Assembly (NCBI GenBank): GCA_029907255.1
Contig: JARYMF010000001.1
Span: forward strand, 62,001-126,000
DNA from: Armatimonadota bacterium
GTDB taxonomy: Bacteria > Armatimonadota > UBA5829 > DTJY01
Direction: 5' to 3'
DNA: 64,000 nucleotides
Shown: positions 1 through 64,000 of the stretch, piece by piece
Layout: every line of letters begins with the position of its first letter
Numbering within the stretch: position 1 is the stretch's first letter
Made by a program: the position numbers and the translations under genes
The notes under the pieces: generated by a model
Databases searched by the model: none
What the model saw: the letters and a program-made list of their open reading frames with translations, nothing else
What the model was told of the DNA's origin: nothing

Positions 1-1004
1 GCCAGAGGGGGCTCGTAGGCAAAGTAATTCAATATGATGGTCCGAAAGAGCAAAATGCTATTCGGGGTGATTCTCTGCGGTTGTATTTCTATATTAAGGG
101 ACCTGTTACCGGCTCGCCAGTGCTTAGTGTATGGGTTTTTCCTTCGTGCAGGTACAACAAATACCCAGGATATCATTTTGCCAGATACCGCCGCTCAGAT
201 AGATTAGTGTATACCCATCAAGGTCCGCGTTTGGGTGATGGTCCTAGTTTTCAGGGTGATGCATGGAATTATATTGACCTGGATTCAATAGTTTTAACCC
301 CAGGGACAAACTTGATAGTACTAGACGGAAGCTTAATGTCTAATAGTAGCAAGTTTTCCATAGGTGTTGATACTTCCGTTAGAACCACTCAGCGTAATAA
401 AGCTTATTTACTATATCAAAGCTGTGCCAACTATTGGCGGGTGATACGTACAAAGTACACTTTCTATCGAGATTACGATAAGATAGACATGGAGCCATCT
501 GTTCCTCCGGATTATGCAGTTTGTGGAAATGGGCCAGCCGCATTGGCGTCGTTTGAATACAACTTCGGAATGATCAAAAACTTTTTCCGTGAAATGCCAT
601 TTGAGTATTCGCCTTGTGGATCAAATAACGAGTTTCCACGTCTATCATATAAACACTATGCTCCCAACAGGGTAAACTACCTGGGAACAGAGTGGATACC
701 CACAGTTCTACCTTATAATTTTCCGTTGCTTGTTTGGGATGAAAACGACCAAGCTCACATAGATTTCTATAGGCAGGAGGATCCAACGAAAGCTTTCAAA
801 ATAACGTTACAACGCAATGGTTCAACTAAACCCATTCAACTGATGGTAGGAAGATTCGGCGACCCGCCGTATTGGTATAGGGACAATGATATGCCTCAAT
901 ATGATTTCAATGACTGGATTTTTCATGTATGCGGGTCAGTTCGAGCAGGCGAGCCAATGCCAATTATAACACTTGATGTCTCCAGCTTGATAGGCAGTTT
1001 CTAG
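1..1004 (+). CDS. 3' part of an unrecognised protein (5' end outside window)
   Basis: The reading frame is open from base 3 to the stop at 1004, so about 333 C-terminal residues are visible. A TTG at 81 could be read as a start, but the frame continues without interruption to the window edge and I see no Shine-Dalgarno site before 81. The protein is rich in Tyr, Phe, Pro and Asp, which suggests an extracytoplasmic beta-rich protein. There is no obvious membrane segment in the visible part. I recognise no family. Its stop lies 3 bases from the end of cysK, which converges on it. Confidence 0.6.
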   Translation, partial: QRGLVGKVIQYDGPKEQNAIRGDSLRLYFYIKGPVTGSPVLSVWVFPSCRYNKYPGYHFARYRRSDRLVYTHQGPRLGDGPSFQGDAWNYIDLDSIVLTPGTNLIVLDGSLMSNSSKFSIGVDTSVRTTQRNKAYLLYQSCANYWRVIRTKYTFYRDYDKIDMEPSVPPDYAVCGNGPAALASFEYNFGMIKNFFREMPFEYSPCGSNNEFPRLSYKHYAPNRVNYLGTEWIPTVLPYNFPLLVWDENDQAHIDFYRQEDPTKAFKITLQRNGSTKPIQLMVGRFGDPPYWYRDNDMPQYDFNDWIFHVCGSVRAGEPMPIITLDVSSLIGSF

Positions 1005-1007
1005 TAG

Positions 1008-1934
1008 CTAGGTTGTAAACATTGCGGTGCTAAGGTATCTTTCTCCTGTGTCGGGAAGGATGACGACTATCATTTTGCCCTTGTTTTCCTTGCGATGGGC
1101 AACTTGTGTCGCAGCCCATGTTGCTGCGCCTGATGAAATGCCTGCCAGGATGCCTTCCTCGCGGGCTAGCCGCCTGCCTGTTTCCATCGCGTCCTCGTCT
1201 TTGACCTGAATTATCTCGTCAATCAAATCAGTCCTTAGGACGTCTGGCACAAAGCCAGCGCCTATGCCTTGAATTTTGTGAGGGCCAGGCTGACCGCCAG
1301 AGAGCACGGGCGAGCTTGCTGGCTCCACTGCAATTGCTTTGAATTCGGGCTTTAGCGGCTTGATGTATTCGCTCACCCCTGTAATTGTTCCGCCCGTCCC
1401 CACGCCCGCGACTAGAATGTCAACCTTACCATCTGTATCGTTCCAAATCTCAGGCCCTGTTGTTTCTCGATGTATCTTGGGGTTAGCAGGATTTTTAAAC
1501 TGCATTGGAATGAAAGAGTTCGGAATCTCCTTGGCTAATTCTTCTGCTTTGCGGATTGCACCCTTCATTCCTTCACTTCCCGGCGTCAAGATTAGCTCGG
1601 CTCCAAATACCTTAAGCAGTTTTTGTCGCTCTATGCTCATTGTTTCAGGCATGGTAAGTATCAGCTTATATCCAAGGGTAGCCGCAGTGAATGCAAGCGC
1701 AATGCCTGTGTTGCCGCTTGTCGGTTCGATGATTACGGTATCTTTCGTGATTAAGCCCTTTTCAATGGCATCGCGAATCATGCTGACGCCAATTCTGTCT
1801 TTAACACTTCCTGCTGGGTTGAACGACTCAAGCTTTGCCACAACCTCGGCATAAGCCCCACGGGTAATCTTGTTCAACCTAACCAGAGGTGTTTTTCCTA
1901 TAAGTTCTGTTATATCATTAGCAATTTTGACCAT
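1008..1934 (-). CDS. cysK: Cysteine synthase (O-acetylserine sulfhydrylase)
   Basis: PLP-dependent enzyme that makes cysteine from O-acetylserine and sulfide in the cytoplasm. It has 308 residues, the usual CysK length. The PLP lysine is K45 in the NPAGSVKDR motif. The substrate loop TSGNTG is at residues 72-77, and the glycine-rich phosphate-binding GTGGT motif lies near residue 176. The ATG follows a good Shine-Dalgarno site (AAAAGGAG, near 1940-1950). A perfect TATAAT sits at 1959-1964 on the minus strand but has only a poor -35, so a weak own promoter is possible. The DUF1015 gene ends 110 bases upstream on the same strand. CysM is the alternative, but the motif set and length favour CysK. 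Confidence 0.95.
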
Positions 1935-2044
1935 TTTGGTCTCCTTTTCTAAGGGAAGATTATATGCGTAGATTTCTTGTAAATTTGATACTTGCTATAG
2001 ACGCCTTTCTTCTGTAACTACTCAGTCGTAAAGTAGCTTGAAGC

Positions 2045-3328
2045 TTACTCCATTACCCTCAATACCATTCCAGTGAGAAGTTTTGGATAGAAGAAAGTTG
2101 ACTTTTGAGGCATGCGTTCTCCAGTGCTGGCGATTTCTTTAACTTCCTCTACTTTCGTTGGATTTATCAGGAAGAATGCTTGGTACTCGCCATTGTCTAC
2201 AAGCCGCATTGCGTTAGGAATATCTCTTGTATACGAGACGTTTGTTCCTGCTGCAAATTGTTGATTTCCGATGCCAAGAATCTTTTCAAGTATAAGCGAG
2301 TGAAGTATGCTCACATCTAAGCGCTTGAGAGCATCCGAGCCAGATGACTGAATTAACTTTTCGGGGCGTACGTCGGGTTTTATTTGGATAGCATATGAGT
2401 TGGCATTTCCAAGGTATAAACCAAATGCAGTTTTATTTTTGCCGATGACGCTAACTGTCTGCTCAAGCTCTTCGGGTGGCGTTTTTGTTACCTCGAAAAG
2501 CTCGCTTAGTCGAGACAGGAACGATTCAGGGTTGAAGCCTTTGACATTGCGTACAAGCCTGTGTGTTGGCAGGATAACCAATCCTTTATCCTCCAGCGAT
2601 ACAAGCGTCATCATGATGAACTCATATGGAGCATCTGAGGCGCAGCCGCCGTAGAGCGTTCGCATTTCATTGCGATAAGCAAGCGCTGCTGAGTAACGGT
2701 GGTGTCCGTCAGCTATTAGGATTGATTTTTGTGCAAGCGTTTCCGATATTGCCTTGATTGCCTCATGGTCGGAGATGCAATATAAATCGCACTTCACCCC
2801 GTCTTTGTCGCGTGCCGAGGCGTCCGGCGGCCGTGCCAGAAATGGCTTAAGGATTTCTCCTATATGTCCATCGGGATGCAAACCAAATACAGAATCAAAA
2901 TTTGCGCGTGTTGCCCGTATTAGGTTCAAGCGGTCCTCCAGAGGCTTTGTCATGATATTCTCATGTGGCAGGATAGTCTTGCTTTCAAAATCCTCAAGCC
3001 GAACTAAGCATGTTATTCCCAAACGTTGTCTTATCTTGCCATCGAGTTCGAATTCTTGTATGCACGCGTAAATGCACGGCTTTTCTTCTTGTATTAGCAC
3101 TCCTGAATTTAACCAGGATCTTAGTAATTCTGCTGCATGAGAGTAATTATCGGCGCTTGAGTTTTTCCGCGGGAGGATTAATCGCACAATATTGTTTGGG
3201 TGTTGCTGCAGGTAAAACTCCTCTTCCTCCGGTGAGATAACATCATAGGGAGGGGTAACAACGGCACTGAGGTCGCCGACCTTTGCTTGATTATAGCGTA
3301 TTCCGTTGAAAGGCTTAATAAGTGCCAT
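2045..3328 (-). CDS. DUF1015 family protein
   Basis: The protein has 427 residues and a cytoplasmic appearance. It starts with the typical DUF1015 N-terminus (ALIKPFNGIRYN, then VVTPPYDVISPEE) and carries the family's conserved ADGHHRYSAA motif near residue 206. No biochemical function is established for this widespread bacterial family that I can name. The ATG at 3328 has an AAGGAGA Shine-Dalgarno site 7-13 bases upstream. A consensus-like promoter lies at 3477-3506, giving a leader of about 140 bases. cysK follows on the same strand after 110 bases. Confidence 0.85.
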   Translation of the reverse strand: MALIKPFNGIRYNQAKVGDLSAVVTPPYDVISPEEEEFYLQQHPNNIVRLILPRKNSSADNYSHAAELLRSWLNSGVLIQEEKPCIYACIQEFELDGKIRQRLGITCLVRLEDFESKTILPHENIMTKPLEDRLNLIRATRANFDSVFGLHPDGHIGEILKPFLARPPDASARDKDGVKCDLYCISDHEAIKAISETLAQKSILIADGHHRYSAALAYRNEMRTLYGGCASDAPYEFIMMTLVSLEDKGLVILPTHRLVRNVKGFNPESFLSRLSELFEVTKTPPEELEQTVSVIGKNKTAFGLYLGNANSYAIQIKPDVRPEKLIQSSGSDALKRLDVSILHSLILEKILGIGNQQFAAGTNVSYTRDIPNAMRLVDNGEYQAFFLINPTKVEEVKEIASTGERMPQKSTFFYPKLLTGMVLRVME

Positions 3329-3646
3329 TGAAATCTCCTTCTTGTTTTTCGAGTTATTACCTGCGCTTTTGCAATAACTCCTGTGCTAATTGTTTGAATG
3401 AGTTTTTTGCATCTAAAAGGTTAATTAGCAACCTTCTGTGGAAAACCTCGCACGGCCTTTTTCTCAGAGATAAACTATCATAACCGTGGCGCTTGAGTTG
3501 TGTCAAGAAAAGGAGAGGCCAAATTTTGCCCAACGGCGAAATATAAAGAGGACGCCGAACTTGCTTTGTGAAATAAATTCTAGTGGGTTGGAGAGCTATT
3601 TGCTCTGCGCTCTGGCAATTACTATTTTGCATAGGGGGTTATAAAG
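3329..3646. other. Divergent intergenic region, 318 bases
   Basis: The region separates the DUF1015 gene (-) from the Gfo/Idh/MocA gene (+). It holds the minus-strand promoter at 3477-3506. I found no convincing + strand promoter. The frames that cross it in either direction lack Shine-Dalgarno sites and recognisable motifs, so I do not call a gene here. Confidence 0.5.
3477..3506 (-). promoter_or_regulatory. Sigma-70-type promoter for the DUF1015 gene
   Basis: Read on the minus strand, TTGACA (3506-3501) is followed by an 18-base spacer and TATGAT (3482-3477). Transcription would begin near 3470, about 140 bases before the start codon. The boxes are seen in the sequence; activity is inferred. 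Confidence 0.6.
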
Positions 3647-4699
3647 TTGAAAGTCAGATGGGGTGTGATTGGGGCTGGAGGCATTGCCCTTCGTAGGACG
3701 ATACCAGAAGCACTTTCGATGTGTGATACTATGGAATTGGTTTCCGTCATGGATATCGATAAGGAACGGGCTAGGGCGGTGGCAGAAAAATTCAATGTGC
3801 CTCATTACTGCAATTCGGAGGAAGAACTGCTAGCACAAGACATAGACGCTGTTTACATCGCTACTCCGCTTGATGTTCATTGCAAGCAGGTTATCCAAGC
3901 TGCAGAGGCAGGAAAACATATCCTGTGTGAAAAGCCAATGGCCGCCACCTCCGAAGAGGTAGATATGATGGAGGCAGCCGTGAAAAAAGCTGGCGTGAAA
4001 TTCATGCTTGGCTTTTGTATGAGAAACAACGTTTACAACCGGAAAGCACGCGAACTTGTACAATCTGGTGCTCTTGGCAGGATGGTAATGGGTCGTGCTC
4101 AGTTGACCTGCTGGTATCCGCCCATCCCAGGAGCCTGGCGGCAGGATATCTCGAAAAGCCACGGTGGGTCGCTCATAGATATGGGAACTCATTGCCTCGA
4201 TTTGCTTGAGTGGATCATGAACGCGAAAATTGTGGAGGTAACAGGTTTCCAAGATTTGCTTGTTCACTCATATCCCACCAAAGTTGAGGATACTTCCACT
4301 ATTGTTGTTCGATTTAGCAATGGTGCGCACGGTATAGTTGATAATTACTTTAACCTACCAGATGCGGCTGCCCAGAATACTCTCGAACTACATGGCACGA
4401 AGGGTTCGATTATTGGGCAGGGAACAATCGGGCAGGACCCGACCGGCAAGATGTTCAGCATCATCCAACCGGAGGAAACCGGATATGATGCCAACCAGGT
4501 GAGAAATATTGAAGCCGCAAGGGAAGAGTACCACTTGCAGGGAGTCAGCCTGTATGGGCAAATGATAAATGCCATGAATGAGAGCATAATTGAGGATAAG
4601 GAGCCGCCGGTTACTTTGGAAGATGGCAGGCATTCGGTAAAGCTCGTTGAAGCAATCTATAAGGCTGTTAAAGAGAAGCGTGTTATTTCGGTGGGTTGA
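3647..4699 (+). CDS. Gfo/Idh/MocA family NAD(P)-dependent oxidoreductase
   Basis: 350-residue sugar or cyclitol dehydrogenase-type protein. The N-terminal Rossmann fold carries GVIGAGGIA at residues 6-14, and the family EKP motif (CEKPMA) is near residue 97. The C-terminal half has the alpha/beta domain with GGSLIDMGTHCLDLL, whose Asp/His supply the usual catalytic positions. The TTG start at 3647 is supported by AGGGGG at 3632-3637 and by the Rossmann strand beginning directly after it. A creatininase-family gene follows after 18 bases, so the two are probably co-transcribed. The substrate cannot be deduced; in related genomes these enzymes act on myo-inositol, glucose-fructose and many other polyols. 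Confidence 0.9.
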   Translation: MKVRWGVIGAGGIALRRTIPEALSMCDTMELVSVMDIDKERARAVAEKFNVPHYCNSEEELLAQDIDAVYIATPLDVHCKQVIQAAEAGKHILCEKPMAATSEEVDMMEAAVKKAGVKFMLGFCMRNNVYNRKARELVQSGALGRMVMGRAQLTCWYPPIPGAWRQDISKSHGGSLIDMGTHCLDLLEWIMNAKIVEVTGFQDLLVHSYPTKVEDTSTIVVRFSNGAHGIVDNYFNLPDAAAQNTLELHGTKGSIIGQGTIGQDPTGKMFSIIQPEETGYDANQVRNIEAAREEYHLQGVSLYGQMINAMNESIIEDKEPPVTLEDGRHSVKLVEAIYKAVKEKRVISVG

Positions 4700-4717
4700 C
4701 CCAGTCAGGAGGGCTAA

Positions 4718-5512
4718 ATGACCGGTGCTCGGCTGATGTATAATATGACCGTCAAAGAAATAGCTGAGGGTCTCAAGGAAACGCAGACTGTAATAATCCC
4801 CGTGGGAGTTGTTGAGCAACATGGTTATCATTTGCCAACAAGCGTGGACATTCACAACGCTGCAGAGATAGCTCGGCTGACTTCCGAGAAAACTGGTTGT
4901 TTTGTAACACCGCCCGTTCATTACAACTTTTCGGGTGGAACTCTTCCAGGGACAATTAACATCAGCCCGCAAGTGTTTTCCCTCCTTCTTATGGACATCC
5001 TTCAGAGTTTAGTAATGCAGGGTTTTAAAAACCTTATCATACTCCTTGGCCATGGTGGAACAGAAAGTTGCGCAGCAGCTAGGGATGCCGCCTTGCAGTT
5101 TCAGCGGCTTCGCCCAGAAATGTCCGGTGTAAACGTGCTTCTAGTGCCTTTCTGGGAGCTTTCGGAAACTTACTTGTATTACTTTGCCAAAGGTGACTAC
5201 CATGCAGCCCTCATGGAGACGTCGCTAATGATGTATTGGAAACCCGAACTTGTGAAGATGGACCAAGCGTGTTATGACGATTCAGAAATACTTGAGGTTA
5301 TGCGCAAAGACCCGGATGCCTACGCACAGAAGCTAAAGAATATTGATGCCCGGTTCGTAGTGCCGAGGGTAGTCCAAGATCCAAGAGTCAAAGTTGGCGT
5401 GATGGGAGACTTCACAGGTGCAAGCGCTGAACTTGGCAAAAAAGTTGCTGAGGAATGCGTTTCAGCGTTATCTGCAATCATTCGCGAGGTTGAGCAGATT
5501 CAAAAACCGTAG
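4718..5512 (+). CDS. Creatininase (creatinine amidohydrolase) family protein
   Basis: 264-residue metal-dependent amidohydrolase-fold protein. Family metal-ligand positions are visible as E33 and H35 in EQHGYH and D44 in PTSVD, matching E34/H36/D45 of Pseudomonas creatininase by position. A GHGG motif lies near residue 109. The usual HAGE-x-ETS segment reads DYHAALMETS, so the Glu is replaced by Leu while ETS is kept. AGGAGGG at 4707-4713 precedes the ATG. The pairing with a Gfo/Idh/MocA dehydrogenase suggests a role in sugar or cyclic-amide catabolism rather than creatinine use; the substrate is unknown. Confidence 0.85.
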   Translation: MTGARLMYNMTVKEIAEGLKETQTVIIPVGVVEQHGYHLPTSVDIHNAAEIARLTSEKTGCFVTPPVHYNFSGGTLPGTINISPQVFSLLLMDILQSLVMQGFKNLIILLGHGGTESCAAARDAALQFQRLRPEMSGVNVLLVPFWELSETYLYYFAKGDYHAALMETSLMMYWKPELVKMDQACYDDSEILEVMRKDPDAYAQKLKNIDARFVVPRVVQDPRVKVGVMGDFTGASAELGKKVAEECVSALSAIIREVEQIQKP

Positions 5513-5743
5513 CCTTTGTCAAAGAACTTTGGCTTTAGATAAAGCATGCATTCTTGCCTATATACTCTTTGCAAGGAAATCAAAGGCTGACTAAAACTTC
5601 CATATGTCATTTGTGCTAATTTGCTGCTTTAATCCATCAAGATTTGACAACTAATATCAATAACGCTATACTACGGGGTGGTAACCATATTTAGTTTCTG
5701 AACCAACAGCTGGTTGCCGCATGCTAGTATCTGTGAGGGCAAT
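5513..5743. other. Intergenic region before the polysaccharide operon
   Basis: 231 bases. No gene is seen. It holds the strong promoter at 5644-5672 and an untranslated leader of about 65 bases before the ATG at 5744. No clear terminator hairpin follows the creatininase gene. Confidence 0.5.
5644..5672 (+). promoter_or_regulatory. Near-consensus sigma-70 promoter
   Basis: TTGACA (5644-5649), a 17-base spacer and TATACT (5667-5672). Transcription would begin near 5679. It is positioned to drive the whole run from the small HTH gene to the UroD-like gene (5744-14385), since no other promoter of this quality is visible inside that run. Confidence 0.75.
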
Positions 5744-5956
5744 ATGGCAGACGAATTCCCTGATCTCTACACCATCGAGCAAGCCGCAAATTACCTTAAG
5801 GTGAGTCAATCATCTATTCGCTCGTATATTCGCCAGGGAAAGGTTAATGCCTACCGTGTTGCAGGAAAGCGAAAGGTTTTGATTCCTGGCGCGGAGCTGA
5901 TGAAGTTACTTGTGCCTGTCCGCGAGGAGGCCGATAGGAGGCCAGCGGATGATTAA
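5744..5956 (+). CDS. Small excisionase-type helix-turn-helix DNA-binding protein
   Basis: 70-residue protein made almost entirely of one MerR/excisionase-like winged helix (HTH_17 type). The segment LYTIEQAANYLKVSQSSIRS is followed by YIRQGKVNAYRVAGKRKVLIPGAEL, the standard pattern for this class. The ATG at 5744 is preceded by GAGGGC at 5734-5739; an upstream TTG at 5714 has no such support. It is the first gene behind the strong promoter and overlaps the exporter permease gene by 8 bases. That position suggests a local regulator of the polysaccharide operon. There is no integrase or attachment site nearby, so a mobile-element role is unlikely. Confidence 0.8.
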   Translation: MADEFPDLYTIEQAANYLKVSQSSIRSYIRQGKVNAYRVAGKRKVLIPGAELMKLLVPVREEADRRPADD

Positions 5957-6779
5957 AGAGCTCGCAGAACTTTGGAAATACCGAGAGCTAGTGTTAAATC
6001 TTGTTATACGTGACATACGGGTCAGGTATAAGAACTCAGTTTTAGGATTTTTCTGGTCGCTTGCTAATCCACTCCTCCAGGTAGCGACAATTACCATAGT
6101 GTTCAAATTTATAATGAATGTAAAGATTCCAAACTATTCTGCGTATCTGCTCTGTGCCTTTCTGCCGTGGACTTTCTTTCAAATGTCGCTTCTCGATTCG
6201 AGCATGTCAGTTTTAATGCATGGTGACTTGGTAAAGAAGACATACTTTCCGCGAGAGGCGCTTCCTGTTTCAATTGTTTTGTCAAATCTAGTGCATTTTA
6301 TTTTGGCACTTGGCCTTTTCTTCATTTACTTACTAGTGTTGGGGACTCCCATCTTGCTAACCTGGTTACTACTGCCGGTCATTGTGCTCATCCAGCTTAT
6401 ACTAACGCTTGGGATATCCCTGTTTATATCATGCCTGAATGTATTTTATGAAGATATCAAATACATGATGACCGTGCTTCTTACAGTGGTATTTTATGGT
6501 ACTCCAATCATTTTTCTTGTTGAGCAGATTTACTATTCGGATAGAATACCAGCAGCATACCAGGGGCTTGTGCTGAAGTTTTTCTATCTAAATCCGCTCT
6601 CAATGTTAATGATTGCGTATCGAAAGCTTCTTCTACCTCCATTCAACGTTGGTGAAATAAGAGACCTAGGGATGAATTACACATACCTTGGACTTGCGGC
6701 GGTAACCTCGCTTTTAATTTTTGTTGCTGGCTATACCTTTTTCAACCGCAAGAAGTGGCTGTTTGCCGAGTTGCTATAA
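5949..6779 (+). CDS. Polysaccharide/O-antigen export ABC transporter permease (Wzm/TagG type)
   Basis: 276-residue ABC-2 permease with about six membrane segments, preceded by the typical N-terminal amphipathic stretch (LAELWKYRELVLNLVIRDIR). The family motif RYKNSVLGFFWSLANP is clear near residues 28-43. The start ATG at 5949 is chosen because AGGAGG at 5936-5941 precedes it; this places the start 8 bases inside the HTH gene. With the ATPase encoded directly downstream it would form a transporter that moves undecaprenyl-linked glycans across the inner membrane. The neighbouring glycosyltransferase supports a capsule, exopolysaccharide or O-antigen role. Confidence 0.92.
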   Translation: MIKELAELWKYRELVLNLVIRDIRVRYKNSVLGFFWSLANPLLQVATITIVFKFIMNVKIPNYSAYLLCAFLPWTFFQMSLLDSSMSVLMHGDLVKKTYFPREALPVSIVLSNLVHFILALGLFFIYLLVLGTPILLTWLLLPVIVLIQLILTLGISLFISCLNVFYEDIKYMMTVLLTVVFYGTPIIFLVEQIYYSDRIPAAYQGLVLKFFYLNPLSMLMIAYRKLLLPPFNVGEIRDLGMNYTYLGLAAVTSLLIFVAGYTFFNRKKWLFAELL

Positions 6780-6781
6780 AT

Positions 6782-7531
6782 ATGGAAATTATACGTGTCG
6801 AAAACCTTACGAAAACATTTCGTCTATACCATGATAGATTTGGCACTCTTAAATCGCTAGTGCTCTCGTTCCGCAGACCAAAATATGAGGTCATTTATGC
6901 CCTCAAAGGGATTAGCTTTTCAGTTCAATCTGGTGAGACGCTTGCGGTAATTGGAGAAAATGGTTCAGGCAAGAGCACTCTTCTAGGGATTATAGGGTCT
7001 GTTTATAAGCCTACATCCGGCTTAGTTGAAGTAAAAGGACGAGTTTCTGCGCTGCTTGAGCTTGGGGCAGGTTTCCATCCCGATTTGACCGGGATTGAGA
7101 ATATATATCTAAATGCATCCATCTTGGGTCTCCCCCGCAAGGAGGTCCGTCGTCGGATGGACGAGATAGTCAAGTTTGCTGAATTGGAGCGGTTCATTGA
7201 TGCGCCACTTCGTACGTATTCTTCTGGCATGGTAATGCGCCTGGGGTTCTCAATAGCAGTGCAAGTGGACCCAGACATACTCCTAGTTGACGAGGTCTTG
7301 GCGGTTGGTGATGAGGCATTCCAGCAAAAATGCTACGAAAAAGTATGCGAGTTTCAAAACAAAGGCAAGACAATTATTTTTGTATCTCACGATATGAAAG
7401 CGGTGCGTGAAGTGGCGAGCCGCGCAATTTGGCTTGATGCTGGGGAGATTCGTTTGGATGACGGCGTGGAAAAAGTCATTGATTCCTATCTTGCGCATTG
7501 CAAGATGCCCCGTCCGGTGGTCGAAAAATGA
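6782..7531 (+). CDS. Polysaccharide export ABC transporter ATP-binding protein (Wzt/TagH/KpsT type)
   Basis: 249-residue ATPase. Walker A is GENGSGKST near residue 60. The signature region is read as YSSGMVMRLGFS, typical of the Wzt/TagH clade, and Walker B is ILLVDEVLAVGD. The length shows only the nucleotide-binding domain plus a short tail; the C-terminal carbohydrate-recognition domain of long Wzt proteins is absent. The ATG at 6782 lies two bases after the permease stop and no strong Shine-Dalgarno is seen, so translation is probably coupled. Its stop overlaps the next ATG (ATGA at 7528-7531). Confidence 0.92.
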   Translation: MEIIRVENLTKTFRLYHDRFGTLKSLVLSFRRPKYEVIYALKGISFSVQSGETLAVIGENGSGKSTLLGIIGSVYKPTSGLVEVKGRVSALLELGAGFHPDLTGIENIYLNASILGLPRKEVRRRMDEIVKFAELERFIDAPLRTYSSGMVMRLGFSIAVQVDPDILLVDEVLAVGDEAFQQKCYEKVCEFQNKGKTIIFVSHDMKAVREVASRAIWLDAGEIRLDDGVEKVIDSYLAHCKMPRPVVEK

Positions 7532-8646
7532 AAATAGGGATTGATGCTCGCCTCATCCAGGGTGGATTCTGCGGCGACCGGACGTATTGGCGCGGTTTAA
7601 TTGGAGGCATTGCCAGAATTAATGCGGTCCATCACGATGAATATCTCCTTTATACATTTTCAAAGCTTCCGCCACCCAATCCGTCAGAAACTGGTGGTTT
7701 CGCAGTTCGTCAGCTAAATGCATTGACTGGCCGGGATTGGTGCTTGTGGTCATTCCCGCGTATGCTAGGAAAAGATGGGGTACAAGTTGCACATGTTCAG
7801 TACTCAATGCCTCCATATGCTCCGTGTCCAATAATTACCTCTGTTCATGATGTATCATTCCGGCGGTGTCCACAATTCTTTTCATTCAAAGACCGGTTTC
7901 TCCTTGACCTAGGCATGAGAATTGGAGCGCATCGAGCAGCAAAAATACTTGTGCTTTCGAATTTCACGAGGAGTGAGATGATAGAATTGTATCGCGTGCC
8001 GCCGGAGAAAATCGAGGTTGTCTATCCAGGGGTAGAAGAACAATTCCAGCCACTCGATAAAGCTTGTTCGAAGAAGGTTATTCAAGAGAGGTATTCTATA
8101 AGCCAGCCGTTTATTATTACCGTTGGGGTGGTTCCTGCAAGGAAGAATATCCATTCCCTTATTCGTGCTTTTGGGATTCTAAAAGGAATCTTGCCAATAA
8201 AGCACAAACTTGTCATATTGGGAAATCACCGTGGTCAGGACCGCCAGCTACTAAGGTTGGCTGATTCCATTGGAATCTCGGGAGACGTGGTCCTGACAGG
8301 TGTCGTGACCAATGAGGATTTGCCACATTTCTACAATGCGGCCGATCTCAGCGTCTATCCTTCGGTATATGAAGGATTTGGTCTCCCCGCGTTGGAGGCA
8401 ATGGCGTGCGGGGTGCCCGTTATTACAAGCAATCTCTCGGCTCTGCCGGAAGTCATTGGCGATGCAGGATTAGCTGTTGACCCAACACCGGAAGCACTGG
8501 CGGATGCGATGGCAGAGGTGCTATCAAACATGTCGCTAAGGTCCGAATTATCTGCTCGGGGTTTAAAGCGCGCAAAGGCATTCAATTGGGATTCAACTGC
8601 ACGACGTGTAGTGGAGATATATCGGGAAGTAGCAAGTAATAATTAG
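7528..8646 (+). CDS. Glycosyltransferase family 4 (GT-B fold)
   Basis: 372-residue retaining glycosyltransferase. The C-terminal GT4 domain contains the nucleotide-sugar site: the segment YPSVYEGFGLPALEAMACG has the E-x7-E pattern, followed by PVITSNLSALPEVIGDAGL. The N-terminal half starts MKIGIDARLIQGG, typical of WbnK/mannosyltransferase-like proteins. The ATG at 7528 overlaps the ATPase stop by four bases (ATGA). It probably adds a hexose such as mannose to the glycan exported by the neighbouring transporter; the sugar specificity is not readable from the sequence. Confidence 0.92.
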   Translation: MKIGIDARLIQGGFCGDRTYWRGLIGGIARINAVHHDEYLLYTFSKLPPPNPSETGGFAVRQLNALTGRDWCLWSFPRMLGKDGVQVAHVQYSMPPYAPCPIITSVHDVSFRRCPQFFSFKDRFLLDLGMRIGAHRAAKILVLSNFTRSEMIELYRVPPEKIEVVYPGVEEQFQPLDKACSKKVIQERYSISQPFIITVGVVPARKNIHSLIRAFGILKGILPIKHKLVILGNHRGQDRQLLRLADSIGISGDVVLTGVVTNEDLPHFYNAADLSVYPSVYEGFGLPALEAMACGVPVITSNLSALPEVIGDAGLAVDPTPEALADAMAEVLSNMSLRSELSARGLKRAKAFNWDSTARRVVEIYREVASNN

Positions 8647-8663
8647 AGGCGTGGCTTCAAAGC

Positions 8664-9599
8664 ATGAAAAGATTAAAAAAAGCAAGCCGAATTGAAAGGA
8701 TAAATATGCGGAATGGGTTGCTTTTTACGCTTCCCGCATTGCTTGGGCTTGTTGGGTTCACACTATATCCTATGGCCGCATCCCTGTATTATTCCTTCTG
8801 CCGATACACAGGACTCAAGCCGCCTGTGTGGATAGGGATTGGAAATTACGAATTTATGCTTCATGACCGCCTCTTGCGCGAGGCACTTTGGAACACTGTT
8901 TACTATACAGTGTTTGCTGTGCCACTTGGGATAATCACCGCATTTGCACTAGCTGTTCTCTTGAATGCGAAAGTGCGGGGGCTCGCGTTCTTCCGCACTA
9001 TTTTCTACCTCCCGTCGATAGTCCCTGTGGTTGCAAGCTCGGTACTCTGGCTATGGATTCTAAATCCAGAGAATGGCCTAGTAAACGCAATAATAGAAGG
9101 GTTTGGCAAGATTCTCGCAGCAGTTGGCCTCCCACAAATTAACGGTCCAGGATGGCTTGCCGATCCGCATTGGTCAAAACCTGCTCTGATTTTAATGAGC
9201 GTCTGGGGAGTGGGCGCATGGGTTGTAATCTATCTTGCGGGGCTTCAAGACGTGCCTCATGAGCTTTATGAGGCGGCAAGTCTCGATGGGGCAACCAGCT
9301 GGCAGAAAACGCGTCACGTAACAATACCTTTTATGAGTCCATACATTTTCTTTACTGCTGTTATGGGTGTCATAGGTAGCCTGCAATATTTCACCCAGGC
9401 ATGGGTTATGACTCGCGGAACGGGCGGTCCTGTAAACTCGACGATGATGTTTTCTATGTATTTGTTCCAAAATGCATTTCAGTTTTTCAAAATGGGGTAC
9501 GCTTGTGCAATGGCTTGGCTGCTTTTTGTGCTTATTATGGTAGCTACCTTGCTAATTTTTAAAACATCGGCACGATATGTTTACTACGGAGGACGCTAG
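8664..9599 (+). CDS. Carbohydrate ABC importer permease (MalF/UgpA type)
   Basis: 311-residue inner-membrane protein with six predicted membrane segments. The EAA loop that contacts the ATPase reads EAASLDGATSWQKTRHVTIP, the CUT1-family pattern. It lies 17 bases after the glycosyltransferase gene and three bases before its partner permease. No solute-binding protein or ATPase gene of this importer is present nearby, so these must come from elsewhere, as known for the shared MsmX-type ATPases of other bacteria. The substrate is unknown; an oligosaccharide is likely from the neighbouring CBM9/DUF4091 gene. Confidence 0.93.
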   Translation: MKRLKKASRIERINMRNGLLFTLPALLGLVGFTLYPMAASLYYSFCRYTGLKPPVWIGIGNYEFMLHDRLLREALWNTVYYTVFAVPLGIITAFALAVLLNAKVRGLAFFRTIFYLPSIVPVVASSVLWLWILNPENGLVNAIIEGFGKILAAVGLPQINGPGWLADPHWSKPALILMSVWGVGAWVVIYLAGLQDVPHELYEAASLDGATSWQKTRHVTIPFMSPYIFFTAVMGVIGSLQYFTQAWVMTRGTGGPVNSTMMFSMYLFQNAFQFFKMGYACAMAWLLFVLIMVATLLIFKTSARYVYYGGR

Positions 9600-9602
9600 G
9601 CT

Positions 9603-10433
9603 ATGGCGAAGGAAAGCAAAGTATTGCGAATTGCAACCTATTGTGCGCTGATTATCTTCAGCGTGGCTTTCTTTCTGCCATTTTACTGGTTGATAACAAC
9701 GTCTCTTAAGACTGAGGACCAAATTTTCCGAATACCGCCGGTGTGGATTCCGCATCCACTTAAGTGGTCGAACTATACCGAGGGTTTAACTTTTGTGCCG
9801 TTTTTTACCTATTTGAGGAATACGCTAATTATTTCGGTATCCAACGTTATTGGCGCATTGCTCTCTTGTTCACTTGTAGCATATGGGCTTGCAATAATAC
9901 CCTGGCGAGGAAGAGATTTCGTTTTTTTCCTTCTACTCAGCACTATGATGCTTCCCTATCAGGTAGTGATGGTTCCATTGTTTACCATTTTTACCAAGCT
10001 TGGCTGGATAGATACATTTCTCCCACTAATAGTGCCGTCGTTTCTTGGTAACGCATTTCTAATTTTCCTCCTCCGGCAATTCTTTATGTCTATTCCTAAA
10101 GACCTGACCGACGCCGCCAGAATCGATGGCTGTTCGGAACTTCAGATATACCGAGGAGTGATAGTGCCCCTTTCGAAACCGGCGCTGGCGACAGTAGCAC
10201 TGTTTAGCTTTATGGGTGCGTGGAATGACTATCTCGGCCCCCTCATCTACCTCTTTGATCAGTCGAAATATACACTTTCACTTGGATTGGCGATGTTTTC
10301 AAGCCAGTACGGTTCCTATTGGGGGATGCTCATGGCTGTGTCAACAGTAGTAACTATTCCCATTGTCATACTCTTCTTTTTCACACAGCGAACCTTCATT
10401 CAAGGAATAACAATGACGGGCATAAAAGGCTGA
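9603..10433 (+). CDS. Carbohydrate ABC importer permease (MalG/UgpE type)
   Basis: 276-residue partner of the preceding permease, also with six membrane segments. The EAA loop reads DAARIDGCSELQIYRGVIVP, typical of MalG-like CUT1 subunits. The conserved N-terminal segment FFLPFYWLITTSLKTEDQIF is present. The gene begins 3 bases after its partner's stop, indicating one operon and paired synthesis. The C-terminus ends in TFIQGITMTGIKG, the usual family tail. Confidence 0.93.
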   Translation: MAKESKVLRIATYCALIIFSVAFFLPFYWLITTSLKTEDQIFRIPPVWIPHPLKWSNYTEGLTFVPFFTYLRNTLIISVSNVIGALLSCSLVAYGLAIIPWRGRDFVFFLLLSTMMLPYQVVMVPLFTIFTKLGWIDTFLPLIVPSFLGNAFLIFLLRQFFMSIPKDLTDAARIDGCSELQIYRGVIVPLSKPALATVALFSFMGAWNDYLGPLIYLFDQSKYTLSLGLAMFSSQYGSYWGMLMAVSTVVTIPIVILFFFTQRTFIQGITMTGIKG

Positions 10434-10445
10434 AAGGTAACATAG

Positions 10446-13274
10446 ATGGGTGCACGAAGGATTGTGCTGAAAACCATTTCACTAATTGTATTTGCCAATA
10501 TTGTTCTTGCTCAAATCCCAATAAATGCGGAGGAAGCCAAATCATCATCGCCGTTGCTAACCATCCCTAAGATTACTCGACCGATAACGATTGACGGCCG
10601 GCTAAGTGATGGTGAGTGGGGATTGGCAACGAAAGTACCTTACACCCTCTTACTGCGTACTTGGCGCATGCCAACTCAAAATACACAAATTTATGTCTGT
10701 TATTCTGAGCACATGCTTTATGTAGCCTTCGATTGCCACGAGAAGAAAATGCCTAGAGTCGTTGGCAAGCTTGAAGAGCGGGATAGCGACATCTTTCGTG
10801 CCGATTGTGTTGAGGTTTTCGTCCAATCCGAGCGTGAAACGCAATCCTATTATCACTTCGCCGTGGGTATTTTAGGGACGATGTATGACGCAAAAAAGCC
10901 TAAGCCAACGCAAACTGATAGCTCTTGGAACGCTGATTGGAAGGCGGCGGTTTCTCTGCGAAGGGATGGCTGGTCTGCTGAAATAGGAATACCCTTTTCC
11001 GTTTTTGGTTCTGCGCCAGAGCCTGGTACGTGCTGGAAAGTCAACTTTAGTCGTGAGAGTAGGTCGAGCGGCGAGTTTAGTTCTTGGTCGCCGGTGAAAG
11101 CAGGCTTCCACGAGCCGGAGAACTTTGGAATGCTTGTTTTCGGTACCGATGTTCCCGTCATGAACATCAAGCAATTTCTAGCTTCACCTAACGGTGTTGT
11201 TGAACGCAGTGGGGAGGTGGCGAATACTACTAGTAAGTCGCTCCAAGTGCGCATGGAAACTTATTTAATGGAAGCTCTTCCAAAAACAATACGAGAGATT
11301 ACGCTTTCAATAGAACCTCATTCCTCTCAAAAGTTCCACCTTGTTGATGAGTTTAGAGAAGAAGGTAGGCTTACGGCTGTTCTCGAAGCTTCGGTCGGTG
11401 GCAAGCCATTCTATAGGATTTTACGGCCTTATGATGTTCCTCTTATTAGAACAAGGCTTGCGGAGATTTCTGCAAGATTGAGAACCCTAGAGTTGTATTT
11501 AAGAGGAATGCCAAAAGACATGGCGGATAGTCTAACAGCCAGCTTTGAAGCGCTCAAAGCACGACGCGATGCCGTATCCAAGTCTGTGCAATACATCCCA
11601 GAGGCGACTTCCGGCCAGCTTGCAGGGATGTCAAAGTCTCTTGACGAACTTGAGCGTTGTTTATCTATCACAGAATTCCACGCCAAAATCAAGAAACTAA
11701 AAATTGCCGTCGAACCAGACCGTGAGTTTGCCATATGGCCTGCTGACCCTTGGACACAGTTGAAACCCTACGATATTCCGAAAGATATCCAACCATCTCC
11801 TGAGGTTCGTGCCATAGCATACCGCGGCGAGAAGGTGTACATGGCTTTCAATATTACAAATTTAAGCGACTCAACACTTGATTTCCGAATAGTCATTGAC
11901 CAATCTACAGGAAATATTCCAGCGGACCATGTGCAAATTCGAACATGCGCGTTTGTTAAAGAAGATGCCGAGGCCGAAACCCTTGTCGGCGATGCGCTCC
12001 CGCTTATAGACGAAGCAGGCAGATTGACAATTCCTTCGGAGCAGACTAGCCAAGTGTTCCTTGTGGTCAAAACCGATGGTTTGGAGGCAGGAGATTACAC
12101 AGGTTTTCTAAGCGTCAAGCCGTTGACGGGAGGACCTGAACAAAAGGTGAAGGTAAGCTTTACAATCTATCCGTTGGATCTACCTCGCGAGCCGAAGCCA
12201 TGGATTTGCACGTGGGGTGACATATTGAAAATATCTTGGGCGCAGGCAAATCCTCAGGCGTATCTCAGGGATGCTGTTGAGCATGGTGTGAATGTCTTCC
12301 TTATCAGTCCAAATCTCGTGATGCCAACTTTTGACAAAGAAGGCAACCTTGCAAAGCCAATAGACTATACAAGGCATGACGAGTTGGTTGCCGCATATAA
12401 ACCATATGGAATGATTGCCGGCATATATAGCATTGGATTATTCTACGACAATGTGGCTAAGAAGGCTGGCTTCGAATATATGGGTCCCGAATACAGAAGG
12501 GGTTTCATTAACTGGTTTCGGGATTGGGTTGGCCATTTGAAATCTCTTGGCTTAGATTACAATGATTTTGCATTCGAGCTCGTTGATGAGCCGTCATCAC
12601 AGGCGAAGCTCAAAATACATGCAGATATTGGCCGCTTGGTCCGTGAGGCCGACCCAAAGGCAAGGATATTGGTTACGGCAAACTTTACCGAGGTTGAGCG
12701 CCTGAAGCAAATAAAAGATGTGGTTGATATTTGGGTGCCCCGCGGTCCTGTGATAGAGGATGAAGACGCTCGCAATTTTATGAGGAACACCAGCAAGGAA
12801 ATATGGCTTTATGTATGTAGTGGCGACTCTAAACGTCTAGATCCAGTAGGTTATTACCGTTCGCTTGCCTGGCAATCATTCCGCCATGGCCTTACAGGCT
12901 GGGGATACTTTGCTCATATGTGGTGGGGGGAAATACCTTGGGAGTCAGCAAATACAAAAAATGAGCGTCTAGCTACATTCTCAACTGTTTACCCTGGTCT
13001 ACACGGCCCTGTTCCTTCACGTCGTTGGGAGGCTTTTTGGAAAGGACACGAAGACTTCCGAGCTCTTCACCTTCTCGGCCGGCTTGTATCGGAAGCAGAG
13101 AAGTATGGTAAGGATACTTCTAGTGCGAAGTTGGTGTTGGAGGAAGCTAGGAACGCATTTTCCAACTTGCAGTCAATTGCAGACAAGCACGTTTCTACCG
13201 CCACGTTGTCAAAATATCTTGATGACTTGCGCCGTAAAGTTGCGGAGGTAAGTTTGAATCTTGCAAGAAAGTAG
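10446..13274 (+). CDS. Secreted CBM9-like plus DUF4091 (glycoside hydrolase-like) protein
   Basis: 942 residues. A signal peptide (about residues 1-28, hydrophobic core then AEEA) is followed by a CBM9-like domain (about 35-235) marked by ITIDGRLSDGEW. A linker with helical content follows (about 330-430). The C-terminal half is a TIM-barrel-like domain of the DUF4091 type, with an acidic ELVDEPSS motif near residue 710 that resembles a glycosidase acid/base strand end, and a tryptophan-rich segment (WGYFAHMWWGEIPW). It starts 12 bases after the importer permease gene and would process a glycan for that importer. The catalytic activity of DUF4091 proteins is, as far as I know, poorly defined, so I name no substrate. 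Confidence 0.8.
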   Translation: MGARRIVLKTISLIVFANIVLAQIPINAEEAKSSSPLLTIPKITRPITIDGRLSDGEWGLATKVPYTLLLRTWRMPTQNTQIYVCYSEHMLYVAFDCHEKKMPRVVGKLEERDSDIFRADCVEVFVQSERETQSYYHFAVGILGTMYDAKKPKPTQTDSSWNADWKAAVSLRRDGWSAEIGIPFSVFGSAPEPGTCWKVNFSRESRSSGEFSSWSPVKAGFHEPENFGMLVFGTDVPVMNIKQFLASPNGVVERSGEVANTTSKSLQVRMETYLMEALPKTIREITLSIEPHSSQKFHLVDEFREEGRLTAVLEASVGGKPFYRILRPYDVPLIRTRLAEISARLRTLELYLRGMPKDMADSLTASFEALKARRDAVSKSVQYIPEATSGQLAGMSKSLDELERCLSITEFHAKIKKLKIAVEPDREFAIWPADPWTQLKPYDIPKDIQPSPEVRAIAYRGEKVYMAFNITNLSDSTLDFRIVIDQSTGNIPADHVQIRTCAFVKEDAEAETLVGDALPLIDEAGRLTIPSEQTSQVFLVVKTDGLEAGDYTGFLSVKPLTGGPEQKVKVSFTIYPLDLPREPKPWICTWGDILKISWAQANPQAYLRDAVEHGVNVFLISPNLVMPTFDKEGNLAKPIDYTRHDELVAAYKPYGMIAGIYSIGLFYDNVAKKAGFEYMGPEYRRGFINWFRDWVGHLKSLGLDYNDFAFELVDEPSSQAKLKIHADIGRLVREADPKARILVTANFTEVERLKQIKDVVDIWVPRGPVIEDEDARNFMRNTSKEIWLYVCSGDSKRLDPVGYYRSLAWQSFRHGLTGWGYFAHMWWGEIPWESANTKNERLATFSTVYPGLHGPVPSRRWEAFWKGHEDFRALHLLGRLVSEAEKYGKDTSSAKLVLEEARNAFSNLQSIADKHVSTATLSKYLDDLRRKVAEVSLNLARK

Positions 13275-13296
13275 AAACTCACATGAGGAGAGGGGC

Positions 13297-14385
13297 TTGA
13301 ACGCACGCGAACGCTTTTTAAAGATATGTAACTTTGAACAAGTAGACCATCCGCCGCGATGGGATTGTCTCGGTTTTTGGAATTCTACGGTCCAGCGGTG
13401 GTGGCAAGAGGGTTTGCCAAAGGGAATGCGGCCAGAGCAGTATTTTGAGATGGATGCTTGGGAATTTATCCCAGTGGATGCTGGCTTTACTCATAACCCC
13501 TACAGACCCCCGTTTGAGCATCAGGTGCTGGAAGAAGACGAATTTACCATTACTTACCGAGACGGACAGGGGATAGTAAAGCGCGACCGGAAAGATAACG
13601 CAGAGCTCTCAATGTCACAGTTTATCGAGTTCCCAGTCTCCGAGAGAAAGGATTGGGAGAATCTAAAGTGGCGTCTCAACCCTTGTGACCCAGAACGTTA
13701 TCCGAATTGGGATGAGCTCAGAAAGAAGATTGCGAATAGGTCAAATCCTGTTGGTATGGCAATATGTGGAGGATATGGTTTCCCGCGAAACCTCTTTGGC
13801 GAAGAAAAGCTTGCCTATGTTTATTATGATGATCCTGCACTGGTACATGACATAATGGAGCATTGGGCAAATTTCTACATCGGTATATTCGACCGTACCC
13901 TTCCGAATGTCGAGTTAGACTTTGTTTACATTTGGGAAGATATGGCTTTTAAAAATGGTCCACTCATCGGCCCAAATATATTCAGAGAGTTTATGCTTCC
14001 GTATTATAAAGAAGTTATCGCTTCCATACGCTCAAAAGGGGTAACCAATATAATTGTTGATTCGGATGGTGACAATCGGCCGCTTCTCGACTTGTTCATC
14101 GAGGCTGGAGTGAATGTCTTCTTTCCTTTGGAAATTGCAGCGGGCATGGAGCCGATTCCAATCCGCGAGAAATATGGGCGCAAGCTAGTTTTGTGGGGTG
14201 GCATAGACAAGCGAGTTCTAGCCAAAGGAAAGGCGGAGATTGAGCATGAGTTATTGCGAAAAGTCCCACGATTGATAGATGACGGCGGTTATATCCCGGC
14301 GATTGACCATTCTGTGCCCCCAGATGTTCCGTTTGAAAACTACAAATTCTATATTGAATTACTTCGAAAGATAACGGAGCGGTAG
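13297..14385 (+). CDS. Uroporphyrinogen decarboxylase-like protein (UroD/MtaA/CmuA superfamily)
   Basis: 362-residue TIM-barrel protein. The start NARERFLKICNFEQVDHPPRWD and the segment IEAGVNVFFPLEIAAGMEP are characteristic of the UroD-like family common near sugar-utilisation genes in environmental bacteria, not of true HemE. The LWGGIDKRVLAKG strand matches the MtaA/CmuA-like consensus. The TTG at 13297 is chosen because GAGGAGAGGGG at 13285-13295 precedes it. True porphyrin function is unlikely in this context; corrinoid- or methyl-transfer-like chemistry is possible but unproven. It closes the eight-gene + strand run. A weak hairpin at about 14399-14420 may mark its end. Confidence 0.82.
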   Translation: MNARERFLKICNFEQVDHPPRWDCLGFWNSTVQRWWQEGLPKGMRPEQYFEMDAWEFIPVDAGFTHNPYRPPFEHQVLEEDEFTITYRDGQGIVKRDRKDNAELSMSQFIEFPVSERKDWENLKWRLNPCDPERYPNWDELRKKIANRSNPVGMAICGGYGFPRNLFGEEKLAYVYYDDPALVHDIMEHWANFYIGIFDRTLPNVELDFVYIWEDMAFKNGPLIGPNIFREFMLPYYKEVIASIRSKGVTNIIVDSDGDNRPLLDLFIEAGVNVFFPLEIAAGMEPIPIREKYGRKLVLWGGIDKRVLAKGKAEIEHELLRKVPRLIDDGGYIPAIDHSVPPDVPFENYKFYIELLRKITER

Positions 14386-14472
14386 GTTCGATTGGAAGTT
14401 GTTTTCCTGCATTGGCGGGAACTTTCCCACAGGAGAATTAACGACAGGTAAAATATATGTCCTCTAGCTTTC

Positions 14473-15348
14473 CTAGGCTGCACGTCGTTGGTTGATTGCT
14501 CCAGCTTCCAGATAGCGGGTTATTTGTAGTCGTCGGGCCTCGCGCCACATGCGAGCTAGAACGAAAATTCCAATTCCCCCAACAACAAGCTCGCCAATAA
14601 AGAACTCAATGCCTACTTGGTTTAGAGAAGCCATTGCAAATGGCAATCCATCCCATAGGCCATGCAGAACCGAAACAAAAAGATAAGTCCCTATAACTTG
14701 CCAATCAATAATGAATTTTCGCTCGGTACTCTCCCGAAACAGCACCCCAGCGAGAATAGCTGTCCATGTTCCGTGCCCGAGTGGCGTTAGTACTCCTCGG
14801 ATGAGAGTAACAGCGGTCATAACTGATAGATTGCCTTGACTGTGTAGGAAAGCCACAAATGCATATCCTGCGCTTTCGAGTGAAGCAAAGCCCATTCCTG
14901 CTGCTGCACCAAGAATCAATCCGTCCATTTCTGAATCATGGCGCCGATGGCGAGCAATAGCCAGTACTCCAAGTATTTTTGCAAATTCTTCAATTAGACC
15001 AACTTTAAATGACGAATAGAAATTAAGTTGCCGAATAAATAAAGGTTCCAATAGGGCAGCAGCAAAAATGCCAAGAATTCCACCATAAAAGAAAGTAAGA
15101 CCCAGCGTTAGTATTGTTATCTGGCTTAACACGCGATGATTATAGAAAAAGGTAACATATGTAACAGGCATAATGAAGGTTCCAAGAAGCACAACGGCTG
15201 GCAAAAGCTTAAAATTTTTGGTTAGCGCAAGTATTGTAATGCCAACTCCGTATAGCGCCAGCCCTATGAGCATTACTTTCCACCATGGGCTTGTACGCCA
15301 GTGTTGATACTCAGGTAGATAGACAAGTCGTCCTTGTTCTTCTTCCAT
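14473..15348 (-). CDS. prsW: PrsW family intramembrane metalloprotease
   Basis: 291 residues with seven or eight membrane segments. The three PrsW motifs are present in order: EEFAK (near residue 120), LESAGYAF followed by GHGTWTA (near 195), and HGLWDGLPF (near 235). These carry the Glu and His residues of the glutamic-type CPBP/PrsW clan active site. Bacillus PrsW cleaves the anti-sigma factor RsiW. No sigma/anti-sigma pair is adjacent here, so the substrate is open. The gene converges with the UroD-like gene and is divergent from the DUF5665 gene. Confidence 0.88.
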   Translation of the reverse strand: MEEEQGRLVYLPEYQHWRTSPWWKVMLIGLALYGVGITILALTKNFKLLPAVVLLGTFIMPVTYVTFFYNHRVLSQITILTLGLTFFYGGILGIFAAALLEPLFIRQLNFYSSFKVGLIEEFAKILGVLAIARHRRHDSEMDGLILGAAAGMGFASLESAGYAFVAFLHSQGNLSVMTAVTLIRGVLTPLGHGTWTAILAGVLFRESTERKFIIDWQVIGTYLFVSVLHGLWDGLPFAMASLNQVGIEFFIGELVVGGIGIFVLARMWREARRLQITRYLEAGAINQRRAA

Positions 15349-15489
15349 TTTCTCTCGAGTCCTTCAATTATTGCGTTTTTTTAGCTACATGATTGTTTTG
15401 ATGCACATGAGCCGAATGCTGCAGACATCCTTTTGGAATTTTACCTTCAAATTGGGAATACTAAGTCAAGTCCCGATATAAAAAGCAAG

Positions 15490-15843
15490 ATGAAATTGAT
15501 ACCTGCAAGGGAGAATCGGGTAGTGTCTGGGCAAGATTTTAAAGACCTTTTGGATGAGATTAAACGGTTAGATGACAAAATTAGCTTGCTAATACGAGAG
15601 ATCAACCGCCTAACTAATTTGATAGAGAAGCTTAATTTACAGCAATACATTCAGTATCTTTTAAACCCTCGAAGGATGGCGATGCTTAGTTTTGTTAATG
15701 GAGTTCTCGGAGGCCTTGGCGGAGCCATAGGAGCGACATTGATATTAGCGTTAATTTTATGGATTCTCAGCCGCCTTGAAGTAGTTCCTTATATCGGCAA
15801 GTTTGTAGCGGATATTGTCCGAATAGTCCGCAAGCATCCATAG
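15490..15843 (+). CDS. DUF5665-like small membrane protein
   Basis: 117 residues from the ATG at 15490; a longer form from a TTG at 15433 is open but has no visible Shine-Dalgarno. Residues 20-55 form a coiled coil (DLLDEIKRLDDKISLLIREINRLTNLIEKL). The C-terminal half has one long glycine-rich membrane segment (LGGLGGAIGATLILALILWILSRL) followed by IPYIGKFVADIV-like residues. This matches the layout of DUF5665 proteins found mainly in Firmicutes and relatives. Function is unknown. It faces the end of the FtsX-like permease gene across 24 bases. Confidence 0.65.
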   Translation: MKLIPARENRVVSGQDFKDLLDEIKRLDDKISLLIREINRLTNLIEKLNLQQYIQYLLNPRRMAMLSFVNGVLGGLGGAIGATLILALILWILSRLEVVPYIGKFVADIVRIVRKHP

Positions 15844-15867
15844 AAATAGGTTTCTAATTAAGTTGTT

Positions 15868-18354
15868 TTAGCCGCTGACTTCTTTGGTTGCTGAGGCGAG
15901 GTCGAGAGTCATGAGGTAGCGTATTCCAGGGATTTGTGAAATTAAGACAGCGGCGAGAATCCCGACCAGGGTCCATGCATAGGTTCTACTAAAGATTACA
16001 GTTTGCATATGGAAGGCTTCGCTAGTATATAATTTTACAAAGTAATCTGCCAATTGGCGACCAATTGGCAAGCCAATGATTGTTCCTGCAACCCAAGTGC
16101 TTAAATTTTCAATTGTTACCATAGCCGCAATTTTCCAGCTCCCTACGCCCAGTGCCCTCATTGAAGCAAATTCCCTAGTACGTTCCAGGATGTTCATAGT
16201 CGTGGCGTTGAATATAATAATTGACGCAAGGGCAATTGCAAATGTGAGCATTACATCTGTAAATATGTTTAGAGTTTTCATCATTTCGTTAATCTCATAC
16301 CTCATGTCCTTGAGGTTAGCAACAGAGGCTGCGTCTGGCAGGTCATAAAGCCGTCGTTGGATTGCAGAAACATATCGGTCGTCTGCCTTTATGAGTATTG
16401 CATTTATTGCATGCGGAGGAAGCTCAAGTTCTTTCCCAAAAATATGGCGCGTTTCGAAAATTGACATTATCGCGATGTTGCCAATCGGTTGGAACGATCG
16501 ATTGACAACGGGAACTAGTGTTTTAAAAGTTATCTCTTGCAAACCCCGGCTCCGAGAAAATACCTCATCACGAAATCTTGATACCTGCGCCCCGCCGTCT
16601 TCTGAAATTGGCAGCTGGGGGGTGGTCTTCTTTGGAAGTGTAATGGTTACGTATTGGCCAGGTGTTAAATTCAATTTCATTGCAAGCAAGTCCCCTATGA
16701 GTATGCCTTTCTTTGGCACAGATATTCGCTTGTTTCCTTCAAAAGATATGGGATTCAGCAGGCGGGTATTTGGATCAACCCCAAAGATGAGTCCGAACTT
16801 CTGATTGCCATTGTGTATGAATTTAACCGGCACTTGCAAAAATGGTTCTGCTCGCTCAACACCTTTCCATGTTCGAACTAAACCCAGCGGAGACTCAGTT
16901 TGTATGGTGACAAAACCGACTAGCAAGTTGTACTTTAGCAAGCGGTCAAAGTAGAAGCTTACCAGTGCTTTGGAAGAATCTATTAATCCCAAAGTCACAA
17001 GGATAAGTGTAATTGATGAAGCAACACCCAGAATCGTTGATATTGTGCGCTTTGGTCTTCTTAGGAGATTGCGTAATGGCAGGCGCCAGGTATAGGAAAG
17101 CTGCTTGAGTGCTGGTAGGAGGTTTTCGATAATGGGTACTCTGCCAGCCATTGGAATTTCGGGGCGAATGGCTTCAGCGGGTGTCATTCGCGATGCCGTG
17201 AGGGCTGGAACTAGCCCAGCAAGAAAAGTTACTATGATAGATATCAAAAATCCAACCATCATTACTTCGAAGCGCGGCTGGGTATCAACATATGGTACAC
17301 TAAGCTGTGACACATCAAGGTTTGTAATATATTCGCCCATACGGTAGCCTAATAAACTACCGAATAATGAACCAAGAATGCCAATTAATAATGAAAAAGC
17401 AACGTAATGCCTAAGCACAGCTTTTCTTGAGTATCCTGTTGCTCGCATAAATCCAATTTGCGGCCTTTGCGCGTAAACCATCCGGCTGAGCAAATTGTAT
17501 ATGCTAAGGCTTGCCATCCCAAGGAAGAGCACCGGAAAGAATATGGCTAGGTTACGGAGAGCACGAAGGTCGAGGTTAAGCATTTCGTAGCTTGGTTGAT
17601 TTTCCTTAGGAAGCGGTTCCTCGGCCCCATAAGGTTGGAGAACCTGCTCAACTTGCCGCATGATTCTGGACCTATTAGCACCGGGGAAAATTTTGACAGC
17701 CACTTGGTTTATAGTTCCAGAGCTCCCAAACAGACGGTCTACAATCTCCTTTCGTATAAACATTACTCCAAATTGTTCGGGCATTGGTATTGGATTGTCC
17801 CTGCTTCGAACGACGACGATATATTCAGGGCTCATAGCAATTCCAGATATGCGGAACTTTACTTTATCGCCATCCACAATTGGATAAATTACGTCGCCAG
17901 GCTTGTACCCATGATATTTTGCAAACCCTGCTTCGAGCAGTAGTTCCCTCTTATTGCCAGGCGCGGGCATGTGTCCTCTGATAATTTTGAGAGTATTGAC
18001 CGAGGGTTGACCTTTGTCTGGAATTGACACGATTCGCCCGATTACACGCTTTGCAGATAGCTTTTGTTCAATTCCCAATTCTTCGATAAAACGTCCCTCT
18101 ACGCGCATCACACCTGGAATGCGTTTAATTTGGTTAGTAATTTCTTGGGGTGCAGATTGAACATCAACAGTGAAGTCAGCCAGGTTTAGCTTTTCATAGG
18201 AGAGATTATACGAGCGACCTAGGTTGTAGTATGAAAGGTATGTTGCATCGTAGAGGGCAACTCCTGAAGCGACCATAACCATAATTCCCAGAAAAAGCCA
18301 TGGAGAGAAGCGTATGTCGCGAATTAGTTTTAAGGTGAGTTTGCTAATTACCAT
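15868..18354 (-). CDS. ABC transporter permease, FtsX/MacB-like with two FtsX domains
   Basis: 828 residues with an N-terminal membrane anchor, a large extracytoplasmic MacB-type domain (about 35-260), three membrane segments (about 265-400), then a second anchor, extracytoplasmic domain and membrane cluster to the C-terminus. The duplicated FtsX-domain layout is that of YbbP-like/lipoprotein-release permeases. Its ATG overlaps the ATPase stop by seven bases. With the HlyD-like protein and ATPase it should form a tripartite-style efflux or lipid/peptide exporter driven from the periplasmic side (mechanotransmission). The cargo is unknown. Confidence 0.88.
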   Translation of the reverse strand: MVISKLTLKLIRDIRFSPWLFLGIMVMVASGVALYDATYLSYYNLGRSYNLSYEKLNLADFTVDVQSAPQEITNQIKRIPGVMRVEGRFIEELGIEQKLSAKRVIGRIVSIPDKGQPSVNTLKIIRGHMPAPGNKRELLLEAGFAKYHGYKPGDVIYPIVDGDKVKFRISGIAMSPEYIVVVRSRDNPIPMPEQFGVMFIRKEIVDRLFGSSGTINQVAVKIFPGANRSRIMRQVEQVLQPYGAEEPLPKENQPSYEMLNLDLRALRNLAIFFPVLFLGMASLSIYNLLSRMVYAQRPQIGFMRATGYSRKAVLRHYVAFSLLIGILGSLFGSLLGYRMGEYITNLDVSQLSVPYVDTQPRFEVMMVGFLISIIVTFLAGLVPALTASRMTPAEAIRPEIPMAGRVPIIENLLPALKQLSYTWRLPLRNLLRRPKRTISTILGVASSITLILVTLGLIDSSKALVSFYFDRLLKYNLLVGFVTIQTESPLGLVRTWKGVERAEPFLQVPVKFIHNGNQKFGLIFGVDPNTRLLNPISFEGNKRISVPKKGILIGDLLAMKLNLTPGQYVTITLPKKTTPQLPISEDGGAQVSRFRDEVFSRSRGLQEITFKTLVPVVNRSFQPIGNIAIMSIFETRHIFGKELELPPHAINAILIKADDRYVSAIQRRLYDLPDAASVANLKDMRYEINEMMKTLNIFTDVMLTFAIALASIIIFNATTMNILERTREFASMRALGVGSWKIAAMVTIENLSTWVAGTIIGLPIGRQLADYFVKLYTSEAFHMQTVIFSRTYAWTLVGILAAVLISQIPGIRYLMTLDLASATKEVSG

Positions 18355-19064
18355 TTCAGTTCTTCTGGGTCCAAGGGATGTTCATTCACTTTGGTTTTGA
18401 CTATCTCGCCACTTCTAAGAAATACCGCACGGTCGGCTATTTCAGCTACTGCTGAATTGTGTGTAACAATCACTACAGTAATTCCCCTGGATTGGTTAAT
18501 CTTGCGCATCAATGCTAGTATGTGTTTGCCTGTTTCGTAGTCAAGATTTCCTGTGGGTTCGTCCGCTAGGAGAAGAGGAGGGTTTTTTACAAGCGCCCTT
18601 GCAATTGCAACCCTCTGCTGTTCGCCGCCCGATAGCTCGCTAGGAAAATGATCGGCACGGTCAGCAAGACCAACTTCGCTTAGTACTTCCATTACGTCGG
18701 CTGGGTTTTCTACTAGTTCGGCTACAAACTCAACGTTCTCTCTTGCAGTCAAAGTTGGTATAAGATTGAAAAATTGAAAAACAAAACCAACGCATTTGCG
18801 TCTGTATTCGGTAATTTCATCTTCGGTCATTTTGGTTAGGTCCCGGCCTTCAAACAGTACGCGGCCTTCGGTAGGTCTGTCAATTCCGCCAATTAAGTTC
18901 AGCACAGTGGTTTTTCCAGACCCACTTGGCCCTAGTATGACAATAAACTCCCCGCGTTCGATTTTCAGCCACGTTGGCTTGAGCGCTTGGACGATTACTT
19001 TACCCATTGTGTAGGTCTTTGCAGCACCGTCCAGTTCTACCAGGGGACCGTCACTTTGTTGCAC
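18348..19064 (-). CDS. ABC transporter ATP-binding protein (LolD/MacB-type)
   Basis: 238 residues. Walker A is GPSGSGKTT, the signature [15 protein letters not shown], and Walker [13 protein letters not shown] with the LolD/MacB-specific TGNLD. I place the start at GTG 19064 because GGAGG lies at 19072-19076 seven bases before it. A longer frame from 19172 would add about 36 unrelated residues and overlap the upstream gene by more than 120 bases. The chosen start still overlaps the HlyD-like stop by 14 bases, consistent with coupled translation of the three exporter genes. Confidence 0.92.
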
Positions 19065-20493
19065 TTGTTTGCCTCCGTACTCGAACAAGCCAACCAGGTT
19101 TAAGTTGCTCCGGCCGTGATACAATGACAAGCTCGCCAGGCCTAAGGCCCCTCGAGATTGCAGTATATTCATAGTTTGACAAGCCAGGGGTCACTGTTCT
19201 TGGATATGCCCGACCGCCCTCTATGACGAAGACTTGGTATTCCTTCCCGACTTGCAGAAGTGCGTCGTTTGGAACAAGTAGTTGATTACGCCCAATTAGA
19301 ACGCTGCCGCTTATGTCCACTTCCATCCCAGGTTTAAGCAGAAATTCTGAGTAATTGACAATTATTTTTGCACGCACAATCTTTGCTCTTACTCGGCCAA
19401 CTGCTTTTGGCTCGGCTATTGGTGAAATGCGAACGACGGTTCCTCGAGCAACCTTTCCTGGGAAAGCATCGGTGCTTATGACTACCCGCTGTCCAAGTGC
19501 AATGGAAGCCATGTCCTCTTCGTCTACTTCCGCGGTGACCCATATTTTGCGAATGTCAGCTATGGTATAGATTGGTATTTGAGGTCCTGCTATTTCGCCC
19601 TTCTCAAGATGCTTTCGGGCAACAATTCCGTCAAACGGACAGCGAATAACAGCGTAGCCTAGTTGAGCCTGAGCTGCTTGAAGAGCTGCTTTGGCACGCT
19701 CGGCATTCGAGCGGGCGATTGCGGCTTCGCTTTTGCGAATGGCAACTGTTTCTGCAGACGCTTTTGCTTCCAAAAGCCCTGCTCGGGCGGCAGACACCTG
19801 CGCTCTGGCTGCGCGAACTTCATCTGGCCTTGAACCCTGCTTAAGCAATTCAAGCTGAGCCTCAGCAGCTGCAAGTCTGGCATTTGCTACCTTAGCGGCA
19901 GTTTGCGCGGCATCGAGTTGTTGAGGAGCAATTGCACCTCGCTTTACCAGCTTTTCTGCTCGCTCAAGATCTGCCTTTGCCCTTTCGGCTTCGGCACGGG
20001 CTTGGTTGACATTGTTCTGCGCTTGCTCGATTTCTTGCGGACGCGGTCCTTTTGCTATGTCGGCGAGTTGAGCCTCAGCTGCATGTAGAGCTGCTTTTGC
20101 TCTTGCAATGGAAGCTGAGGATTGTTGCAACTGCAGGCGGACTGCTTTTTCAGAGCGTGAGAGATCTTCCAGCGATGCTGAAAGTGCCGAGCGAGCTTCT
20201 TTAACTTGAGCTTCTAGTTCCGACCTATCAAGAACAGCAAGCACTTGCCCACGCCTGACAAGTTGGTCTTCTTGAACATAAAGCTCGGATACGCGTGCAA
20301 TGATTTTAGGAGCGATGTCGGACATTTCCGACTCTACCACTCCCGTGGTAGAAAGCTCGGCCATTAAATCACCTCGCCGAACCCTGACAGCATCAACTAA
20401 TGTGGGTCGAGGAAGTGCGAGATAGATTATCGCGCCGAGAATGATTAGTATGATTACAATGCTTAAAGGTCGGATTGTTTTCTTTTTATTCAT
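19051..20493 (-). CDS. HlyD/MacA-type periplasmic adaptor protein
   Basis: 480 residues. An N-terminal membrane anchor (about 8-28) is followed by a split biotinyl-lipoyl domain (VSELYVQEDQLVRRGQVLAVLD and later CPFDGIVARKHLEKGEIAG). Between them lies an unusually long alanine-rich coiled-coil region (about 95-275) containing two related copies of a KGPRPQEIEQA / KQGSRPDEVRAA segment. The C-terminal part is the beta-barrel and membrane-proximal domain. It is the first gene of the exporter trio and follows the BtuC-like gene by 95 bases. No TolC-like outer-membrane factor is in the window. Confidence 0.9.
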   Translation of the reverse strand: MNKKKTIRPLSIVIILIILGAIIYLALPRPTLVDAVRVRRGDLMAELSTTGVVESEMSDIAPKIIARVSELYVQEDQLVRRGQVLAVLDRSELEAQVKEARSALSASLEDLSRSEKAVRLQLQQSSASIARAKAALHAAEAQLADIAKGPRPQEIEQAQNNVNQARAEAERAKADLERAEKLVKRGAIAPQQLDAAQTAAKVANARLAAAEAQLELLKQGSRPDEVRAARAQVSAARAGLLEAKASAETVAIRKSEAAIARSNAERAKAALQAAQAQLGYAVIRCPFDGIVARKHLEKGEIAGPQIPIYTIADIRKIWVTAEVDEEDMASIALGQRVVISTDAFPGKVARGTVVRISPIAEPKAVGRVRAKIVRAKIIVNYSEFLLKPGMEVDISGSVLIGRNQLLVPNDALLQVGKEYQVFVIEGGRAYPRTVTPGLSNYEYTAISRGLRPGELVIVSRPEQLKPGWLVRVRRQTSATK

Positions 20494-20588
20494 TTTTGCG
20501 ACTTGTTTTCATTTGAGCTAACAAGAGATTGGCAATCAGATAATTTGATATATGGTTTTGTTTGATGCAACCATAGAAAGTTGCTTGC

Positions 20589-21662
20589 CTATCCTGTTTT
20601 CCTCAGTAAATACAGGAAAAACGGCGCTCCGAACAACGCAGTAATCGCGCCCACTGGTATTTCTGTTGGCGCCATAATTGACCGAGCTGCTGCATCTGCT
20701 ATTATCATAAACACAGCCCCAACCAGCGCTGAACAAGGTATGAGTACACGGTGGTCGGCTCCAACAAGCCTTCTGGTGATGTGTGGTATCATCAGCCCTA
20801 CAAACCCAATTGTTCCACTAACTGATACTGCAGCTGCTGTAACAAGGGCAACAATCGCAATCAATATGCGCTTGAGTGATTCAACCTCCACTCCTAAATA
20901 TCTGGCTGATTCTTCGCCAATCGCGAAGAGGTTTAAATCTCGAGCGAATGCATAGAGACCAAAGAAGCCAAGAAGGGCAAATGGCGTCAGCACAATTACC
21001 CTTGCCCATGGATCTGACCCTGCAAGGCTACCCATTGTCCAGAATATTATGCGTTCAAGGCCCTGATTAGGTGCGGCGACCAAAATTAATGTCAACATAG
21101 CCCACATGAATGAACCTACCACAATGCCGGCCAATATAAACGAAAGGATGGAAACCCTACCGCTTTTGCGTGCAAGCATGTAGACTGTTATGACCGCCGA
21201 AAGAGCGAAGAAAAATGCTAGCAGGGGCACTCCAAAGCCAAGGAACAATCCCGAAAGACCAGATAACATGGCGATTCCCGCGCCAACTGCTGCTCCGGCT
21301 GATACCCCAATTATATAGGGGTCGGCAAGTGGGTTCAGCAGGAGCCCTTGAAGCACTGCTCCTGCCATGGCAAGCGACATTCCTACTAGTGCTCCAAGAA
21401 TCATCCGAGGAATGTGAATCTGCCAGATAATCTGGTCAGTTTCCCTTGGGACGTCGAAATAGGTTTCTCCCATTAGATGGTTGGCGACTACTTTTGCCAC
21501 CTGTCCTGGTGGTACATAGATTGCTCCAAGGCTAGAACTTAGGATAGCTGCTGCCGTCAGCAACACAAGCAGGATTACTGTTAAACCTGCTAGCCTGAGA
21601 GGAAGATTTAGGCGAATATTTTCCTTGTCAGATGTGGACATCGGCATGGCGAATATTATCAT
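20589..21662 (-). CDS. FecCD-family ABC permease (cobalamin/iron-siderophore, BtuC-like)
   Basis: 357 residues with about ten membrane segments in the BtuC/FhuB pattern. Diagnostic pieces are PRMILGALVGMSLAMAGAVLQGLLLNPLADPYIIGVSAGA and the C-terminal GFVGLMIPHITRRLVGADHR; the latter contains the cytoplasmic loop that contacts the ATPase. Its ATG overlaps the BtuF-like stop (ATGA at 21659-21662). No BtuD/FhuC-type ATPase follows; the next gene is the HlyD-like adaptor. A substrate choice between vitamin B12 and a ferric chelate cannot be made from the permease alone. Confidence 0.92.
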   Translation of the reverse strand: MIIFAMPMSTSDKENIRLNLPLRLAGLTVILLVLLTAAAILSSSLGAIYVPPGQVAKVVANHLMGETYFDVPRETDQIIWQIHIPRMILGALVGMSLAMAGAVLQGLLLNPLADPYIIGVSAGAAVGAGIAMLSGLSGLFLGFGVPLLAFFFALSAVITVYMLARKSGRVSILSFILAGIVVGSFMWAMLTLILVAAPNQGLERIIFWTMGSLAGSDPWARVIVLTPFALLGFFGLYAFARDLNLFAIGEESARYLGVEVESLKRILIAIVALVTAAAVSVSGTIGFVGLMIPHITRRLVGADHRVLIPCSALVGAVFMIIADAAARSIMAPTEIPVGAITALFGAPFFLYLLRKTG

Positions 21663-22537
21663 CTGTTTGTTTTGGTATGTATTATCTTAGCAATGGCTAG
21701 GATGCCTTGTGCAAGCCTTGGCCCAGGTCGAAAAAGAAGGTCTGGGTCAATTTCGTATACGCGTTGCTTTCGTACCGCACTTGTGGTTTTCCATACCCCG
21801 CGCGAAAATATCTCTTTGTCACCTTTTGTGGTTCCTATAATTATCTCAGGGTCTCGGCTCACCGCTACCTCGATGGAGAATTGATTGAAGCCAGGCTTGG
21901 CATCGTGTGCAATATTGACACCGCCTGCAGTGGCAATCATCTCGTCAACAAAAGTCTTTGGCCCCGCCACCCAAAGTGGGTCGGCTTGCACAGCGACAAG
22001 CACTCTAGGTTTTGATTTTATATTTGCAGTTTGTCTTGCAACCAATCGCTTTGCGCTACTTATTTTGTTTATGACTTTTTCTGCTTCTCGCTCACGATTG
22101 GTAATTATACCAACAAGCCGAATGTCCCTTACTACTTCGCCAATAGTTTTTGGGTCAAGTGCAAAAACCTTTATGTTGTGGCGTTCGATTGAGCGAATTG
22201 CTTCATCATTAAGAAATCCGTGTGCTAATACAAGGTCGGGTTTGAGGGCTATAACTTTCTCAACGCTTGTAATTCGGTCGCCAACTTTGGGCTTTTTTCG
22301 GGCAGCGGGCGGGTAATTGCAGTATTTAGTTACGCCAACTACACGATTGCCTATGCCAAGAGCGAATAGTATCTCAGTGTTGTTAGGAGCAAGGGAAACT
22401 ATGCGCTTTGGTTCTCTTGTGATGGTGATTGTCTTTCCTCTGGAGTCTTTTACCCTAAGTGGGTAGTGTGTTGAATAGGCAAGTCCAGAGGCAAAGTAGA
22501 AAAGTGCAAAAATTATCGCAAGTCTGCGCATAATCAT
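21659..22537 (-). CDS. Periplasmic substrate-binding protein, BtuF-like (cobalamin or iron chelate)
   Basis: 292 residues. A signal peptide (about residues 1-22) is followed by the class III binding-protein fold. VSLAPNNTEILFALGIGNRVVGVTKYCNYPP is close to the BtuF consensus, and the following KPDLVLAHGF strand fits as well. The two lobes are joined by a long helix. The start at 22537 is chosen because its ATG overlaps the rluB stop (ATGA) and leads directly into the signal peptide; the longer open frame lacks a signal peptide at its start. It would deliver substrate to the adjacent permease. Confidence 0.88.
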   Translation of the reverse strand: MIMRRLAIIFALFYFASGLAYSTHYPLRVKDSRGKTITITREPKRIVSLAPNNTEILFALGIGNRVVGVTKYCNYPPAARKKPKVGDRITSVEKVIALKPDLVLAHGFLNDEAIRSIERHNIKVFALDPKTIGEVVRDIRLVGIITNREREAEKVINKISSAKRLVARQTANIKSKPRVLVAVQADPLWVAGPKTFVDEMIATAGGVNIAHDAKPGFNQFSIEVAVSRDPEIIIGTTKGDKEIFSRGVWKTTSAVRKQRVYEIDPDLLFRPGPRLAQGILAIAKIIHTKTNR

Positions 22538-23259
22538 GATGCTACGGCGAGAAGGTTGCCGACCTCCTCTGGGGTGAGAAATCGCCATTCGCCAGGACGG
22601 AGACCGCGAATTTCGAGCCCTCCTATTTTTGTGCGAGTTAGCTTAATCACAGGATAGCCTATTGCGTCGAACATTCGACGTACTTGTCGTTTTCTTCCTT
22701 CATATATGACTATATCAACGCTGCTAGTGTACCTAGCAGTATTTAATGCCACTTTTTTTATCAAAGCAGGTTGAGTGATTCCATCGTCGAGTCTAACGCC
22801 ATGTCTAAGCTGACGAATAGCATCCTGTGTTATTAGTCCTTTGACCTCTGCATGATATGTCTTTGGCACTTTGAACTTTGGATGGGTGATTTTGTAAGCA
22901 AAGTCGCCGTCATTTGTTAGGATTATAAGGCCTTCGGTCTCAACATCGAGTCTGCCAACTGGGTATAACGGCACGCCAACGCCCTTTACCAAGTCGGTGA
23001 TGACCTTGGCTGCATGTGGATCTCGCCGAGTGCAAGTGTATCCCCGGGGCTTATTTAGAAGGACATAGACTTTTTGAGGATGCAGGTCTACGAGCTTTTC
23101 GTCAACGGTAATTTTATCTTTATCTGGATCGGCTTTTGCGCCAAGTTGGGTAATTACTTTGCCGTTGACTGCTACCCGCCCGGCCAGTATCAAATTTTCA
23201 GCTTCGCGCCGCGAGGCGACGCCTGCGGCGGCGAGCAATTTTTGCAACCGCTGTTCCAT
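22534..23259 (-). CDS. rluB: Ribosomal large subunit pseudouridine synthase B (RsuA/RluB family)
   Basis: 241 residues. An S4 RNA-binding domain (about 1-60, starting EQRLQKLLAAAGVASRREAE) is followed by the RsuA/RluB catalytic domain. The catalytic Asp is in GRLDVETEGL, near residue 102. It would convert a uridine in the peptidyl-transferase region of 23S rRNA to pseudouridine. The start codon lies 62 bases inside the preceding carboxypeptidase gene. The S4 domain needs this start, so the overlap appears real. The C-terminal stop overlaps the BtuF-like start. Confidence 0.93.
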   Translation of the reverse strand: MEQRLQKLLAAAGVASRREAENLILAGRVAVNGKVITQLGAKADPDKDKITVDEKLVDLHPQKVYVLLNKPRGYTCTRRDPHAAKVITDLVKGVGVPLYPVGRLDVETEGLIILTNDGDFAYKITHPKFKVPKTYHAEVKGLITQDAIRQLRHGVRLDDGITQPALIKKVALNTARYTSSVDIVIYEGRKRQVRRMFDAIGYPVIKLTRTKIGGLEIRGLRPGEWRFLTPEEVGNLLAVAS

Positions 23260-24412
23260 ACGCTATAATTCCTAATGAGAAGATTAGTGTACTTGTTATA
23301 AGTGTCTTTATCCATAGCCACGCTGTTGCCCATAGGGTTCGTTCAACCTCCGTGGCGGCACACAAGTCCACAGAGCCAAGCTTCTTGCCATTGACCCAAG
23401 CAGTTATTGTGCCTATTTTTTCGCCTTTTTTGACTGGTGCAGAAACTTTCTTTGGTGCATCCAAGTCAACCTTTGACTCTACCTTGTCTGACTTTTTTAC
23501 CACCATGGTAAGTGGGGCGCTAGCAACTAGGTCAACCTTCTCCTGTTTTCCACCTGATACGGCAACAGTAGTAACAACTTCATTTTCTTTGGCAAAGGCG
23601 AGCTGTCGGAAGTATTTGAACCCATAGTTTAGCAACACTGCTGTGTCTGTCCAGGTATCTTTGCTTTTTAGCACGACGGCGATTAGCCGCCAATCGTTTC
23701 TTGTGGCTGACCCTACAAAGCAGTGGCCAGCTTCTTTTGTATAGCCAGTCTTAATTCCGTCAGCCCCTTCAAACTTTGATAGAAACTTTGCTGTGTTCCT
23801 AAGGGTAACGTCTAAGGAGTTTATTGACCTTTCGATTCTAGCTTGTTTCTTTTGGACAATAGCATTAAATTCTGGGTAACGGATTGCATGCCTTGCGATT
23901 AGCGCAATGTCATACGCAGTAGAATAATGGCTTGGATCATGGAGGCCGTGAGGGTTGGCAAAGTGTGTGTTTATTGCTCCAATCTCTTTGGCTTTCTTGT
24001 TCATCATGGCAACGAATTTACTCTCCGAACCTGCGATATGTTCGGCTGCACAAACTGCCCCGTCGTTTGCCGATCTCATGAGAATTGCACGTAGCAGGTC
24101 GCGGAGGGTGAGCTTCTCGCCAGGCTTAAGATGGAGAGACCCGTAGGGTGTATTACATGCATGCTTTGAAGCGGTTACAACGTCGTCCAGGTTGCCGTGC
24201 TCGAGTATTAGTATGGCTGTCATTATTTTTGTCAGGCTTGCAGGCGGCCGGCGAACGCGGCAACGCTTTTCATAGAGTACTTTGCCAGACACTGCGTCTA
24301 CAAGCAGGGCTGATTCAGCCGTTACTTTGGGAGGCATTGGCGCTCCCAGTGCAGCCGCCTGGAGCGAAGTTATTATTAGCAAACATAGTATTGCAGTCTT
24401 ATGATTCTTCAT
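23198..24412 (-). CDS. D-alanyl-D-alanine carboxypeptidase (DacA/DacB/DacF, PBP5-like)
   Basis: 404 residues. A signal peptide (about 1-23) is followed by a peptidase S11 domain with all three motifs: SLTK (near residue 60), SAND (near 114) and KTG (near 218). A C-terminal PBP5-like beta domain follows, then one membrane segment (TLITSTLIFSLGIIAYG) and an arginine-rich tail. It trims the terminal D-Ala of peptidoglycan stem peptides in the periplasm. The tail is encoded in the 62-base overlap with rluB. Its ATG overlaps the scpB stop by 14 bases. The scpA-scpB-dac-rluB order resembles the Bacillus scpA-scpB-dacB-spm-rluB region. Confidence 0.93.
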   Translation of the reverse strand: MKNHKTAILCLLIITSLQAAALGAPMPPKVTAESALLVDAVSGKVLYEKRCRVRRPPASLTKIMTAILILEHGNLDDVVTASKHACNTPYGSLHLKPGEKLTLRDLLRAILMRSANDGAVCAAEHIAGSESKFVAMMNKKAKEIGAINTHFANPHGLHDPSHYSTAYDIALIARHAIRYPEFNAIVQKKQARIERSINSLDVTLRNTAKFLSKFEGADGIKTGYTKEAGHCFVGSATRNDWRLIAVVLKSKDTWTDTAVLLNYGFKYFRQLAFAKENEVVTTVAVSGGKQEKVDLVASAPLTMVVKKSDKVESKVDLDAPKKVSAPVKKGEKIGTITAWVNGKKLGSVDLCAATEVERTLWATAWLWIKTLITSTLIFSLGIIAYGTAVAKIARRRRRRLAARS

Positions 24413-24965
24413 TTGACTTCTCTATGTTAGACTCGGGCAACTCGACTTCCTCAAGCTCTGGTAGCTCCGATAAATCGTTCAATCCAAAGTGGTTCAGGAA
24501 TTCTTCTGTAGTAGCGTAGAGAATGGGTCGTCCGACCGTTTCCTTTCGCCCAACTTGCTTTATAAGTCCGCGTTCTAAGAGCGTGTGAAGCACGCCATCG
24601 GAATTTACGCCGCGAATTGCTTCAATTTCAGGTGCTGTAATTGGCTGTCGGTAAGCAATAATTGCAACGGTTTCGAGAGCTGCCCTGGAAAGCCTGACGC
24701 GTTCGGGTTTTAACAGCTTTGCAATGTAGTCGGCGTACTCTGGGCGGGTGCACATCTGATACCCGCCAGCAATGCGGACAATCTGCAACCCCCGTCCATT
24801 GTAATCTAACCTTAATTCGTGAATAGCCCTCTCGACCTCTCCTTCGTCGATTTCAAGAGATTGGGCTACTTGCCTAACAATTAGAGGTTGAGGCGAGACA
24901 AAAAGCATGCATTCTAGTATATTTTTTAACTTTCCGTTTGGAATTATGCTTTCATGATCCATCAT
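24399..24965 (-). CDS. scpB: Segregation and condensation protein B
   Basis: 188 residues forming two winged-helix domains. ECMLFVSPQPLIVRQVAQSL opens the first, and LETVAIIAYRQPITAPEIEAIRGVNSD, the best ScpB signature, lies in the second. ScpB pairs with the kleisin ScpA and SMC in chromosome condensation. The start is uncertain: ATG codons lie at 24983, 24965 and 24962 and none has a clear Shine-Dalgarno. I take 24965, which comes one base after the scpA stop and suits re-initiation. The length is close to that of Bacillus ScpB. An acidic C-terminal tail (ELPELEEVELPE) is also typical. Confidence 0.93.
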   Translation of the reverse strand: MMDHESIIPNGKLKNILECMLFVSPQPLIVRQVAQSLEIDEGEVERAIHELRLDYNGRGLQIVRIAGGYQMCTRPEYADYIAKLLKPERVRLSRAALETVAIIAYRQPITAPEIEAIRGVNSDGVLHTLLERGLIKQVGRKETVGRPILYATTEEFLNHFGLNDLSELPELEEVELPESNIEKSNEES

Positions 24966-24966
24966 T

Positions 24967-25722
24967 TTATGATGCTTGTTCATCGAGTGCGCGAATGGTA
25001 ATGTCCCCAAGCACTTGCTTTTGGTGAATTTTTACCTTTCCTAATCTAAGCAATTCCAGCAACGCCAGAAATGTGATAATAATCTCCACTCGCGTCGGTC
25101 TGGAAACAAATAGTTCACGAAAGTTTATGCCTTCCGGGTTGCTTCGAACTCTCCTTAGGACTTCACTCATCTTCATCCGAAGTGTAATTTTCTGCCGTTC
25201 GAGACTGGTGACCTCCTCAGAACCCTCGCCTATTTCGGCGAGCATCTGCTTTAGTGCAAGAATGAGGTCCATTGCCTCGAGGTTAAGCGGAATCAGCGGA
25301 GCATCATAGCTTTCAAGTTCATCCGTGAGCCTCCAAAAAACCTTCTGACGATTATCTTCAAAGGTTCGAAGAGTCTCCGCTGCTTTCTTATATCTTTCGT
25401 ATTCCAGAAGGCGTTCGACCAGCTCGGCGCGTGGGTCAATTTCATCTTCGCCTTCTTGCTCTTTGACTGGGCTGGGAAGTAGCATTCGGGACTTAATTTC
25501 GAGTAATGTGGCTGCCATTACAAAAAACTCGCCTGCGATATTTAGGTCAAGCGACTCCATCAACCAAAGATAACGCAAATACTGTTCAGTCACTTCCACG
25601 ATTGGAATATCATAAATGTTGAGTTTGTGTTCTCTAATGAGGTGAAGGAGTAAATCAAGTGGCCCTTCAAATATCGGCAACTTGATTGTACAACCGGTTT
25701 GGGTTGTTGACTCAACTGGCAT
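24967..25722 (-). CDS. scpA: Segregation and condensation protein A (kleisin)
   Basis: 251 residues. The N-terminal kleisin motif FEGPLDLLLHLIREHKLNIYDIPI is unmistakable. The C-terminal winged-helix that binds the SMC head is recognisable in FRELFVSRPTRVEIIITFLALLELLRLGKV. The ATG at 25722 is preceded by ACGGAGAAG, while a longer frame from 25776 has no such site. The gene follows trpS after 59 bases and precedes scpB. SMC itself is not in the window. Confidence 0.94.
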   Translation of the reverse strand: MPVESTTQTGCTIKLPIFEGPLDLLLHLIREHKLNIYDIPIVEVTEQYLRYLWLMESLDLNIAGEFFVMAATLLEIKSRMLLPSPVKEQEGEDEIDPRAELVERLLEYERYKKAAETLRTFEDNRQKVFWRLTDELESYDAPLIPLNLEAMDLILALKQMLAEIGEGSEEVTSLERQKITLRMKMSEVLRRVRSNPEGINFRELFVSRPTRVEIIITFLALLELLRLGKVKIHQKQVLGDITIRALDEQAS

Positions 25723-25781
25723 TGAACTTCTCCGTCGTTTGTCAAAGCTGTTTTTGTGGCAGCCAATGCTTGCCAAAGCTT

Positions 25782-26798
25782 CTATTTTTTCATTATATTA
25801 TAGCTTATCAGAGTTTGGCTGTTAAATGCCATTGATTCCCGCACTTTTTCCATTGTTTCTTGCGCGACGGCTCTGGCGCGTCCGGCGCCATCTACGAGTA
25901 TTTGGTCAATTAATTCCGGATGTTGCTCCAATTCTCGTCTTCGTTTTCTGATTGGTTCGAGCCTTTGGTTGATTGCCTTTGCTAGCTCTTGTTTGTCTTG
26001 CACGCAGCCAATTTCCCCAGTTTTGCATTTGCGTTCGACTTGTGGTGCTTCCTCCTTAGCATAGATGAGGCGAAGCTGAAAAACAGGACAGGTCTCTGGA
26101 TGGCCGATGTCTGTTCTGTATATCTTAAGAGGGTCCGTATACATAGTTCTTATCTTTTCCTCAACAACTTCTGGAGGGTCGGAAATCAGGATGGTGTTCT
26201 CATGTGATTTGCTCATTTTCCTCCCATCCAGGCCAATGACTACGGGTGTCTCGGTTAATATGGCATGCGGTTCTTTAAAAATAAGCCCATAAAGTGAGTT
26301 GAATCTTCGAGCAATCTCCCTCGTAACCTCAAGATGAGGCAGTTGGTCGCGCCCAACCGGAACACCTTCCGCATTGTAAATCAAGATGTCTGCCGCTTGG
26401 AGAACGGGATAGCCGAGAAGCCCATATGATGGACTTTCAGGTCGTAGCTCTTGACGTTTTTCTTTATACGTAGGCACACGCTCAAGCCATGATACTGGTG
26501 TTATCATAGATAAAAGAAGATGAAGTTCCGCATGGTCTTTTACATCAGATTGCCTGAAAATGGTGGTTTTTTCGGGATTAAGGCCTGAGGCAATATAATC
26601 TATTACTAGTTCCTTTGTGTACTTAGCAATTAATTCTGGTTTGGCATAAAGGGTTGTTAAAGCATGCCAGTCGGCAACGAATGCAAAAAGGTCGTATTTA
26701 TCTTGAAGACGCACCCAGTTGCACAAGGCGCCTTCCAAGTTTCCTAAGTGAAGCATTCCTGTTGGCTGCATTCCACTTACTGCGCGAGGTTTTGCCAT
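25782..26798 (-). CDS. trpS: Tryptophanyl-tRNA synthetase
   Basis: 338-residue class I synthetase. The HIGH-type motif is HLGN near residue 19 (SGMQPTGMLHLGNLEGAL), and the KMSKS loop is exact (GRKMSKSHENTI, near residue 195). An additional segment CKTGEIGCVQDK with two cysteines lies in the C-terminal helical domain, as in some other bacterial TrpRS. The ATG at 26798 is preceded by TTGGAG; a TTG at 26810 is an alternative start. It ends 59 bases before scpA. No T-box leader is seen; the M50 protease gene is only 29 bases upstream. Confidence 0.96.
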   Translation of the reverse strand: MAKPRAVSGMQPTGMLHLGNLEGALCNWVRLQDKYDLFAFVADWHALTTLYAKPELIAKYTKELVIDYIASGLNPEKTTIFRQSDVKDHAELHLLLSMITPVSWLERVPTYKEKRQELRPESPSYGLLGYPVLQAADILIYNAEGVPVGRDQLPHLEVTREIARRFNSLYGLIFKEPHAILTETPVVIGLDGRKMSKSHENTILISDPPEVVEEKIRTMYTDPLKIYRTDIGHPETCPVFQLRLIYAKEEAPQVERKCKTGEIGCVQDKQELAKAINQRLEPIRKRRRELEQHPELIDQILVDGAGRARAVAQETMEKVRESMAFNSQTLISYNIMKK

Positions 26799-26827
26799 GC
26801 GCGTCTCCAATTTTGCTATTCTTGTTT

Positions 26828-27442
26828 TTATGTTCCCAAGAATAAGCGTACGAATAGATTGGTTGGCACATTAATAATCATACCCGCGATTCCTGTGAAG
26901 ATGAGTAGGATTAGTAGGAGCATGCCGTAACGGGCCACCAACAGGTCGTAGGTTCGTGCTTGGTTGATTGGAAGTAGGCTTGAAAGTATATGTGAGCCAT
27001 CTAGCGGCGGGACCGGTATTAGGTTGAAGAAAGCAATTCTCAAGTTGAACAATATCAGGATGAAGAAAAGTTTGTGGAAAGCTCCTGAAACGGGAACAAG
27101 GTTGAACCGATAAACCATTGATAATACAAATGCCACTATGATATTTGATAGGGGCCCCCACATTGAAACTTTTAGCTGGTCCCAGCGAGGGCTTCGAAAA
27201 TTGTACGGATTAACAGGTACAGGTTTCCCCCATGCGATGCCGAATCCATATAGAAGTGTAAACACAAACATTAGCGTGCCGACTGGGTCAAGATGGTCAA
27301 TTGGGTTAAGAGAAACTCTGCCGTTTAGTTTTGGTGTCTCATCGCCTGCGGATACAGCGGCGCGCGCATGGGCATACTCATGCACCGTTACGGCAATCAG
27401 AAATGCCACCACATACATGGCAATTTCTTGTATGTTAAGCAT
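26828..27442 (-). CDS. Site-2 protease family zinc metalloprotease (M50B, YwhC/Rip3-like)
   Basis: 204 residues with four to five membrane segments. The zinc motif HEYAH is at residues 21-25, inside the first half of the membrane domain, and NLIPVPPLDGSHIL supplies the second motif with the third metal ligand Asp. These small proteases lack a PDZ domain, as here. The genes for this class often sit beside trpS-scpA-scpB in Firmicutes-like genomes, which this arrangement repeats. The substrate is unknown. The gene lies 15 bases after lysA. Confidence 0.92.
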   Translation of the reverse strand: MLNIQEIAMYVVAFLIAVTVHEYAHARAAVSAGDETPKLNGRVSLNPIDHLDPVGTLMFVFTLLYGFGIAWGKPVPVNPYNFRSPRWDQLKVSMWGPLSNIIVAFVLSMVYRFNLVPVSGAFHKLFFILILFNLRIAFFNLIPVPPLDGSHILSSLLPINQARTYDLLVARYGMLLLILLIFTGIAGMIINVPTNLFVRLFLGT

Positions 27443-27457
27443 TTGAATATTCCTTTG

Positions 27458-28780
27458 CTACCTAAGACGGGGTGGAATTATTTCTCGTCTGATAAGATCT
27501 TCGAGGCTCTCACGCTCGACAATCACGTCGGCTTGTCCATCCAAGACGAGTACAACCGCAGGTCTGCAAAAACGGTTGTAGTTGCTAGCCATGTCAAAAG
27601 TGTATGCGCCGGTACAGAACACAGCAAGCACATCGCCAGGTTGAGTTTCAGCAATCCTTGCCTCGGGTATGAGTGTGTCGGTCTCACAATGCTTGCCTGA
27701 TATAGTTGCTATTTGGGTAGCAGGTTCGTTTGCCCGGTTCGCTATAATTGCTTCGTAAAGTGCTCCATAAAGCAGTGGCCGCGGATTGTCACTCATCCCG
27801 CCATCCACAATTATGTAGGTTTTATACCCTGGCTTTTGGGGTATTGGAACTTTTTTTACGGCTCCGACATGGTAGAGCGTTATGCCTGCCGTCCCGACGA
27901 TTGAGCGCCCAGGCTCTTGAATTAGGCGGGGTTTTGGGAAACAGTGCTTGTCCAATGAGCGCTTTAGTGCGCTAACTACAGCATCGGCAAATTGGTCAAT
28001 CGTCGGCGGGTTTTGGCCCTCGACGTATCTAATACCTAGTCCGCCACCTGTGTCAATATCTTCAATTAGAAAGCCGGTTTCATCGAGGATTTCTTTGGCG
28101 AACCCCACCATTACATCCATGGCTGCGGTATGCGCTTCTGCGTCGAGCAATTGCGAACCCACATGACAATGTATTCCTCGCAATTCAATGCCTGGATAAT
28201 CGAGGGCTTTTCGGACAGCATCCATTGCTGCCCCACTTTTTATGTTGAATCCAAACTTAGTGTCTTCTTGGCCAGTGCTTATTAGGCGATGGGTATGTGG
28301 ATCAACACCTGGCGTGACGCGGAAAAGGATTTGTGCTTTTTGTTTTCGTTCCACAGCGAGAGCGTTAAGCTTCTCTAATTCCGTAAGATTGTCAACGACT
28401 ATCCGTCCAACACCGTTATCAAGCGCCATTTGCAGTTCATCCGTGGTCTTGCAATTGCCGTGAAGCAAAATTCGTTCGGGCGGGAAGCCAGCTTTAAGTG
28501 CTGTATAAAGTTCGCCTCCAGACGCAACATCGAGAAAGAGGCCTTCTTGGTCAACTATACGGCACATTGCCATTGGCAAAAATGCTTTGCCAGCAAACGC
28601 AATCTCGGTGTTTGGATAGCGCGTTCGGAAGCTGTTTAAATAATCTCGACAGTTCTGCCGTAGGTGTGCCTCGTCCATCACATAGAGCGGCGTTCCAAAT
28701 TTCTCAGCCAGTTCTACGGTATCGCAACCACCGATTTCTAGGTGGCCTTTTGAATTTATTTTTTGCGTTCCAAAAAGCAT
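27458..28780 (-). CDS. lysA: Diaminopimelate decarboxylase
   Basis: 440-residue fold-type III PLP enzyme that makes lysine from meso-diaminopimelate. The PLP lysine is in FAGKAFLPMAM near residue 63. The GTDGGLG-like phosphate-binding region reads DTGGGLGIRY, and the C-terminal CTGAYTFDMAS motif with the active-site Cys is present. The ATG at 28780 has GAGGGA upstream. A TATAAT at 28813-28818 lies 33 bases before it, overlapped upstream by an inverted repeat. It is the first gene of the long minus-strand run ending at 15868. Confidence 0.96.
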   Translation of the reverse strand: MLFGTQKINSKGHLEIGGCDTVELAEKFGTPLYVMDEAHLRQNCRDYLNSFRTRYPNTEIAFAGKAFLPMAMCRIVDQEGLFLDVASGGELYTALKAGFPPERILLHGNCKTTDELQMALDNGVGRIVVDNLTELEKLNALAVERKQKAQILFRVTPGVDPHTHRLISTGQEDTKFGFNIKSGAAMDAVRKALDYPGIELRGIHCHVGSQLLDAEAHTAAMDVMVGFAKEILDETGFLIEDIDTGGGLGIRYVEGQNPPTIDQFADAVVSALKRSLDKHCFPKPRLIQEPGRSIVGTAGITLYHVGAVKKVPIPQKPGYKTYIIVDGGMSDNPRPLLYGALYEAIIANRANEPATQIATISGKHCETDTLIPEARIAETQPGDVLAVFCTGAYTFDMASNYNRFCRPAVVLVLDGQADVIVERESLEDLIRREIIPPRLR

Positions 28781-28812
28781 ATCTTCTTAATCCCTCAAAA
28801 GGCATTGATTTA

Positions 28813-28818
28813 ATTATA
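28813..28818 (-). promoter_or_regulatory. -10 box of the lysA promoter
   Basis: A perfect TATAAT on the minus strand, 33 bases upstream of the lysA ATG. At a 17-base spacing the -35 position reads CGCTAA, which is poor. The promoter probably depends on a protein bound at the overlapping inverted repeat (28822-28853), or is weak. Confidence 0.5.
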
Positions 28819-28821
28819 AAA

Positions 28822-28853
28822 CGAACCAGTTTCTATTAGCGCACACTGGTTCG
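28822..28853. repeat. 9-bp inverted repeat between lysA and the esterase gene
   Basis: CGAACCAGT (28822-28830) and ACTGGTTCG (28845-28853) are perfect inverted copies separated by 14 bases. The repeat covers the -35 region of the lysA promoter and lies about 64 bases upstream of the esterase promoter. There is no T-run on either side, so a terminator is unlikely; an operator for a dimeric regulator is the better reading. Confidence 0.6.
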
Positions 28854-28916
28854 CTACAATCTAACATGAAAAAACGCCAATGTCAAACCCGCGGAGCCTT
28901 GAGCAAGCAATCGTCC

Positions 28917-28946
28917 TTGACATATCGGCAAGCCTGCTTGTACACT
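28917..28946 (+). promoter_or_regulatory. Sigma-70-type promoter of the esterase gene
   Basis: TTGACA (28917-28922), 18-base spacer, TACACT (28941-28946). Transcription would begin near 28953. That excludes the ATG at 28866 as the gene's start and supports the TTG at 28974 with GGAGG at 28963-28967. Confidence 0.7.
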
Positions 28947-28973
28947 TTTCGCAGTAATGTTTGGAGGTGCGCT

Positions 28974-30326
28974 TTGAAGAGAGGAATTATTCTTGTTTGC
29001 TTATGTTCGGTTTTGATTCTTGGTCTTGTCTCTTTGGCAGTATTTGCAGAGGTTAAGCCTAATGGTCTAATTTCCGATAATGCGGTCCTTCAGCAGGGGA
29101 TGCGCGTTCCAATTTGGGGTACTGCAGATTCTGGTGAGAAAGTGACTGTAAAGTTTCAGAATCAACAAGTCACTACGACTGCTCATAATGGTAATTGGAT
29201 TGTATGGTTGAATCCACTTAAGCCTGGCGGTCCTTTTACCATGTGGATTAACGACCTCGAAATCAAGAATATCCTCGTCGGCGAGGTCTGGTTATGCAGC
29301 GGCCAGTCGAACATGGCTTGGCCAATGAGCCGCGTTGAGAACGCCGAAGCCGAAATCAAAACTGCGAATGATCCAATGCTTAGGCTTTATCTTGTGCCGA
29401 AGACAAAAGATCCCGCGCCGCTTCCACAAGCCTGGAAGGAGTGTACCCCGGAGAGTGTTGCCAATTTCTCGGCTGTTGGTTACTATTTCGGTCAGCATCT
29501 TCGCAAGGCTCTAAAGGTGCCAGTGGGGTTGATTGATTCATCAGTCGGGGGCACACCTGCCGAATCATGGACAAGCACTAGGGCATTGCTTGCCGTGCCA
29601 GAATTGCGTGATTTGGTTGGAAAAGATGGCGGGCGGCCAGTAGCTTATCTCTATCGCGCCATGATACAGCCGCTTGTACCATATGCAATCAAGGGTGTTA
29701 TTTGGTATCAAGGCGAGTCGAATGCTTCACGTGCGCAGGAATATCGCATTCTCCTTCCAACGATGATTAAATGTTGGAGAAACGCATGGGCTCAAGGTGA
29801 TTTTCCATTCCTGATTGTTCAACTTGCTCCGTATGGAAGGACAAGCAAGCCCGATACATGGCCTGAGCTCAGAGAAGTGCAACTTTTCACTGCGCAGACC
29901 GTTCCCAACACTGGCATTGTTGTGATAACCGACTATGGCGATTGTGAAGACATCCATCCAAAACAAAAGAAACCGGTTGGAGAACGCTTAGGCCTTCTTG
30001 CTCGAGGAATCGCCTATGGCGAGAAAATCGTCTACTCAGGCCCAATTTACAGGTCGATGAAAATTGAAGGCAACAAAGCAATTCTTAGCTTCGATTGGGC
30101 TAAAGGACTTCATTCAAAGGGTGGCGACCTTAAAGGATTCACGGTTGCTGGTGAAGACCATAATTTTGTGCCCGCCAAGGCGGAAATTGTTGGCGAAAAT
30201 GTAGTTGTCTATAGTCCTGAGGTTCAAAAGCCTGTTGCGGTTAGGTACGGCTGGTCCGACTGTCCGGATGTTAATCTTTTCAATGGCGCCGGCCTGCCTG
30301 CCTCGCCATTTAGGACTGATAATTAA
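28974..30326 (+). CDS. Secreted sialate O-acetylesterase-type SGNH hydrolase
   Basis: 450 residues. An N-terminal signal peptide or membrane anchor (KRGIILVCLCSVLILGLVSLAVFA, cut near A25) leads to the catalytic domain. The nucleophile Ser112 is in CSGQSNMAWPM, and a block-III-like segment is IWYQGESN near residue 248. A conserved DIHPKQK supplies the catalytic His/Asp region (near residue 328). Such enzymes remove acetyl groups from sialic acid or from plant polysaccharides such as xylan; the GH10 gene 8 kb away makes the second use plausible. The TTG start is supported by the promoter and Shine-Dalgarno positions. Confidence 0.88.
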   Translation: MKRGIILVCLCSVLILGLVSLAVFAEVKPNGLISDNAVLQQGMRVPIWGTADSGEKVTVKFQNQQVTTTAHNGNWIVWLNPLKPGGPFTMWINDLEIKNILVGEVWLCSGQSNMAWPMSRVENAEAEIKTANDPMLRLYLVPKTKDPAPLPQAWKECTPESVANFSAVGYYFGQHLRKALKVPVGLIDSSVGGTPAESWTSTRALLAVPELRDLVGKDGGRPVAYLYRAMIQPLVPYAIKGVIWYQGESNASRAQEYRILLPTMIKCWRNAWAQGDFPFLIVQLAPYGRTSKPDTWPELREVQLFTAQTVPNTGIVVITDYGDCEDIHPKQKKPVGERLGLLARGIAYGEKIVYSGPIYRSMKIEGNKAILSFDWAKGLHSKGGDLKGFTVAGEDHNFVPAKAEIVGENVVVYSPEVQKPVAVRYGWSDCPDVNLFNGAGLPASPFRTDN

Positions 30327-30341
30327 TTGTTCTAATTTCAA

Positions 30342-30385
30342 AATCCCTTCTCTCATTCGCCAGCTTGCGGATGGGAGAAGGGATT
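30342..30385 (-). terminator. Strong hairpin terminator at the end of the amidohydrolase operon
   Basis: AATCCCTTCTC (30342-30352) pairs with GAGAAGGGATT (30375-30385); the stem extends inward through CAT/ATG and TCGC/GCGG-type pairs with a short loop. On the minus strand the stem is followed by TTTT, giving an intrinsic terminator for the amidohydrolase operon. On the plus strand no T-run follows, but the hairpin may also help end the esterase transcript. Confidence 0.75.
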
Positions 30386-30426
30386 ACTTGCCGAACATTT
30401 TTGAGCCACTAGACAGTTATTTATGA

Positions 30427-31521
30427 TTATCCTCTGGCTTCCTTTGCCATCTTTTTTAGAATCTCTGCGGTACGGCTTGCAATGGTTTCATTGGCGGGGA
30501 TGTCATTTAGGATTGAAATCTCATACGCCAGGCGTTCGCATTCCTCAGCGGCAAAGTCGCAATCGAGTGGGCGTGGTTTGGGCCCCGCGAGGCGTTCAAA
30601 GTTAAGGTTGTAAATCTTTTGGAGGACGTTTTCTGGAAGCTTGAGTCCTCTGATTATACCGTCTTCCGGCGGGCCAAGAAGGAAATCGGCGCCTTCTGGC
30701 ACGCGATACACATCTTCCGTCTCCAACCAGCGTATAACTATGCCGGCGCGTATTCGATTTTCCTCGGGGGTTTGGTGGTTCGAGATGTCGGTACCAAAGA
30801 GAATACGGTCGGAATATCGGATAAAGAAATTGCGTGTTGTTTCGGGGTCTTTTGACAAATTATACAATAGCTCAATTCCAGGGGCGAGGTCAACATGAAC
30901 TCCCTCGAAGCGGTCGAAGAGCGATGATAATCTAGGCAGGTTGGCAGATAGAAAATAAAAGTGCGCAAAGATAATCTTCAGCCGTGGATTGCGGTGCAGA
31001 ATATTTTCCACTTCTGTGTAGAGTTGTTCCTTGGAGACAAATGTTTTGTCATAACCCCATCCACGGCTCTTTGCCCATTTTGGTGTGAGCGCCGGGTCCC
31101 AGAATTCCTCCGGGTCTGCTACATGCCAGAGTATTGGTATGCCAATTTCTTCAACGCGGGCAAAGTAATCTTGAAAATATTCGCCATCTACTGGTTTGTC
31201 TACTAACTTTCTATGCGTTGGCTTATTCTCAAGCATTTTGATGCCATCTGCCCCAATAGCGACAAGACGGTCAACCTGCTCAGCAAGGGAAGGAGTGGAA
31301 AGCTTCCCACCCGAAAAATAGTTGGCATGGTCAAGGCTGGGGAAAATATAAAAGTTCTGAGGGAATTTTATTTTTGCAAGGAATGCCTGAGGGTTGGCAT
31401 TGATATTCTCGCGGCTGATGCCACACACAATGTTCATACGGTCTAAACCGACGTATTTGCGTGTGTGTTCTAGCTCTTCTTCGCCGCCGATGTTATTAAG
31501 GTGGACATGGCAATCAATCAT
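30427..31521 (-). CDS. Amidohydrolase-2-like metal-dependent hydrolase (TIM barrel)
   Basis: 364 residues. The chain begins MIDCHVHLNN, the first metal-binding HxH. Further motifs are IPILWHVADPEEFW and LKIIFAHFYFLS (His ligands), and the late Asp in DRILFGTDISNH, all in the order of the amidohydrolase-2 (Pfam Amidohydro_2) family. The start at 31521 is chosen because AAGGAGG lies six bases upstream; an ATG at 31527 would touch that site. The gene overlaps the beta-propeller gene by eight bases. Decarboxylase, lactonase and amidase activities all occur in this family, so the reaction is open. Confidence 0.87.
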   Translation of the reverse strand: MIDCHVHLNNIGGEEELEHTRKYVGLDRMNIVCGISRENINANPQAFLAKIKFPQNFYIFPSLDHANYFSGGKLSTPSLAEQVDRLVAIGADGIKMLENKPTHRKLVDKPVDGEYFQDYFARVEEIGIPILWHVADPEEFWDPALTPKWAKSRGWGYDKTFVSKEQLYTEVENILHRNPRLKIIFAHFYFLSANLPRLSSLFDRFEGVHVDLAPGIELLYNLSKDPETTRNFFIRYSDRILFGTDISNHQTPEENRIRAGIVIRWLETEDVYRVPEGADFLLGPPEDGIIRGLKLPENVLQKIYNLNFERLAGPKPRPLDCDFAAEECERLAYEISILNDIPANETIASRTAEILKKMAKEARG

Positions 31522-33433
31522 CGCCATCCTCCTTGACTACATACACATCCGTTCCACATGCGAAGTAGATTCTTCCTTCGGAGTCGGCTGTGACGCAGGA
31601 GATGTTCGATGGAGCCTCAACAATGCGATTGGCTTTGCCGGTTCGTAGGTTTAATGCAATTACTGCATTCTCACTGCCGTAATATACAATGCCGTTAATC
31701 ACCTCTGAGGTTGAGTTGCTATTAAGCTGTGGGATGTCTTCTCCATCAGCGATAAGCTCACGCTTTGTTGTATCGAAGAGCTGAACTTTTCCACCAATGG
31801 AGACAGCCAGGCGGCGGCTTTCAGGGTCATAGGCAAATGGGCGAATATAGCCAACGCCATCAATATCTTTTGACCATACAACTTTTTTTGTCGATAGTGC
31901 AATTATCCCGAGCTTTGGCGGTTCACCTTTTTTATTCGCCAGGCCGTTTCCAGCTAGAGAAGTGCCAACATATAGGTAGCGCTCTGCGGGTACGACAGCT
32001 CGGATTGCCTGCTCACCAAGAGGGTTTTCGATGAGTTCAGTCTGTTCTGTCTTTGGGTCTGTAATAGCGATGGCGCCTCCGTAGGCACCATATTGTGCCA
32101 TCCAGCCTGAATAGAGTTTGTTATCTGGACCCAGGGTGATGCCACCAATAGGACGAATGTAGCCCTTTGGATTGAGTGCCGCAATTGTCCGCGGATTCTT
32201 ATGGTTCCATTGGTCCCAGGGCTTGTCAGGATCGAATTTTATTATTTCGCCCCAAGCATATGAAACAGCATAAACACTATTTTCATAGAAAGCGACATCG
32301 TAGACTTCGCCTCCGTGGTCGCTTACGTTGCTTGTGTTTACTGCATGTTTTGTTTTTGTATCTAGGTAGAACAATGTTTGGCCAAAGTGAGGGCCACCCC
32401 ATAACCTCCCGCGAGTGTCTGCTTTGAGGAAAAGGGTAGGGCGGGGTTGTGATTCAGTGGGTATTGGTTTAAGACGTATTGTTGCGTCTCCAGGCTTGAT
32501 GACAAAATAATCTTGTCCCTTAATACCTATTAGGAGGCCTTTCTTGCTTGCAGCAACTATGCCCCCACCGTGAAGGTAAACATCAGTTACTAGAGAAAGC
32601 GCATTTTCTCCCTTGTTGTACCGGTAGATAGCACGCCCTTGGCGTATGTACAGCACATCGCCCCTAGTCAAGCGGAGGTCAACATACCAAGGACCTTTAT
32701 CAGCGGGCGGTGTAGGGAAGGGCGGTTTGATGGGTTGTAGCGAGCTGTCGAATATAGAGCTGCCCGATATGAAGTATCCGTTCCAGCAAATTCCTTGCGT
32801 TATGCCTTCAAGTTGCTTAGGAGTCGGTTCCCACTTTTTAGCTTTAGGGTCGTAAACCATTGTGGTTGGTTTCTCTTGTCCAAAGCTGCAGAGAATTCGT
32901 CCATCAGGCAAAGAAGATACATTTCGGAGGTAGAGGTTTGGTTGGGCAGGAGCACCGCAATCTTCGACTTCGTGTGTTTCAAGGTCAAATGCTCCAAGTT
33001 TCCCGCCAGGATAGGTGCCGCCATAGACACGCCCATCACTCCCAATTGCAAAGTTCCAAATATAGCTTTCTCCTGGAAACTTGACAGTCTTCACGAATTC
33101 CTTCTTCTTAAGATCAAAGACCATGAACATTCCGTCGTAATGCGTGCCAACTATCAGTCTATCGCCAGGAACTTCGATTAGTGCCCAAGCACCAGACCCA
33201 GCAGGAGCAGTGTATGCCTTTGCTTTGTCGTTCTCGAAGTCGAGGAATATCAACTCCATATGCGTGGCTTCATTTGTATTGCCGAGAACGAGCGTTTCTC
33301 GCCCAGTTTCGCGGTCAGTAATCATTAAGGTTGAAAGGATGTTCTTGGCACGACATGGCTGGCCAAGAGGCTCAATTTTTGCAGCTGTGGCTGTTAAAAG
33401 AATGGCTAATGGCACGATGTATAGCGAAGACAT
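31514..33433 (-). CDS. Secreted beta-propeller protein
   Basis: 639 residues. A short hydrophobic signal (about 1-18, YIVPLAILLTATAA) is followed by repeated beta-sheet units. Recurring pieces are of the type DGRVYGGTYPGGKLGAFDLET, DGRILCSFGQ and DNKLYSGWMAQYG, spaced about 40-50 residues apart, which suggests a multi-blade WD40/PQQ-like propeller, possibly two propellers. I do not recognise a catalytic motif. Ten bases separate it from the DUF2961 gene and it overlaps the amidohydrolase start. It could be a lyase or a binding protein of the same glycan pathway. Confidence 0.75.
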   Translation of the reverse strand: MSSLYIVPLAILLTATAAKIEPLGQPCRAKNILSTLMITDRETGRETLVLGNTNEATHMELIFLDFENDKAKAYTAPAGSGAWALIEVPGDRLIVGTHYDGMFMVFDLKKKEFVKTVKFPGESYIWNFAIGSDGRVYGGTYPGGKLGAFDLETHEVEDCGAPAQPNLYLRNVSSLPDGRILCSFGQEKPTTMVYDPKAKKWEPTPKQLEGITQGICWNGYFISGSSIFDSSLQPIKPPFPTPPADKGPWYVDLRLTRGDVLYIRQGRAIYRYNKGENALSLVTDVYLHGGGIVAASKKGLLIGIKGQDYFVIKPGDATIRLKPIPTESQPRPTLFLKADTRGRLWGGPHFGQTLFYLDTKTKHAVNTSNVSDHGGEVYDVAFYENSVYAVSYAWGEIIKFDPDKPWDQWNHKNPRTIAALNPKGYIRPIGGITLGPDNKLYSGWMAQYGAYGGAIAITDPKTEQTELIENPLGEQAIRAVVPAERYLYVGTSLAGNGLANKKGEPPKLGIIALSTKKVVWSKDIDGVGYIRPFAYDPESRRLAVSIGGKVQLFDTTKRELIADGEDIPQLNSNSTSEVINGIVYYGSENAVIALNLRTGKANRIVEAPSNISCVTADSEGRIYFACGTDVYVVKEDGDD

Positions 33434-33442
33434 GATTCTGTG

Positions 33443-35455
33443 TTACCTCTTTGCTTTCTTTAGTTTTATGTAATCTAGGCCGAACATAAATGACTTGATT
33501 GCCTTTTCATTTGCACCAATAATCTCTATTGTTAATTTGTGCGAACCTTTTGACAGATTGAATGTTCCTAAGGAAATCTCGCCGGTTGGCACAACACCGT
33601 TGTTATATAGGTCAATCGGATTGCCAATTCTCTGTCCATCGAGGTAGAATTGCACGATACCGTAGTCAACAGCTTTGGTCAACGCCGCAACAAGCTCGTA
33701 CTTGCCTGTTCCCTTTATGGGCAACTCTAGGTCGAGCTTGTCACCTGGCTTTGCGTTTATCCACCATAGGTGGGCTTCGCCACTCCATCTTTCTCCAAGT
33801 TGCTGTATCTGTGGGTTGCCTCCTGTCTTGCTAAGTATTTTCATATTTTCGCCTTCGATGGCTCCTGGCACCCGCGGGGGCTCAGCAGTAATGTAAAAAA
33901 TCCTCTCTTTTGGTGGCACTGGCTTGTATGGGTCAATTCCGCCTGGCGCAAGATACCAATATACCGTTGATGCGTATAGTGTTGGCCGGTCGTTTAGAAA
34001 ATACTTTTCAATACAGCCTTCAAACGATGTCTGGAATGGCACGTTATCTGCAATATGCCACCGATTTACAGCTACATGGCCAATGTTTTGGAACACCTTT
34101 GTCTGATTGTGATAAGCGTTTTGGAATAATTCAGGCGTGCACCAAGCATAGCCAAAGTAATCCTCCGAACCTGTGCCAATGGTTGATGGGAACTTCTCGC
34201 CGTCTACAAAAAATTTCTCGTCACCTTCGCCCCACCAGCCTCCGCGCGGATTCCAAACTTCCAATGCTACTCCGCAGTAGCGTCCCTTGCCTTGGGTTAC
34301 TAGCATTGGCCAGTCAATCCAGCGCTCGGGCTCCTTTGGTAGAAAGGCGTCGCGGTGCCACTTCGCGTGGAATCGTGCGAGTTCTTGAATAGGTTTTGTA
34401 ATCGGAGAATGAGTGATTATGAATTCGCCTGAGAATGGTTTCCTGCCTTCATTGATAATCTCTATCTCGGCGCTTTTCGAGAACGGCATGTACCAGTAGC
34501 AGTACATCCCATCATCGGTCACGCCAAGAGGCAGAGATTTGTATTTATTCATCCCAGGCCCTGAACCAAAGAAGTCGCCTATTGGTGCCCATACGCTAGG
34601 GCTTTTTTCGCCGTCCCACTTGATTTGCAGGATTGTATTGCGTAATATGCGGTCTGGGTCGTCGGGATTGGATAGGCTTACCTTCACCCATATTCCTGTG
34701 ATTGCCCGTGAACCTGTGAGTTTTAAAACGGTTTCCTTTTGTCCGGGTGATATGCTGATTCTCTTAATAACTGTTTCTTCGCCCGCCCTGTGTCCGGCTG
34801 GATCAGTTCCAAGACCCTTGCGTAGAAATCTATCTACTTTGGCGAGAGCTTCTTTCTCTTCACGCGTAAGGTTGCGACTAAATGTCGGTATCTGGGTATC
34901 TTTAGGGAAAGTTGAGTATGTGAAATGGTAATATGCGCCCCAGTCTTTTTCCATCGTGATTTTGCAGGACTTTTGGAAAGGAATTGGTACATAGCAATTA
35001 AATCCCTTTGCAACCTGGTGTACTAGCGCTGGGTAAACAAAAGGCTCATTTTTTAGGTCAAAGAAACCAATAAATGGCAGGTCTACCGTTGGGTCGGTGG
35101 CACCATCGAGGTATATCTTCACATGGCCTTGACCTGCAAGCGCTGACCATATGCGCCAGATGCACCCAGGGCCCTCAATTTCTGCTACAACAAAGTGGTC
35201 GTCCTCAACGCGAATGACGCCATTGCCGTCGCCATTTGCATCCCAACCAACATATTTACCAGTTTTTTCATCGTAATAACTTGCACGGTCATAGCTAGAC
35301 CATTGGGCGCACTTCTCGCCAGGTAGAGGCAAGGTTGCAAGGTGTTCAAGGTCAGTTAGTCTGCTAACGAGATCTAAGTAGGTTAGGGTCTGGCCTGTAT
35401 AAGCCAAATTGCAAGCTACCAAAGCAAAAATGCAGATTAATAAGATTCGCTTCAT
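33443..35455 (-). CDS. DUF2961 (GH172-type) secreted protein
   Basis: 670 residues. A signal peptide (about 1-20) is followed by a DUF2961 jelly-roll domain. Diagnostic pieces are the repeated GCIWRIWS/FVYPALVH region and the GTGSEDYFGYAW motif (near residue 440), the latter carrying the conserved acidic pair of the family. The C-terminal 120 residues look like a galactose-binding carbohydrate module (GKYELVAALTKAVDYGIVQFYLDGQ). DUF2961 proteins were assigned to glycoside hydrolase family GH172 after activity on difructose anhydride and arabinan-type furanosides was shown. It is first in the three-gene operon. A catabolic role on a furanoside-containing glycan is inferred. Confidence 0.85.
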   Translation of the reverse strand: MKRILLICIFALVACNLAYTGQTLTYLDLVSRLTDLEHLATLPLPGEKCAQWSSYDRASYYDEKTGKYVGWDANGDGNGVIRVEDDHFVVAEIEGPGCIWRIWSALAGQGHVKIYLDGATDPTVDLPFIGFFDLKNEPFVYPALVHQVAKGFNCYVPIPFQKSCKITMEKDWGAYYHFTYSTFPKDTQIPTFSRNLTREEKEALAKVDRFLRKGLGTDPAGHRAGEETVIKRISISPGQKETVLKLTGSRAITGIWVKVSLSNPDDPDRILRNTILQIKWDGEKSPSVWAPIGDFFGSGPGMNKYKSLPLGVTDDGMYCYWYMPFSKSAEIEIINEGRKPFSGEFIITHSPITKPIQELARFHAKWHRDAFLPKEPERWIDWPMLVTQGKGRYCGVALEVWNPRGGWWGEGDEKFFVDGEKFPSTIGTGSEDYFGYAWCTPELFQNAYHNQTKVFQNIGHVAVNRWHIADNVPFQTSFEGCIEKYFLNDRPTLYASTVYWYLAPGGIDPYKPVPPKERIFYITAEPPRVPGAIEGENMKILSKTGGNPQIQQLGERWSGEAHLWWINAKPGDKLDLELPIKGTGKYELVAALTKAVDYGIVQFYLDGQRIGNPIDLYNNGVVPTGEISLGTFNLSKGSHKLTIEIIGANEKAIKSFMFGLDYIKLKKAKR

Positions 35456-35693
35456 TGTTTCTTACTCCTGTTGGCTTGAGAATTGATAAACTTATGACAC
35501 GCAGAAATGTTAGCCAAACTAAGGGAATATTCCTTTTAGCTAAATTGTTATTAATTGAGGAGAAGTGTCTAATTGGCGTTCTTTTTAATTAGGGAACAAG
35601 TTGGCGTTAAAGGATTACTAATTTCAAAATTCGTCATGAGGGCCAACTATTATGTCAACATCCAATATCTTTTGAACTTATAGCATGGTTTGT
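35456..35693. other. Intergenic region between lysS and the DUF2961 operon
   Basis: 238 bases with no gene. It contains the palindrome at 35524-35533. A TTGACA is seen on the minus strand near 35655 but without a matching -10. There is no clear terminator after lysS. Confidence 0.4.
35518..35538. promoter_or_regulatory. Possible operator, symmetrical site upstream of the DUF2961 operon
   Basis: GGAATATTCC (35524-35533) is a perfect 10-bp palindrome, and the flanks (CTAAG and TTTTAG) extend the symmetry imperfectly. It lies about 65 bases upstream of the DUF2961 start. LacI-type regulators use sites of this size, but the assignment is speculative. Confidence 0.3.
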
Positions 35694-37178
35694 CTACTTC
35701 TGTGGTCTCAGTTGTGGAAATAGAATCACATCTCGTATCGATGGTGAATCTGTGAATAGCATTGTCAAGCGATCTATTCCGATACCAAGCCCACCCGTTG
35801 GTGGCATTCCGTATTCCATCGCAAGCAGAAAATCCTCATCCATTGGGTGAGCTTCCTCATCGCCTGCCGCCCGCATCTTTGCTTGGTATAGAAATCTCTC
35901 ACGCTGGTCTAGCGGGTCATTTATCTCGGAAAAGGCATTTCCGCATTCTTGAGTTCCTATATACGGTTCAAAGCGCCGTGCAAGCCTTGGATTATCTTGT
36001 CGTTTCTTGGCCAATGGGGATGTTTCTATGGGATAATCGGTTATGAACGTTGGCTGAATAAGGTTGGGTTGCACGAACTTTTCGTGGATCTTTTCGATTA
36101 TTCCACCAAGATTTTCCTCTTTATCTAATTGAAGTCCAAGCCTTTCCCCAGCTCGTTTGGCGGATTCGAAGCTTTCTAGCTCTTCTGGCTCAATTCCCGC
36201 ATATTGGCGGATTCCTTCTAGCAGTGGTAGCCGCCTCCATGGGCGTGCCAAATTGATTGTGTTTCCCTGGTAGGTGAAAGTTAAGCCACCGTACAGCTGC
36301 TCTGATATATAACAGAACATTCGCTCCACAAGATCCATGATATCTTCTAGGTTCGCATAAGCCTGATAAAGTTCCAAAAGGGTAAATTCAGGATTATGGC
36401 GCGTAGAAAGGCCTTCATTGCGAAATACACGTCCCATCTCGTAGACTTTTTCAAAGCCGCCAATGATTACGCGCTTTAAGTAGAGTTCCAGCGATATCCT
36501 AAGAAAGAAGTCGCAGTCTAGGGCATTGTAGTGGGTCTTAAATGGCCTTGCAGCAGCGCCTCCCGCTATGGCTTGGAGAACGGGAGTCTCTACTTCAATA
36601 AACCCTTCGTTGCCCAAGAAATCGCGGATTGCTTTGATGATGATGGTGCGCTTGAGCATTACATCTCTTACATCGGGGTTGATGATAAGGTCAAGATACC
36701 GTTGGCGATATCTTTGTTCTATATCTTGAAGGGAATACCATTGTTCTTCTCCTTTTTGTTTGCCGATAGGGATTGGGCGCAGCGACTTTGCCAAAATTTG
36801 CATTTTGTCGGTAAATACTGTAATTTCGCCCATTCGCGTCTTCCCGACTTTTCCTTTAATGCCGAGAAAGTCGCCTATATCGATGTATTCTATCAAGGAA
36901 TACTGCTCCGGACCTACAGCATCCAACCTAATGTAAATCTGGATTCTTCCCGATTCGTCTTGGATGTGGGCGAATGTTGCTTTCCCCATTATTCGAAGGG
37001 AAACAATTCTGCCCGCGATGGATACTTCCTTTTCCTCAAGCTTTTCGAAGTCTGATATTATTTGCTGCGCAGTATGTGTGCGCTCATATCGCTCTATTGC
37101 AAATGGATCTATACCTTTTTCACGGAGGGATTGGAGTTTTTTTAGTCTGTGTTCTCTAAGTTCTTGGTCCTCAGCCAA
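35694..37178 (-). CDS. lysS: Lysyl-tRNA synthetase, class II
   Basis: 494 residues, the usual class II length. The N-terminal OB-fold (VSIAGRIVSLRIMGKATFAHIQDESGRIQIY) binds the tRNA anticodon. Class II motif 2 (RVFRNEGLSTRHNPEFTLLE) and motif 3 (GGLGIGIDRLTMLFTDSPSIRDVILFP) are intact. I choose the TTG at 37178, preceded by GAGGAG (37186-37191); the longer frame from 37250 adds residues foreign to LysS. It follows greA on the same strand after a terminator-like repeat (37218-37261), so it is read from the greA promoter only by read-through. No lysine riboswitch or T-box leader is seen. Confidence 0.96.
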   Translation of the reverse strand: MAEDQELREHRLKKLQSLREKGIDPFAIERYERTHTAQQIISDFEKLEEKEVSIAGRIVSLRIMGKATFAHIQDESGRIQIYIRLDAVGPEQYSLIEYIDIGDFLGIKGKVGKTRMGEITVFTDKMQILAKSLRPIPIGKQKGEEQWYSLQDIEQRYRQRYLDLIINPDVRDVMLKRTIIIKAIRDFLGNEGFIEVETPVLQAIAGGAAARPFKTHYNALDCDFFLRISLELYLKRVIIGGFEKVYEMGRVFRNEGLSTRHNPEFTLLELYQAYANLEDIMDLVERMFCYISEQLYGGLTFTYQGNTINLARPWRRLPLLEGIRQYAGIEPEELESFESAKRAGERLGLQLDKEENLGGIIEKIHEKFVQPNLIQPTFITDYPIETSPLAKKRQDNPRLARRFEPYIGTQECGNAFSEINDPLDQRERFLYQAKMRAAGDEEAHPMDEDFLLAMEYGMPPTGGLGIGIDRLTMLFTDSPSIRDVILFPQLRPQK

Positions 37179-37217
37179 CTCTCTGCTCCTCGTTTGAAAT
37201 ATTCTAATACGTGCAAA

Positions 37218-37261
37218 AGCGTATAGCCCGGGCGCTTTATTCGCCAACAACGCTATACGCT
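37218..37261 (-). terminator. Terminator-like inverted repeat between greA and lysS
   Basis: On the minus strand AGCGTATAG and CTATACGCT form a perfect 9-bp stem with a 26-base loop, followed by TTTT. The repeat lies 39 bases after greA ends and 40 bases before lysS starts. It may lower read-through into lysS. The long loop makes it a weaker terminator than usual. Confidence 0.5.
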
Positions 37262-37299
37262 GTTTGCTTAAAGCCGGTTTGAAACTGTGCGGCGAGCTT

Positions 37300-37779
37300 T
37301 TACTTTGTAATCTTAACTATTTCGTATCTTGCCGCGCCGGCCGGTATCTCGACGGTCACAACGTCTCCAACCTTTTTGCCGATAAGTGCTTGGCCAACTG
37401 GTGACTCGTCGGAGATGCGGTCCTCACCCGGGTCTGCTTCTACCGACCCAACAATAGTATACACCCACTCTTCATTGCTGTCTAGGTCGCGCACAGTAAC
37501 CTTGGATCCAATGCCAACTTCGTCGGTGTGAACCTCATCAGCTTCAATAACGTGAGCATTTTGGAGAATTCGCTTTAGCTCGAGAATTCGGCCCTCAACG
37601 AAAGCTTGTTCATTCTTAGCTTCTTCGTATTCGGCGTTTTCAGATAGCTCTCCAAACTGTTTTGATTCTCTTATACGCTCGGCAACAGCTTTCCGATGTA
37701 CAGTTCGAAGATGCTCGAGCTCTTCTTCTATTTTTTTGAGCCCTTCTGGGGTGAGGATTAGTTCTTTTTCTACTGTCAC
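37300..37779 (-). CDS. greA: Transcription elongation factor GreA
   Basis: 159 residues, the family length. The N-terminal coiled coil ([30 protein letters not shown]) with the acidic loop ([22 protein letters not shown]) carries the two acidic residues that trigger RNA cleavage in stalled RNA polymerase. The C-terminal FKBP-like domain ends [17 protein letters not shown]. The GTG at 37779 is preceded by AAAGGAG; a longer open frame would run back through the promoter. A strong promoter (37874-37902) and a 37-base hairpin in the leader precede it. Confidence 0.96.
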
Positions 37780-37809
37780 GAGCTTTCTCCTTTTAACGTT
37801 TAATATAAT

Positions 37810-37846
37810 AAGCACTGATTGCTTCGAATCGAAGAAATCAGTGCTT
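37810..37846 (-). promoter_or_regulatory. Hairpin in the greA leader
   Basis: AAGCACTGATT (37836-37846 read on the minus strand) pairs perfectly with AATCAGTGCTT (37810-37820), with an inner CTTC/GAAG extension. It is followed by ATTATATT rather than a pure T-run. It lies about 22 bases after the predicted transcription start and 30 bases before the greA start. It resembles in position the leader terminator that yields the GraL RNAs at E. coli greA. Confidence 0.6.
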
Positions 37847-37873
37847 AGGGCGCAAACATTTTGTTTTGAAGTA

Positions 37874-37902
37874 ATTGTACCACAATAGCTGCCATCTGTC
37901 AA
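37874..37902 (-). promoter_or_regulatory. Consensus-like promoter for greA-lysS
   Basis: TTGACA (37902-37897), a 17-base spacer and TACAAT (37879-37874), read on the minus strand. Transcription would begin near 37868 and give a leader of about 88 bases. Confidence 0.8.
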
Positions 37903-38072
37903 ACAATTTTTGTATTTCCAAGCTAGGAGGAATTTTATACGCGGAAAGATTTAGAGGAAGAAATAGCATATCTCGCCGAATTTTTAATCGGAATTTCGCC
38001 AAACAGCTACTAATTTTGATTCCGTTTGCTATGATTTGGGTCCAAATACTTTGTTTCTGAAAGGAGGTTCTT

Positions 38073-39350
38073 ATGCCGCGGTCAATGTTTTTAGGACTTG
38101 CCTTGATTTTCATCGGAGTTGCTCTGGTTGCAAATCAAAGCGAGGGAACAACTATGTTGTCCAAGGAACTAGTTATGCGCATCCAGCGGGACACGGAGAA
38201 ATACCGCAAGGGGAATGCCAAAATTGTTGTGTTCGATAACAAGGGCAGACCCATCGAAGGCGTATTAGTGAAAGCCGAACAGGTCAGCCATGACTTCCTT
38301 TTTGGTTGCAATATTTATGCTCTCGATGCGCTTCCGGATGCGAATTTGAACGAGAAATACAAAGAGCTTTTCAAACGCCTTTTAAACTATGCCACAGTGC
38401 CATTTTACTGGCGTGGATTTGAGCCTGAGCAGGGCAAACCTGGTTATGCACGCACTGACCACATTGTCAAATGGTGCAAAGAGAATAACATCACGACAAA
38501 GGGACATCCGCTCGTTTGGACTCATCAAGCAGGTGTTCCAGCTTGGCTTGATGAAAGCAATCCAACTGAGGTTAAGCAACTTCTTGAACATCGAGTGACT
38601 GCCATTGTCTCGCGCTACAAAGGACAGATTGATATTTGGGATGTCGTAAACGAATCTACGCATACGCGCACCTTCGCAGGGCTCTCGATGTTCGATTATA
38701 CTGCTTTGCCTTTCTATTGGGCGAGAAAAGCAAATCCTAGCGCCACTCTTATCGTCAACGAATTTGGAGTGGTAGGCCCAAGGGGTGGCGATGATAAGTT
38801 TTACAACTTGTTGCGAGAAATGAAGGAAAAGAAAGTGCCATTTGATGTTATTGGTATTCAAACTCATATGCACCGGGGTCCTTTTTCTCTTGCCGAAATT
38901 TTGGATACGCTTGATAGGTATGCTACTCTAGGGAAGCCAATTCATTTTACGGAAACGACCGTTCTTTCTGGTGGCAATGAGACGACCCCTGAGGGCGAGA
39001 AAAAACAAGCAGAGTATGTGGAACAGTTCTATAGGGTATGCTTTAGTCACCCGGCAGTAAGGGCGATTACCTGGTGGGATTTCTCCGACGCGAAAGCTTG
39101 GCAAGGACTAGCTGCTGGATTGGTAAGAAAGGATATGAGCCCAAAGCCTGTATATTTGGTGCTCGACCGCCTGATTAATAAAGAATGGCACACTATCGCA
39201 AAAGGTGAGACTTTTAAGGATGGCTCCTTCAGCTTCCGTGGATTCTACGGAAAATACACTGTATCTTTGACAAATGCTAAAGGAGAATCAAAATTAGTCA
39301 GTTTTCACCTCCGTGAAGGGAGCGACAACGTTTTGAAGATACGTCTATAA
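38073..39350 (+). CDS. Secreted GH10 endo-1,4-beta-xylanase-like protein
   Basis: 425 residues. A signal peptide (about 1-26) precedes an N-terminal beta domain (NAKIVVFDNKGRPIEGVLVKA) of the type fused to GH10 in many environmental genomes. The GH10 TIM barrel runs from about 75 to 350: GHPLVWTHQAGVPAWL, the acid/base Glu in IWDVVNEST (near 193), the nucleophile Glu in IHFTETTV (near 293) and the late ITWWDFSD strand. It lacks some insertions of standard GH10 and is shorter than average. AAAGGAGG precedes the ATG by about 6 bases. Hydrolysis of xylan or a related beta-1,4-glycan is likely. Confidence 0.9.
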   Translation: MPRSMFLGLALIFIGVALVANQSEGTTMLSKELVMRIQRDTEKYRKGNAKIVVFDNKGRPIEGVLVKAEQVSHDFLFGCNIYALDALPDANLNEKYKELFKRLLNYATVPFYWRGFEPEQGKPGYARTDHIVKWCKENNITTKGHPLVWTHQAGVPAWLDESNPTEVKQLLEHRVTAIVSRYKGQIDIWDVVNESTHTRTFAGLSMFDYTALPFYWARKANPSATLIVNEFGVVGPRGGDDKFYNLLREMKEKKVPFDVIGIQTHMHRGPFSLAEILDTLDRYATLGKPIHFTETTVLSGGNETTPEGEKKQAEYVEQFYRVCFSHPAVRAITWWDFSDAKAWQGLAAGLVRKDMSPKPVYLVLDRLINKEWHTIAKGETFKDGSFSFRGFYGKYTVSLTNAKGESKLVSFHLREGSDNVLKIRL

Positions 39351-39464
39351 TGTAATAGGTGTTGGCAAGCATTCTTGTTATGCGTAAAACTAGTAAAATT
39401 ACCTAATTGACATAGCAGTCGTTTAATGGTAATTTAATCGTAATCCGAAGTAGCTGTGCGGATT

Positions 39465-39486
39465 GCAACGAAAGTTGCGCTTTTTT
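39465..39486 (+). terminator. Short intrinsic terminator after the GH10 gene
   Basis: GCAAC, GAAA tetraloop, GTTGC, then GC and six T. The stem is only five or six pairs but the GNRA loop and T-run are typical. It lies 115 bases after the GH10 stop. Confidence 0.5.
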
Positions 39487-39691
39487 GAGACGCGTTTTCA
39501 AATTTGGTACCGAAAATGCAAGAAAGGGGCTTTAACGGTTGCCAATTGGGAAACGCGTTTTTCTTTTTTAAGCTTTAGCAGTTTTGAAAAAGTATTTTGG
39601 TAAATATTTAGCAATTTCATGCCAACTTGGGCATGAAGGGATTTGCAACGTTGCATCCCGAAGTAGATAAGCCGCAGTAATATCAAAATTG

Positions 39692-39723
39692 AAAAGCCTG
39701 CATGCAGAAAGCGGCATGCAGGC
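39692..39723 (-). terminator. Intrinsic terminator after the 1155-residue protein gene
   Basis: GCCTGCATGC (39696-39705) and GCATGCAGGC (39714-39723) form a perfect 10-bp stem with an eight-base loop; on the minus strand it is followed by TTTT. It lies 26 bases beyond the stop codon. Confidence 0.8.
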
Positions 39724-39749
39724 TCAAGTTTGTAAGAAGAAAATTTTAC

Positions 39750-42700
39750 TTACTGCTTCTGGTTTTCTTGTTGTTCTTTTTGTCTCATTTCTTCCATAAG
39801 TTGCTTATCATATCCTAGGACTTGTGAAAGCAAATCCACAGCAACTGTGTTTTCACGCTGCGTTTTTGTTTTGATTATTGCTATTTTGGTGTCCAGGTTA
39901 TATTGCCATCCTGCTTCTACTGTGTCTACATCTTTAACCCTTTCTATCCCAACTCTATTGATGGTAATCGAGTCTGGGAAGGTTCCGCCTAATACAATGT
40001 GAACCGTGTTCAAAGAAGCAAAATTAAACTTGCCTCTTAGGAAATCTTCGCCAAAGCCGAAGCTACCTATTTGCGCTGGCAATGTAACAGCGATGCGGGC
40101 GTTTTTGGGCCCTTTGCAAGTGAAGGTATACGGCATGCAATCCAAGTTTGAGATTCTAACCATCCCCATTGCAATCAAGCCGGGATTCAAGTTCCAGTGA
40201 TATGCCTCTTCGCCTGTAACAACGCTGAAGGCGTCCGGATACATGCCAGCTTCGTTAGGATACTTTTGGGTTGCGTACTCCTGTTGTTGGGCTCCGCAGA
40301 AGAATATACCCTTTGCAATCTCTTGCCAAGGTAGCGTCTGGTCAAAGTCTGACAGTCGTGCAAGTGAATAAGCGTAAACCATGCCACACCACTGGACGCA
40401 GTTGCCAAACCATGGCATTCCGTCAAACCATGTGGCTCCGAAAACTGGAATGGTGCCATAGCGCATAATAGGTCTGTCAGGCGCATTCCACAGGTAAACG
40501 AACGGGAGGCCAGTTTTTGCCCAGTAGACTGCTCTTTCCAAATGCTTTTTGTCATTTGTTATTTGATACGCTATGGTATATGCTCGCACAAGGTGCGCTG
40601 CTGCTAAAATATCGGGTACATGAAGCTGAAGTTCCCATGTCTGGGCTCCCTCTGGCCGCTTCTGTGTATCTAGGTATTTAATAGCCTTAAGTCCGGCCTC
40701 CGTAGCTTTGGCATCGCATGTAATAAGTGCATATTCGAGGAGTTGGACTGCATTAGCGGCTGAATACCCCGATGAGGTGTCGCCAGCCTTGCCCAAGACA
40801 CTATGCTTTTCATCCGGTTCGAATGGCCAAGATCCATCTTGCCGTTGTTTTGACATCAGAAAGTTCGCACGCTCAGCCATTCTTTTGAGGGCAGATTCAA
40901 CCTCACCTGCTAGCAGGGCCACTTCTAAATCCATATTCTCCCTGCCTGCTTTTTCGATTGCGGCTTGGACTACGTCCGAGTAGGCTTTTTTCCTTTGAGG
41001 GTCCATAACGTACATGGTTTTTCGAAGCAGGTAGTTGGCAATTCGAGAATCAAACGAAGGTGGGCTTGTATTAGTGTGCTTCCACCCCTTTGCCTCGGGG
41101 TCCCAGATAGTCTCTAGAAAAGCCTTATCGCAAAGCAGCATAACGTCGCTGGGCTTCTTTTCTATTGGAGTAATTGATGGAATGCCGTGCCTGCTAATCC
41201 ACTCATCCACTGCATCTATAATTGAAGTGCTGTTCGTTCGCACGATGATGTCTGCACTTAATGTGAGTGAATTTCCAGCAGTTAGTTTATAAGGTTTATC
41301 AGCAGTGAGTTTGTTTTCTTGGGTCCATTCTGGAACTGATGGAACGAAAAGGCCAATTTTATGGTTTTCTTGTCCGTCTATAAAGTTTGGCGAGGCAAAT
41401 ACAGCCGCTGGGCGATTTGAAACGCCGTCCCATTTTTGTAAAGGATCCCACTCGAGGCTTACAAGTACACTGCCATATCGTATTGCCATAAAGGGAATTG
41501 TAATTTTATTCGGGTGTGGAACTATACGGAGGTTTGCCGGAGGGCTTACATTTTCCGTGCCCGATGAGGCCTCGGTGAGAAGATACTCTAGGCCAGGGAA
41601 TAACCCGTCGCTTTTCTTGCTACCGAAACCGCCATCCCCGACATAAACCGTTGGCCCGAGGAAGCATGCAATATCAATGTTCTTTTCTGCTGTCATGGAG
41701 TGCGAGACGTTTATAATCGGTTTGAGGGTATCGAGGGTGAAACTCCATCGGAACTTGCAAGGGGATGTACCGAGATTCTGAGTCGCTGTGAATATCACGG
41801 TTGGCTTGCCATTTTGCATCTCGGTTTGCGCATTCTTCGGATATAGTGCTATGCCATTTGACGACGGCATATTCGGCAACTGCACAAAGCCTAATGGCGC
41901 GCCAGATGCTACCTGTGTCCATCCTTTTTCCCGCGGAACGCTGAGCATCCATCCCGTGTACCCCGCATTGTTCTTTACAAAAGTCATTCGGACGAATGGG
42001 TTTTGGAGCACTATTGTTCCGTCTTGCAATTTTTTGCATTCGGCTTTCTTTGGTTCAGGAATTGAGATGGTAGGGCGAACTGAAATAGCTCGTTCGATTG
42101 TCTTGTCTGCTATGGGATTACCATTCTCAAGTATTTTGACTGTAGCTGCGATAATGTCCGCCTTAGGTACGCTTATGTTACGCCAAACGATGGTTTTTTG
42201 TTCTCCAGGATAGAGGGGCCCGACAGATTGAACTGCGTAAGCTTTTGAAATGCTTTTAGTCTTTGCGCTTGCTAAGGCAGAAATACTTCTTATTGTTAGT
42301 TGAGCTTTGACATTGGCACTTTGGCCTAACAGTCCTTTACCAGCGTTTTTCACCACACATCGCATTTCCAGGGGCTTATCGCCGAAGATAAGAGCATTTG
42401 GGGGACTAAAAGATAGTATTTGGAGTTGGGGTTCAAAGGCGAAGATTCCAATTTGTTCTGCTTTTCCGCCAACGGTTTTTACTTGTACTGCTGAGGGCTT
42501 CGAGGAACAAAGGTCAAATTCAACGGCAGTTAGGCTTTTTGGCGTTAATGGAATTTTTATGCCCTTTCCGCTGGGCGAACCAGATTTGGAGATAGGTATT
42601 AGCTCCAGTGAAACTCCATCCTGAGATGCTTTGGCAGTGACAATGCCTGCGCATGCGGTAGCAAGGCCATTTTTGCCTAGCTGGTTTGCTCCTAGGCGCA

Positions 42701-43217
42701 AAATTTGCGGTTCTCCCCAAGCCGCCCAGTCATAGTTGGAGTTTGATTTTGCATCTGTGACAAATACAATATTAACTTTCTTGCCGGCTTTTTCTGTTAA
42801 ATCAGCTGCTCCGTAAGACCAACCTGTGGTAGTTAGGTCTCTAGTGAAAACTTCAAGGCCGTCAATGCGGAGTATAAACTTTACACCATCCGAGGGATGG
42901 TCTGGGTCATTAGTAACAAAGCCATCTGCCATTCCGGCGCTAAATATCATTACTAGGCGCTCGCCTTTTCCAATCGTCGGTAATGTAATGTTATAGGTGG
43001 CTGTTGCCTCCCCCGAGGTAGGGTGAAGGGCTATTGAGTATTTCCTTACCTTGCCTGAAGTAAATGCCTTTGCTCCTGTGCCTGCAGATAGAGCATTGAA
43101 TATTTTTGCATCTTCAAAGTGCTTTGCAAAGTCATAGACGACAGCAGCGCCGCTTGCGTAAATCCGCGCTGGCATTATAAGCAGGGTTGCAATTAATATG
43201 AGGTAAATGGTTTTCAT
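39750..43217 (-). CDS. Large secreted protein of unknown function, probably a glycan-processing enzyme
   Basis: 1155 residues. A signal peptide (about 1-21) is followed by beta-rich segments: a ligand-binding-like domain (about 25-180), an Ig-like stretch (about 260-390) and a large beta-sandwich-like region (about 390-680). A helical domain (about 730-1010) resembles the alpha/alpha toroid of six-hairpin glycosidases, with conserved-looking tryptophan/aspartate segments such as SKQRQDGSWPFEPDE and WFDGMPWFGNCVQWCG. A small beta domain and a glutamine-rich tail end it. I recognise no named family. It has its own strong promoter and terminator. A polysaccharide lyase or unsaturated-uronidase role is possible but unproven. 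Confidence 0.75.
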   Translation of the reverse strand: MKTIYLILIATLLIMPARIYASGAAVVYDFAKHFEDAKIFNALSAGTGAKAFTSGKVRKYSIALHPTSGEATATYNITLPTIGKGERLVMIFSAGMADGFVTNDPDHPSDGVKFILRIDGLEVFTRDLTTTGWSYGAADLTEKAGKKVNIVFVTDAKSNSNYDWAAWGEPQILRLGANQLGKNGLATACAGIVTAKASQDGVSLELIPISKSGSPSGKGIKIPLTPKSLTAVEFDLCSSKPSAVQVKTVGGKAEQIGIFAFEPQLQILSFSPPNALIFGDKPLEMRCVVKNAGKGLLGQSANVKAQLTIRSISALASAKTKSISKAYAVQSVGPLYPGEQKTIVWRNISVPKADIIAATVKILENGNPIADKTIERAISVRPTISIPEPKKAECKKLQDGTIVLQNPFVRMTFVKNNAGYTGWMLSVPREKGWTQVASGAPLGFVQLPNMPSSNGIALYPKNAQTEMQNGKPTVIFTATQNLGTSPCKFRWSFTLDTLKPIINVSHSMTAEKNIDIACFLGPTVYVGDGGFGSKKSDGLFPGLEYLLTEASSGTENVSPPANLRIVPHPNKITIPFMAIRYGSVLVSLEWDPLQKWDGVSNRPAAVFASPNFIDGQENHKIGLFVPSVPEWTQENKLTADKPYKLTAGNSLTLSADIIVRTNSTSIIDAVDEWISRHGIPSITPIEKKPSDVMLLCDKAFLETIWDPEAKGWKHTNTSPPSFDSRIANYLLRKTMYVMDPQRKKAYSDVVQAAIEKAGRENMDLEVALLAGEVESALKRMAERANFLMSKQRQDGSWPFEPDEKHSVLGKAGDTSSGYSAANAVQLLEYALITCDAKATEAGLKAIKYLDTQKRPEGAQTWELQLHVPDILAAAHLVRAYTIAYQITNDKKHLERAVYWAKTGLPFVYLWNAPDRPIMRYGTIPVFGATWFDGMPWFGNCVQWCGMVYAYSLARLSDFDQTLPWQEIAKGIFFCGAQQQEYATQKYPNEAGMYPDAFSVVTGEEAYHWNLNPGLIAMGMVRISNLDCMPYTFTCKGPKNARIAVTLPAQIGSFGFGEDFLRGKFNFASLNTVHIVLGGTFPDSITINRVGIERVKDVDTVEAGWQYNLDTKIAIIKTKTQRENTVAVDLLSQVLGYDKQLMEEMRQKEQQENQKQ

Positions 43218-43250
43218 GTTACCAACTCCTTAACCGTTATGGGCTATGAG

Positions 43251-43280
43251 ATTATAAAATTGCATTGGTTAGAGTGTCAA
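43251..43280 (-). promoter_or_regulatory. Near-consensus promoter of the 1155-residue protein gene
   Basis: TTGACA (43280-43275), an 18-base spacer and TATAAT (43256-43251), read on the minus strand. It lies about 34 bases before the ATG at 43217, which has GGAG upstream. The match to consensus suggests strong expression. Confidence 0.8.
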
Positions 43281-43300
43281 ACTATCCAAGGGCTTTAAAT

Positions 43301-43336
43301 AAAAACGCCGGCTATGGAAATAAAGCCGGCGTTTTT
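43301..43336. terminator. Bidirectional intrinsic terminator after trpB2
   Basis: AAAAACGCCGGCT (43301-43313) pairs with AGCCGGCGTTTTT (43324-43336), a perfect 13-bp pairing including the A/T tracts, with a ten-base loop. It lies 22 bases after the trpB2 stop, which uses the minus strand; the T-run works in either direction. Confidence 0.85.
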
Positions 43337-43357
43337 CTAAGCTACATTTAGCGTGTT

Positions 43358-44659
43358 TTACACGTTTTGAAGCTTGCCTGCAAAGAATTGATCGTATGCA
43401 CCAAGATCTAAGAGACCATGGCCGCTTAGATTGAATAGGATTACTTTTTCCTTACCTTCTTGCTTGGCGCTTATTGCTTCGTCGAGAGCAGCTTTGATAG
43501 CATGCGCACTTTCAGGAGCTGGTATGATTCCCTCGCTTCGAGCGAATCCTACGGCAGCCTCAAACACAGATAGCTGTGGATATGCTCTTGGTTCGATGTG
43601 GCCTTTCTTGACCAGGAAGCTCACAAGTGGAGCCATTCCATGATAGCGCAATCCACCAGCATGAATGCTTGGTGGGATGAAATCGCTGCCAAGTGTGTGC
43701 ATCATTAGAAGTGGAGTCATTTTTGCTGTATCACCGAAGTCGTACATATACTGACCCGTGGTGAGTGTTGGGCATGCTGTAGGCTCGATTGCAAGAAACT
43801 TAATGTTTTTGCCGTTGAATTTATCGGGCATGAATGGGAATGCAAGACCCGCAAAGTTGCTTCCGCCACCAACGCAACCAATGATAACGTCTGGATTGCA
43901 CCCAGCCATCTCCATTTGTTTCTTTGCTTCGAGACCAATCACTGTTTGGTGCATAAGCACGTGGTTTAGAACACTGCCTAGCGAATATTTCACGCCCTCG
44001 TTTGTGACAGTGTCCTCGAGGGCTTCACTAATTGCTATTCCAAGGCTACCTGTGCAATTAGGGTCTTGTTCGAGGATTTTCCTGCCAAATTGGGTTTGTG
44101 TGCTTGGACTTGGGTATATTTTTGCACCGTACATTTGCATTAAAGACTTTCGGTAGGGCTTTTGTTCGAAGCTTACTTTAACCATATAGACGGTGCATTC
44201 AAGGCCAAAAAAGCAGCATGCCATGGAAAGGGCACTTCCCCATTGGCCAGCGCCTGTTTCAGTGGCGATTCTCTTTGTGCCTTCTTTCTTGTTGAAGTAT
44301 GCCTGAGCCACTGCAGTGTTGGGTTTGTGACTTCCAACTGGGCTAACTCCTTCCCATTTGTAAAAAATCTTGGCGGGGGTGCCGAGTGCTTTTTCCCATC
44401 GGGTTGCTCTAATTAGTGGGGTGGGTCGCCATATGCTCAAGACGTCAAGAATTTCCTCAGGGATGTCTATCCATCGCTGCTGGCTGACTTCTTGTTCAAT
44501 TAGCGACATCGGAAAAATTGGCGCCAGGTCCTGCGGGCCGGCAGGCTGTTTTGTAGCCGGGTGGAGGGGTGGGGGCGCTGGCTCGTCGAGGTCAGCTTGA
44601 ATGTTATACCACTGCCTTGGTAGGTCCTTGGGATTTAAGAAGAATTGCCTTTCGTCCAT
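43358..44659 (-). CDS. trpB2: Tryptophan synthase beta chain-like protein, TrpB2 type
   Basis: 433 residues. This is the TrpB2 form: an N-terminal extension (about 1-75) precedes [18 protein letters not shown]. The PLP lysine is in GSHKPNTA near residue 110, and the [12 protein letters not shown] motif holds the catalytic Glu region. The C-terminal half contains [16 protein letters not shown], the phosphate-binding glycine loop. TrpB2 proteins make tryptophan from indole and serine; in genomes with TrpB1 they may serve as an indole rescue enzyme. No trpA or other trp gene is nearby. The ATG at 44659 is preceded by AAGGAG, and the upstream 53-residue extension of the frame lies before the promoter. 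Confidence 0.93.
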
Positions 44660-44700
44660 ATTTTTGCTCCTTAAATTTGTTTTCTTTTTGTTGCCCGTTG

Positions 44701-44716
44701 GTTCTAAAACTAGAAC
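44701..44716. promoter_or_regulatory. 16-bp symmetrical site in the trpB2 leader
   Basis: GTTCTA-AAAC-TAGAAC, a perfect inverted repeat with a four-base centre. It lies about 40 bases after the predicted transcription start and 42 bases before the trpB2 start. It could be a repressor site or an RNA hairpin with a tetraloop. Confidence 0.4.
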
Positions 44717-44762
44717 TATCTTGCTAGCCTTTATTGGGACAATTCGAAAGGAAACCTCAACA

Positions 44763-44791
44763 ATAGTATTACTCACTGATAAAAAAGTCAA
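44763..44791 (-). promoter_or_regulatory. Promoter of trpB2
   Basis: TTGACT (44791-44786), 17-base spacer, TACTAT (44768-44763), read on the minus strand. Its -35 box is nine bases from the -35 box of the divergent + strand promoter. Confidence 0.7.
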
Positions 44792-44800
44792 TATGTTCCG

Positions 44801-44829
44801 TTGACACTTGCTTTCCAAGGGTGTAATCT
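44801..44829 (+). promoter_or_regulatory. Promoter of the cysteine-peptidase-like/heparinase-type operon
   Basis: TTGACA (44801-44806), 17-base spacer, TAATCT (44824-44829). Transcription would begin near 44836, which supports the ATG at 44868. Confidence 0.7.
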
Positions 44830-44867
44830 ACTCTTGTTACAGCGAAAATTATTTAGTGAGGGCAAGG

Positions 44868-45983
44868 ATGCGCATAATTTTAATAGTGGCAGTGCTACCT
44901 CTAGTTCTTTGCGCAATCATTTCCTCAGTAGCAGCTCAAGAAGTACCAGAAGAAAGTACAAGCAATGCTTCTGCAGAGTTGGCAACGAGTGGAATGGTGA
45001 TAGATGGTATCCCCGAACTTCACTTTGGAAAAGGGAGAGACTGCACCTTTTTTGGTGCACTAAGTACTTGCCTATGCCATCTGGGAGAGCAAGTGACTTA
45101 TGAGTACCTAATGGGCGTGTCTGGGGCCGCATTCGCAACCAGGTTCCGAAAAGATTGGTCTGTGTTATCTGCTGATCCAACGGTCGTACCAGACCATACA
45201 AAAGCTGCTTTACAAGCTGTTGGTTATTCATATGAATGGATAGGTTCAGGGATGCAGACTGCCCAGCAGTTGGTAATAGACAGTATTGATAGAGGTGTCC
45301 CTGTGGTTGCTATGCAATTGGCTAACTATTTGGATTGGGGGCTGATTGTAGGATACTCCAGGGGTGGCGATATTTGGGTTTGCCGCACCTATCATGACAA
45401 AGGAGCGGATTACTCCAAGGCGGCGAAACTTCCGCCAACCATGCTTATTCTTGGCCAGAAAAGCGAGCCCCCAAGTACCGATGAATTGCTCAAGCGCTCG
45501 GTCGAATTGGCTGTTCAATTTGCCAAAGGCGAGAAAAGACCATCGGATTCAAGGTTTGAATCCGGGTTAAAAGCATTTGATGCTTGGGCAGATGCGCTTC
45601 AGTCCTCCGAACTTGCACAGACTACAGGTAGGCAACTTGAGATCCTTCAACACATCAACGCATGGCTCTATAGCTGTTTGGTGGATGCCCGGACAGCTGG
45701 CGTGGCGTATCTTAGGTGGGCTGCCAAACTACTGAAGGGTGATGCAGCAAAACACCTCAACGAAGCTGCCAATCTATATGATGAAGAGGTCAAGCTCCTT
45801 AAAGATGGACGGGAAGCTGTACCTTATCCTTCCAAAAATGAATCCGAGGTGAGATGGACCGCAGAACTGCGTGCAAAACAAATTGAGGTGTTGAGGGCGG
45901 CGCTCGAAAAGGAGAAAGAGGCGATTGCAAATCTTGAAAAAGCAATATCTAGCTTCAATGCGAACGAGGCAGTGGGACCATAA
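44868..45983 (+). CDS. Secreted cysteine-peptidase-like (C39/BtrH-like) protein
   Basis: 371 residues. A signal peptide (about 1-23) is followed by a papain-like segment, DCTFFGALSTCL with Cys59 in the position of a nucleophile. A later strand reads LDWGLIVGYSRGGDIWV (near residue 150), where active relatives have a His in HW-x-x-V-x-GY; here it is Asp-Trp. A helical region with amphipathic repeats (about 220-370, LFN/AKLLKGDAAKHLNEAANLYDEE) follows. The family resemblance to BtrH or C39 is only a fold-level impression. The promoter at 44801 favours this ATG over longer frames. It overlaps the next gene by 26 bases. Confidence 0.6.
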   Translation: MRIILIVAVLPLVLCAIISSVAAQEVPEESTSNASAELATSGMVIDGIPELHFGKGRDCTFFGALSTCLCHLGEQVTYEYLMGVSGAAFATRFRKDWSVLSADPTVVPDHTKAALQAVGYSYEWIGSGMQTAQQLVIDSIDRGVPVVAMQLANYLDWGLIVGYSRGGDIWVCRTYHDKGADYSKAAKLPPTMLILGQKSEPPSTDELLKRSVELAVQFAKGEKRPSDSRFESGLKAFDAWADALQSSELAQTTGRQLEILQHINAWLYSCLVDARTAGVAYLRWAAKLLKGDAAKHLNEAANLYDEEVKLLKDGREAVPYPSKNESEVRWTAELRAKQIEVLRAALEKEKEAIANLEKAISSFNANEAVGP

Positions 45984-48900
45984 AAGTAAGGCTTTACTAC
46001 TACTATTGCTAGTTATCGCTGGACTTTTTAACATGGTTGATAAATTATGCGCAGAATCAGATATTCCAAGCAAGACTAGTCGGTCGCTAACCTCGGAAGC
46101 CGAAATTCGACAAATTCGCGAAAACATAGCGAATTACCAAAGGGCTAAGGAAATTGCGAGTCAAATTTTAAAGGCAGCTGATGAATGGGTTGCATTATCA
46201 GACCGCTATGTTTGGGAGATGATTCCACCTTCCGATATTCCACGTGCTTTTAACTCTTCTTTTGAGGGATGCCCTGTCCATGGAAAGGAGTACTTCAAAT
46301 TTGGCAATTACTCCTGGAAAATGGACCCATTTAACAAACCTTGGAAGATTGTTTGTCCTGTCGGTGGTGAGGAATATCCATCAAATGATTTTTGGGCTTA
46401 TTACAAAACAAAAGATAGGAGTTTGCTTACCGGAGATTACCCGGATGATGGTTGGGGCTGGCGAAAACCAGGCGATAAATATAAACATTGGTTCGTAGGC
46501 TATTACTGCCATTGGCTCTGGTATAAATATATAATTCCCGCGGTTCAAAACCTTAGTTTTGCTTATCAAATAACTGGCGATGCAAAGTATGCTCGGAAAG
46601 CAATCTTAATGCTTGACAGGATTGCCGAACTCTACCCTTCTATGGACCACAACAAGCAGTCCAGGTATGCTACGGAGTTTAACCCTAAATACCAAGGGAA
46701 AATTCTTAATTGCATATGGGAGACTGGGGTTGTGTCGCAGCTGGCTATAGCCTATGACAATGTTTTCGATATCCTTGCTGCTGAAGGACAATTTGTTGCT
46801 AACGATTCCGATTCCCCGCTAACCGGAAAAACCAACGCTGAAATTCGTCAGAATATTGAAAAGAACCTGCTCAGAGAGGCAGTCCAAGCTGTATTTGCTG
46901 GTAAGATTCAGGGCAACTATGGAATGCACCAGCGCACCCTCCTTATTCTAGCACTTGTACTTCAAGACGAAAAACTAAAACAGCGTGTGGCTGATTACAT
47001 CATGAACAACAACGACGGTCGTTTAGCTCATGAAGGATACAGCTATGCGTTAGATAACTTCATACTTCGTGAAGGGATAGCATTCGAATCGGCACCAGGT
47101 TACTGTCTGGGTTGGTGTAGTAATTTGCATTGGGTGGCGGAGTATTTGGACAGGCTTGGAGTGAATATCTATTCCCATTCCAAACTCAAGCGTATGTTTG
47201 CCGCCTACAACGAACTCAAGGTGCTTAGTATGTTTACGCCTGCAATTGGTGATTCGGGCGACGTCAGTTCTGGCGCTATCGAGATGCCTACACAAATAGC
47301 TAGGAAAGGATTACAGCTTTTTGGCAGTCCAGAGTTCGCTCGAAGCCTTCTGGAAAGAGGAGTTTTCGGAGAAAAGTCATTCGGAAGCTACTTTGACCTG
47401 CGATATCCGCCTTTGGAAGAGAACGAGCTAAGAAAAATTGCTGAGAAAACAGCAGAGAAGCATTCTGGCAGTCGGAATCTAGGCGGATATGGCCTTGCTA
47501 TATTAGAAGTGGGCAAGAAAAGAGATGGCGTGGGTGCGGCAATATATTACGGTCCCGCATGCGCTGGTCACGCACATTTTGACAGACTGTTCATGGAAGT
47601 TTACGGCTATGGGAAAAAGCTAATTCCAGACTTTGGCTATCCACAATTCGCTGCAGAATCAAAGGATCCACCTGCTTGGGAGCGAAATACCCTCAGCCAC
47701 TACACCGTGACTGTTGATGCATCCCGTCAAGCAACTCAAAAGAAAGGGATTTTAAACCAATTTGCTGTTACGCCCGAAGTTCGCATGAGCGATATCTCTG
47801 CACCCGATGCCTACCCGCATTTGGACGAATACCGGCGCGTAACACTTTTAATCGGGAGTAAAGATGAAAATCCATATTTTGTTGATTTCTTTATCGTCAA
47901 GGGAGGAAAGTCTCACGATTACAGCATTCATGGCTTTACAGACTCAATTGCAACCGAGGGCATAGAACTTTCCGCACCGCAAGTTAAGGGTACACTTGCA
48001 GGAGAAAATGTGCCTTATGGATTTCTTTATGACGATTTGGAATTGGAAGAGCCTGACAAAACCAGGTCCTATCATTCTTATAAAGGAAGCGGCTATTCCT
48101 ACCTATATAATGTCCAGCGCGGCATTCCATCGCGTACATGGTCGGCGACGTGGGCTGATAATGAAGTTGGCATTCGGGCTATTTTTCCGTTGCAAGATGT
48201 TTCCGAAGTCGTTGTGGCTGATGGCAATCCTCCAAAACGACCAGGTAGTCCGGAGTCGCTCAAGTATGTTCTTATTCGGAATTCAGGCAATGAGTGCCTT
48301 CATAGTCGCTTTATTTGTGTGCTTCAGCCATTCAAAGTACAACAAAAGCTTCCCAAACCGCTTGAAGTTCGCCGAATCAAAACTGAAGGAGGCGACATCA
48401 TAAGAATAAAAAGCGAGCATGGTGTTGATTATGTTTACCTTGCGGAGGATCCTGTAAGAGAAGTCAAGGTTGGTGGGCTTTTGGTTAGCGGTTCGTGTGT
48501 TGTGCTTAGAATGGATGCCCAGCATAAGCTAAAGTCAATTTTTATAGCAGGCGGCGGCAAAATTTGTCAAGGTTTGCTCTCCGTTGAAACCGGTCCGTCG
48601 CAGAAGGGTCGCGTTCTGTCGGTTGATTTTGAAAAGAACGAAATTACTATTGAGGCTGATTTGGAGGCTAACAGTCTTATTGGAAAAACAATCCTTTTTG
48701 GACGCTCGAACTATCGCATTGAGTATGCACATAGGAAAGCCAAAAAGTTGATACTTGGATTTGGCGAGTACAGTCCTCGGACTGGCAAAGTTGTTCTAGA
48801 TTCGTTTGATGAGAAAGGCGGATTTTTTACAACTAAGAATCTTTTATACTTTTCGGCTTCGGGGTGCTACAAGGATTCATGGCTTATTAATGAGGATTTC

Positions 48901-49152
48901 TCGTCATGGCACCGCGTTGCGGACGTTGAAGGTGGCAAGATAATTCTCAAGGATGCGGCCAATCTCAAGTCGGGGTTTGTGGATAAGAACGGCGATGGAA
49001 GAATAACGGCTTATTTTTATGATGTTGCCCCAAGCCAGGAATATGAAATACCGGCGCTATGTTTTATTGGGCGTAACACGAATGGCTGGTGTATTGATTC
49101 CAACACCCAGGTGAGGGCTGGACTACCAGATGGTTCAAAGCTTTACCAATGA
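45958..49152 (+). CDS. Heparinase II/III-type polysaccharide lyase-like secreted protein
   Basis: 1064 residues. A signal peptide (about 1-33) is followed by a helical alpha/alpha toroid (about 60-470), including SFAYQITGDAKYARKAILMLDRIAELYPS, typical of heparinase II/III and alginate lyase families. The following beta-sandwich begins with AGHAHFDRLFMEVYGYGKKLIPDFGYPQF, the heparinase II/III-like motif that normally has HFDQL. A long C-terminal beta region (about 760-1064) of unknown nature follows. The start at 45958 overlaps the previous gene by 26 bases. It would cleave uronic-acid-containing glycans by beta-elimination; the substrate is not deduced. Confidence 0.83.
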   Translation: MRTRQWDHKSKALLLLLLVIAGLFNMVDKLCAESDIPSKTSRSLTSEAEIRQIRENIANYQRAKEIASQILKAADEWVALSDRYVWEMIPPSDIPRAFNSSFEGCPVHGKEYFKFGNYSWKMDPFNKPWKIVCPVGGEEYPSNDFWAYYKTKDRSLLTGDYPDDGWGWRKPGDKYKHWFVGYYCHWLWYKYIIPAVQNLSFAYQITGDAKYARKAILMLDRIAELYPSMDHNKQSRYATEFNPKYQGKILNCIWETGVVSQLAIAYDNVFDILAAEGQFVANDSDSPLTGKTNAEIRQNIEKNLLREAVQAVFAGKIQGNYGMHQRTLLILALVLQDEKLKQRVADYIMNNNDGRLAHEGYSYALDNFILREGIAFESAPGYCLGWCSNLHWVAEYLDRLGVNIYSHSKLKRMFAAYNELKVLSMFTPAIGDSGDVSSGAIEMPTQIARKGLQLFGSPEFARSLLERGVFGEKSFGSYFDLRYPPLEENELRKIAEKTAEKHSGSRNLGGYGLAILEVGKKRDGVGAAIYYGPACAGHAHFDRLFMEVYGYGKKLIPDFGYPQFAAESKDPPAWERNTLSHYTVTVDASRQATQKKGILNQFAVTPEVRMSDISAPDAYPHLDEYRRVTLLIGSKDENPYFVDFFIVKGGKSHDYSIHGFTDSIATEGIELSAPQVKGTLAGENVPYGFLYDDLELEEPDKTRSYHSYKGSGYSYLYNVQRGIPSRTWSATWADNEVGIRAIFPLQDVSEVVVADGNPPKRPGSPESLKYVLIRNSGNECLHSRFICVLQPFKVQQKLPKPLEVRRIKTEGGDIIRIKSEHGVDYVYLAEDPVREVKVGGLLVSGSCVVLRMDAQHKLKSIFIAGGGKICQGLLSVETGPSQKGRVLSVDFEKNEITIEADLEANSLIGKTILFGRSNYRIEYAHRKAKKLILGFGEYSPRTGKVVLDSFDEKGGFFTTKNLLYFSASGCYKDSWLINEDFSSWHRVADVEGGKIILKDAANLKSGFVDKNGDGRITAYFYDVAPSQEYEIPALCFIGRNTNGWCIDSNTQVRAGLPDGSKLYQ

Positions 49153-49207
49153 GCAAAAACCATGTTGGTTAAACGGCATTTTGCTTCAGGTCTTCGTTTT
49201 TGGTTTG

Positions 49208-51091
49208 CTATCCCAATGCCTCCAAATCTACCACACATGCTCCACGGCTAAAGGTAACGACACGGCGCTGATCTTTTATGGATGCTAGGGCGTTTTCTAG
49301 GTTTTCCAATTGCTCGATGGCCGATGCGCGTTCGAATGAGTCCGGTTCGTAGTATCGGAGGACATCTTGAAGAATCTGGCGATATTCCTCGAAGTTTTCG
49401 CGTTTGCCGTAGTACTCTTCATCAAGGTATTCGCACATTGCTTGGGATTGGTTCTCACGTACGAGAATTGAAACGCATCCGCCTTTGCCTGCGCCTGTAA
49501 GCTTGCTTCCAAGATATCCAGGCCCGCGCCTTGCAATGTTTATCAGTCGGTCGAGTTGGGAGTTCGAAACTCTGAAATCAAATGCAAGGATATGCTGAAG
49601 TTGCTCCACGAGCTCGCCCACCATTACGCGGTATCGGTCATATTCAGGCGAATCTACAGTGAGCTCGCCTCGTTTCAACCGATTCTCAGCTTCGAGGAAT
49701 ATTTTCTCCAATTTTCTGCCAATTATATTTTCCTTATAAAAAAACCTTGCCGTTGTGCGCGTGTGATACCCGCCGATGGACCTTTTTGGTTTGGTATAAA
49801 GTTGTTCAATAGTTTCTCTATCCTTCCCAAGGATACGTGCTGCCTCATCAGGGGTGATTTTTACTGGCAGGAGAAGAATTAGCTCCTCGATGGCTGCATT
49901 GGGAATGCCCAAGATGTCTTCATCTAGGCTGCCGAATTTGTGATAATTTGCCTCGATTTTGTCCCAATATTCAGGATGTGTTTCCAAAAGATGGGGTTCA
50001 TTCTCAACCTCGAAGCCAAAGCGCTTTTTAATTAGGTTGGACAGCCAGCCTGAACCATGAGCTTTGCCCTGGTTGCGTGCGTCCTTTACCTCGGCTATAA
50101 TCAGCTTCATTAATTCATCGCCCAGTTCCATCCAACCTTTTCTCATATTGAAGCTTTGGTTGCCTGTTAGTGACTTATTTACCTCCCACAGCGAGTTTGC
50201 CAACACGACGTGGACTCCCCTTAAGAAGGGCAGGGGAGTGGATTCGAGCGGTGTCCGTGAGTGCCGGTTGTAGAGTACGCAATTTGGCATATTCCGCAAA
50301 ATCGTTGTCTGGTCATTTGCGCCGCCGTGTGTGCCGACATACCACTCTGCCTCGCCGAGCATTTTGCATATTTCTGGCACTTCCCATGATGGCAGGCGGT
50401 CACGATTTGAGAGATAAAGCGCTAGGAATGAGAGTACAACGACTGCCGATGATGAGCTTGTTCCCGCGCGGAATGGTGCGGTTGCACGCCCGAAGGATAT
50501 GTCAGCACCTTTTAGTTCCAGCGAAGGCGAGTCCCACATCACTCGAAGATAGGGACTAATAACGTAGTTCGTCCATTTGCCTTGTGGTCTGCCGAAGTGT
50601 GGAATTACCAGTGTTCTGTTGTCCCAATTATCAGCCATTCTTGCATGTCGGCATAAAGGCTCATCTGCAAAGCGTCTAAACTCCGCCGAGATGGATAATT
50701 CTTCGGGAGGAAAAAGAGGATTAATGTTCGCAAGGTTTAGTGTGTTATCTTCTCTTGGTGAAACACAGGCGGGCACATCACCGTCAATCGTGGTTGACAT
50801 GTGGTCTCCAGCACACATGTCGAGATACTCAAGGAACGCATTTAGTCGTCCAGGTGCACGGATTAGGAAAGTAGGTCGGTTGCCAACTCGCTCTGCATGA
50901 AACTTTGCAACTTCTGCCAGCCGCTTCCTTTGCGCTGCAATGTAGTCGGGCTGTGAGTTTGCGTAAATTTCTTCGCCTAGATATCGGTCAATTGCAGGTC
51001 CTCCAGCCTCAAGCATGCGCACAATTTCTAACGCTGGCATAGGTTTTGCGGATATTGTAAACGTCTTTGAATCTTCAATAGACATAGCCAT
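49208..51091 (-). CDS. Galactokinase-like GHMP-family sugar kinase with large extensions
   Basis: 627 residues, against about 390 for GalK. An extra N-terminal region (about 1-75) precedes motif 1, RAPGRLNAFLEYLDMCAGDH. Motif 2 (ATP site) is RAGTSSSSAVVVLSFLALYL near residue 208, and GGANDQTTI holds the catalytic Asp position. Motif 3, GAGKGGCVSILV, is near residue 538. About 170 residues (330-500) are inserted between the lobes. The start is 51091 or 51085; a TTG at 51097 would precede the likely transcription start. Phosphorylation of galactose, N-acetylgalactosamine, arabinose or a related sugar at C1 is probable. The gene stands alone between convergent heparinase-type and upstream purN. 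Confidence 0.82.
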   Translation of the reverse strand: MAMSIEDSKTFTISAKPMPALEIVRMLEAGGPAIDRYLGEEIYANSQPDYIAAQRKRLAEVAKFHAERVGNRPTFLIRAPGRLNAFLEYLDMCAGDHMSTTIDGDVPACVSPREDNTLNLANINPLFPPEELSISAEFRRFADEPLCRHARMADNWDNRTLVIPHFGRPQGKWTNYVISPYLRVMWDSPSLELKGADISFGRATAPFRAGTSSSSAVVVLSFLALYLSNRDRLPSWEVPEICKMLGEAEWYVGTHGGANDQTTILRNMPNCVLYNRHSRTPLESTPLPFLRGVHVVLANSLWEVNKSLTGNQSFNMRKGWMELGDELMKLIIAEVKDARNQGKAHGSGWLSNLIKKRFGFEVENEPHLLETHPEYWDKIEANYHKFGSLDEDILGIPNAAIEELILLLPVKITPDEAARILGKDRETIEQLYTKPKRSIGGYHTRTTARFFYKENIIGRKLEKIFLEAENRLKRGELTVDSPEYDRYRVMVGELVEQLQHILAFDFRVSNSQLDRLINIARRGPGYLGSKLTGAGKGGCVSILVRENQSQAMCEYLDEEYYGKRENFEEYRQILQDVLRYYEPDSFERASAIEQLENLENALASIKDQRRVVTFSRGACVVDLEALG

Positions 51092-51099
51092 ACCCAAAA

Positions 51100-51129
51100 A
51101 GATTACCGCAACGCTTTAAGTGGAGTCAA
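51100..51129 (-). promoter_or_regulatory. Possible promoter of the GHMP kinase gene
   Basis: TTGACT (51129-51124), 18-base spacer, TAATCT (51105-51100), read on the minus strand. The predicted start site near 51093 leaves almost no leader before the ATG codons at 51091 and 51085. Confidence 0.5.
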
Positions 51130-51275
51130 TAGATCTCCAAGCACAAAACAAGAAATTGTTTAATATTCTTTTGAATGAAGAAAGAGAGCTTCCTAGTCGA
51201 ATGCCATATTGATAATGCCAGGGAATAAAAAAATTATTTTGGAAGTGCAATAAGTGGGCTGGTTTTAGCAATTGG

Positions 51276-51956
51276 CTATTCTCGGACAGTTTCATCGTTT
51301 TGCAGTTCTTGTGCAGGACGGATATGCACGACACGGCCTTCAATTGAGAGACGACCTTCTGCGAAAAGCTGGATTGCCTCAGGATATGCTTTGTGTTCCT
51401 GGACTAGCACCCGCGCTGCCAGCGTTTCTGGTGTGTCTCCTTCCTCGACGGGCACGACTTTCTGGAGTATTATTGGCCCGGTATCGTATTCCTCATCGAC
51501 GAAGTGGACTGTGCAACCGGAGTATTTGACTCCATATTCGAGTGCGGCGCGGTGAACGTGCTCGCCAAACATTCCTTTCCCGCAAAACATCGGGATGAGC
51601 GCAGGATGAATGTTCATTATCCGCCAGCGGTAGGCGCTTACAACATTGGCGGGAAGTATTCTCATATAGCCGGCAAGACAGAGGAGGTCTATTTTGTGTT
51701 CAGCTAAAACATCAAGAATGGCTTTGCCATATGCTTCGTCGCTTTCGTATGCTTTTGGTTTAATCTCAACCGCCAAAATGCCTTGACTTCTAGCACGCTC
51801 CATGGCAGGTGCATCATCTTTTACACCGATTACTACGGCGACCCTGCCAGTTATTCTGCCTTCCTTGCAGGCATCAATTATTGCCTGCATGTTGCTCCCC
51901 CGGCCGTGACCAGAAACCATTACCGCAATATTGATACTTTTCGGGTTGTTTGTCAT
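51276..51956 (-). CDS. purN: Phosphoribosylglycinamide formyltransferase
   Basis: 226 residues. GRGSNMQAI is the phosphate loop. The catalytic Asn and His are in MNIHPALIP, and the Asp is in DEEYDTGPI, giving the full PurN triad. It transfers a formyl group from 10-formyl-THF to GAR, the third purine step. It follows purM by 50 bases and ends the purine run. The C-terminal tail (about 200-226) is longer than in E. coli PurN. Confidence 0.96.
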   Translation of the reverse strand: MTNNPKSINIAVMVSGHGRGSNMQAIIDACKEGRITGRVAVVIGVKDDAPAMERARSQGILAVEIKPKAYESDEAYGKAILDVLAEHKIDLLCLAGYMRILPANVVSAYRWRIMNIHPALIPMFCGKGMFGEHVHRAALEYGVKYSGCTVHFVDEEYDTGPIILQKVVPVEEGDTPETLAARVLVQEHKAYPEAIQLFAEGRLSIEGRVVHIRPAQELQNDETVRE

Positions 51957-52006
51957 TTGATTATTGCTCTCAATTCCTCACGAGGATAATCTGCATCTGC
52001 GAAAGC

Positions 52007-53041
52007 TTAGATAACCTGGACTTCGCGACTGCCTTTTCGCACCTCTCCAATCGCATATGCATTTTCACCTAGTTCTTTAAGCCTGGCAACAATTTTCATC
52101 GCTTGTTCGCGTGGGACGATTAGAATATAGCCAATGCCCATGTTAAATGTGCGATACATCTCGGGTTCGGCAATGTTCCCCATTTCCTGAATTAGCCTAA
52201 ATATCGGCGGTGCTTCCCATGCCTGCCGATATACAATGGCTTGGCAGTCCTCAGGAAGGGCCCGCGGAATGTTGTCGTAGAATCCGCCTCCTGTGATATG
52301 TGCCATCCCGTGTATATCAAATTCTGAGAGCAAAACTTGCACGGGTTTTAGATAGATTTTATGAGGAATTAGAAGAGCCTCGCCCAGGGTTGTTCCTAGC
52401 TCTGGGATGTCTTGGTCAACTCGCATTTTTGCCATATCAAAGAAGATGTGGCGGACAAGAGAATATCCGTTGGTATGTAATCCGCTAGAGGCTATTCCGA
52501 CCAATACATCGCCTGGAAGCACTTTTGAGCCATCAACAATTTTGTTTCTATCTACCAAGCCAATAATACAGCCCACTAGGTCGTATTCGTCAGGAAGGTA
52601 GAATCCGGGGAGTTCTGCCGTCTCGCCGCCAATCAACGCACACCCGGCGTTCTTGCACGCTTCTGCAGTGCCTTTTACGACTTCAACAACTACTTCGGGA
52701 TTGAGTTGGCTTGTGCCAAAGTAATCAAGGAAAAATAAAGGGCGCGCACCTTGGACAAGGATATCATTAACACAGTGGTTGACGATATCGTGGCCAACTG
52801 TATCATGTTTTTTTAGCATGAAGGCAATTTTGAGTTTAGTGCCAACGCTGTCAATGCTAGAAACAAGCACAGGCTGTTGTGTGTCTTTCAGGTCTAATTG
52901 ATACATGCTTCCAAAAGCACCCACGTCAGTCAGAACGCCTGGTGTAAAGGTTGACCTTATATATTCCTTCATTCGGAGAACCGCTTCATTAGCGGCATCA
53001 ATGTCCACTCCAGCGGCTTTATAGGTTGTTCTTTCCTTCAT
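52007..53041 (-). CDS. purM: Phosphoribosylformylglycinamidine cyclo-ligase (AIR synthetase)
   Basis: 344 residues. Diagnostic segments are GVDIDAANEAVLRMKEYIRST at the N-terminus, ALIGGETAELPGFY in the ATP site, and GMAHITGGGFYDNIPRALPE. It makes AIR from FGAM using ATP. The ATG overlaps the purF stop by four bases (ATGA), indicating coupled translation. Confidence 0.97.
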   Translation of the reverse strand: MKERTTYKAAGVDIDAANEAVLRMKEYIRSTFTPGVLTDVGAFGSMYQLDLKDTQQPVLVSSIDSVGTKLKIAFMLKKHDTVGHDIVNHCVNDILVQGARPLFFLDYFGTSQLNPEVVVEVVKGTAEACKNAGCALIGGETAELPGFYLPDEYDLVGCIIGLVDRNKIVDGSKVLPGDVLVGIASSGLHTNGYSLVRHIFFDMAKMRVDQDIPELGTTLGEALLIPHKIYLKPVQVLLSEFDIHGMAHITGGGFYDNIPRALPEDCQAIVYRQAWEAPPIFRLIQEMGNIAEPEMYRTFNMGIGYILIVPREQAMKIVARLKELGENAYAIGEVRKGSREVQVI

Positions 53042-54504
53042 CGCGCGCTCCTTCCTGCAAATATCTCGTGCTCGCGCTTCTTTTCCTCTTCTGGTTCAAA
53101 CGCAAACTTGGAAACCTTGATATGATGCGGAATTTCGATTGGATATTTGCCATCAAAGCAGGCTAGGCAGAACTTATCACGCCGAAGCCCGATTGCTTGA
53201 ACAAGCCCTTTGATGCTCAAATAACCTAGGCTGTCGGCACCGATATGCTGGCGAATCTCTTCAACCGACATGTTAGCAGCGATTAATTCGGATTGTTTTG
53301 CCATATCGATTCCATAAAAACATGGGTATTTAATCGGCGGTGAGCTAATTCGAACGTGAACTGCTATTGCACCAGCGTCACGAAGCATCTTGACGGTTGG
53401 TCTTGTGGTTGTTGCTCGAACAATGCTGTCTTCGACCATTACCACTCTCTTGCCTGCTAATGTTTCTTTTACAGGGTTGAATTTCATTCGCACGCCTAGG
53501 TCGCGCATCCTTTGATTGGGTTCAATAAACGTTCGATGAATGTACCGATTCTTGATTACGCCCTCGCCATATTGAATGCGCGATGCCGCTGCATATCCAA
53601 TTGCTGCAGGTGTGCCGGTATCGGGGATTGGGATAACTACTTGAGCATCGGGTGCTGGGTGCTCTTGCGCGAGCTCGTGGCCCATCCTCTGGCGCACAAG
53701 ATGCAGTGTCTTGTGATACATCATGCTATCTGGTCTGGCGAAGTAGATAAACTCAAACACACAGAGGGCGTGTTTGCGCGTTGGTATAGCTTGAACTTCA
53801 CGCAAACCCGACTTGTCGATGATTGCTATCTCACCGGGTTCGATTTCGCTGACAAACTTTGCTCCCACAAGGCTTAAGGCACACGTTTCTGATGAAAGGA
53901 TGTAATTTTGGTGGTTGAATCTTCCAATGCAGAGTGGACGTATCCCGTATGGGTCCCGAACACCCAACAATTTATCGCGCGTGAGAATAACTAGTGAGTA
54001 TGCGCCACTAATCTTATGCATGGTTTCGGTGATTGCGTCTTCGATTGAGGAGGCATCACTGCGGGCGATTAGCTTGGCGATTATTTCGGTGTCGCTTGTT
54101 GAAGTGAAAGTTTCGCCATCAGCTTCAAGTTCGGAGCGGAGTTCTGCAGCGTTGATTAAATTTCCATTGTGCCCAATCGCGATTGTTCCAAACTTTGATT
54201 CGCAAACTATAGGCTGAGCATTTTGCACGATGGATGACCCAGTAGTGGAATATCGGTTGTGGCCAATAGCAATATGACCACGCAGTTCTGCAAGGATTGA
54301 TTCGGTAAAAATTTGGTTCACAAGGCCCATGTCCTTGTGAACGCGGATGACTGAGCCATCCGAGACTGCAATTCCAGCGCTTTCTTGGCCGCGATGCTGT
54401 AAGCCAAATAGGCCGAAGTACGTTAGCCTTGCAACGTCTTCACCTTCTGCATAGACGCCAAATACGCCGCATTCTTCGTGTGGACGATCAAAGTTTTGAC
54501 ACAT
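53038..54504 (-). CDS. purF: Amidophosphoribosyltransferase
   Basis: 488 residues. The N-terminal Ntn glutaminase begins at Cys12 in ECGVFGV after an 11-residue propeptide (MCQNFDRPHEE), as in Bacillus PurF. The phosphoribosyl site is VVMVEDSIVRATTTRP. Four cysteines in the CVFEF, YPCFYG and CLACFDGKYP segments match the [4Fe-4S] ligands of Bacillus PurF, so this is the iron-sulfur form. It commits PRPP to purine synthesis. It lies 96 bases after purB with no clear promoter between them. Confidence 0.97.
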   Translation of the reverse strand: MCQNFDRPHEECGVFGVYAEGEDVARLTYFGLFGLQHRGQESAGIAVSDGSVIRVHKDMGLVNQIFTESILAELRGHIAIGHNRYSTTGSSIVQNAQPIVCESKFGTIAIGHNGNLINAAELRSELEADGETFTSTSDTEIIAKLIARSDASSIEDAITETMHKISGAYSLVILTRDKLLGVRDPYGIRPLCIGRFNHQNYILSSETCALSLVGAKFVSEIEPGEIAIIDKSGLREVQAIPTRKHALCVFEFIYFARPDSMMYHKTLHLVRQRMGHELAQEHPAPDAQVVIPIPDTGTPAAIGYAAASRIQYGEGVIKNRYIHRTFIEPNQRMRDLGVRMKFNPVKETLAGKRVVMVEDSIVRATTTRPTVKMLRDAGAIAVHVRISSPPIKYPCFYGIDMAKQSELIAANMSVEEIRQHIGADSLGYLSIKGLVQAIGLRRDKFCLACFDGKYPIEIPHHIKVSKFAFEPEEEKKREHEIFAGRSAR

Positions 54505-54600
54505 AGTACAAATCCATTTTATAGCTTGAAGTTATTGTTGGTGACTTCATACAGAGGACGTTGTTTGTAAATTGTTTAGCCTCTTTAGAATACATTGGAG

Positions 54601-55890
54601 TCAAATTCCCAATCTCTCGAATATAACATCCACGTTGCGCACATGGTGGTGGTAGTCGAAAATTTCTTCAAGTTCGTCCCTGCTTAAGAAAGCTGTAACT
54701 CGTGGGTCCGATTCAAGCGCTTCTTTGAAGTTTTCACCTTCCCATGCCTTCGCAGAGTTTTCCTGCACTATGACATATGCGTCTTCGCGCGAGAGACCCT
54801 TCTCTATGAGCTTTAACATTATTCGCTCGGAGAACACAAGGCCGCCCATTTTTTCTAAGTTGCGCATCATGTTTTCAGGATAAATCACTAACCGCTCTAC
54901 AACGCGAGTAAATGTATTAAGCAGGTAATCAATTAATATGCAATTATCTGGAATGATGATTCTCTCAACCGAAGAGTTGGTTAGGTCGCGCTCATGCCAT
55001 GTAACGATATTCTCTAGTGCTGGAATGGTGTTCGAGCGAACCACTCTGGCTAAGCCGGCAATCTGTTCTGAAAGCCTTGGGTTGCGCTTGTGTGGCATTG
55101 CTGACGACCCTTTCTGGCCCTTGGCGAAGTATTCCTGGACCTCCAAAATCTCGGTGCGCTGTAGGTTCCTAAGCTCAGTTGCAAAGTTTTCTAGTGAACC
55201 GGCGATGATTGCAAGCGTTGTTTGAAATTGCGCATGGCGGTCGCGAGCAATGATTTGAGTAGAATGCTCGGCAGGTTTCAATCCCAAAACGTTGCAAACG
55301 TATTGTTCAACTCGTGGGTCTATATTTGCATAAATACCGACAGCTCCAGATATCTTCCCGTAGCTTATCGCTTCGCGGGCATTCGACATGCGTTCGATGT
55401 CTCGAAGGATTTGAGCATACCAACCAGCAAGCTTAAAACCAAATGTGATTGGCTCAGCATGTATGCCATGCGTTCTGCCAATCATGAGTGTGTACTTATG
55501 TTCGCGTGCTCTGGCTCGCACGACCTCCGCTAGCCGTTTGAGGTCTTCGAGAATCAAATCTGCCGACTCTCGCATGAGGAGCGCTAAAGCTGTATCAACA
55601 ACATCGTATGAGGTAATTCCGTAGTGAACATACTTGCCTTCTTCGCCTACATTCTCTGCGACACATTTGACGAAAGCCATTACATCATGCTGAGTAGTTT
55701 CTTCGATTTCAAGACAGCGCTCAACTGTAAAGCGTGCCTTGGCTTTGATCTTTGAAGGTGCATCCTTGGGAATATAGCCATATTCGGCTAACGCTTCGGC
55801 TACAGCTATCTCAACTTCAAGCCATTTTTGGTACTTGTTTTCTAGTTCCCAAATGGCCTTCATTTTTGGGAGCGAATATCTGTCTATCAT
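54601..55890 (-). CDS. purB: Adenylosuccinate lyase
   Basis: 429 residues of the fumarase/aspartase superfamily. The family signature is SSAMPHKRNP, and GRTHGIHAEPITFG and TQIIARDRHAQ hold the active-site histidines. It cleaves SAICAR and adenylosuccinate. It is 64 bases after purE. Confidence 0.97.
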   Translation of the reverse strand: MIDRYSLPKMKAIWELENKYQKWLEVEIAVAEALAEYGYIPKDAPSKIKAKARFTVERCLEIEETTQHDVMAFVKCVAENVGEEGKYVHYGITSYDVVDTALALLMRESADLILEDLKRLAEVVRARAREHKYTLMIGRTHGIHAEPITFGFKLAGWYAQILRDIERMSNAREAISYGKISGAVGIYANIDPRVEQYVCNVLGLKPAEHSTQIIARDRHAQFQTTLAIIAGSLENFATELRNLQRTEILEVQEYFAKGQKGSSAMPHKRNPRLSEQIAGLARVVRSNTIPALENIVTWHERDLTNSSVERIIIPDNCILIDYLLNTFTRVVERLVIYPENMMRNLEKMGGLVFSERIMLKLIEKGLSREDAYVIVQENSAKAWEGENFKEALESDPRVTAFLSRDELEEIFDYHHHVRNVDVIFERLGI

Positions 55891-55954
55891 TTCATCCTCT
55901 GTTCCCTATTTTGTTTTGCAAAGTGGCTCTAAAATACAGCGCGCGCAGTAAATT

Positions 55955-56434
55955 TTACGGCTTGATGTTCTTTGCCTCGATTTCGGCGGCAAGCTTTGCC
56001 TTGTATTCCTTGATCTTCTCTCTAATCTCTGGGTATTTGACCGAAAGAATCTGGGCAGCCAATATTCCAGCGTTTTTTGCACCGTTTATTGAGACTGTTG
56101 CGACCGGCACACCTGAGGGCATTTGCACAATCGAAAGTAGAGAATCCAAGCCATTAAGACTTGCAGATTTAATTGGCACGCCTATCACGGGAATGGGGGT
56201 AAGTGCGGCGAGCACACCGGGAAGGTGTGCCGCTCCTCCAGCACCGGCAATTATGACTTCGATTCCCATGTCTTCTGCGCTTTCTGCGTATTTGATTGCC
56301 AGCCTAGGACTGCGGTGCGCCGAGATAACTTTGACCTCGTGCTCTATGCCGAGGTCATCCAGTATCTTTGCTGCCTCTTGCATAACTTGGAGGTCGGAGT
56401 CACTTCCCATGAGAATGCCAACTTTTGCGGCCAC
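55955..56434 (-). CDS. purE: N5-carboxyaminoimidazole ribonucleotide mutase (class I)
   Basis: 159 residues. The class I motif GILMGSDSDLQVMQEAAKIL and the SAHRSP loop with the catalytic His are present, followed by GAGGAAHLPGVLAALTPIPVIGVPI. Class I PurE acts with PurK; no purK is in the window. The gene starts 43 bases after purD ends. Confidence 0.96.
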   Translation of the reverse strand: MAAKVGILMGSDSDLQVMQEAAKILDDLGIEHEVKVISAHRSPRLAIKYAESAEDMGIEVIIAGAGGAAHLPGVLAALTPIPVIGVPIKSASLNGLDSLLSIVQMPSGVPVATVSINGAKNAGILAAQILSVKYPEIREKIKEYKAKLAAEIEAKNIKP

Positions 56435-56477
56435 GTTAACCTCCTTCGCAATAAATTAGAAATAGAAATAATCAAAT

Positions 56478-57767
56478 TCAGTTGTTCTTTATTGCTCTAG
56501 CACCAATGTCTTTTCGGTAGTGCATTCCATCAAAGTAAATCTTTCCTACCGCGGAGTATGCCCTTTCAACCGCATCCTTGAAGGTTTTGCCGAGAGCAGT
56601 TACTCCTAGCACCCGACCGCCGCTGGTAACGACTTTTCCATCCTGAAGTTTTGTCCCTGCATGGAAAATTATCACATTTTCCATCTTCCCAGCAGCCTCT
56701 AGACCGGAGATTGGTTTACCAGTCTCATAGTTGCCAGGATAACCTTCCGATGCGATGACCACACAAACCGCACATCCATTATAGCATTTTAACTCCAGAG
56801 AGTCGAGGGAGCCAGCTAGCGAGGCTTGAATTACTTCTACGAGGTCATTTTCTAGAAGCGGCAGGACTACTTGAGTTTCTGGGTCTCCAAACCGCGCATT
56901 AAATTCCAAAATCTTAGGTCCATTTTTAGTAAGGATTATCCCGGCATAAAGCAAACCCGTGTAAAGCCTGCCCTCCGCCTTCATTGCCTTGATTGTAGGC
57001 CGAATTGCTGTTTCTAATACTTCATCATAGATTTCTGGAGTTACAGCAGGAACAGGAGAATAGCATCCCATGCCGCCAGTGTTCGGCCCCTGGTCATTAT
57101 CGTTAACACGTTTATAATCCTGGGCTGGTGGTAGCGCAATGATTTCCTCACCGTCCGTAATTACCATAAGCGAGGCTTCCTGACCTTCGAGGCGCTCTTC
57201 TATTACGATTTTGTCGCCAGAAGCACCAAATGCCCTTTCATCCATAATAGTTTCTATTGCTTTGATCGCCTGCGTCTTCTTGTCGCATACAAAGACACCT
57301 TTTCCAGCGGCTTCTCCATCTGCTTTTATGACAATTGGAAGTTCTTCTTGTCCTTTGGAAATTTGGTCTATGAATGCTTTAGCTTCTTTGGAGCTGGAGA
57401 AAGTGCGGTATTCTCCAGTTGGAATGCCATACTTGGAAAGAAGATCTTTTGTAAAAACCTTGCTTCCCTCAATGGTTGCGGCAGTTTTGCTTGGGCCGAA
57501 AGTTGGAATTCCTTCCTCACGGAAGACATCAGCTATTCCGGCGATAAGAGGTGATTCAGGTCCAATTATGGCAAGGTCAATTTTCTTTTCTTTAGCAAAA
57601 TCCAGCAAACCTTGAATGTCAGTAGCCTTTATGTTAAAGCATTCTCCTAACATGGCCATGCCCGCATTTCCAGGGGCACAATAAAGTTTTGTAACCAAGG
57701 GGCTTTGGGCTACTTTCCATGCCAGAGCATGTTCTCTGCCTCCTGAGCCAACGATTAGTACTCTCAT
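56478..57767 (-). CDS. purD: Phosphoribosylamine-glycine ligase (GAR synthetase)
   Basis: 429-residue ATP-grasp ligase. The N-terminal GSGGREHALAWK, the ATP loop VIKADGEAAGKGVFVC and the metal site LEFNARFGDPETQ are intact. The ATG shares one base with the dnaB stop (TAATG), so it is translated directly after dnaB. It joins the purine genes to the replication and ribosome genes upstream. Confidence 0.97.
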   Translation of the reverse strand: MRVLIVGSGGREHALAWKVAQSPLVTKLYCAPGNAGMAMLGECFNIKATDIQGLLDFAKEKKIDLAIIGPESPLIAGIADVFREEGIPTFGPSKTAATIEGSKVFTKDLLSKYGIPTGEYRTFSSSKEAKAFIDQISKGQEELPIVIKADGEAAGKGVFVCDKKTQAIKAIETIMDERAFGASGDKIVIEERLEGQEASLMVITDGEEIIALPPAQDYKRVNDNDQGPNTGGMGCYSPVPAVTPEIYDEVLETAIRPTIKAMKAEGRLYTGLLYAGIILTKNGPKILEFNARFGDPETQVVLPLLENDLVEVIQASLAGSLDSLELKCYNGCAVCVVIASEGYPGNYETGKPISGLEAAGKMENVIIFHAGTKLQDGKVVTSGGRVLGVTALGKTFKDAVERAYSAVGKIYFDGMHYRKDIGARAIKNN

Positions 57768-59170
57768 TAGATCTCCGTTCTTTCCTCCTCCAAGTCTTCA
57801 AAGCTTGCGAATTTTGGCAGGAATGCAAGGTGGATAGTACCCGTTGGACCATTTCGCTGTTTCGCAACTATAATTTCTGTTTTATGCACTAGGGTTTCAC
57901 CTGATTGAACCATTGGGTTTTCATCATCCATGTCATCCACCGACTCAATTGCTGGTGTGTGTTTGTAGTAGTCGGGCCGGTAGAGAAAAGCAACTAAATC
58001 GGCTTCTGCTTCAATCGAACCGCTTTCACGCAGGTCTGAGAGAATTGGCCGCTTATCTTGTCTTTGTTCTACCGCACGGCTCAGCTGAGATAGAGCGACT
58101 ACTGGGACGTCTAGCTCTCGTGCTAGACTTTTAAGCATTCTGGCAATCTCTGCAATCTCTTGGTTTCGGTTATCTCCTCGTCTATGCGCCTGCATGAGCT
58201 GGAGGTAGTCAATGATTACAAGTGAAAGTCCATGTTCCGCCTTGAGTCTGCGACATTTGGTGCGCATCTGAAGCGGTGTCATATCAGTGCTGTCGTCTAT
58301 AAAGATTGGTGCGTTATAAAGCATCCCGACTCCCTCGGCGAGCTTCGGCCATTCGTTTGCTTGGATATAGCCAGTTCGCAAGCGATGGGAGTCTACTCTC
58401 GATTGTGAGCAGATTAGTCTGAGGGTGAGCTGTTCTTTTGACATTTCAAGGCTGAATATGGCAACGGGTTTCTTTTCATGGATGGCGACGTGCCTCGCGA
58501 TATCAAGGCAAAAAGCAGTTTTCCCCATTGAGGGCCTACCTGCCACGATGATGAGGTCGCCAGCTTGGAGGCCCGAGGTTATTATATCGAGATCTCGAAA
58601 TCCAGTAGGCAACCCTGATACCAGCGCCTTCTCTTTATATTGGTTTTCAATTCGCTCGAATGCTTGGTGCGCAAGCTCCTTAAGTGGGACAAAGAAGCGT
58701 CCCATTCGCCGCTGAGATACCGTAAAAAGCAATCTTTCTGCGTCATCTACTAATGAGTCTATATCTTCCCCAGATTCGTTAGTCCAGCTGATTATCTGCA
58801 TGCAAGCATCTATTAGGCGGCGCAGGATCGCCTTGTCCTCGACAATTCTGGCATAGTACTCGATGTTTGCCGCTGTCGGCACGCTGTCTATGAGTGCCAT
58901 TAGATATTCTGTACCGCCGACTGCTTCAAGCTTCCCTTTGCTTCGGAGTTCTTCTTGGACCGTAACTATATCTACCGGTTCGTTTTGGATTGCAAGGGAT
59001 ACTAATGCTTCAAAGATGATTTGGTGGGCTTCACGATAAAAGTCTTCTGGTTTGAGTATATCTATGGCTTTTTCAAGAGCCCCGCGGTCAATCATCATTG
59101 AGCCTAGAGTTGACTGCTCAGCCTCAAGATTTTGTGGAGGAGCCTTGCTAAGTAATGAGAGATTATCCAT
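57767..59170 (-). CDS. dnaB: Replicative DNA helicase DnaB
   Basis: 467 residues. The N-terminal helical domain (PPQNLEAEQSTLGSMMIDRGALEKAID) is followed by the RecA-like C-terminal domain with Walker A GRPSMGKTAF near residue 212 and Walker B LVIIDYLQLM. No intein or insertion is present. It follows rplI by 43 bases and overlaps purD by one base. rplI-dnaB order is common in bacteria. Confidence 0.97.
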   Translation of the reverse strand: MDNLSLLSKAPPQNLEAEQSTLGSMMIDRGALEKAIDILKPEDFYREAHQIIFEALVSLAIQNEPVDIVTVQEELRSKGKLEAVGGTEYLMALIDSVPTAANIEYYARIVEDKAILRRLIDACMQIISWTNESGEDIDSLVDDAERLLFTVSQRRMGRFFVPLKELAHQAFERIENQYKEKALVSGLPTGFRDLDIITSGLQAGDLIIVAGRPSMGKTAFCLDIARHVAIHEKKPVAIFSLEMSKEQLTLRLICSQSRVDSHRLRTGYIQANEWPKLAEGVGMLYNAPIFIDDSTDMTPLQMRTKCRRLKAEHGLSLVIIDYLQLMQAHRRGDNRNQEIAEIARMLKSLARELDVPVVALSQLSRAVEQRQDKRPILSDLRESGSIEAEADLVAFLYRPDYYKHTPAIESVDDMDDENPMVQSGETLVHKTEIIVAKQRNGPTGTIHLAFLPKFASFEDLEEERTEI

Positions 59171-59213
59171 ATAAGTCTCCGCCGCTATACATGAAAGTAT
59201 TCGTCCATTGCTT

Positions 59214-59669
59214 TTATTGCTGCTGTTCGCCTATGACTTCCACCTTTACATGAGCAACAGCATCCTTGTGGAGGCGTATAGGGACATCGTATGTGCCCAG
59301 AGACTTGATTGGTTCTTCAAGCTCTATTTTGCGTTTATCAATCTTAATTCCAGTTTGTTTCTCAAGTGCGTCGGCGATATCTGCATGCGTAATTGAGCCA
59401 TATAGCTTCGTTCCACTACCAACTTTTCCTGTCACAGTTATCTGGATTTCGCTCAATCGCTCTGCTATGTCTTTTGCTTCCTCGCGAAGCTTCTCGCCTC
59501 TTATTTCCTCGACTTTCTTGCGTTTTTCAAGCTCAGCGAGATGTGCTTTATCAGCAGGGACGGCCAGCTTTCTGGGGAAAAGATAGTTGCGTGCGTAACC
59601 CTCTGCTACGTTGACTATGTCGTTCGCCTTCCCGAGACTCTTTACCTCCCGAGTAAGAATTACTTTCAT
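59214..59669 (-). CDS. rplI: 50S ribosomal protein bL9
   Basis: 151 residues. The N-terminal MKVILTREVKSLGKANDIVNVAEGYARNYLFPRKLA is the bL9 signature. The central helix (AHLAELEKRKKVEEIRGEKLREEAKD) and the C-terminal domain are complete. AGGAGG lies just before the ATG at 59669; the longer frame from 59759 crosses the mlaD end and is unrelated. It lies 14 bases after mlaD. Confidence 0.97.
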   Translation of the reverse strand: MKVILTREVKSLGKANDIVNVAEGYARNYLFPRKLAVPADKAHLAELEKRKKVEEIRGEKLREEAKDIAERLSEIQITVTGKVGSGTKLYGSITHADIADALEKQTGIKIDKRKIELEEPIKSLGTYDVPIRLHKDAVAHVKVEVIGEQQQ

Positions 59670-59683
59670 TTGCTGGTATCCTC

Positions 59684-61000
59684 CTACTTGTTTAATTTCA
59701 CTCCCAAAACTGCTTGGTTTTCGCCAAAAAGGTTGTCTATTCCTAACAAAACTGCCCAATCGCTAGTTACTCTGTAGCCTGCTCGGATGTTTAACTTGGG
59801 TTCATATGGATCAAACAAATCAAGTTTCCCAAAAGCCTTGGATGAAAAAGCATGGTCTAGACCCAAGCCCAGGCGCGACGCATATAATCCATATCTGAGT
59901 CTTGTTTGCGGATTTAACTCCTGTCCTGGCTGAAGGATAAGCTTACTACCTGCACCTGCGTCGTACATGCCAAGCTCTAGGAATTTTTCTTTCCCTGTGG
60001 GTATTGTTGCAGTTAGCTCGGCGCGGAAGTGGTCACCCTTGGGATTATATAGCATATCTAAATTTAAGGCTTGTGTTGAAATCTTGCTTTTTAATCTCGA
60101 CGTGCCGCCAAATATCCTGCCCACCTTGTCGATGACTTGTCTTGCTTCTTCAACTGCTTGGCGGGCTCCAGAAACTGTTTTCCTAATGTCTTCTTGGAAT
60201 TCAGGCGCGGTCACTAGTTTTTCCAGGCTTGCAACGGTGCGATCTAGGCTTTCTACGGTCTCCCTTGCAGTGTGAACGGTTGCTGTTATGTCTCCCTTAA
60301 GTTCGTTACTCTTGGCAAGGTTGTTTAGCTCTGAGGTTATCTCCTTGACGTTTTCTGTTGCATCGCTGATATTTTTTGTTATGGCATCTACGTCGTCTTG
60401 ATTTCTTACAACAGTGTTTTGAAGAGTAGCCATTGTTGCTTCAAGCTTCTGGGCAGACCTGTTAATGCTCGCTACTGTTTCCTTGATGTTTGATTGGAGC
60501 GTTTTGTCGCCGAGCAACGCTTTCAAGCTTTGGGAGGTCTCAGATAGATTGCTTAAAAGAGCCTGGGCGTTGGGAAGCAAATCTTCGATTCTTGGTGGAA
60601 CTTCACCGGTAATTGTGGGGTATGGGGGCGACAGCGTCTGAGCTAAATAGTATTTTGTTTTCCGATTCGGTATGATTTCAATGTACCTTTCGCCTATAAG
60701 CAGGCCAACCCTAATAATGAACTGCGATCTTTTGGGAATGCGATACTTCCGGTTTATGCCAAGGAGCACGTTAGCTTTCGCATCCTTGGTGAGACTCAAG
60801 CTACGCACACTGCCGATGGGAACGCCCGCCATCCGCACTGGGTCGCCTTCCATTATACCAAGGGAATTAGTGAATATAACACTAATGTAGTACATTTCTC
60901 GGTGAAGTTGATAATATTCGAGAAACCAGAAAACTAGGACGAAAGCCAGAGCTGCGAGAAAAACCAAAATTCCTACTTTTAAGGCTGGACTATACGTCAT
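59684..61000 (-). CDS. mlaD: MlaD-like MCE protein with a C-terminal beta-barrel-like domain
   Basis: 438 residues. One membrane segment (about 7-27) is followed by the MCE domain (about 38-115), including GIMEGDPVRMAGVPIGSVRSL and LIGERYIEIIPN. A long helical/coiled region (about 130-305) has heptad-like repeats such as TVASINRSAQKLEATMATLQNTV. The last 130 residues alternate polar and hydrophobic residues in strands (AELTATIP, FLELGMYDAG, TRLRYGLYASRLGLGLDH, NIRAGYRV), as in an outer-membrane barrel. E. coli MlaD ends soon after its MCE domain. Veillonella MlaD, shown to span the envelope, has this same layout. It would ferry phospholipids between membranes. It ends the mla trio. Confidence 0.9.
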   Translation of the reverse strand: MTYSPALKVGILVFLAALAFVLVFWFLEYYQLHREMYYISVIFTNSLGIMEGDPVRMAGVPIGSVRSLSLTKDAKANVLLGINRKYRIPKRSQFIIRVGLLIGERYIEIIPNRKTKYYLAQTLSPPYPTITGEVPPRIEDLLPNAQALLSNLSETSQSLKALLGDKTLQSNIKETVASINRSAQKLEATMATLQNTVVRNQDDVDAITKNISDATENVKEITSELNNLAKSNELKGDITATVHTARETVESLDRTVASLEKLVTAPEFQEDIRKTVSGARQAVEEARQVIDKVGRIFGGTSRLKSKISTQALNLDMLYNPKGDHFRAELTATIPTGKEKFLELGMYDAGAGSKLILQPGQELNPQTRLRYGLYASRLGLGLDHAFSSKAFGKLDLFDPYEPKLNIRAGYRVTSDWAVLLGIDNLFGENQAVLGVKLNK

Positions 61001-61026
61001 GTTGTAACTCCAGGCGTACTTTTTAT

Positions 61027-61782
61027 TTATTCGGTTATGCCAGGTTGAATAGGGCCCTCAGCTTTGCCTTCAATGAATTGCCTTACTCTAGGGTCGTCTG
61101 ATTGTCGAATTTCATCGGCAGTACCATATGCGATGATTGTATGGTCATGAATCATAGCCACACGATTGGATATTCGAAATATGCTGTCAATGTCATGCGA
61201 GACAACCACAGAGGTTACCCCTAGGCGGTTTCGCATTTCAGTAATAAGATTGTTTATGACATTAGCCATTATCGGATCTAAACCGCTTGTCGGTTCGTCA
61301 TAAAAGAGAATTTCTGGGTTCATAGCTATGGCTCGTGCAAGGCTGACTCTTTTTTGCATGCCGCCGCTCAATTGGGCGGGCATTAGGTTTTGAGTCCCTG
61401 GCAAGCCGACAAGTGCCAATTTTTCTTCTACTATATTTTCTATTTCTTTGCGAGTTAAACTAGTATGCCTTATAAGTGCGAATGCGACGTTTTCGAAAAC
61501 GGTCAGCGAGTCGAATAGCGCTCCATATTGAAACACTACGCCTATTTTATGCCGAATACGATTTAGCTCATCTTCAGAAAGTTTTGTGATATCTGTACCG
61601 TTAATGAATACTTGGCCCGATGACGGCCGAATCAATCCTGCCAAAATTTTTAGCAGAGTTGTCTTGCCAGAGCCCGACACCCCCATGATAGAAACCGTGT
61701 CTCCCTGGGGGATATGAAAATTCACATCCCGTAGGATATTTTTGTTCCCTATCTTGTAGTTAACCTGCCGCGCAGTTATCAC
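61027..61782 (-). CDS. mlaF: MlaF-like ABC ATPase of the phospholipid transporter
   Basis: 251 residues. Walker A is GVSGSGKTT near residue 35, the signature LSGGMQKRVSLARAI, and Walker B EILFYDEPTSGLDP, all matching the MlaF subfamily. The GTG at 61782 is the best start; the frame continues without a stop only a short distance upstream. It lies seven bases after mlaE and 26 before mlaD. It powers lipid movement with MlaE and MlaD. No MlaB STAS-domain partner is seen. Confidence 0.94.
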   Translation of the reverse strand: MITARQVNYKIGNKNILRDVNFHIPQGDTVSIMGVSGSGKTTLLKILAGLIRPSSGQVFINGTDITKLSEDELNRIRHKIGVVFQYGALFDSLTVFENVAFALIRHTSLTRKEIENIVEEKLALVGLPGTQNLMPAQLSGGMQKRVSLARAIAMNPEILFYDEPTSGLDPIMANVINNLITEMRNRLGVTSVVVSHDIDSIFRISNRVAMIHDHTIIAYGTADEIRQSDDPRVRQFIEGKAEGPIQPGITE

Positions 61783-61789
61783 GTCCGTA

Positions 61790-62602
61790 TCAGAATCCTG
61801 GTGTTCGGCCGCCGAAAAGGATGGCCGCCAAAAAATAATTCGAAATGTAGATAAGTATCATCGAAATGACAACTGCATTCATAGTGCTGCGGCCAACGCC
61901 GGCTGCTCCACCGGTTGTTGACAATCCTTGTTGGACGCCCACAATGGCAATAAAGGCACCAAAGAAGATGGTTTTAAAGAGTCCCTTAGTAATGTCTTCA
62001 ATGGTAAGCCATGTCCGTGCCGAGTTCAGATATGATGCTGATGAAACGCCATTTGCCATTGCTACAACATAGCCACCGAAGCTTCCAACAATATCACCTA
62101 GCATGGTGAGTACTGGTAGCATGAGCACCAGCGCAAGGAATCTAGGTACAGCCAAGTATTGGATTGGACTTGTTCCTAATGAACGTAGCGCATCTACTTG
62201 TTCGGTAACTTTCATAGTGCCAATTTCGGCGGCGATGGCTGACCCCGCACGGGCGGCAACCACGATTGCAGTTAGAACAGGGGCAAGTTCGCGTACGACT
62301 GAAATTGAAACTCCTCCGCCAACTAGACTCCCAACGCCCCACTGAACCATCAACTGCGAAGTGTATAGTGCGAGAACGGCTCCTGAAAAAGCAGTAGTTA
62401 CTATAACAATAGGAAGTGAATTGAAACCAATTAGAGCCATCTGATTGATTGTATCGCTGATGTTGATATCTCCCGCAATTATGCGGCGAATCGAAGTAAG
62501 GCCGATTATGGTTGCCTCGCCAATAAAGTTGAAGAAGCCGGTGAGCTGTTTCAGCATCACCCATCGTGAAGTTTCTGTGGCTGATTCAAGCCCGTTGGTC
62601 AC
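61790..62602 (-). CDS. mlaE: MlaE-like permease of the phospholipid transporter
   Basis: 270 residues with about five membrane segments. The MlaE-family blocks are present: EATIIGLTSIRR, VGGGVSISVVRELAPVLTAIVVAARAGSAIAAEIGTMKVTEQVDALRSLG, and FIAIVGVQQGLSTTGGAAGVG. The GTG at 62602 is preceded by GAGGAGG six bases upstream; a longer frame to 62695 runs back past the promoter. It is first in the long minus-strand run. The promoter is at 62666-62695. Confidence 0.94.
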   Translation of the reverse strand: MTNGLESATETSRWVMLKQLTGFFNFIGEATIIGLTSIRRIIAGDINISDTINQMALIGFNSLPIVIVTTAFSGAVLALYTSQLMVQWGVGSLVGGGVSISVVRELAPVLTAIVVAARAGSAIAAEIGTMKVTEQVDALRSLGTSPIQYLAVPRFLALVLMLPVLTMLGDIVGSFGGYVVAMANGVSSASYLNSARTWLTIEDITKGLFKTIFFGAFIAIVGVQQGLSTTGGAAGVGRSTMNAVVISMILIYISNYFLAAILFGGRTPGF

Positions 62603-62665
62603 GTTTGCCTCCTCAACAATACGACGGCAATGGGGGTTTGCGAACTTTCTGCGTCGTTTGTTGGT

Positions 62666-62695
62666 ATTATAACCGAACCGAAAGTAGGTTTTCAA
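62666..62695 (-). promoter_or_regulatory. Promoter of the mlaE-purN run
   Basis: TTGAAA (62695-62690), 18-base spacer, TATAAT (62671-62666), read on the minus strand. Transcription would begin near 62659, about 57 bases before the mlaE start. No other comparable promoter is visible down to purF. Confidence 0.65.
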
Positions 62696-63058
62696 CTAGC
62701 TAAAGAGCGAATCTTGTTTGATATGATAATACGCAAGCCCTTAGGTATAATCTGGGTATTGCCACGTTGGGGAATTAGGTGCTTTGTCTATTGGCGCGTG
62801 CAGTCATTTTGAAGGGGCATTTTTATATTGCTATACAAAGATACCCAAAGTCTGGATTCGTCAAAGCGCTTTTAGTCCAATTGTTTTGTGTGCCAGCCGC
62901 ATTTGCACTTTAGAGTTCTGCGATTAGCAAAGAATTTATTATTAGCCTTTCAATATTGCCATTCCCAAAAGTTTATAGGAGATACGGATAAGTTACTCAT
63001 CAATAAATGAATAAGCACAGTCGTCTTAAGGTATCCTAGGCATTCAGGTTTCACTTGC

Positions 63059-63091
63059 GGCAGAGATTCTCCGGCCAGGAGAATCTCTGCC
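63059..63091 (-). terminator. Perfect 14-bp hairpin after the glutamine synthetase gene
   Basis: GGCAGAGATTCTCC (63059-63072) and GGAGAATCTCTGCC (63078-63091) form a perfect 14-bp stem with a five-base loop. It lies 48 bases after the stop codon. No clear T-run follows on either strand, so the hairpin may act in mRNA 3'-end protection or as a T-less terminator. Confidence 0.55.
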
Positions 63092-63139
63092 AAGTTTGCT
63101 TGCATCAGCTAGCCAAAATTATTGAACATAACAGCTGTC

Positions 63140-64000
63140 TTAGCAATGCAAGTATTTTTCTACGAGTTTCCTGATTTCTTCATCTTTGCCATAGAGACGC
63201 TCGCTTAGGTCCTTATCGTCATAGGATTTGAGGGCCTTAGCAATACCATCTATCACTAATGGCGAGAAGACGCCATCTTTTTCGTAGATGGCTCTATCTT
63301 CTATTAGGCAGTTGGCTGATTCCCAGCAAGAAGCTGGAAGCTGAGGAAGCTTCTCTTGAATCTTTTTGTGTTCCTCCGCAAATATGTTTACATCCACATA
63401 AAGTTTATTGGCAAGCTCCAAGGCGTCTTTCATTTCAAAGCCATGTCGCACGGCTACTGCTAAGCCAGCTAGCAGATGATGAATGTTTGCCGATCCATCG
63501 CCGGCTCTGAACTCTATGGTTTGTGCGTCAACACATTTTGTTTCGCAAGTTTCGTCTTGCGGATTGGCATCTCTAATCATGTTCTTTACATTAAGCCATC
63601 CAAGAGGTACGCGGATTAAAACCGACCGGTTTCGGTCGCCCCAGCATATGTTTGTTGGTGCTTCTTGGTGTGGGACAAGCCTTAGATAAGATGTAGGTAC
63701 AGTATTACCAAATGCTGTTAGTGAGCGTGCCATCTTGAGGCAACCAGCAATAGCTTTACGACAGGCATCGCTTAGTTTGTTATCTTGGACCATCGCATTC
63801 TTACCATTATCTAATAACCGCATGTGAACGTGGAGTCCGCTGCCCGCATGGCCAACCATGATTTTTGGCGCAAACGTAACTGTTACTCCATATTTGTAGC
63901 CTATCATTCGGAGAATCCATTTAGCTATTACGAGTTGGTCAGCTGCATCCTCAATGGGAGCTGGTGTCATCTCAATCTCGGCTTGTTCCATTTCTAAGTC
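63140..64000 (-). CDS. Glutamine synthetase, C-terminal part (5' end outside window)
   Basis: 286 residues are visible and the frame remains open to the window edge; an ATG at 63991 is internal. Active-site blocks of the glutamine synthetase catalytic domain are present: SGLHVHMRLLDNGKN (metal/ATP Hx motif), GDRNRSVLIRVPLGW (Arg-substrate motif) and TIEFRAGDGSANIHHLLAGLA. The C-terminal helices end at KYLHC. The chain seems to lack the adenylylation-type NLY segment of enteric GlnA at the position I would expect, but alignment would be needed. It makes glutamine from glutamate and ammonia; a gamma-glutamylamine ligase of the same fold is an alternative. Confidence 0.88.
   Translation of the reverse strand, partial: DLEMEQAEIEMTPAPIEDAADQLVIAKWILRMIGYKYGVTVTFAPKIMVGHAGSGLHVHMRLLDNGKNAMVQDNKLSDACRKAIAGCLKMARSLTAFGNTVPTSYLRLVPHQEAPTNICWGDRNRSVLIRVPLGWLNVKNMIRDANPQDETCETKCVDAQTIEFRAGDGSANIHHLLAGLAVAVRHGFEMKDALELANKLYVDVNIFAEEHKKIQEKLPQLPASCWESANCLIEDRAIYEKDGVFSPLVIDGIAKALKSYDDKDLSERLYGKDEEIRKLVEKYLHC

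Follow-up and report, generated by a model that had tools for sequence, protein, structure and literature searches.

In Escherichia coli, greA is preceded by an attenuator hairpin 19 nt into its leader, at which about two thirds of transcripts are reported to end and about a third to pass (PMC6829880). GreA is described as lowering its own expression through this leader by raising termination in vivo, for which the catalytic residue D41 is needed; in that account the effect on leader termination was seen in vivo only and not in vitro (PMC6829880). Published predictions of greA attenuators already cover Proteobacteria, bacilli and Clostridia, and a clear antiterminator is reported for the last two groups (Naville and Gautheret 2010, PMC2965389).

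The leader described here lies in a window of 64,000 nt, the whole stretch of DNA that was analysed, from an Armatimonadota genome and, since greA attenuators have been predicted in print, joins a known kind of element. As in the E. coli greA leader (GraL), a hairpin stands about 20 nt into the leader behind a strong promoter, whereas the E. coli stem differs in sequence and is followed by a real T7 run. lysS lies behind greA here and was not seen beside greA in the E. coli stretch examined. The leaders of Naville and Gautheret are likewise predicted attenuators upstream of greA but are reported there to have an antiterminator, and none was found here; this comparison was one of text and leaves aside the AAGCACTG stem in their Clostridia (PMC2965389). 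Searches of the literature on greA leaders, Armatimonadetes RNA motifs, greA term-seq and greA-lysS attenuators did not find the element (the word 'greA' also matches 'greater'). Nor did those searches find its occurrence in Armatimonadota, a stem common to different phyla, the constant spacing from the promoter or the broken tail.

Materials and methods

Genomes searched for greA numbered 41, that of the window included, and greA was found in all 41. The 30 loci examined were best matches, one per genome, again with the window's own. The hairpin of L009 was found with a slightly relaxed pattern, and the strand was corrected for L018 and L022. For the named-genome set, the 450 nt upstream of greA were scanned in the best 80 greA loci (L032-L111), mostly Bacillota; L105 was added via a relaxed pattern, giving 21 leaders outside Armatimonadota. 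The wider draw comprised 99 genomes of one class beyond Armatimonadota, 93 of them with greA at E <= 1e-25. Two stem alignments were used: A1, with 19 aligned Armatimonadota leaders and a 12-pair stem, and A2, with 36 rows from Armatimonadota and Bacillota leaders, which omits L004, L009 and L020 (3 of the 20 Armatimonadota leaders of A1-type), L008, and L069 and L080 (2 of the 21 Bacillota). Hairpin labels on the GreA tree were taken from the stem patterns.

Results

Features of the greA-lysS locus are provided in Table 1. On the minus strand, the promoter boxes TTGACA and TACAAT occupy 37902-37897 and 37879-37874, with TGn ahead of the latter. Together with the spacer and consensus count in the table, they bear out the earlier note, in which the greA promoter was called near consensus; the greA promoters of relatives are also consensus-like. 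The hairpin had been placed about 22 bases past the transcription start, and the computed offset agrees at about +21, taking +1 as about 7 nt past the -10 box.

Table 1. Features of the greA leader and operon in the window
Feature	Positions	Strand	Basis
greA promoter: TTGACA, 17 nt, TACAAT, extended -10	37874..37902	-	11/12 consensus positions
Short leader ahead of the hairpin, ~20 nt	37848..37867	-	Assumes +1 near 37867
Leader hairpin, stem AAGCACTG..CAGTGCTT lengthened to 12 bp, 5-bp inner stem, 3-nt loop	37809..37847	-	Fold z -9.46; conservation
Interrupted U-tract TTATTATATTAA 3' of the stem, proposed termination zone	37800..37811	-	T-rich tails of the leaders
greA ribosome binding site AAAAGGAG	37787..37794	-	Sequence
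greA, transcription elongation factor GreA, GTG start 37779	37300..37779	-	NCBIfam NF001263 and TIGR01462 above cut-off
lysS, lysine-tRNA ligase	35694..37178	-	TIGR00499 above cut-off; start codon inferred

Besides its two stems, the hairpin has one T/C 1x1 mismatch. It folds at -22.1 kcal/mol, where shuffled sequences average -4.4 and 0 of 200 do as well, so the window hairpin has the stable stem of an intrinsic terminator. The outer stem had been described as perfect over 11 bp; the hairpin is real and its coordinates hold, and the stem proper gains one extra T-A pair. A chance hairpin is ruled out by the shuffle test and by recurrence upstream of greA in relatives and in mostly Bacillota loci, conservation in relatives being the reason not to regard it as a chance fold. 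The sequence behind GCTT in the window, ATTATATTAAACG, is rich in T yet broken, as the description of an imperfect T-run had it. The hairpin is not among the listings of a simple consensus terminator scan of the window. An outer pairing in the window fold, AAUGUUUG/UAAACGUU, was present in two same-genus leaders only of 20 compared and was dropped.

The GreA of the window is 41% identical to E. coli GreA and retains the acidic pair at its tip (GELSEN vs GDLKEN in E. coli). lysS is probably co-transcribed with greA. The reading frame upstream of the greA start stays open to a TTG at 37902; a GreA extended at its N-terminus by translation of the leader was rejected, since the protein has 216 aa only in L002 and L003 and is shorter, at 161-186 aa, in L004-L021.

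The E. coli greA leader corresponds to Rfam RF01769 (Enterobacteria greA leader, 127.5 bits); this family has no match in the window at the gathering score and none up to E 5. With Rfam 15 at gathering score, no family was found in the window's greA leader or in those of 20 Armatimonadota, 20 Bacillota and 10 further loci. For the greA leaders examined, a riboswitch, a T-box or any other leader type known to Rfam was accordingly set aside. A sub-threshold match to RT-2 RNA at 37896-38024 of the window (minus strand; 21.2 bits, gathering 40, E 0.012) is probably due to chance.

Within Armatimonadota, the hairpin was found in 20 of the 30 examined greA loci (L002-L021). Of 28 class genomes, 19 have the stem AAGCACTG..CAGTGCTT ahead of greA, its apex variable and its pairs kept by compensatory changes. 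Model R1 matches at greA in 18 of the 28 (E <= 4e-6), although it was built from 19 of the Armatimonadota leaders and matches to those leaders hold by construction; the long form of the hairpin, 113 nt at L008, is missed by R1 in G004. Each matched class genome has one good R1 site, at greA; beyond it, R1 only picks up that palindrome again on the reverse strand. The hairpin is absent from nine class genomes, namely family f2 (G005, G007, G009, G011), G012, G010, G013, G021 and G025; in the last four the best GreA matches are just 42-44% identical. A search of the phylum with R1 under stricter filters gave matches in 21 of 291 genomes at E <= 0.01: the same 18 class genomes, G037 and G235 at greA, and G031 (E 0.008), whose match is not located at greA. 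Conservation in related genomes, the check proposed earlier, is thus seen at greA in 19 of the 28 class genomes and in two further genomes of the phylum.

Several other features were observed near greA in this phylum. In G235, a GreA paralogue (L139:992-1516, minus strand) has the same leader hairpin upstream, lysS downstream and an altered tip loop, SDEGEDAAYDSAK; judged by this loop, it is perhaps without cleavage activity. L025, from a different Armatimonadota class, has another hairpin with a five-T run about 157 nt upstream of greA, beginning about 15 nt past a TATAAT box, and this is possibly an independent attenuator. In 7 of the 11 loci of family f3 (L011, L012, L013, L014, L015, L017, L021), the greA promoter holds an operator-like inverted repeat GCGTGC..GCACGC, whose arms are 30-46 nt apart with the right arm immediately past the -35 box.

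The pattern AAGC[AG]C[TC]..[AG]G[TC]GCTT occurs upstream of greA in 21 of the best 80 loci, one of which (L032) is from Armatimonadota; outside that phylum it is found at 20 of 79 mostly Bacillota loci among the best 80. The remaining 437 kb of these loci contain one match. Loci missed by the pattern include most Clostridium; carriers of the element include Thermoanaerobacter wiegelii, Caloramator and Caldicoprobacter. In the wider draw, a site for model R2 (E <= 0.02) on the same strand and within 350 nt upstream of greA was found in 8 of 93 genomes, and only a minority of that class therefore has the AAGCACTG form; upstream of greA in G351, R2 matches the reverse strand alone. The earlier note had held that an independent analogue in a distant phylum would be notable. 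The leader is no isolated analogue, as its stem and tail recur in many Bacillota greA leaders. In the greA leaders of Brevibacillus and Aneurinibacillus, the corresponding place is taken by another conserved stem, CTGCCAG..CTGGCAG (L038, L039, L041, L042, L044, L049, L050, L051, L057, L100).

Mapping the hairpin label onto a tree built from 111 GreA proteins takes 14 changes, vs 33.8 in shuffles, and the Armatimonadota copies fall among Bacillota copies. A single origin of the hairpin followed by losses is likely from these sequences, on a tree with several deep forks open and some long branches. The GreA of L097, on a contig titled Calditrichales, sits deep inside Bacillota, pointing to transfer or to a record that is mislabelled or contaminated.

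The stem sequence is near-fixed across the two phyla. In A1, 95.6% of stem pairs are standard, with 6 pairs changed on both sides and 22 such cells, and in none of 500 shuffles is the percentage, the cell count or the covariation score as high; on weaker measures, pairs changed on both sides are at least as many in 36 of 500 shuffles, and pair types in 361 of 500. In A2, 93.4% are standard, with 6 pairs changed on both sides and 37 such cells, and the same weaker measures are reached by 18 and 414 of 500 shuffles. The shuffle figures for both alignments are lenient because shuffles ignore relatedness.

The distance from the -10 box to the hairpin is 20-35 nt in 38 of 41 leaders of both phyla (28-35 nt in 18 of 20 from Armatimonadota, 20-32 nt in 20 of the 21 others); the exceptions are L012, L016 and L091, and the promoter call is weak in L012 and L015. 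The gap between the hairpin and the point where the GreA match begins ranges from 26 to 248 nt. With the promoter distance kept and the greA distance variable, the place of the hairpin is tied to the promoter and not to translation. The 11-nt tail contains 51% and 52% T in Armatimonadota and in the others, respectively, against 23% and 30% expected from same-leader sampling, and 0 of 5000 samples were as high. The longest T run in the tail is 2-3 in 39 of 41 leaders, and a purine stands immediately behind GCTT in 39 of 41. lysS follows greA in 41 of 42 hairpin loci (20/21 Armatimonadota, 21/21 others); in the sole locus without it, L016, 154 bases of contig remain.

Model R2 also matches sites away from greA in Firmicutes genomes, which weakens the idea of a stem unique to greA. 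Of the 21 best such sites, all but G301:C194 were examined. Among these 20, 14 follow the stop of a same-strand ORF at 5-233 nt, 4 lie at the end of an opposite-strand ORF and 2 are unclear; from this placement, the AAGCAC..GTGCTT sites off greA in Bacillota look like mostly 3'-end intrinsic terminators. Their longest T run is 4-8 in 17 of 20 (median 4.5), and T stands directly behind GCTT in 14 of 20. The stem is thus common to both kinds of site, whereas greA leaders have a purine behind GCTT and shorter T runs; R2, with which the other sites were found, favours greA-like tails, and those sites still have the longer T runs.

In the window's own genome, contig C1 (window plus L162-L175) has 10 candidates for a hairpin with a good T run in 344 kb on both strands, vs 3 in a shuffled copy. 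This survey is weakly informative; it suggests that the genome may make little use of classic intrinsic terminators. Since good T runs are rare behind hairpins of this genome, the poor tail may carry less weight as evidence than it does in Bacillota.

Discussion

The most economical account of the greA leader hairpin, and the best reading, is a leaky terminator. The hairpin is probably a weak intrinsic terminator that serves as an attenuator of the greA-lysS transcript, and it lies, as greA attenuators do, between promoter and greA and near the transcript start, as placed from the promoter. We infer termination at the hairpin itself from its sequence and that of its tail. In favour are also the compensatory changes in the stem, the single good site per class genome, the E. 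coli precedent and the use of this stem in Bacillota sites that look like ordinary terminators and have longer T runs. Absence from nine of 28 class genomes, the missing antiterminator and the hairpin's absence from the terminator scan's list count against the reading. Where the earlier note called the leader 'like an attenuator', the likeness holds for the conserved terminator-like hairpin and its fixed promoter distance but not for an antiterminator: no conserved one was found in 20 leaders, in which single-sequence folds gave no common alternative pairing of the 5' arm.

A strong hairpin close to the 5' end of the message, in leaders where no antiterminator was found, would also suit a stabiliser or processing hairpin that guards the greA-lysS message from ribonucleases and terminates nothing; such a role is improbable, as it leaves the conserved T-rich tail and the near-fixed stem sequence unexplained. 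That stem sequence, kept in two phyla at a fixed promoter distance and followed by a broken U-tract, suits a polymerase pause or a put-like antitermination signal acting by contact with RNA polymerase with little termination. The same stem, however, also serves apparent ordinary 3'-end terminators, and its sequence therefore need not be a special contact; we give this account, too, a low probability.

An inverted repeat with little-varying arms near a promoter might instead be a DNA operator bound by a repressor. The arm spacing varies widely, with hairpins from 22 nt to 113 nt (L008), pairs change on both sides, and the tail is on one side only, all of which make an operator very improbable. 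Control of translation by a hairpin near the ribosome binding site is suggested by the gap in the window, where the hairpin ends only 14 nt ahead of that site; the site lies outside the hairpin in the window fold, though, and across leaders it is the distance to the promoter and not to greA that is kept. The related notion of a 3' terminator for the upstream gene meets the difficulty that this gene is divergent in the window, with the greA promoter in between. Either of these roles is highly unlikely.

On the leaky-terminator reading, polymerase would leave the strong promoter, make about 20 nt and then the hairpin, and slow on the broken A/U tract 3' of it. A fraction of complexes would terminate, giving a short RNA of about 60-70 nt, and the remaining complexes would read into greA and lysS. 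By analogy with E. coli, polymerase on the broken U-tract might stall and slip back, making termination sensitive to GreA cleavage; GreA would then cleave the backtracked RNA and hold polymerase in the termination zone. Feedback of GreA on the leader terminator by this route is possible and is put forward tentatively. On the best reading the leader would work like E. coli GraL though unlike it in sequence. A stronger version is unlikely, namely that an ancient element, inherited with greA in Bacillota and Armatimonadota, gauges GreA activity through stalling and backtracking on the U-tract, cleavage-dependent termination and contact between stem and polymerase. If it were true, the amounts of both GreA and lysyl-tRNA synthetase would be set by GreA.

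The tail appears tuned for poor termination, and the place of the hairpin after the promoter is fixed. A second greA leader design, sequence-conserved in two phyla, offers a ready comparison from nature and narrows the choice of positions for mutagenesis to a few. As an attenuator, the leader would link greA dosage to lysS and extend greA attenuation to Armatimonadota, and the cell could set the amount of its RNA-polymerase rescue factor GreA through a leaky stop signal.

Follow-up and report, generated by a model that had tools for sequence, protein, structure and literature searches.

MCE proteins act as hexamers on the MlaEF ATPase/permease. Two MCE proteins of Escherichia coli, PqiB and LetB (YebT), form periplasm-spanning tubes with several stacked MCE rings. 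The closest described relative of the locus reported here is the MlaEFD system of Veillonella parvula, whose 419-aa MlaD joins a transmembrane (TM) helix, an MCE domain, about 150 helical residues and a ten-stranded barrel in a bacterium without MlaA or MlaC (Grasekamp et al. 2023, PMC10665443). The V. parvula barrel fractionates with the outer membrane, and mla mutants show outer-membrane defects that are suppressed by tamB and behave as retrograde mutants. That study inferred barrels for about 10% of MlaDs (103 sequences), with a wide spread among diderm Terrabacteria, and placed tolC and tamB immediately after mlaEFD in all Negativicutes (PMC10665443). Armatimonadota are unnamed in the main text of that study, and our literature search returned no relevant paper joining Armatimonadetes/Armatimonadota with MlaD and no experiment in this phylum.

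We analysed a 64,000-nt stretch (hereafter, the window) of the assembly (GCA_029907255.1; 3.2 Mb, 99.7% complete) of a bacterium from Armatimonadota, a phylum that has been little studied. It probably encodes a phospholipid transporter of the Mla type made up of MlaE, MlaF and MlaD only, in which MlaD appears to be anchored in both membranes as a tube that carries its own barrel anchor. As in V. parvula, MlaD combines an N-terminal TM helix, one MCE domain and a ten-stranded barrel, and is encoded by an mlaEFD operon in a genome without MlaA or MlaC; the armatimonad protein is somewhat longer (438 versus 419 aa), as is its helical segment (about 159 versus about 150 residues). This likeness is one of architecture, set against the published description, and every architectural feature that can be tested matches. 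V. parvula belongs to another phylum and its system comes with localisation and mutant data, whereas the armatimonad MlaD is known from sequence and models. A first-pass annotation of this DNA had already named the Veillonella precedent, and the protein is a further case of the published architecture. What is added to that design is that the barrelled MlaD is nearly universal in Armatimonadota.

The mlaEFD locus and its genomic context

The mlaD frame (59684..61000, on the minus strand like the other genes and segments of the window given below) runs uninterrupted for 438 aa, starting at an ATG that has GGAG eight bases 5' of it, and its product matches PF02470 (E 1.4e-16). The gene for the ABC ATPase, mlaF (61027..61782), lies 26 bp upstream. 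Its top NCBIfam match is MlaF NF008809, at 257 bits under the equivalog cut-off of 441, and its motifs are intact (Walker A GVSGSGKT, signature LSGGM, Walker B ILFYDEP). The permease gene mlaE (61790..62695) is assigned by PF02405 (E 1.1e-71) and by TIGR00056 (232 bits, above the cut-off of 212). Its listed TTG start adds about 46 unlikely residues, and the true start is probably the ATG at 62557 (MLKQLTGFF). Downstream of mlaD, rplI (59214..59669), encoding ribosomal protein bL9, begins with MKVILTREV at 59669, 14 bp past the mlaD stop codon, which its AGGAGG overlaps. It is followed by the replicative helicase gene dnaB (57767..59170), recognised by its reading frame and the conserved gene order. 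Close spacing on one strand, together with the ribosome-binding site of rplI over the mlaD stop, suggests that mlaE-mlaF-mlaD and rplI-dnaB form a single operon. An Rfam search of the window returned zero families.

Neither mlaA nor mlaC occurs at the mlaD locus, as the first-pass annotation had stated. It had also held that a separate MlaA/MlaC pair elsewhere in the genome, acting with this MlaD, would count against its reading; genome-wide searches with PF04333 and PF05494 found neither protein in the 99.7%-complete assembly, while control genomes were positive. MlaB, likewise listed as missing, was not seen adjoining mlaEFD. The whole genome contains one MCE domain and one MlaE. The locus shares with E. 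coli MlaABCDEF the MlaE permease, an MlaF ATPase with intact motifs and the MCE core fold, but the armatimonad lacks MlaA and MlaC and its MlaD is over twice as long, with the helical segment and barrel added. Against TIGR04430, the equivalog model of the short MlaD, the protein scores 65.5 bits, under the cut-off of 135. Assignment to the proteobacterial six-part MlaABCDEF system was rejected on the absence of MlaA and MlaC, the length of MlaD and this score.

BamA, LpxC and two TamB-like frames (1510 and 1558 aa) are encoded in the genome, and the cell should therefore be diderm with LPS. TamB-like, BamA and LpxC genes lie within 8 kb in an outer-membrane biogenesis cluster (G000:C2:209603-216802), on a separate contig from mlaEFD, and the second TamB-like frame is on contig C5 at 246797-248404. 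The operon thus differs from that of Negativicutes, in which tolC and tamB follow mlaEFD directly: here rplI-dnaB-purD takes that place, and the TamB-like frames are on C2 and C5.

Inner-membrane helix, MCE domain and helical segment

Residues 4-33 of MlaD (60902..60991) are predicted to form the N-terminal inner-membrane helix (AF2 helix H4-33), and residues 1-32 are the sole segment of the protein with KD19 above 1.6 (maximum 2.93 at residues 9-27). The MCE domain follows at residues 37-111 (60668..60892; PF02470). Its strands span residues 36-131 in the AF2 model, and Foldseek superposes it on the E. coli MlaD core 5uw8 (TMt 0.84, rmsd 1.9). The membrane anchor and the single MCE domain read from the bare sequence in the first-pass annotation are thereby confirmed.

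Residues 138-296 (60113..60589) make up a predicted helical periplasmic segment, with AF2 helices at 138-159, 166-196, 201-230, 236-263 and 266-296. These were modelled at low confidence (block means about 33-54) in a full-length model built on a 23-sequence alignment; the models drew on sequences from the window and from related loci, with the closest relatives (L003-L005) left out. Across family-wide windows, the hydropathy of the segment peaks at 103 degrees per residue (power 3.28 versus 1.02 after shuffling), the heptad value, which is compatible with amphipathic helices that pack against each other. Fourier analysis of the single sequence over the whole MlaD region gave no informative helix or strand signal. 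Simple arithmetic (159 residues at 1.5 A each) yields about 24 nm, assuming a straight, continuous helix; given the low model confidence of the segment, both the straightness of the helices and the closure of a tube stay tentative. A linker without regular structure, at residues 297-310 (60071..60112), joins the helices to the barrel, with low pLDDT up to residue 306. The predicted 159 helical and 127 beta residues come close to the earlier estimates of about 175 and about 130.

The distance between MCE domain and barrel was measured in 28 aligned sequences from P111, where the MCE domain ends, to G344, a fixed glycine of the barrel. The values lie between 227 and 282 residues and depend largely on the family, with 232-234 for most members of the organism's own family and 272-278 in another family (f3). 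The two ends are near-constant, with the MCE domain ending at residues 108-114 and a barrel end of 94-98 residues with one outlier of 107. Helix lengths that differ largely by family, between a constant MCE domain and a constant barrel, make it possible to test directly whether the helix gauges the width of the periplasm.

The best full-length Foldseek matches are chains of mycobacterial Mce1, with 8fed_B aligned over 358 columns (E 2.3e-10). The match is best over the TM helix, MCE domain and helices, and reflects a shared plan in which a single MCE ring is combined with an extended needle of helices. Mce1 differs in being a heterohexamer encoded by six genes, against the single MCE gene of the armatimonad genome, and in having chains with no full barrel at their ends (PMC10665443). 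The highest NCBIfam score of MlaD also falls to the mycobacterial Mce model TIGR00996, at 90.7 bits under the cut-off of 140.5. Membership of the mycobacterial Mce family was rejected, the score being under the cut-off and the MCE genes one rather than six. These resemblances, in both fold and NCBIfam score, are what would favour a system that moves lipid outward (anterograde) or carries a non-phospholipid cargo, as in mycobacterial Mce1/Mce4. Yet the best matches of MlaE and MlaF are to Mla-type families, the genome carries a single MCE gene, not the set of six that builds a heterohexamer, and the tamB-suppressed V. parvula mla mutants are retrograde-like (PMC10665443). We therefore regard outward transport or another cargo as rather unlikely, and retain inward phospholipid transport as the probable function. 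PqiB and LetB offer a further comparison as periplasm-spanning MCE tubes, from which the armatimonad MlaD differs in having one MCE domain and a predicted outer-membrane barrel of its own.

The predicted C-terminal ten-stranded barrel

The C-terminal domain, residues 311-437 (59690..60070), is a ten-stranded beta-barrel in the AF2 full-length model, with block means of 85-97. Folded alone, it gives the same ten strands at a pLDDT of 95.0 and a pTM of 0.85. The first-pass annotation had proposed a barrel in residues 300-438 and made it a test of its reading, and the high-confidence model places one there. A Pfam search, which it had also suggested, found no family that fits the domain; the weak matches (best 0.016) occur in one or two members each. 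All ten strands alternate in hydropathy (10/10), with a summed face difference of 35.5, whereas shuffling columns within strands gives 14.1 +/- 3.1 and none of 20,000 shuffles reaches the observed value. Because all ten strands alternate and the domain is conserved throughout the phylum, the barrel pattern is not a product of chance.

VIA-align ranks omptins first (Z 14.9 for Pla, then 14.7; rmsd 2.4-2.6 over 124-129 residues), followed by OpcA (Z 13.4) and the designed ten-stranded membrane barrel TMB10 (Z 12.1), and the best five matches are all outer-membrane barrels. Omptins and OpcA together align over 124-130 of 134 residues. Omptins (Pla, OmpT) and OpcA share the ten-stranded outer-membrane barrel fold with MlaD, but identity is only 11-14% and 9%, respectively, and the armatimonad loops, at 2-6 residues, are much shorter; the resemblance is one of fold, and no protease activity is claimed. 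Soluble ten-stranded barrels of the nitrobindin kind also align, mostly at Z about 10 and in two cases at 12.3, so the fold alone does not decide whether the barrel is inserted in a membrane.

The distribution of conserved residues over the two faces bears on this point. Thirteen strand positions stand out as the most conserved (entropy below 1 bit); 12 of them belong to the polar face and are of the types G, R, D, Q and Y. They include Q357, R369, G371, G380, D382 and G433, of which Q357, R369 and G371 are invariant and D382 is near-invariant on the predicted inward side. Hydrophobic-face residues vary among L, F, V, I, A and Y, although the overall entropy difference between the faces is borderline (Mann-Whitney p 0.056). 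A variable hydrophobic face and a conserved polar one is the sequence pattern of a lipid-facing exterior around a packed polar lumen.

A C-terminal domain that stays soluble in the periplasm, and there binds lipid or an outer-membrane partner instead of inserting, would account for the alignment of nitrobindin, Rv2717c and BFA1 at Z about 10-12 and for a terminal MlaD residue that is basic rather than aromatic. The best five structural matches are nevertheless outer-membrane barrels, even with two soluble ones reaching Z 12.3. The conserved polar and variable hydrophobic faces (12/13 sites; p 0.056) are also the reverse of what a barrel with a hydrophobic core would show, and the V. parvula barrel fractionated with the outer membrane (PMC10665443). 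On balance we judge a soluble domain very improbable and favour an inserted barrel.

An inserted barrel could hold the tube in place or pass lipid through it. In the second case, the C-terminal barrels would serve as a lipid port, through the lumen of each or through a fused multi-chain barrel, and MlaD would be both tube and channel. LptD provides a precedent for a translocation barrel in the outer membrane, and a TolC-like fusion of barrels has been floated for V. parvula (PMC10665443). Each armatimonad chain, however, closes a ten-stranded barrel by itself at high confidence, with an inward face rich in Arg, Asp, Gln and Gly that suggests a filled polar lumen, and the monomer barrel of V. 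parvula was judged too narrow for a phospholipid (PMC10665443). Since conserved charged residues appear to line the lumen and the V. parvula barrel is deemed too narrow, a port seems improbable, and we favour an anchor over a lipid pore.

With the barrel as an anchor, the proposed transporter would work as follows. MlaE and MlaF would form the inner-membrane ABC transporter, on which six MlaD chains would be seated, each held by its N-terminal helix. The six MCE domains would make a ring, and a hydrophobic tube built of the long helices would cross the periplasm. Every MlaD would end in a small ten-stranded barrel in the outer membrane, fixing the far end of the tube. Lipid would travel inside that tube, most likely inward from the outer membrane, the direction suggested for V. 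parvula, and TamB-like proteins would oppose this retrograde flow. Hexamer, closed tube, spanning of the periplasm, cargo and direction are read by analogy with described systems, and both outer-membrane reach and lipid transport are what the fold and the V. parvula precedent would predict. The one-protein bridge of the first-pass annotation is upheld in its architecture but has to be qualified: MCE proteins work as hexamers on MlaEF, and the barrel probably serves as an anchor and not as part of the lipid path.

The classical outer-membrane signal is an aromatic last residue. Among 50 MlaD relatives, the last barrel strand (C-terminal region, 59684-59720 in the window) carries an invariant Gly followed, usually, by Tyr, Leu, Trp or Phe three residues on; five residues past that Gly, 35 of the 50 have Arg or Lys rather than the classical aromatic. 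The BamA encoded in this genome has Phe as its last residue. An aromatic end is retained in the MlaD of an Aminicenantes genome (L059) and of one armatimonad (L053).

Spread across Armatimonadota and beyond

The barrel profile matches 239 of the 251 Armatimonadota genomes, including 176 of the 179 of good quality; the corresponding counts for the MCE domain are 238 and 178. This contrasts with the share of about 10% that the V. parvula study gave for barrels among MlaDs as a whole (PMC10665443). MlaA was found in none of 121 Armatimonadota genomes, nor was MlaC above its curated cut-off, the one trace being a sub-threshold fragment in G032; controls were positive for both. Nearly every good genome of the phylum thus carries a barrelled MlaD, nearly always as its sole MCE protein. 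The phylum-wide presence of a barrelled MlaD, with MlaA and above-cut-off MlaC absent from the 121 genomes sampled, argues strongly that a three-protein Mla system linking the two membranes is old and stable, and not an oddity. A more speculative extension, which we offer tentatively, is that across Armatimonadota the barrelled MlaD might be the sole Mla route, a near-universal single-copy tether and tube whose helix length is a clade-specific ruler fixed by the width of the periplasm and whose barrels enter the outer membrane through a C-terminal signal with a basic last residue.

A few genomes depart from this pattern. G062 (G062:C51:25694-25963) and G151 have an MCE protein without a barrel match, and G205, 97% complete, has neither. 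In G068 the MCE domain lies in a 170-aa frame (G068:C2:618436-618666) and the genome has two barrel matches; its mlaD is possibly split.

The gene order mlaE-mlaF-mlaD-rplI-dnaB-purD recurs in Armatimonadota loci. In Coatesbacteria (L057) and Aminicenantes (L059), too, the two gene sets are neighbours, with rplI-dnaB immediately preceding mlaEFD, which hints that the linkage is old. Where genomes are named, MlaD relatives come from Armatimonadetes/Armatimonadota and Chthonomonadia MAGs, and the closest genomes with relatives belong to the same genus and family as the window's assembly. Scanning genome contigs with the single MlaD protein retrieved zero relatives, and a 28-row alignment was too divergent for the purpose; a 7-row alignment succeeded. 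Outside the phylum, a few MlaDs carry homologous barrels; the barrel profile matches an Alphaproteobacteria MAG (L082, E 8e-11), L060 (9e-9), L070 (3e-7) and the Aminicenantes locus L059 (1e-6). The MlaD profile also matches residues 6-288 of a 312-aa 'Mce/MlaD domain-containing protein' of solved structure, PDB 13hr chain I (E 3.2e-22).
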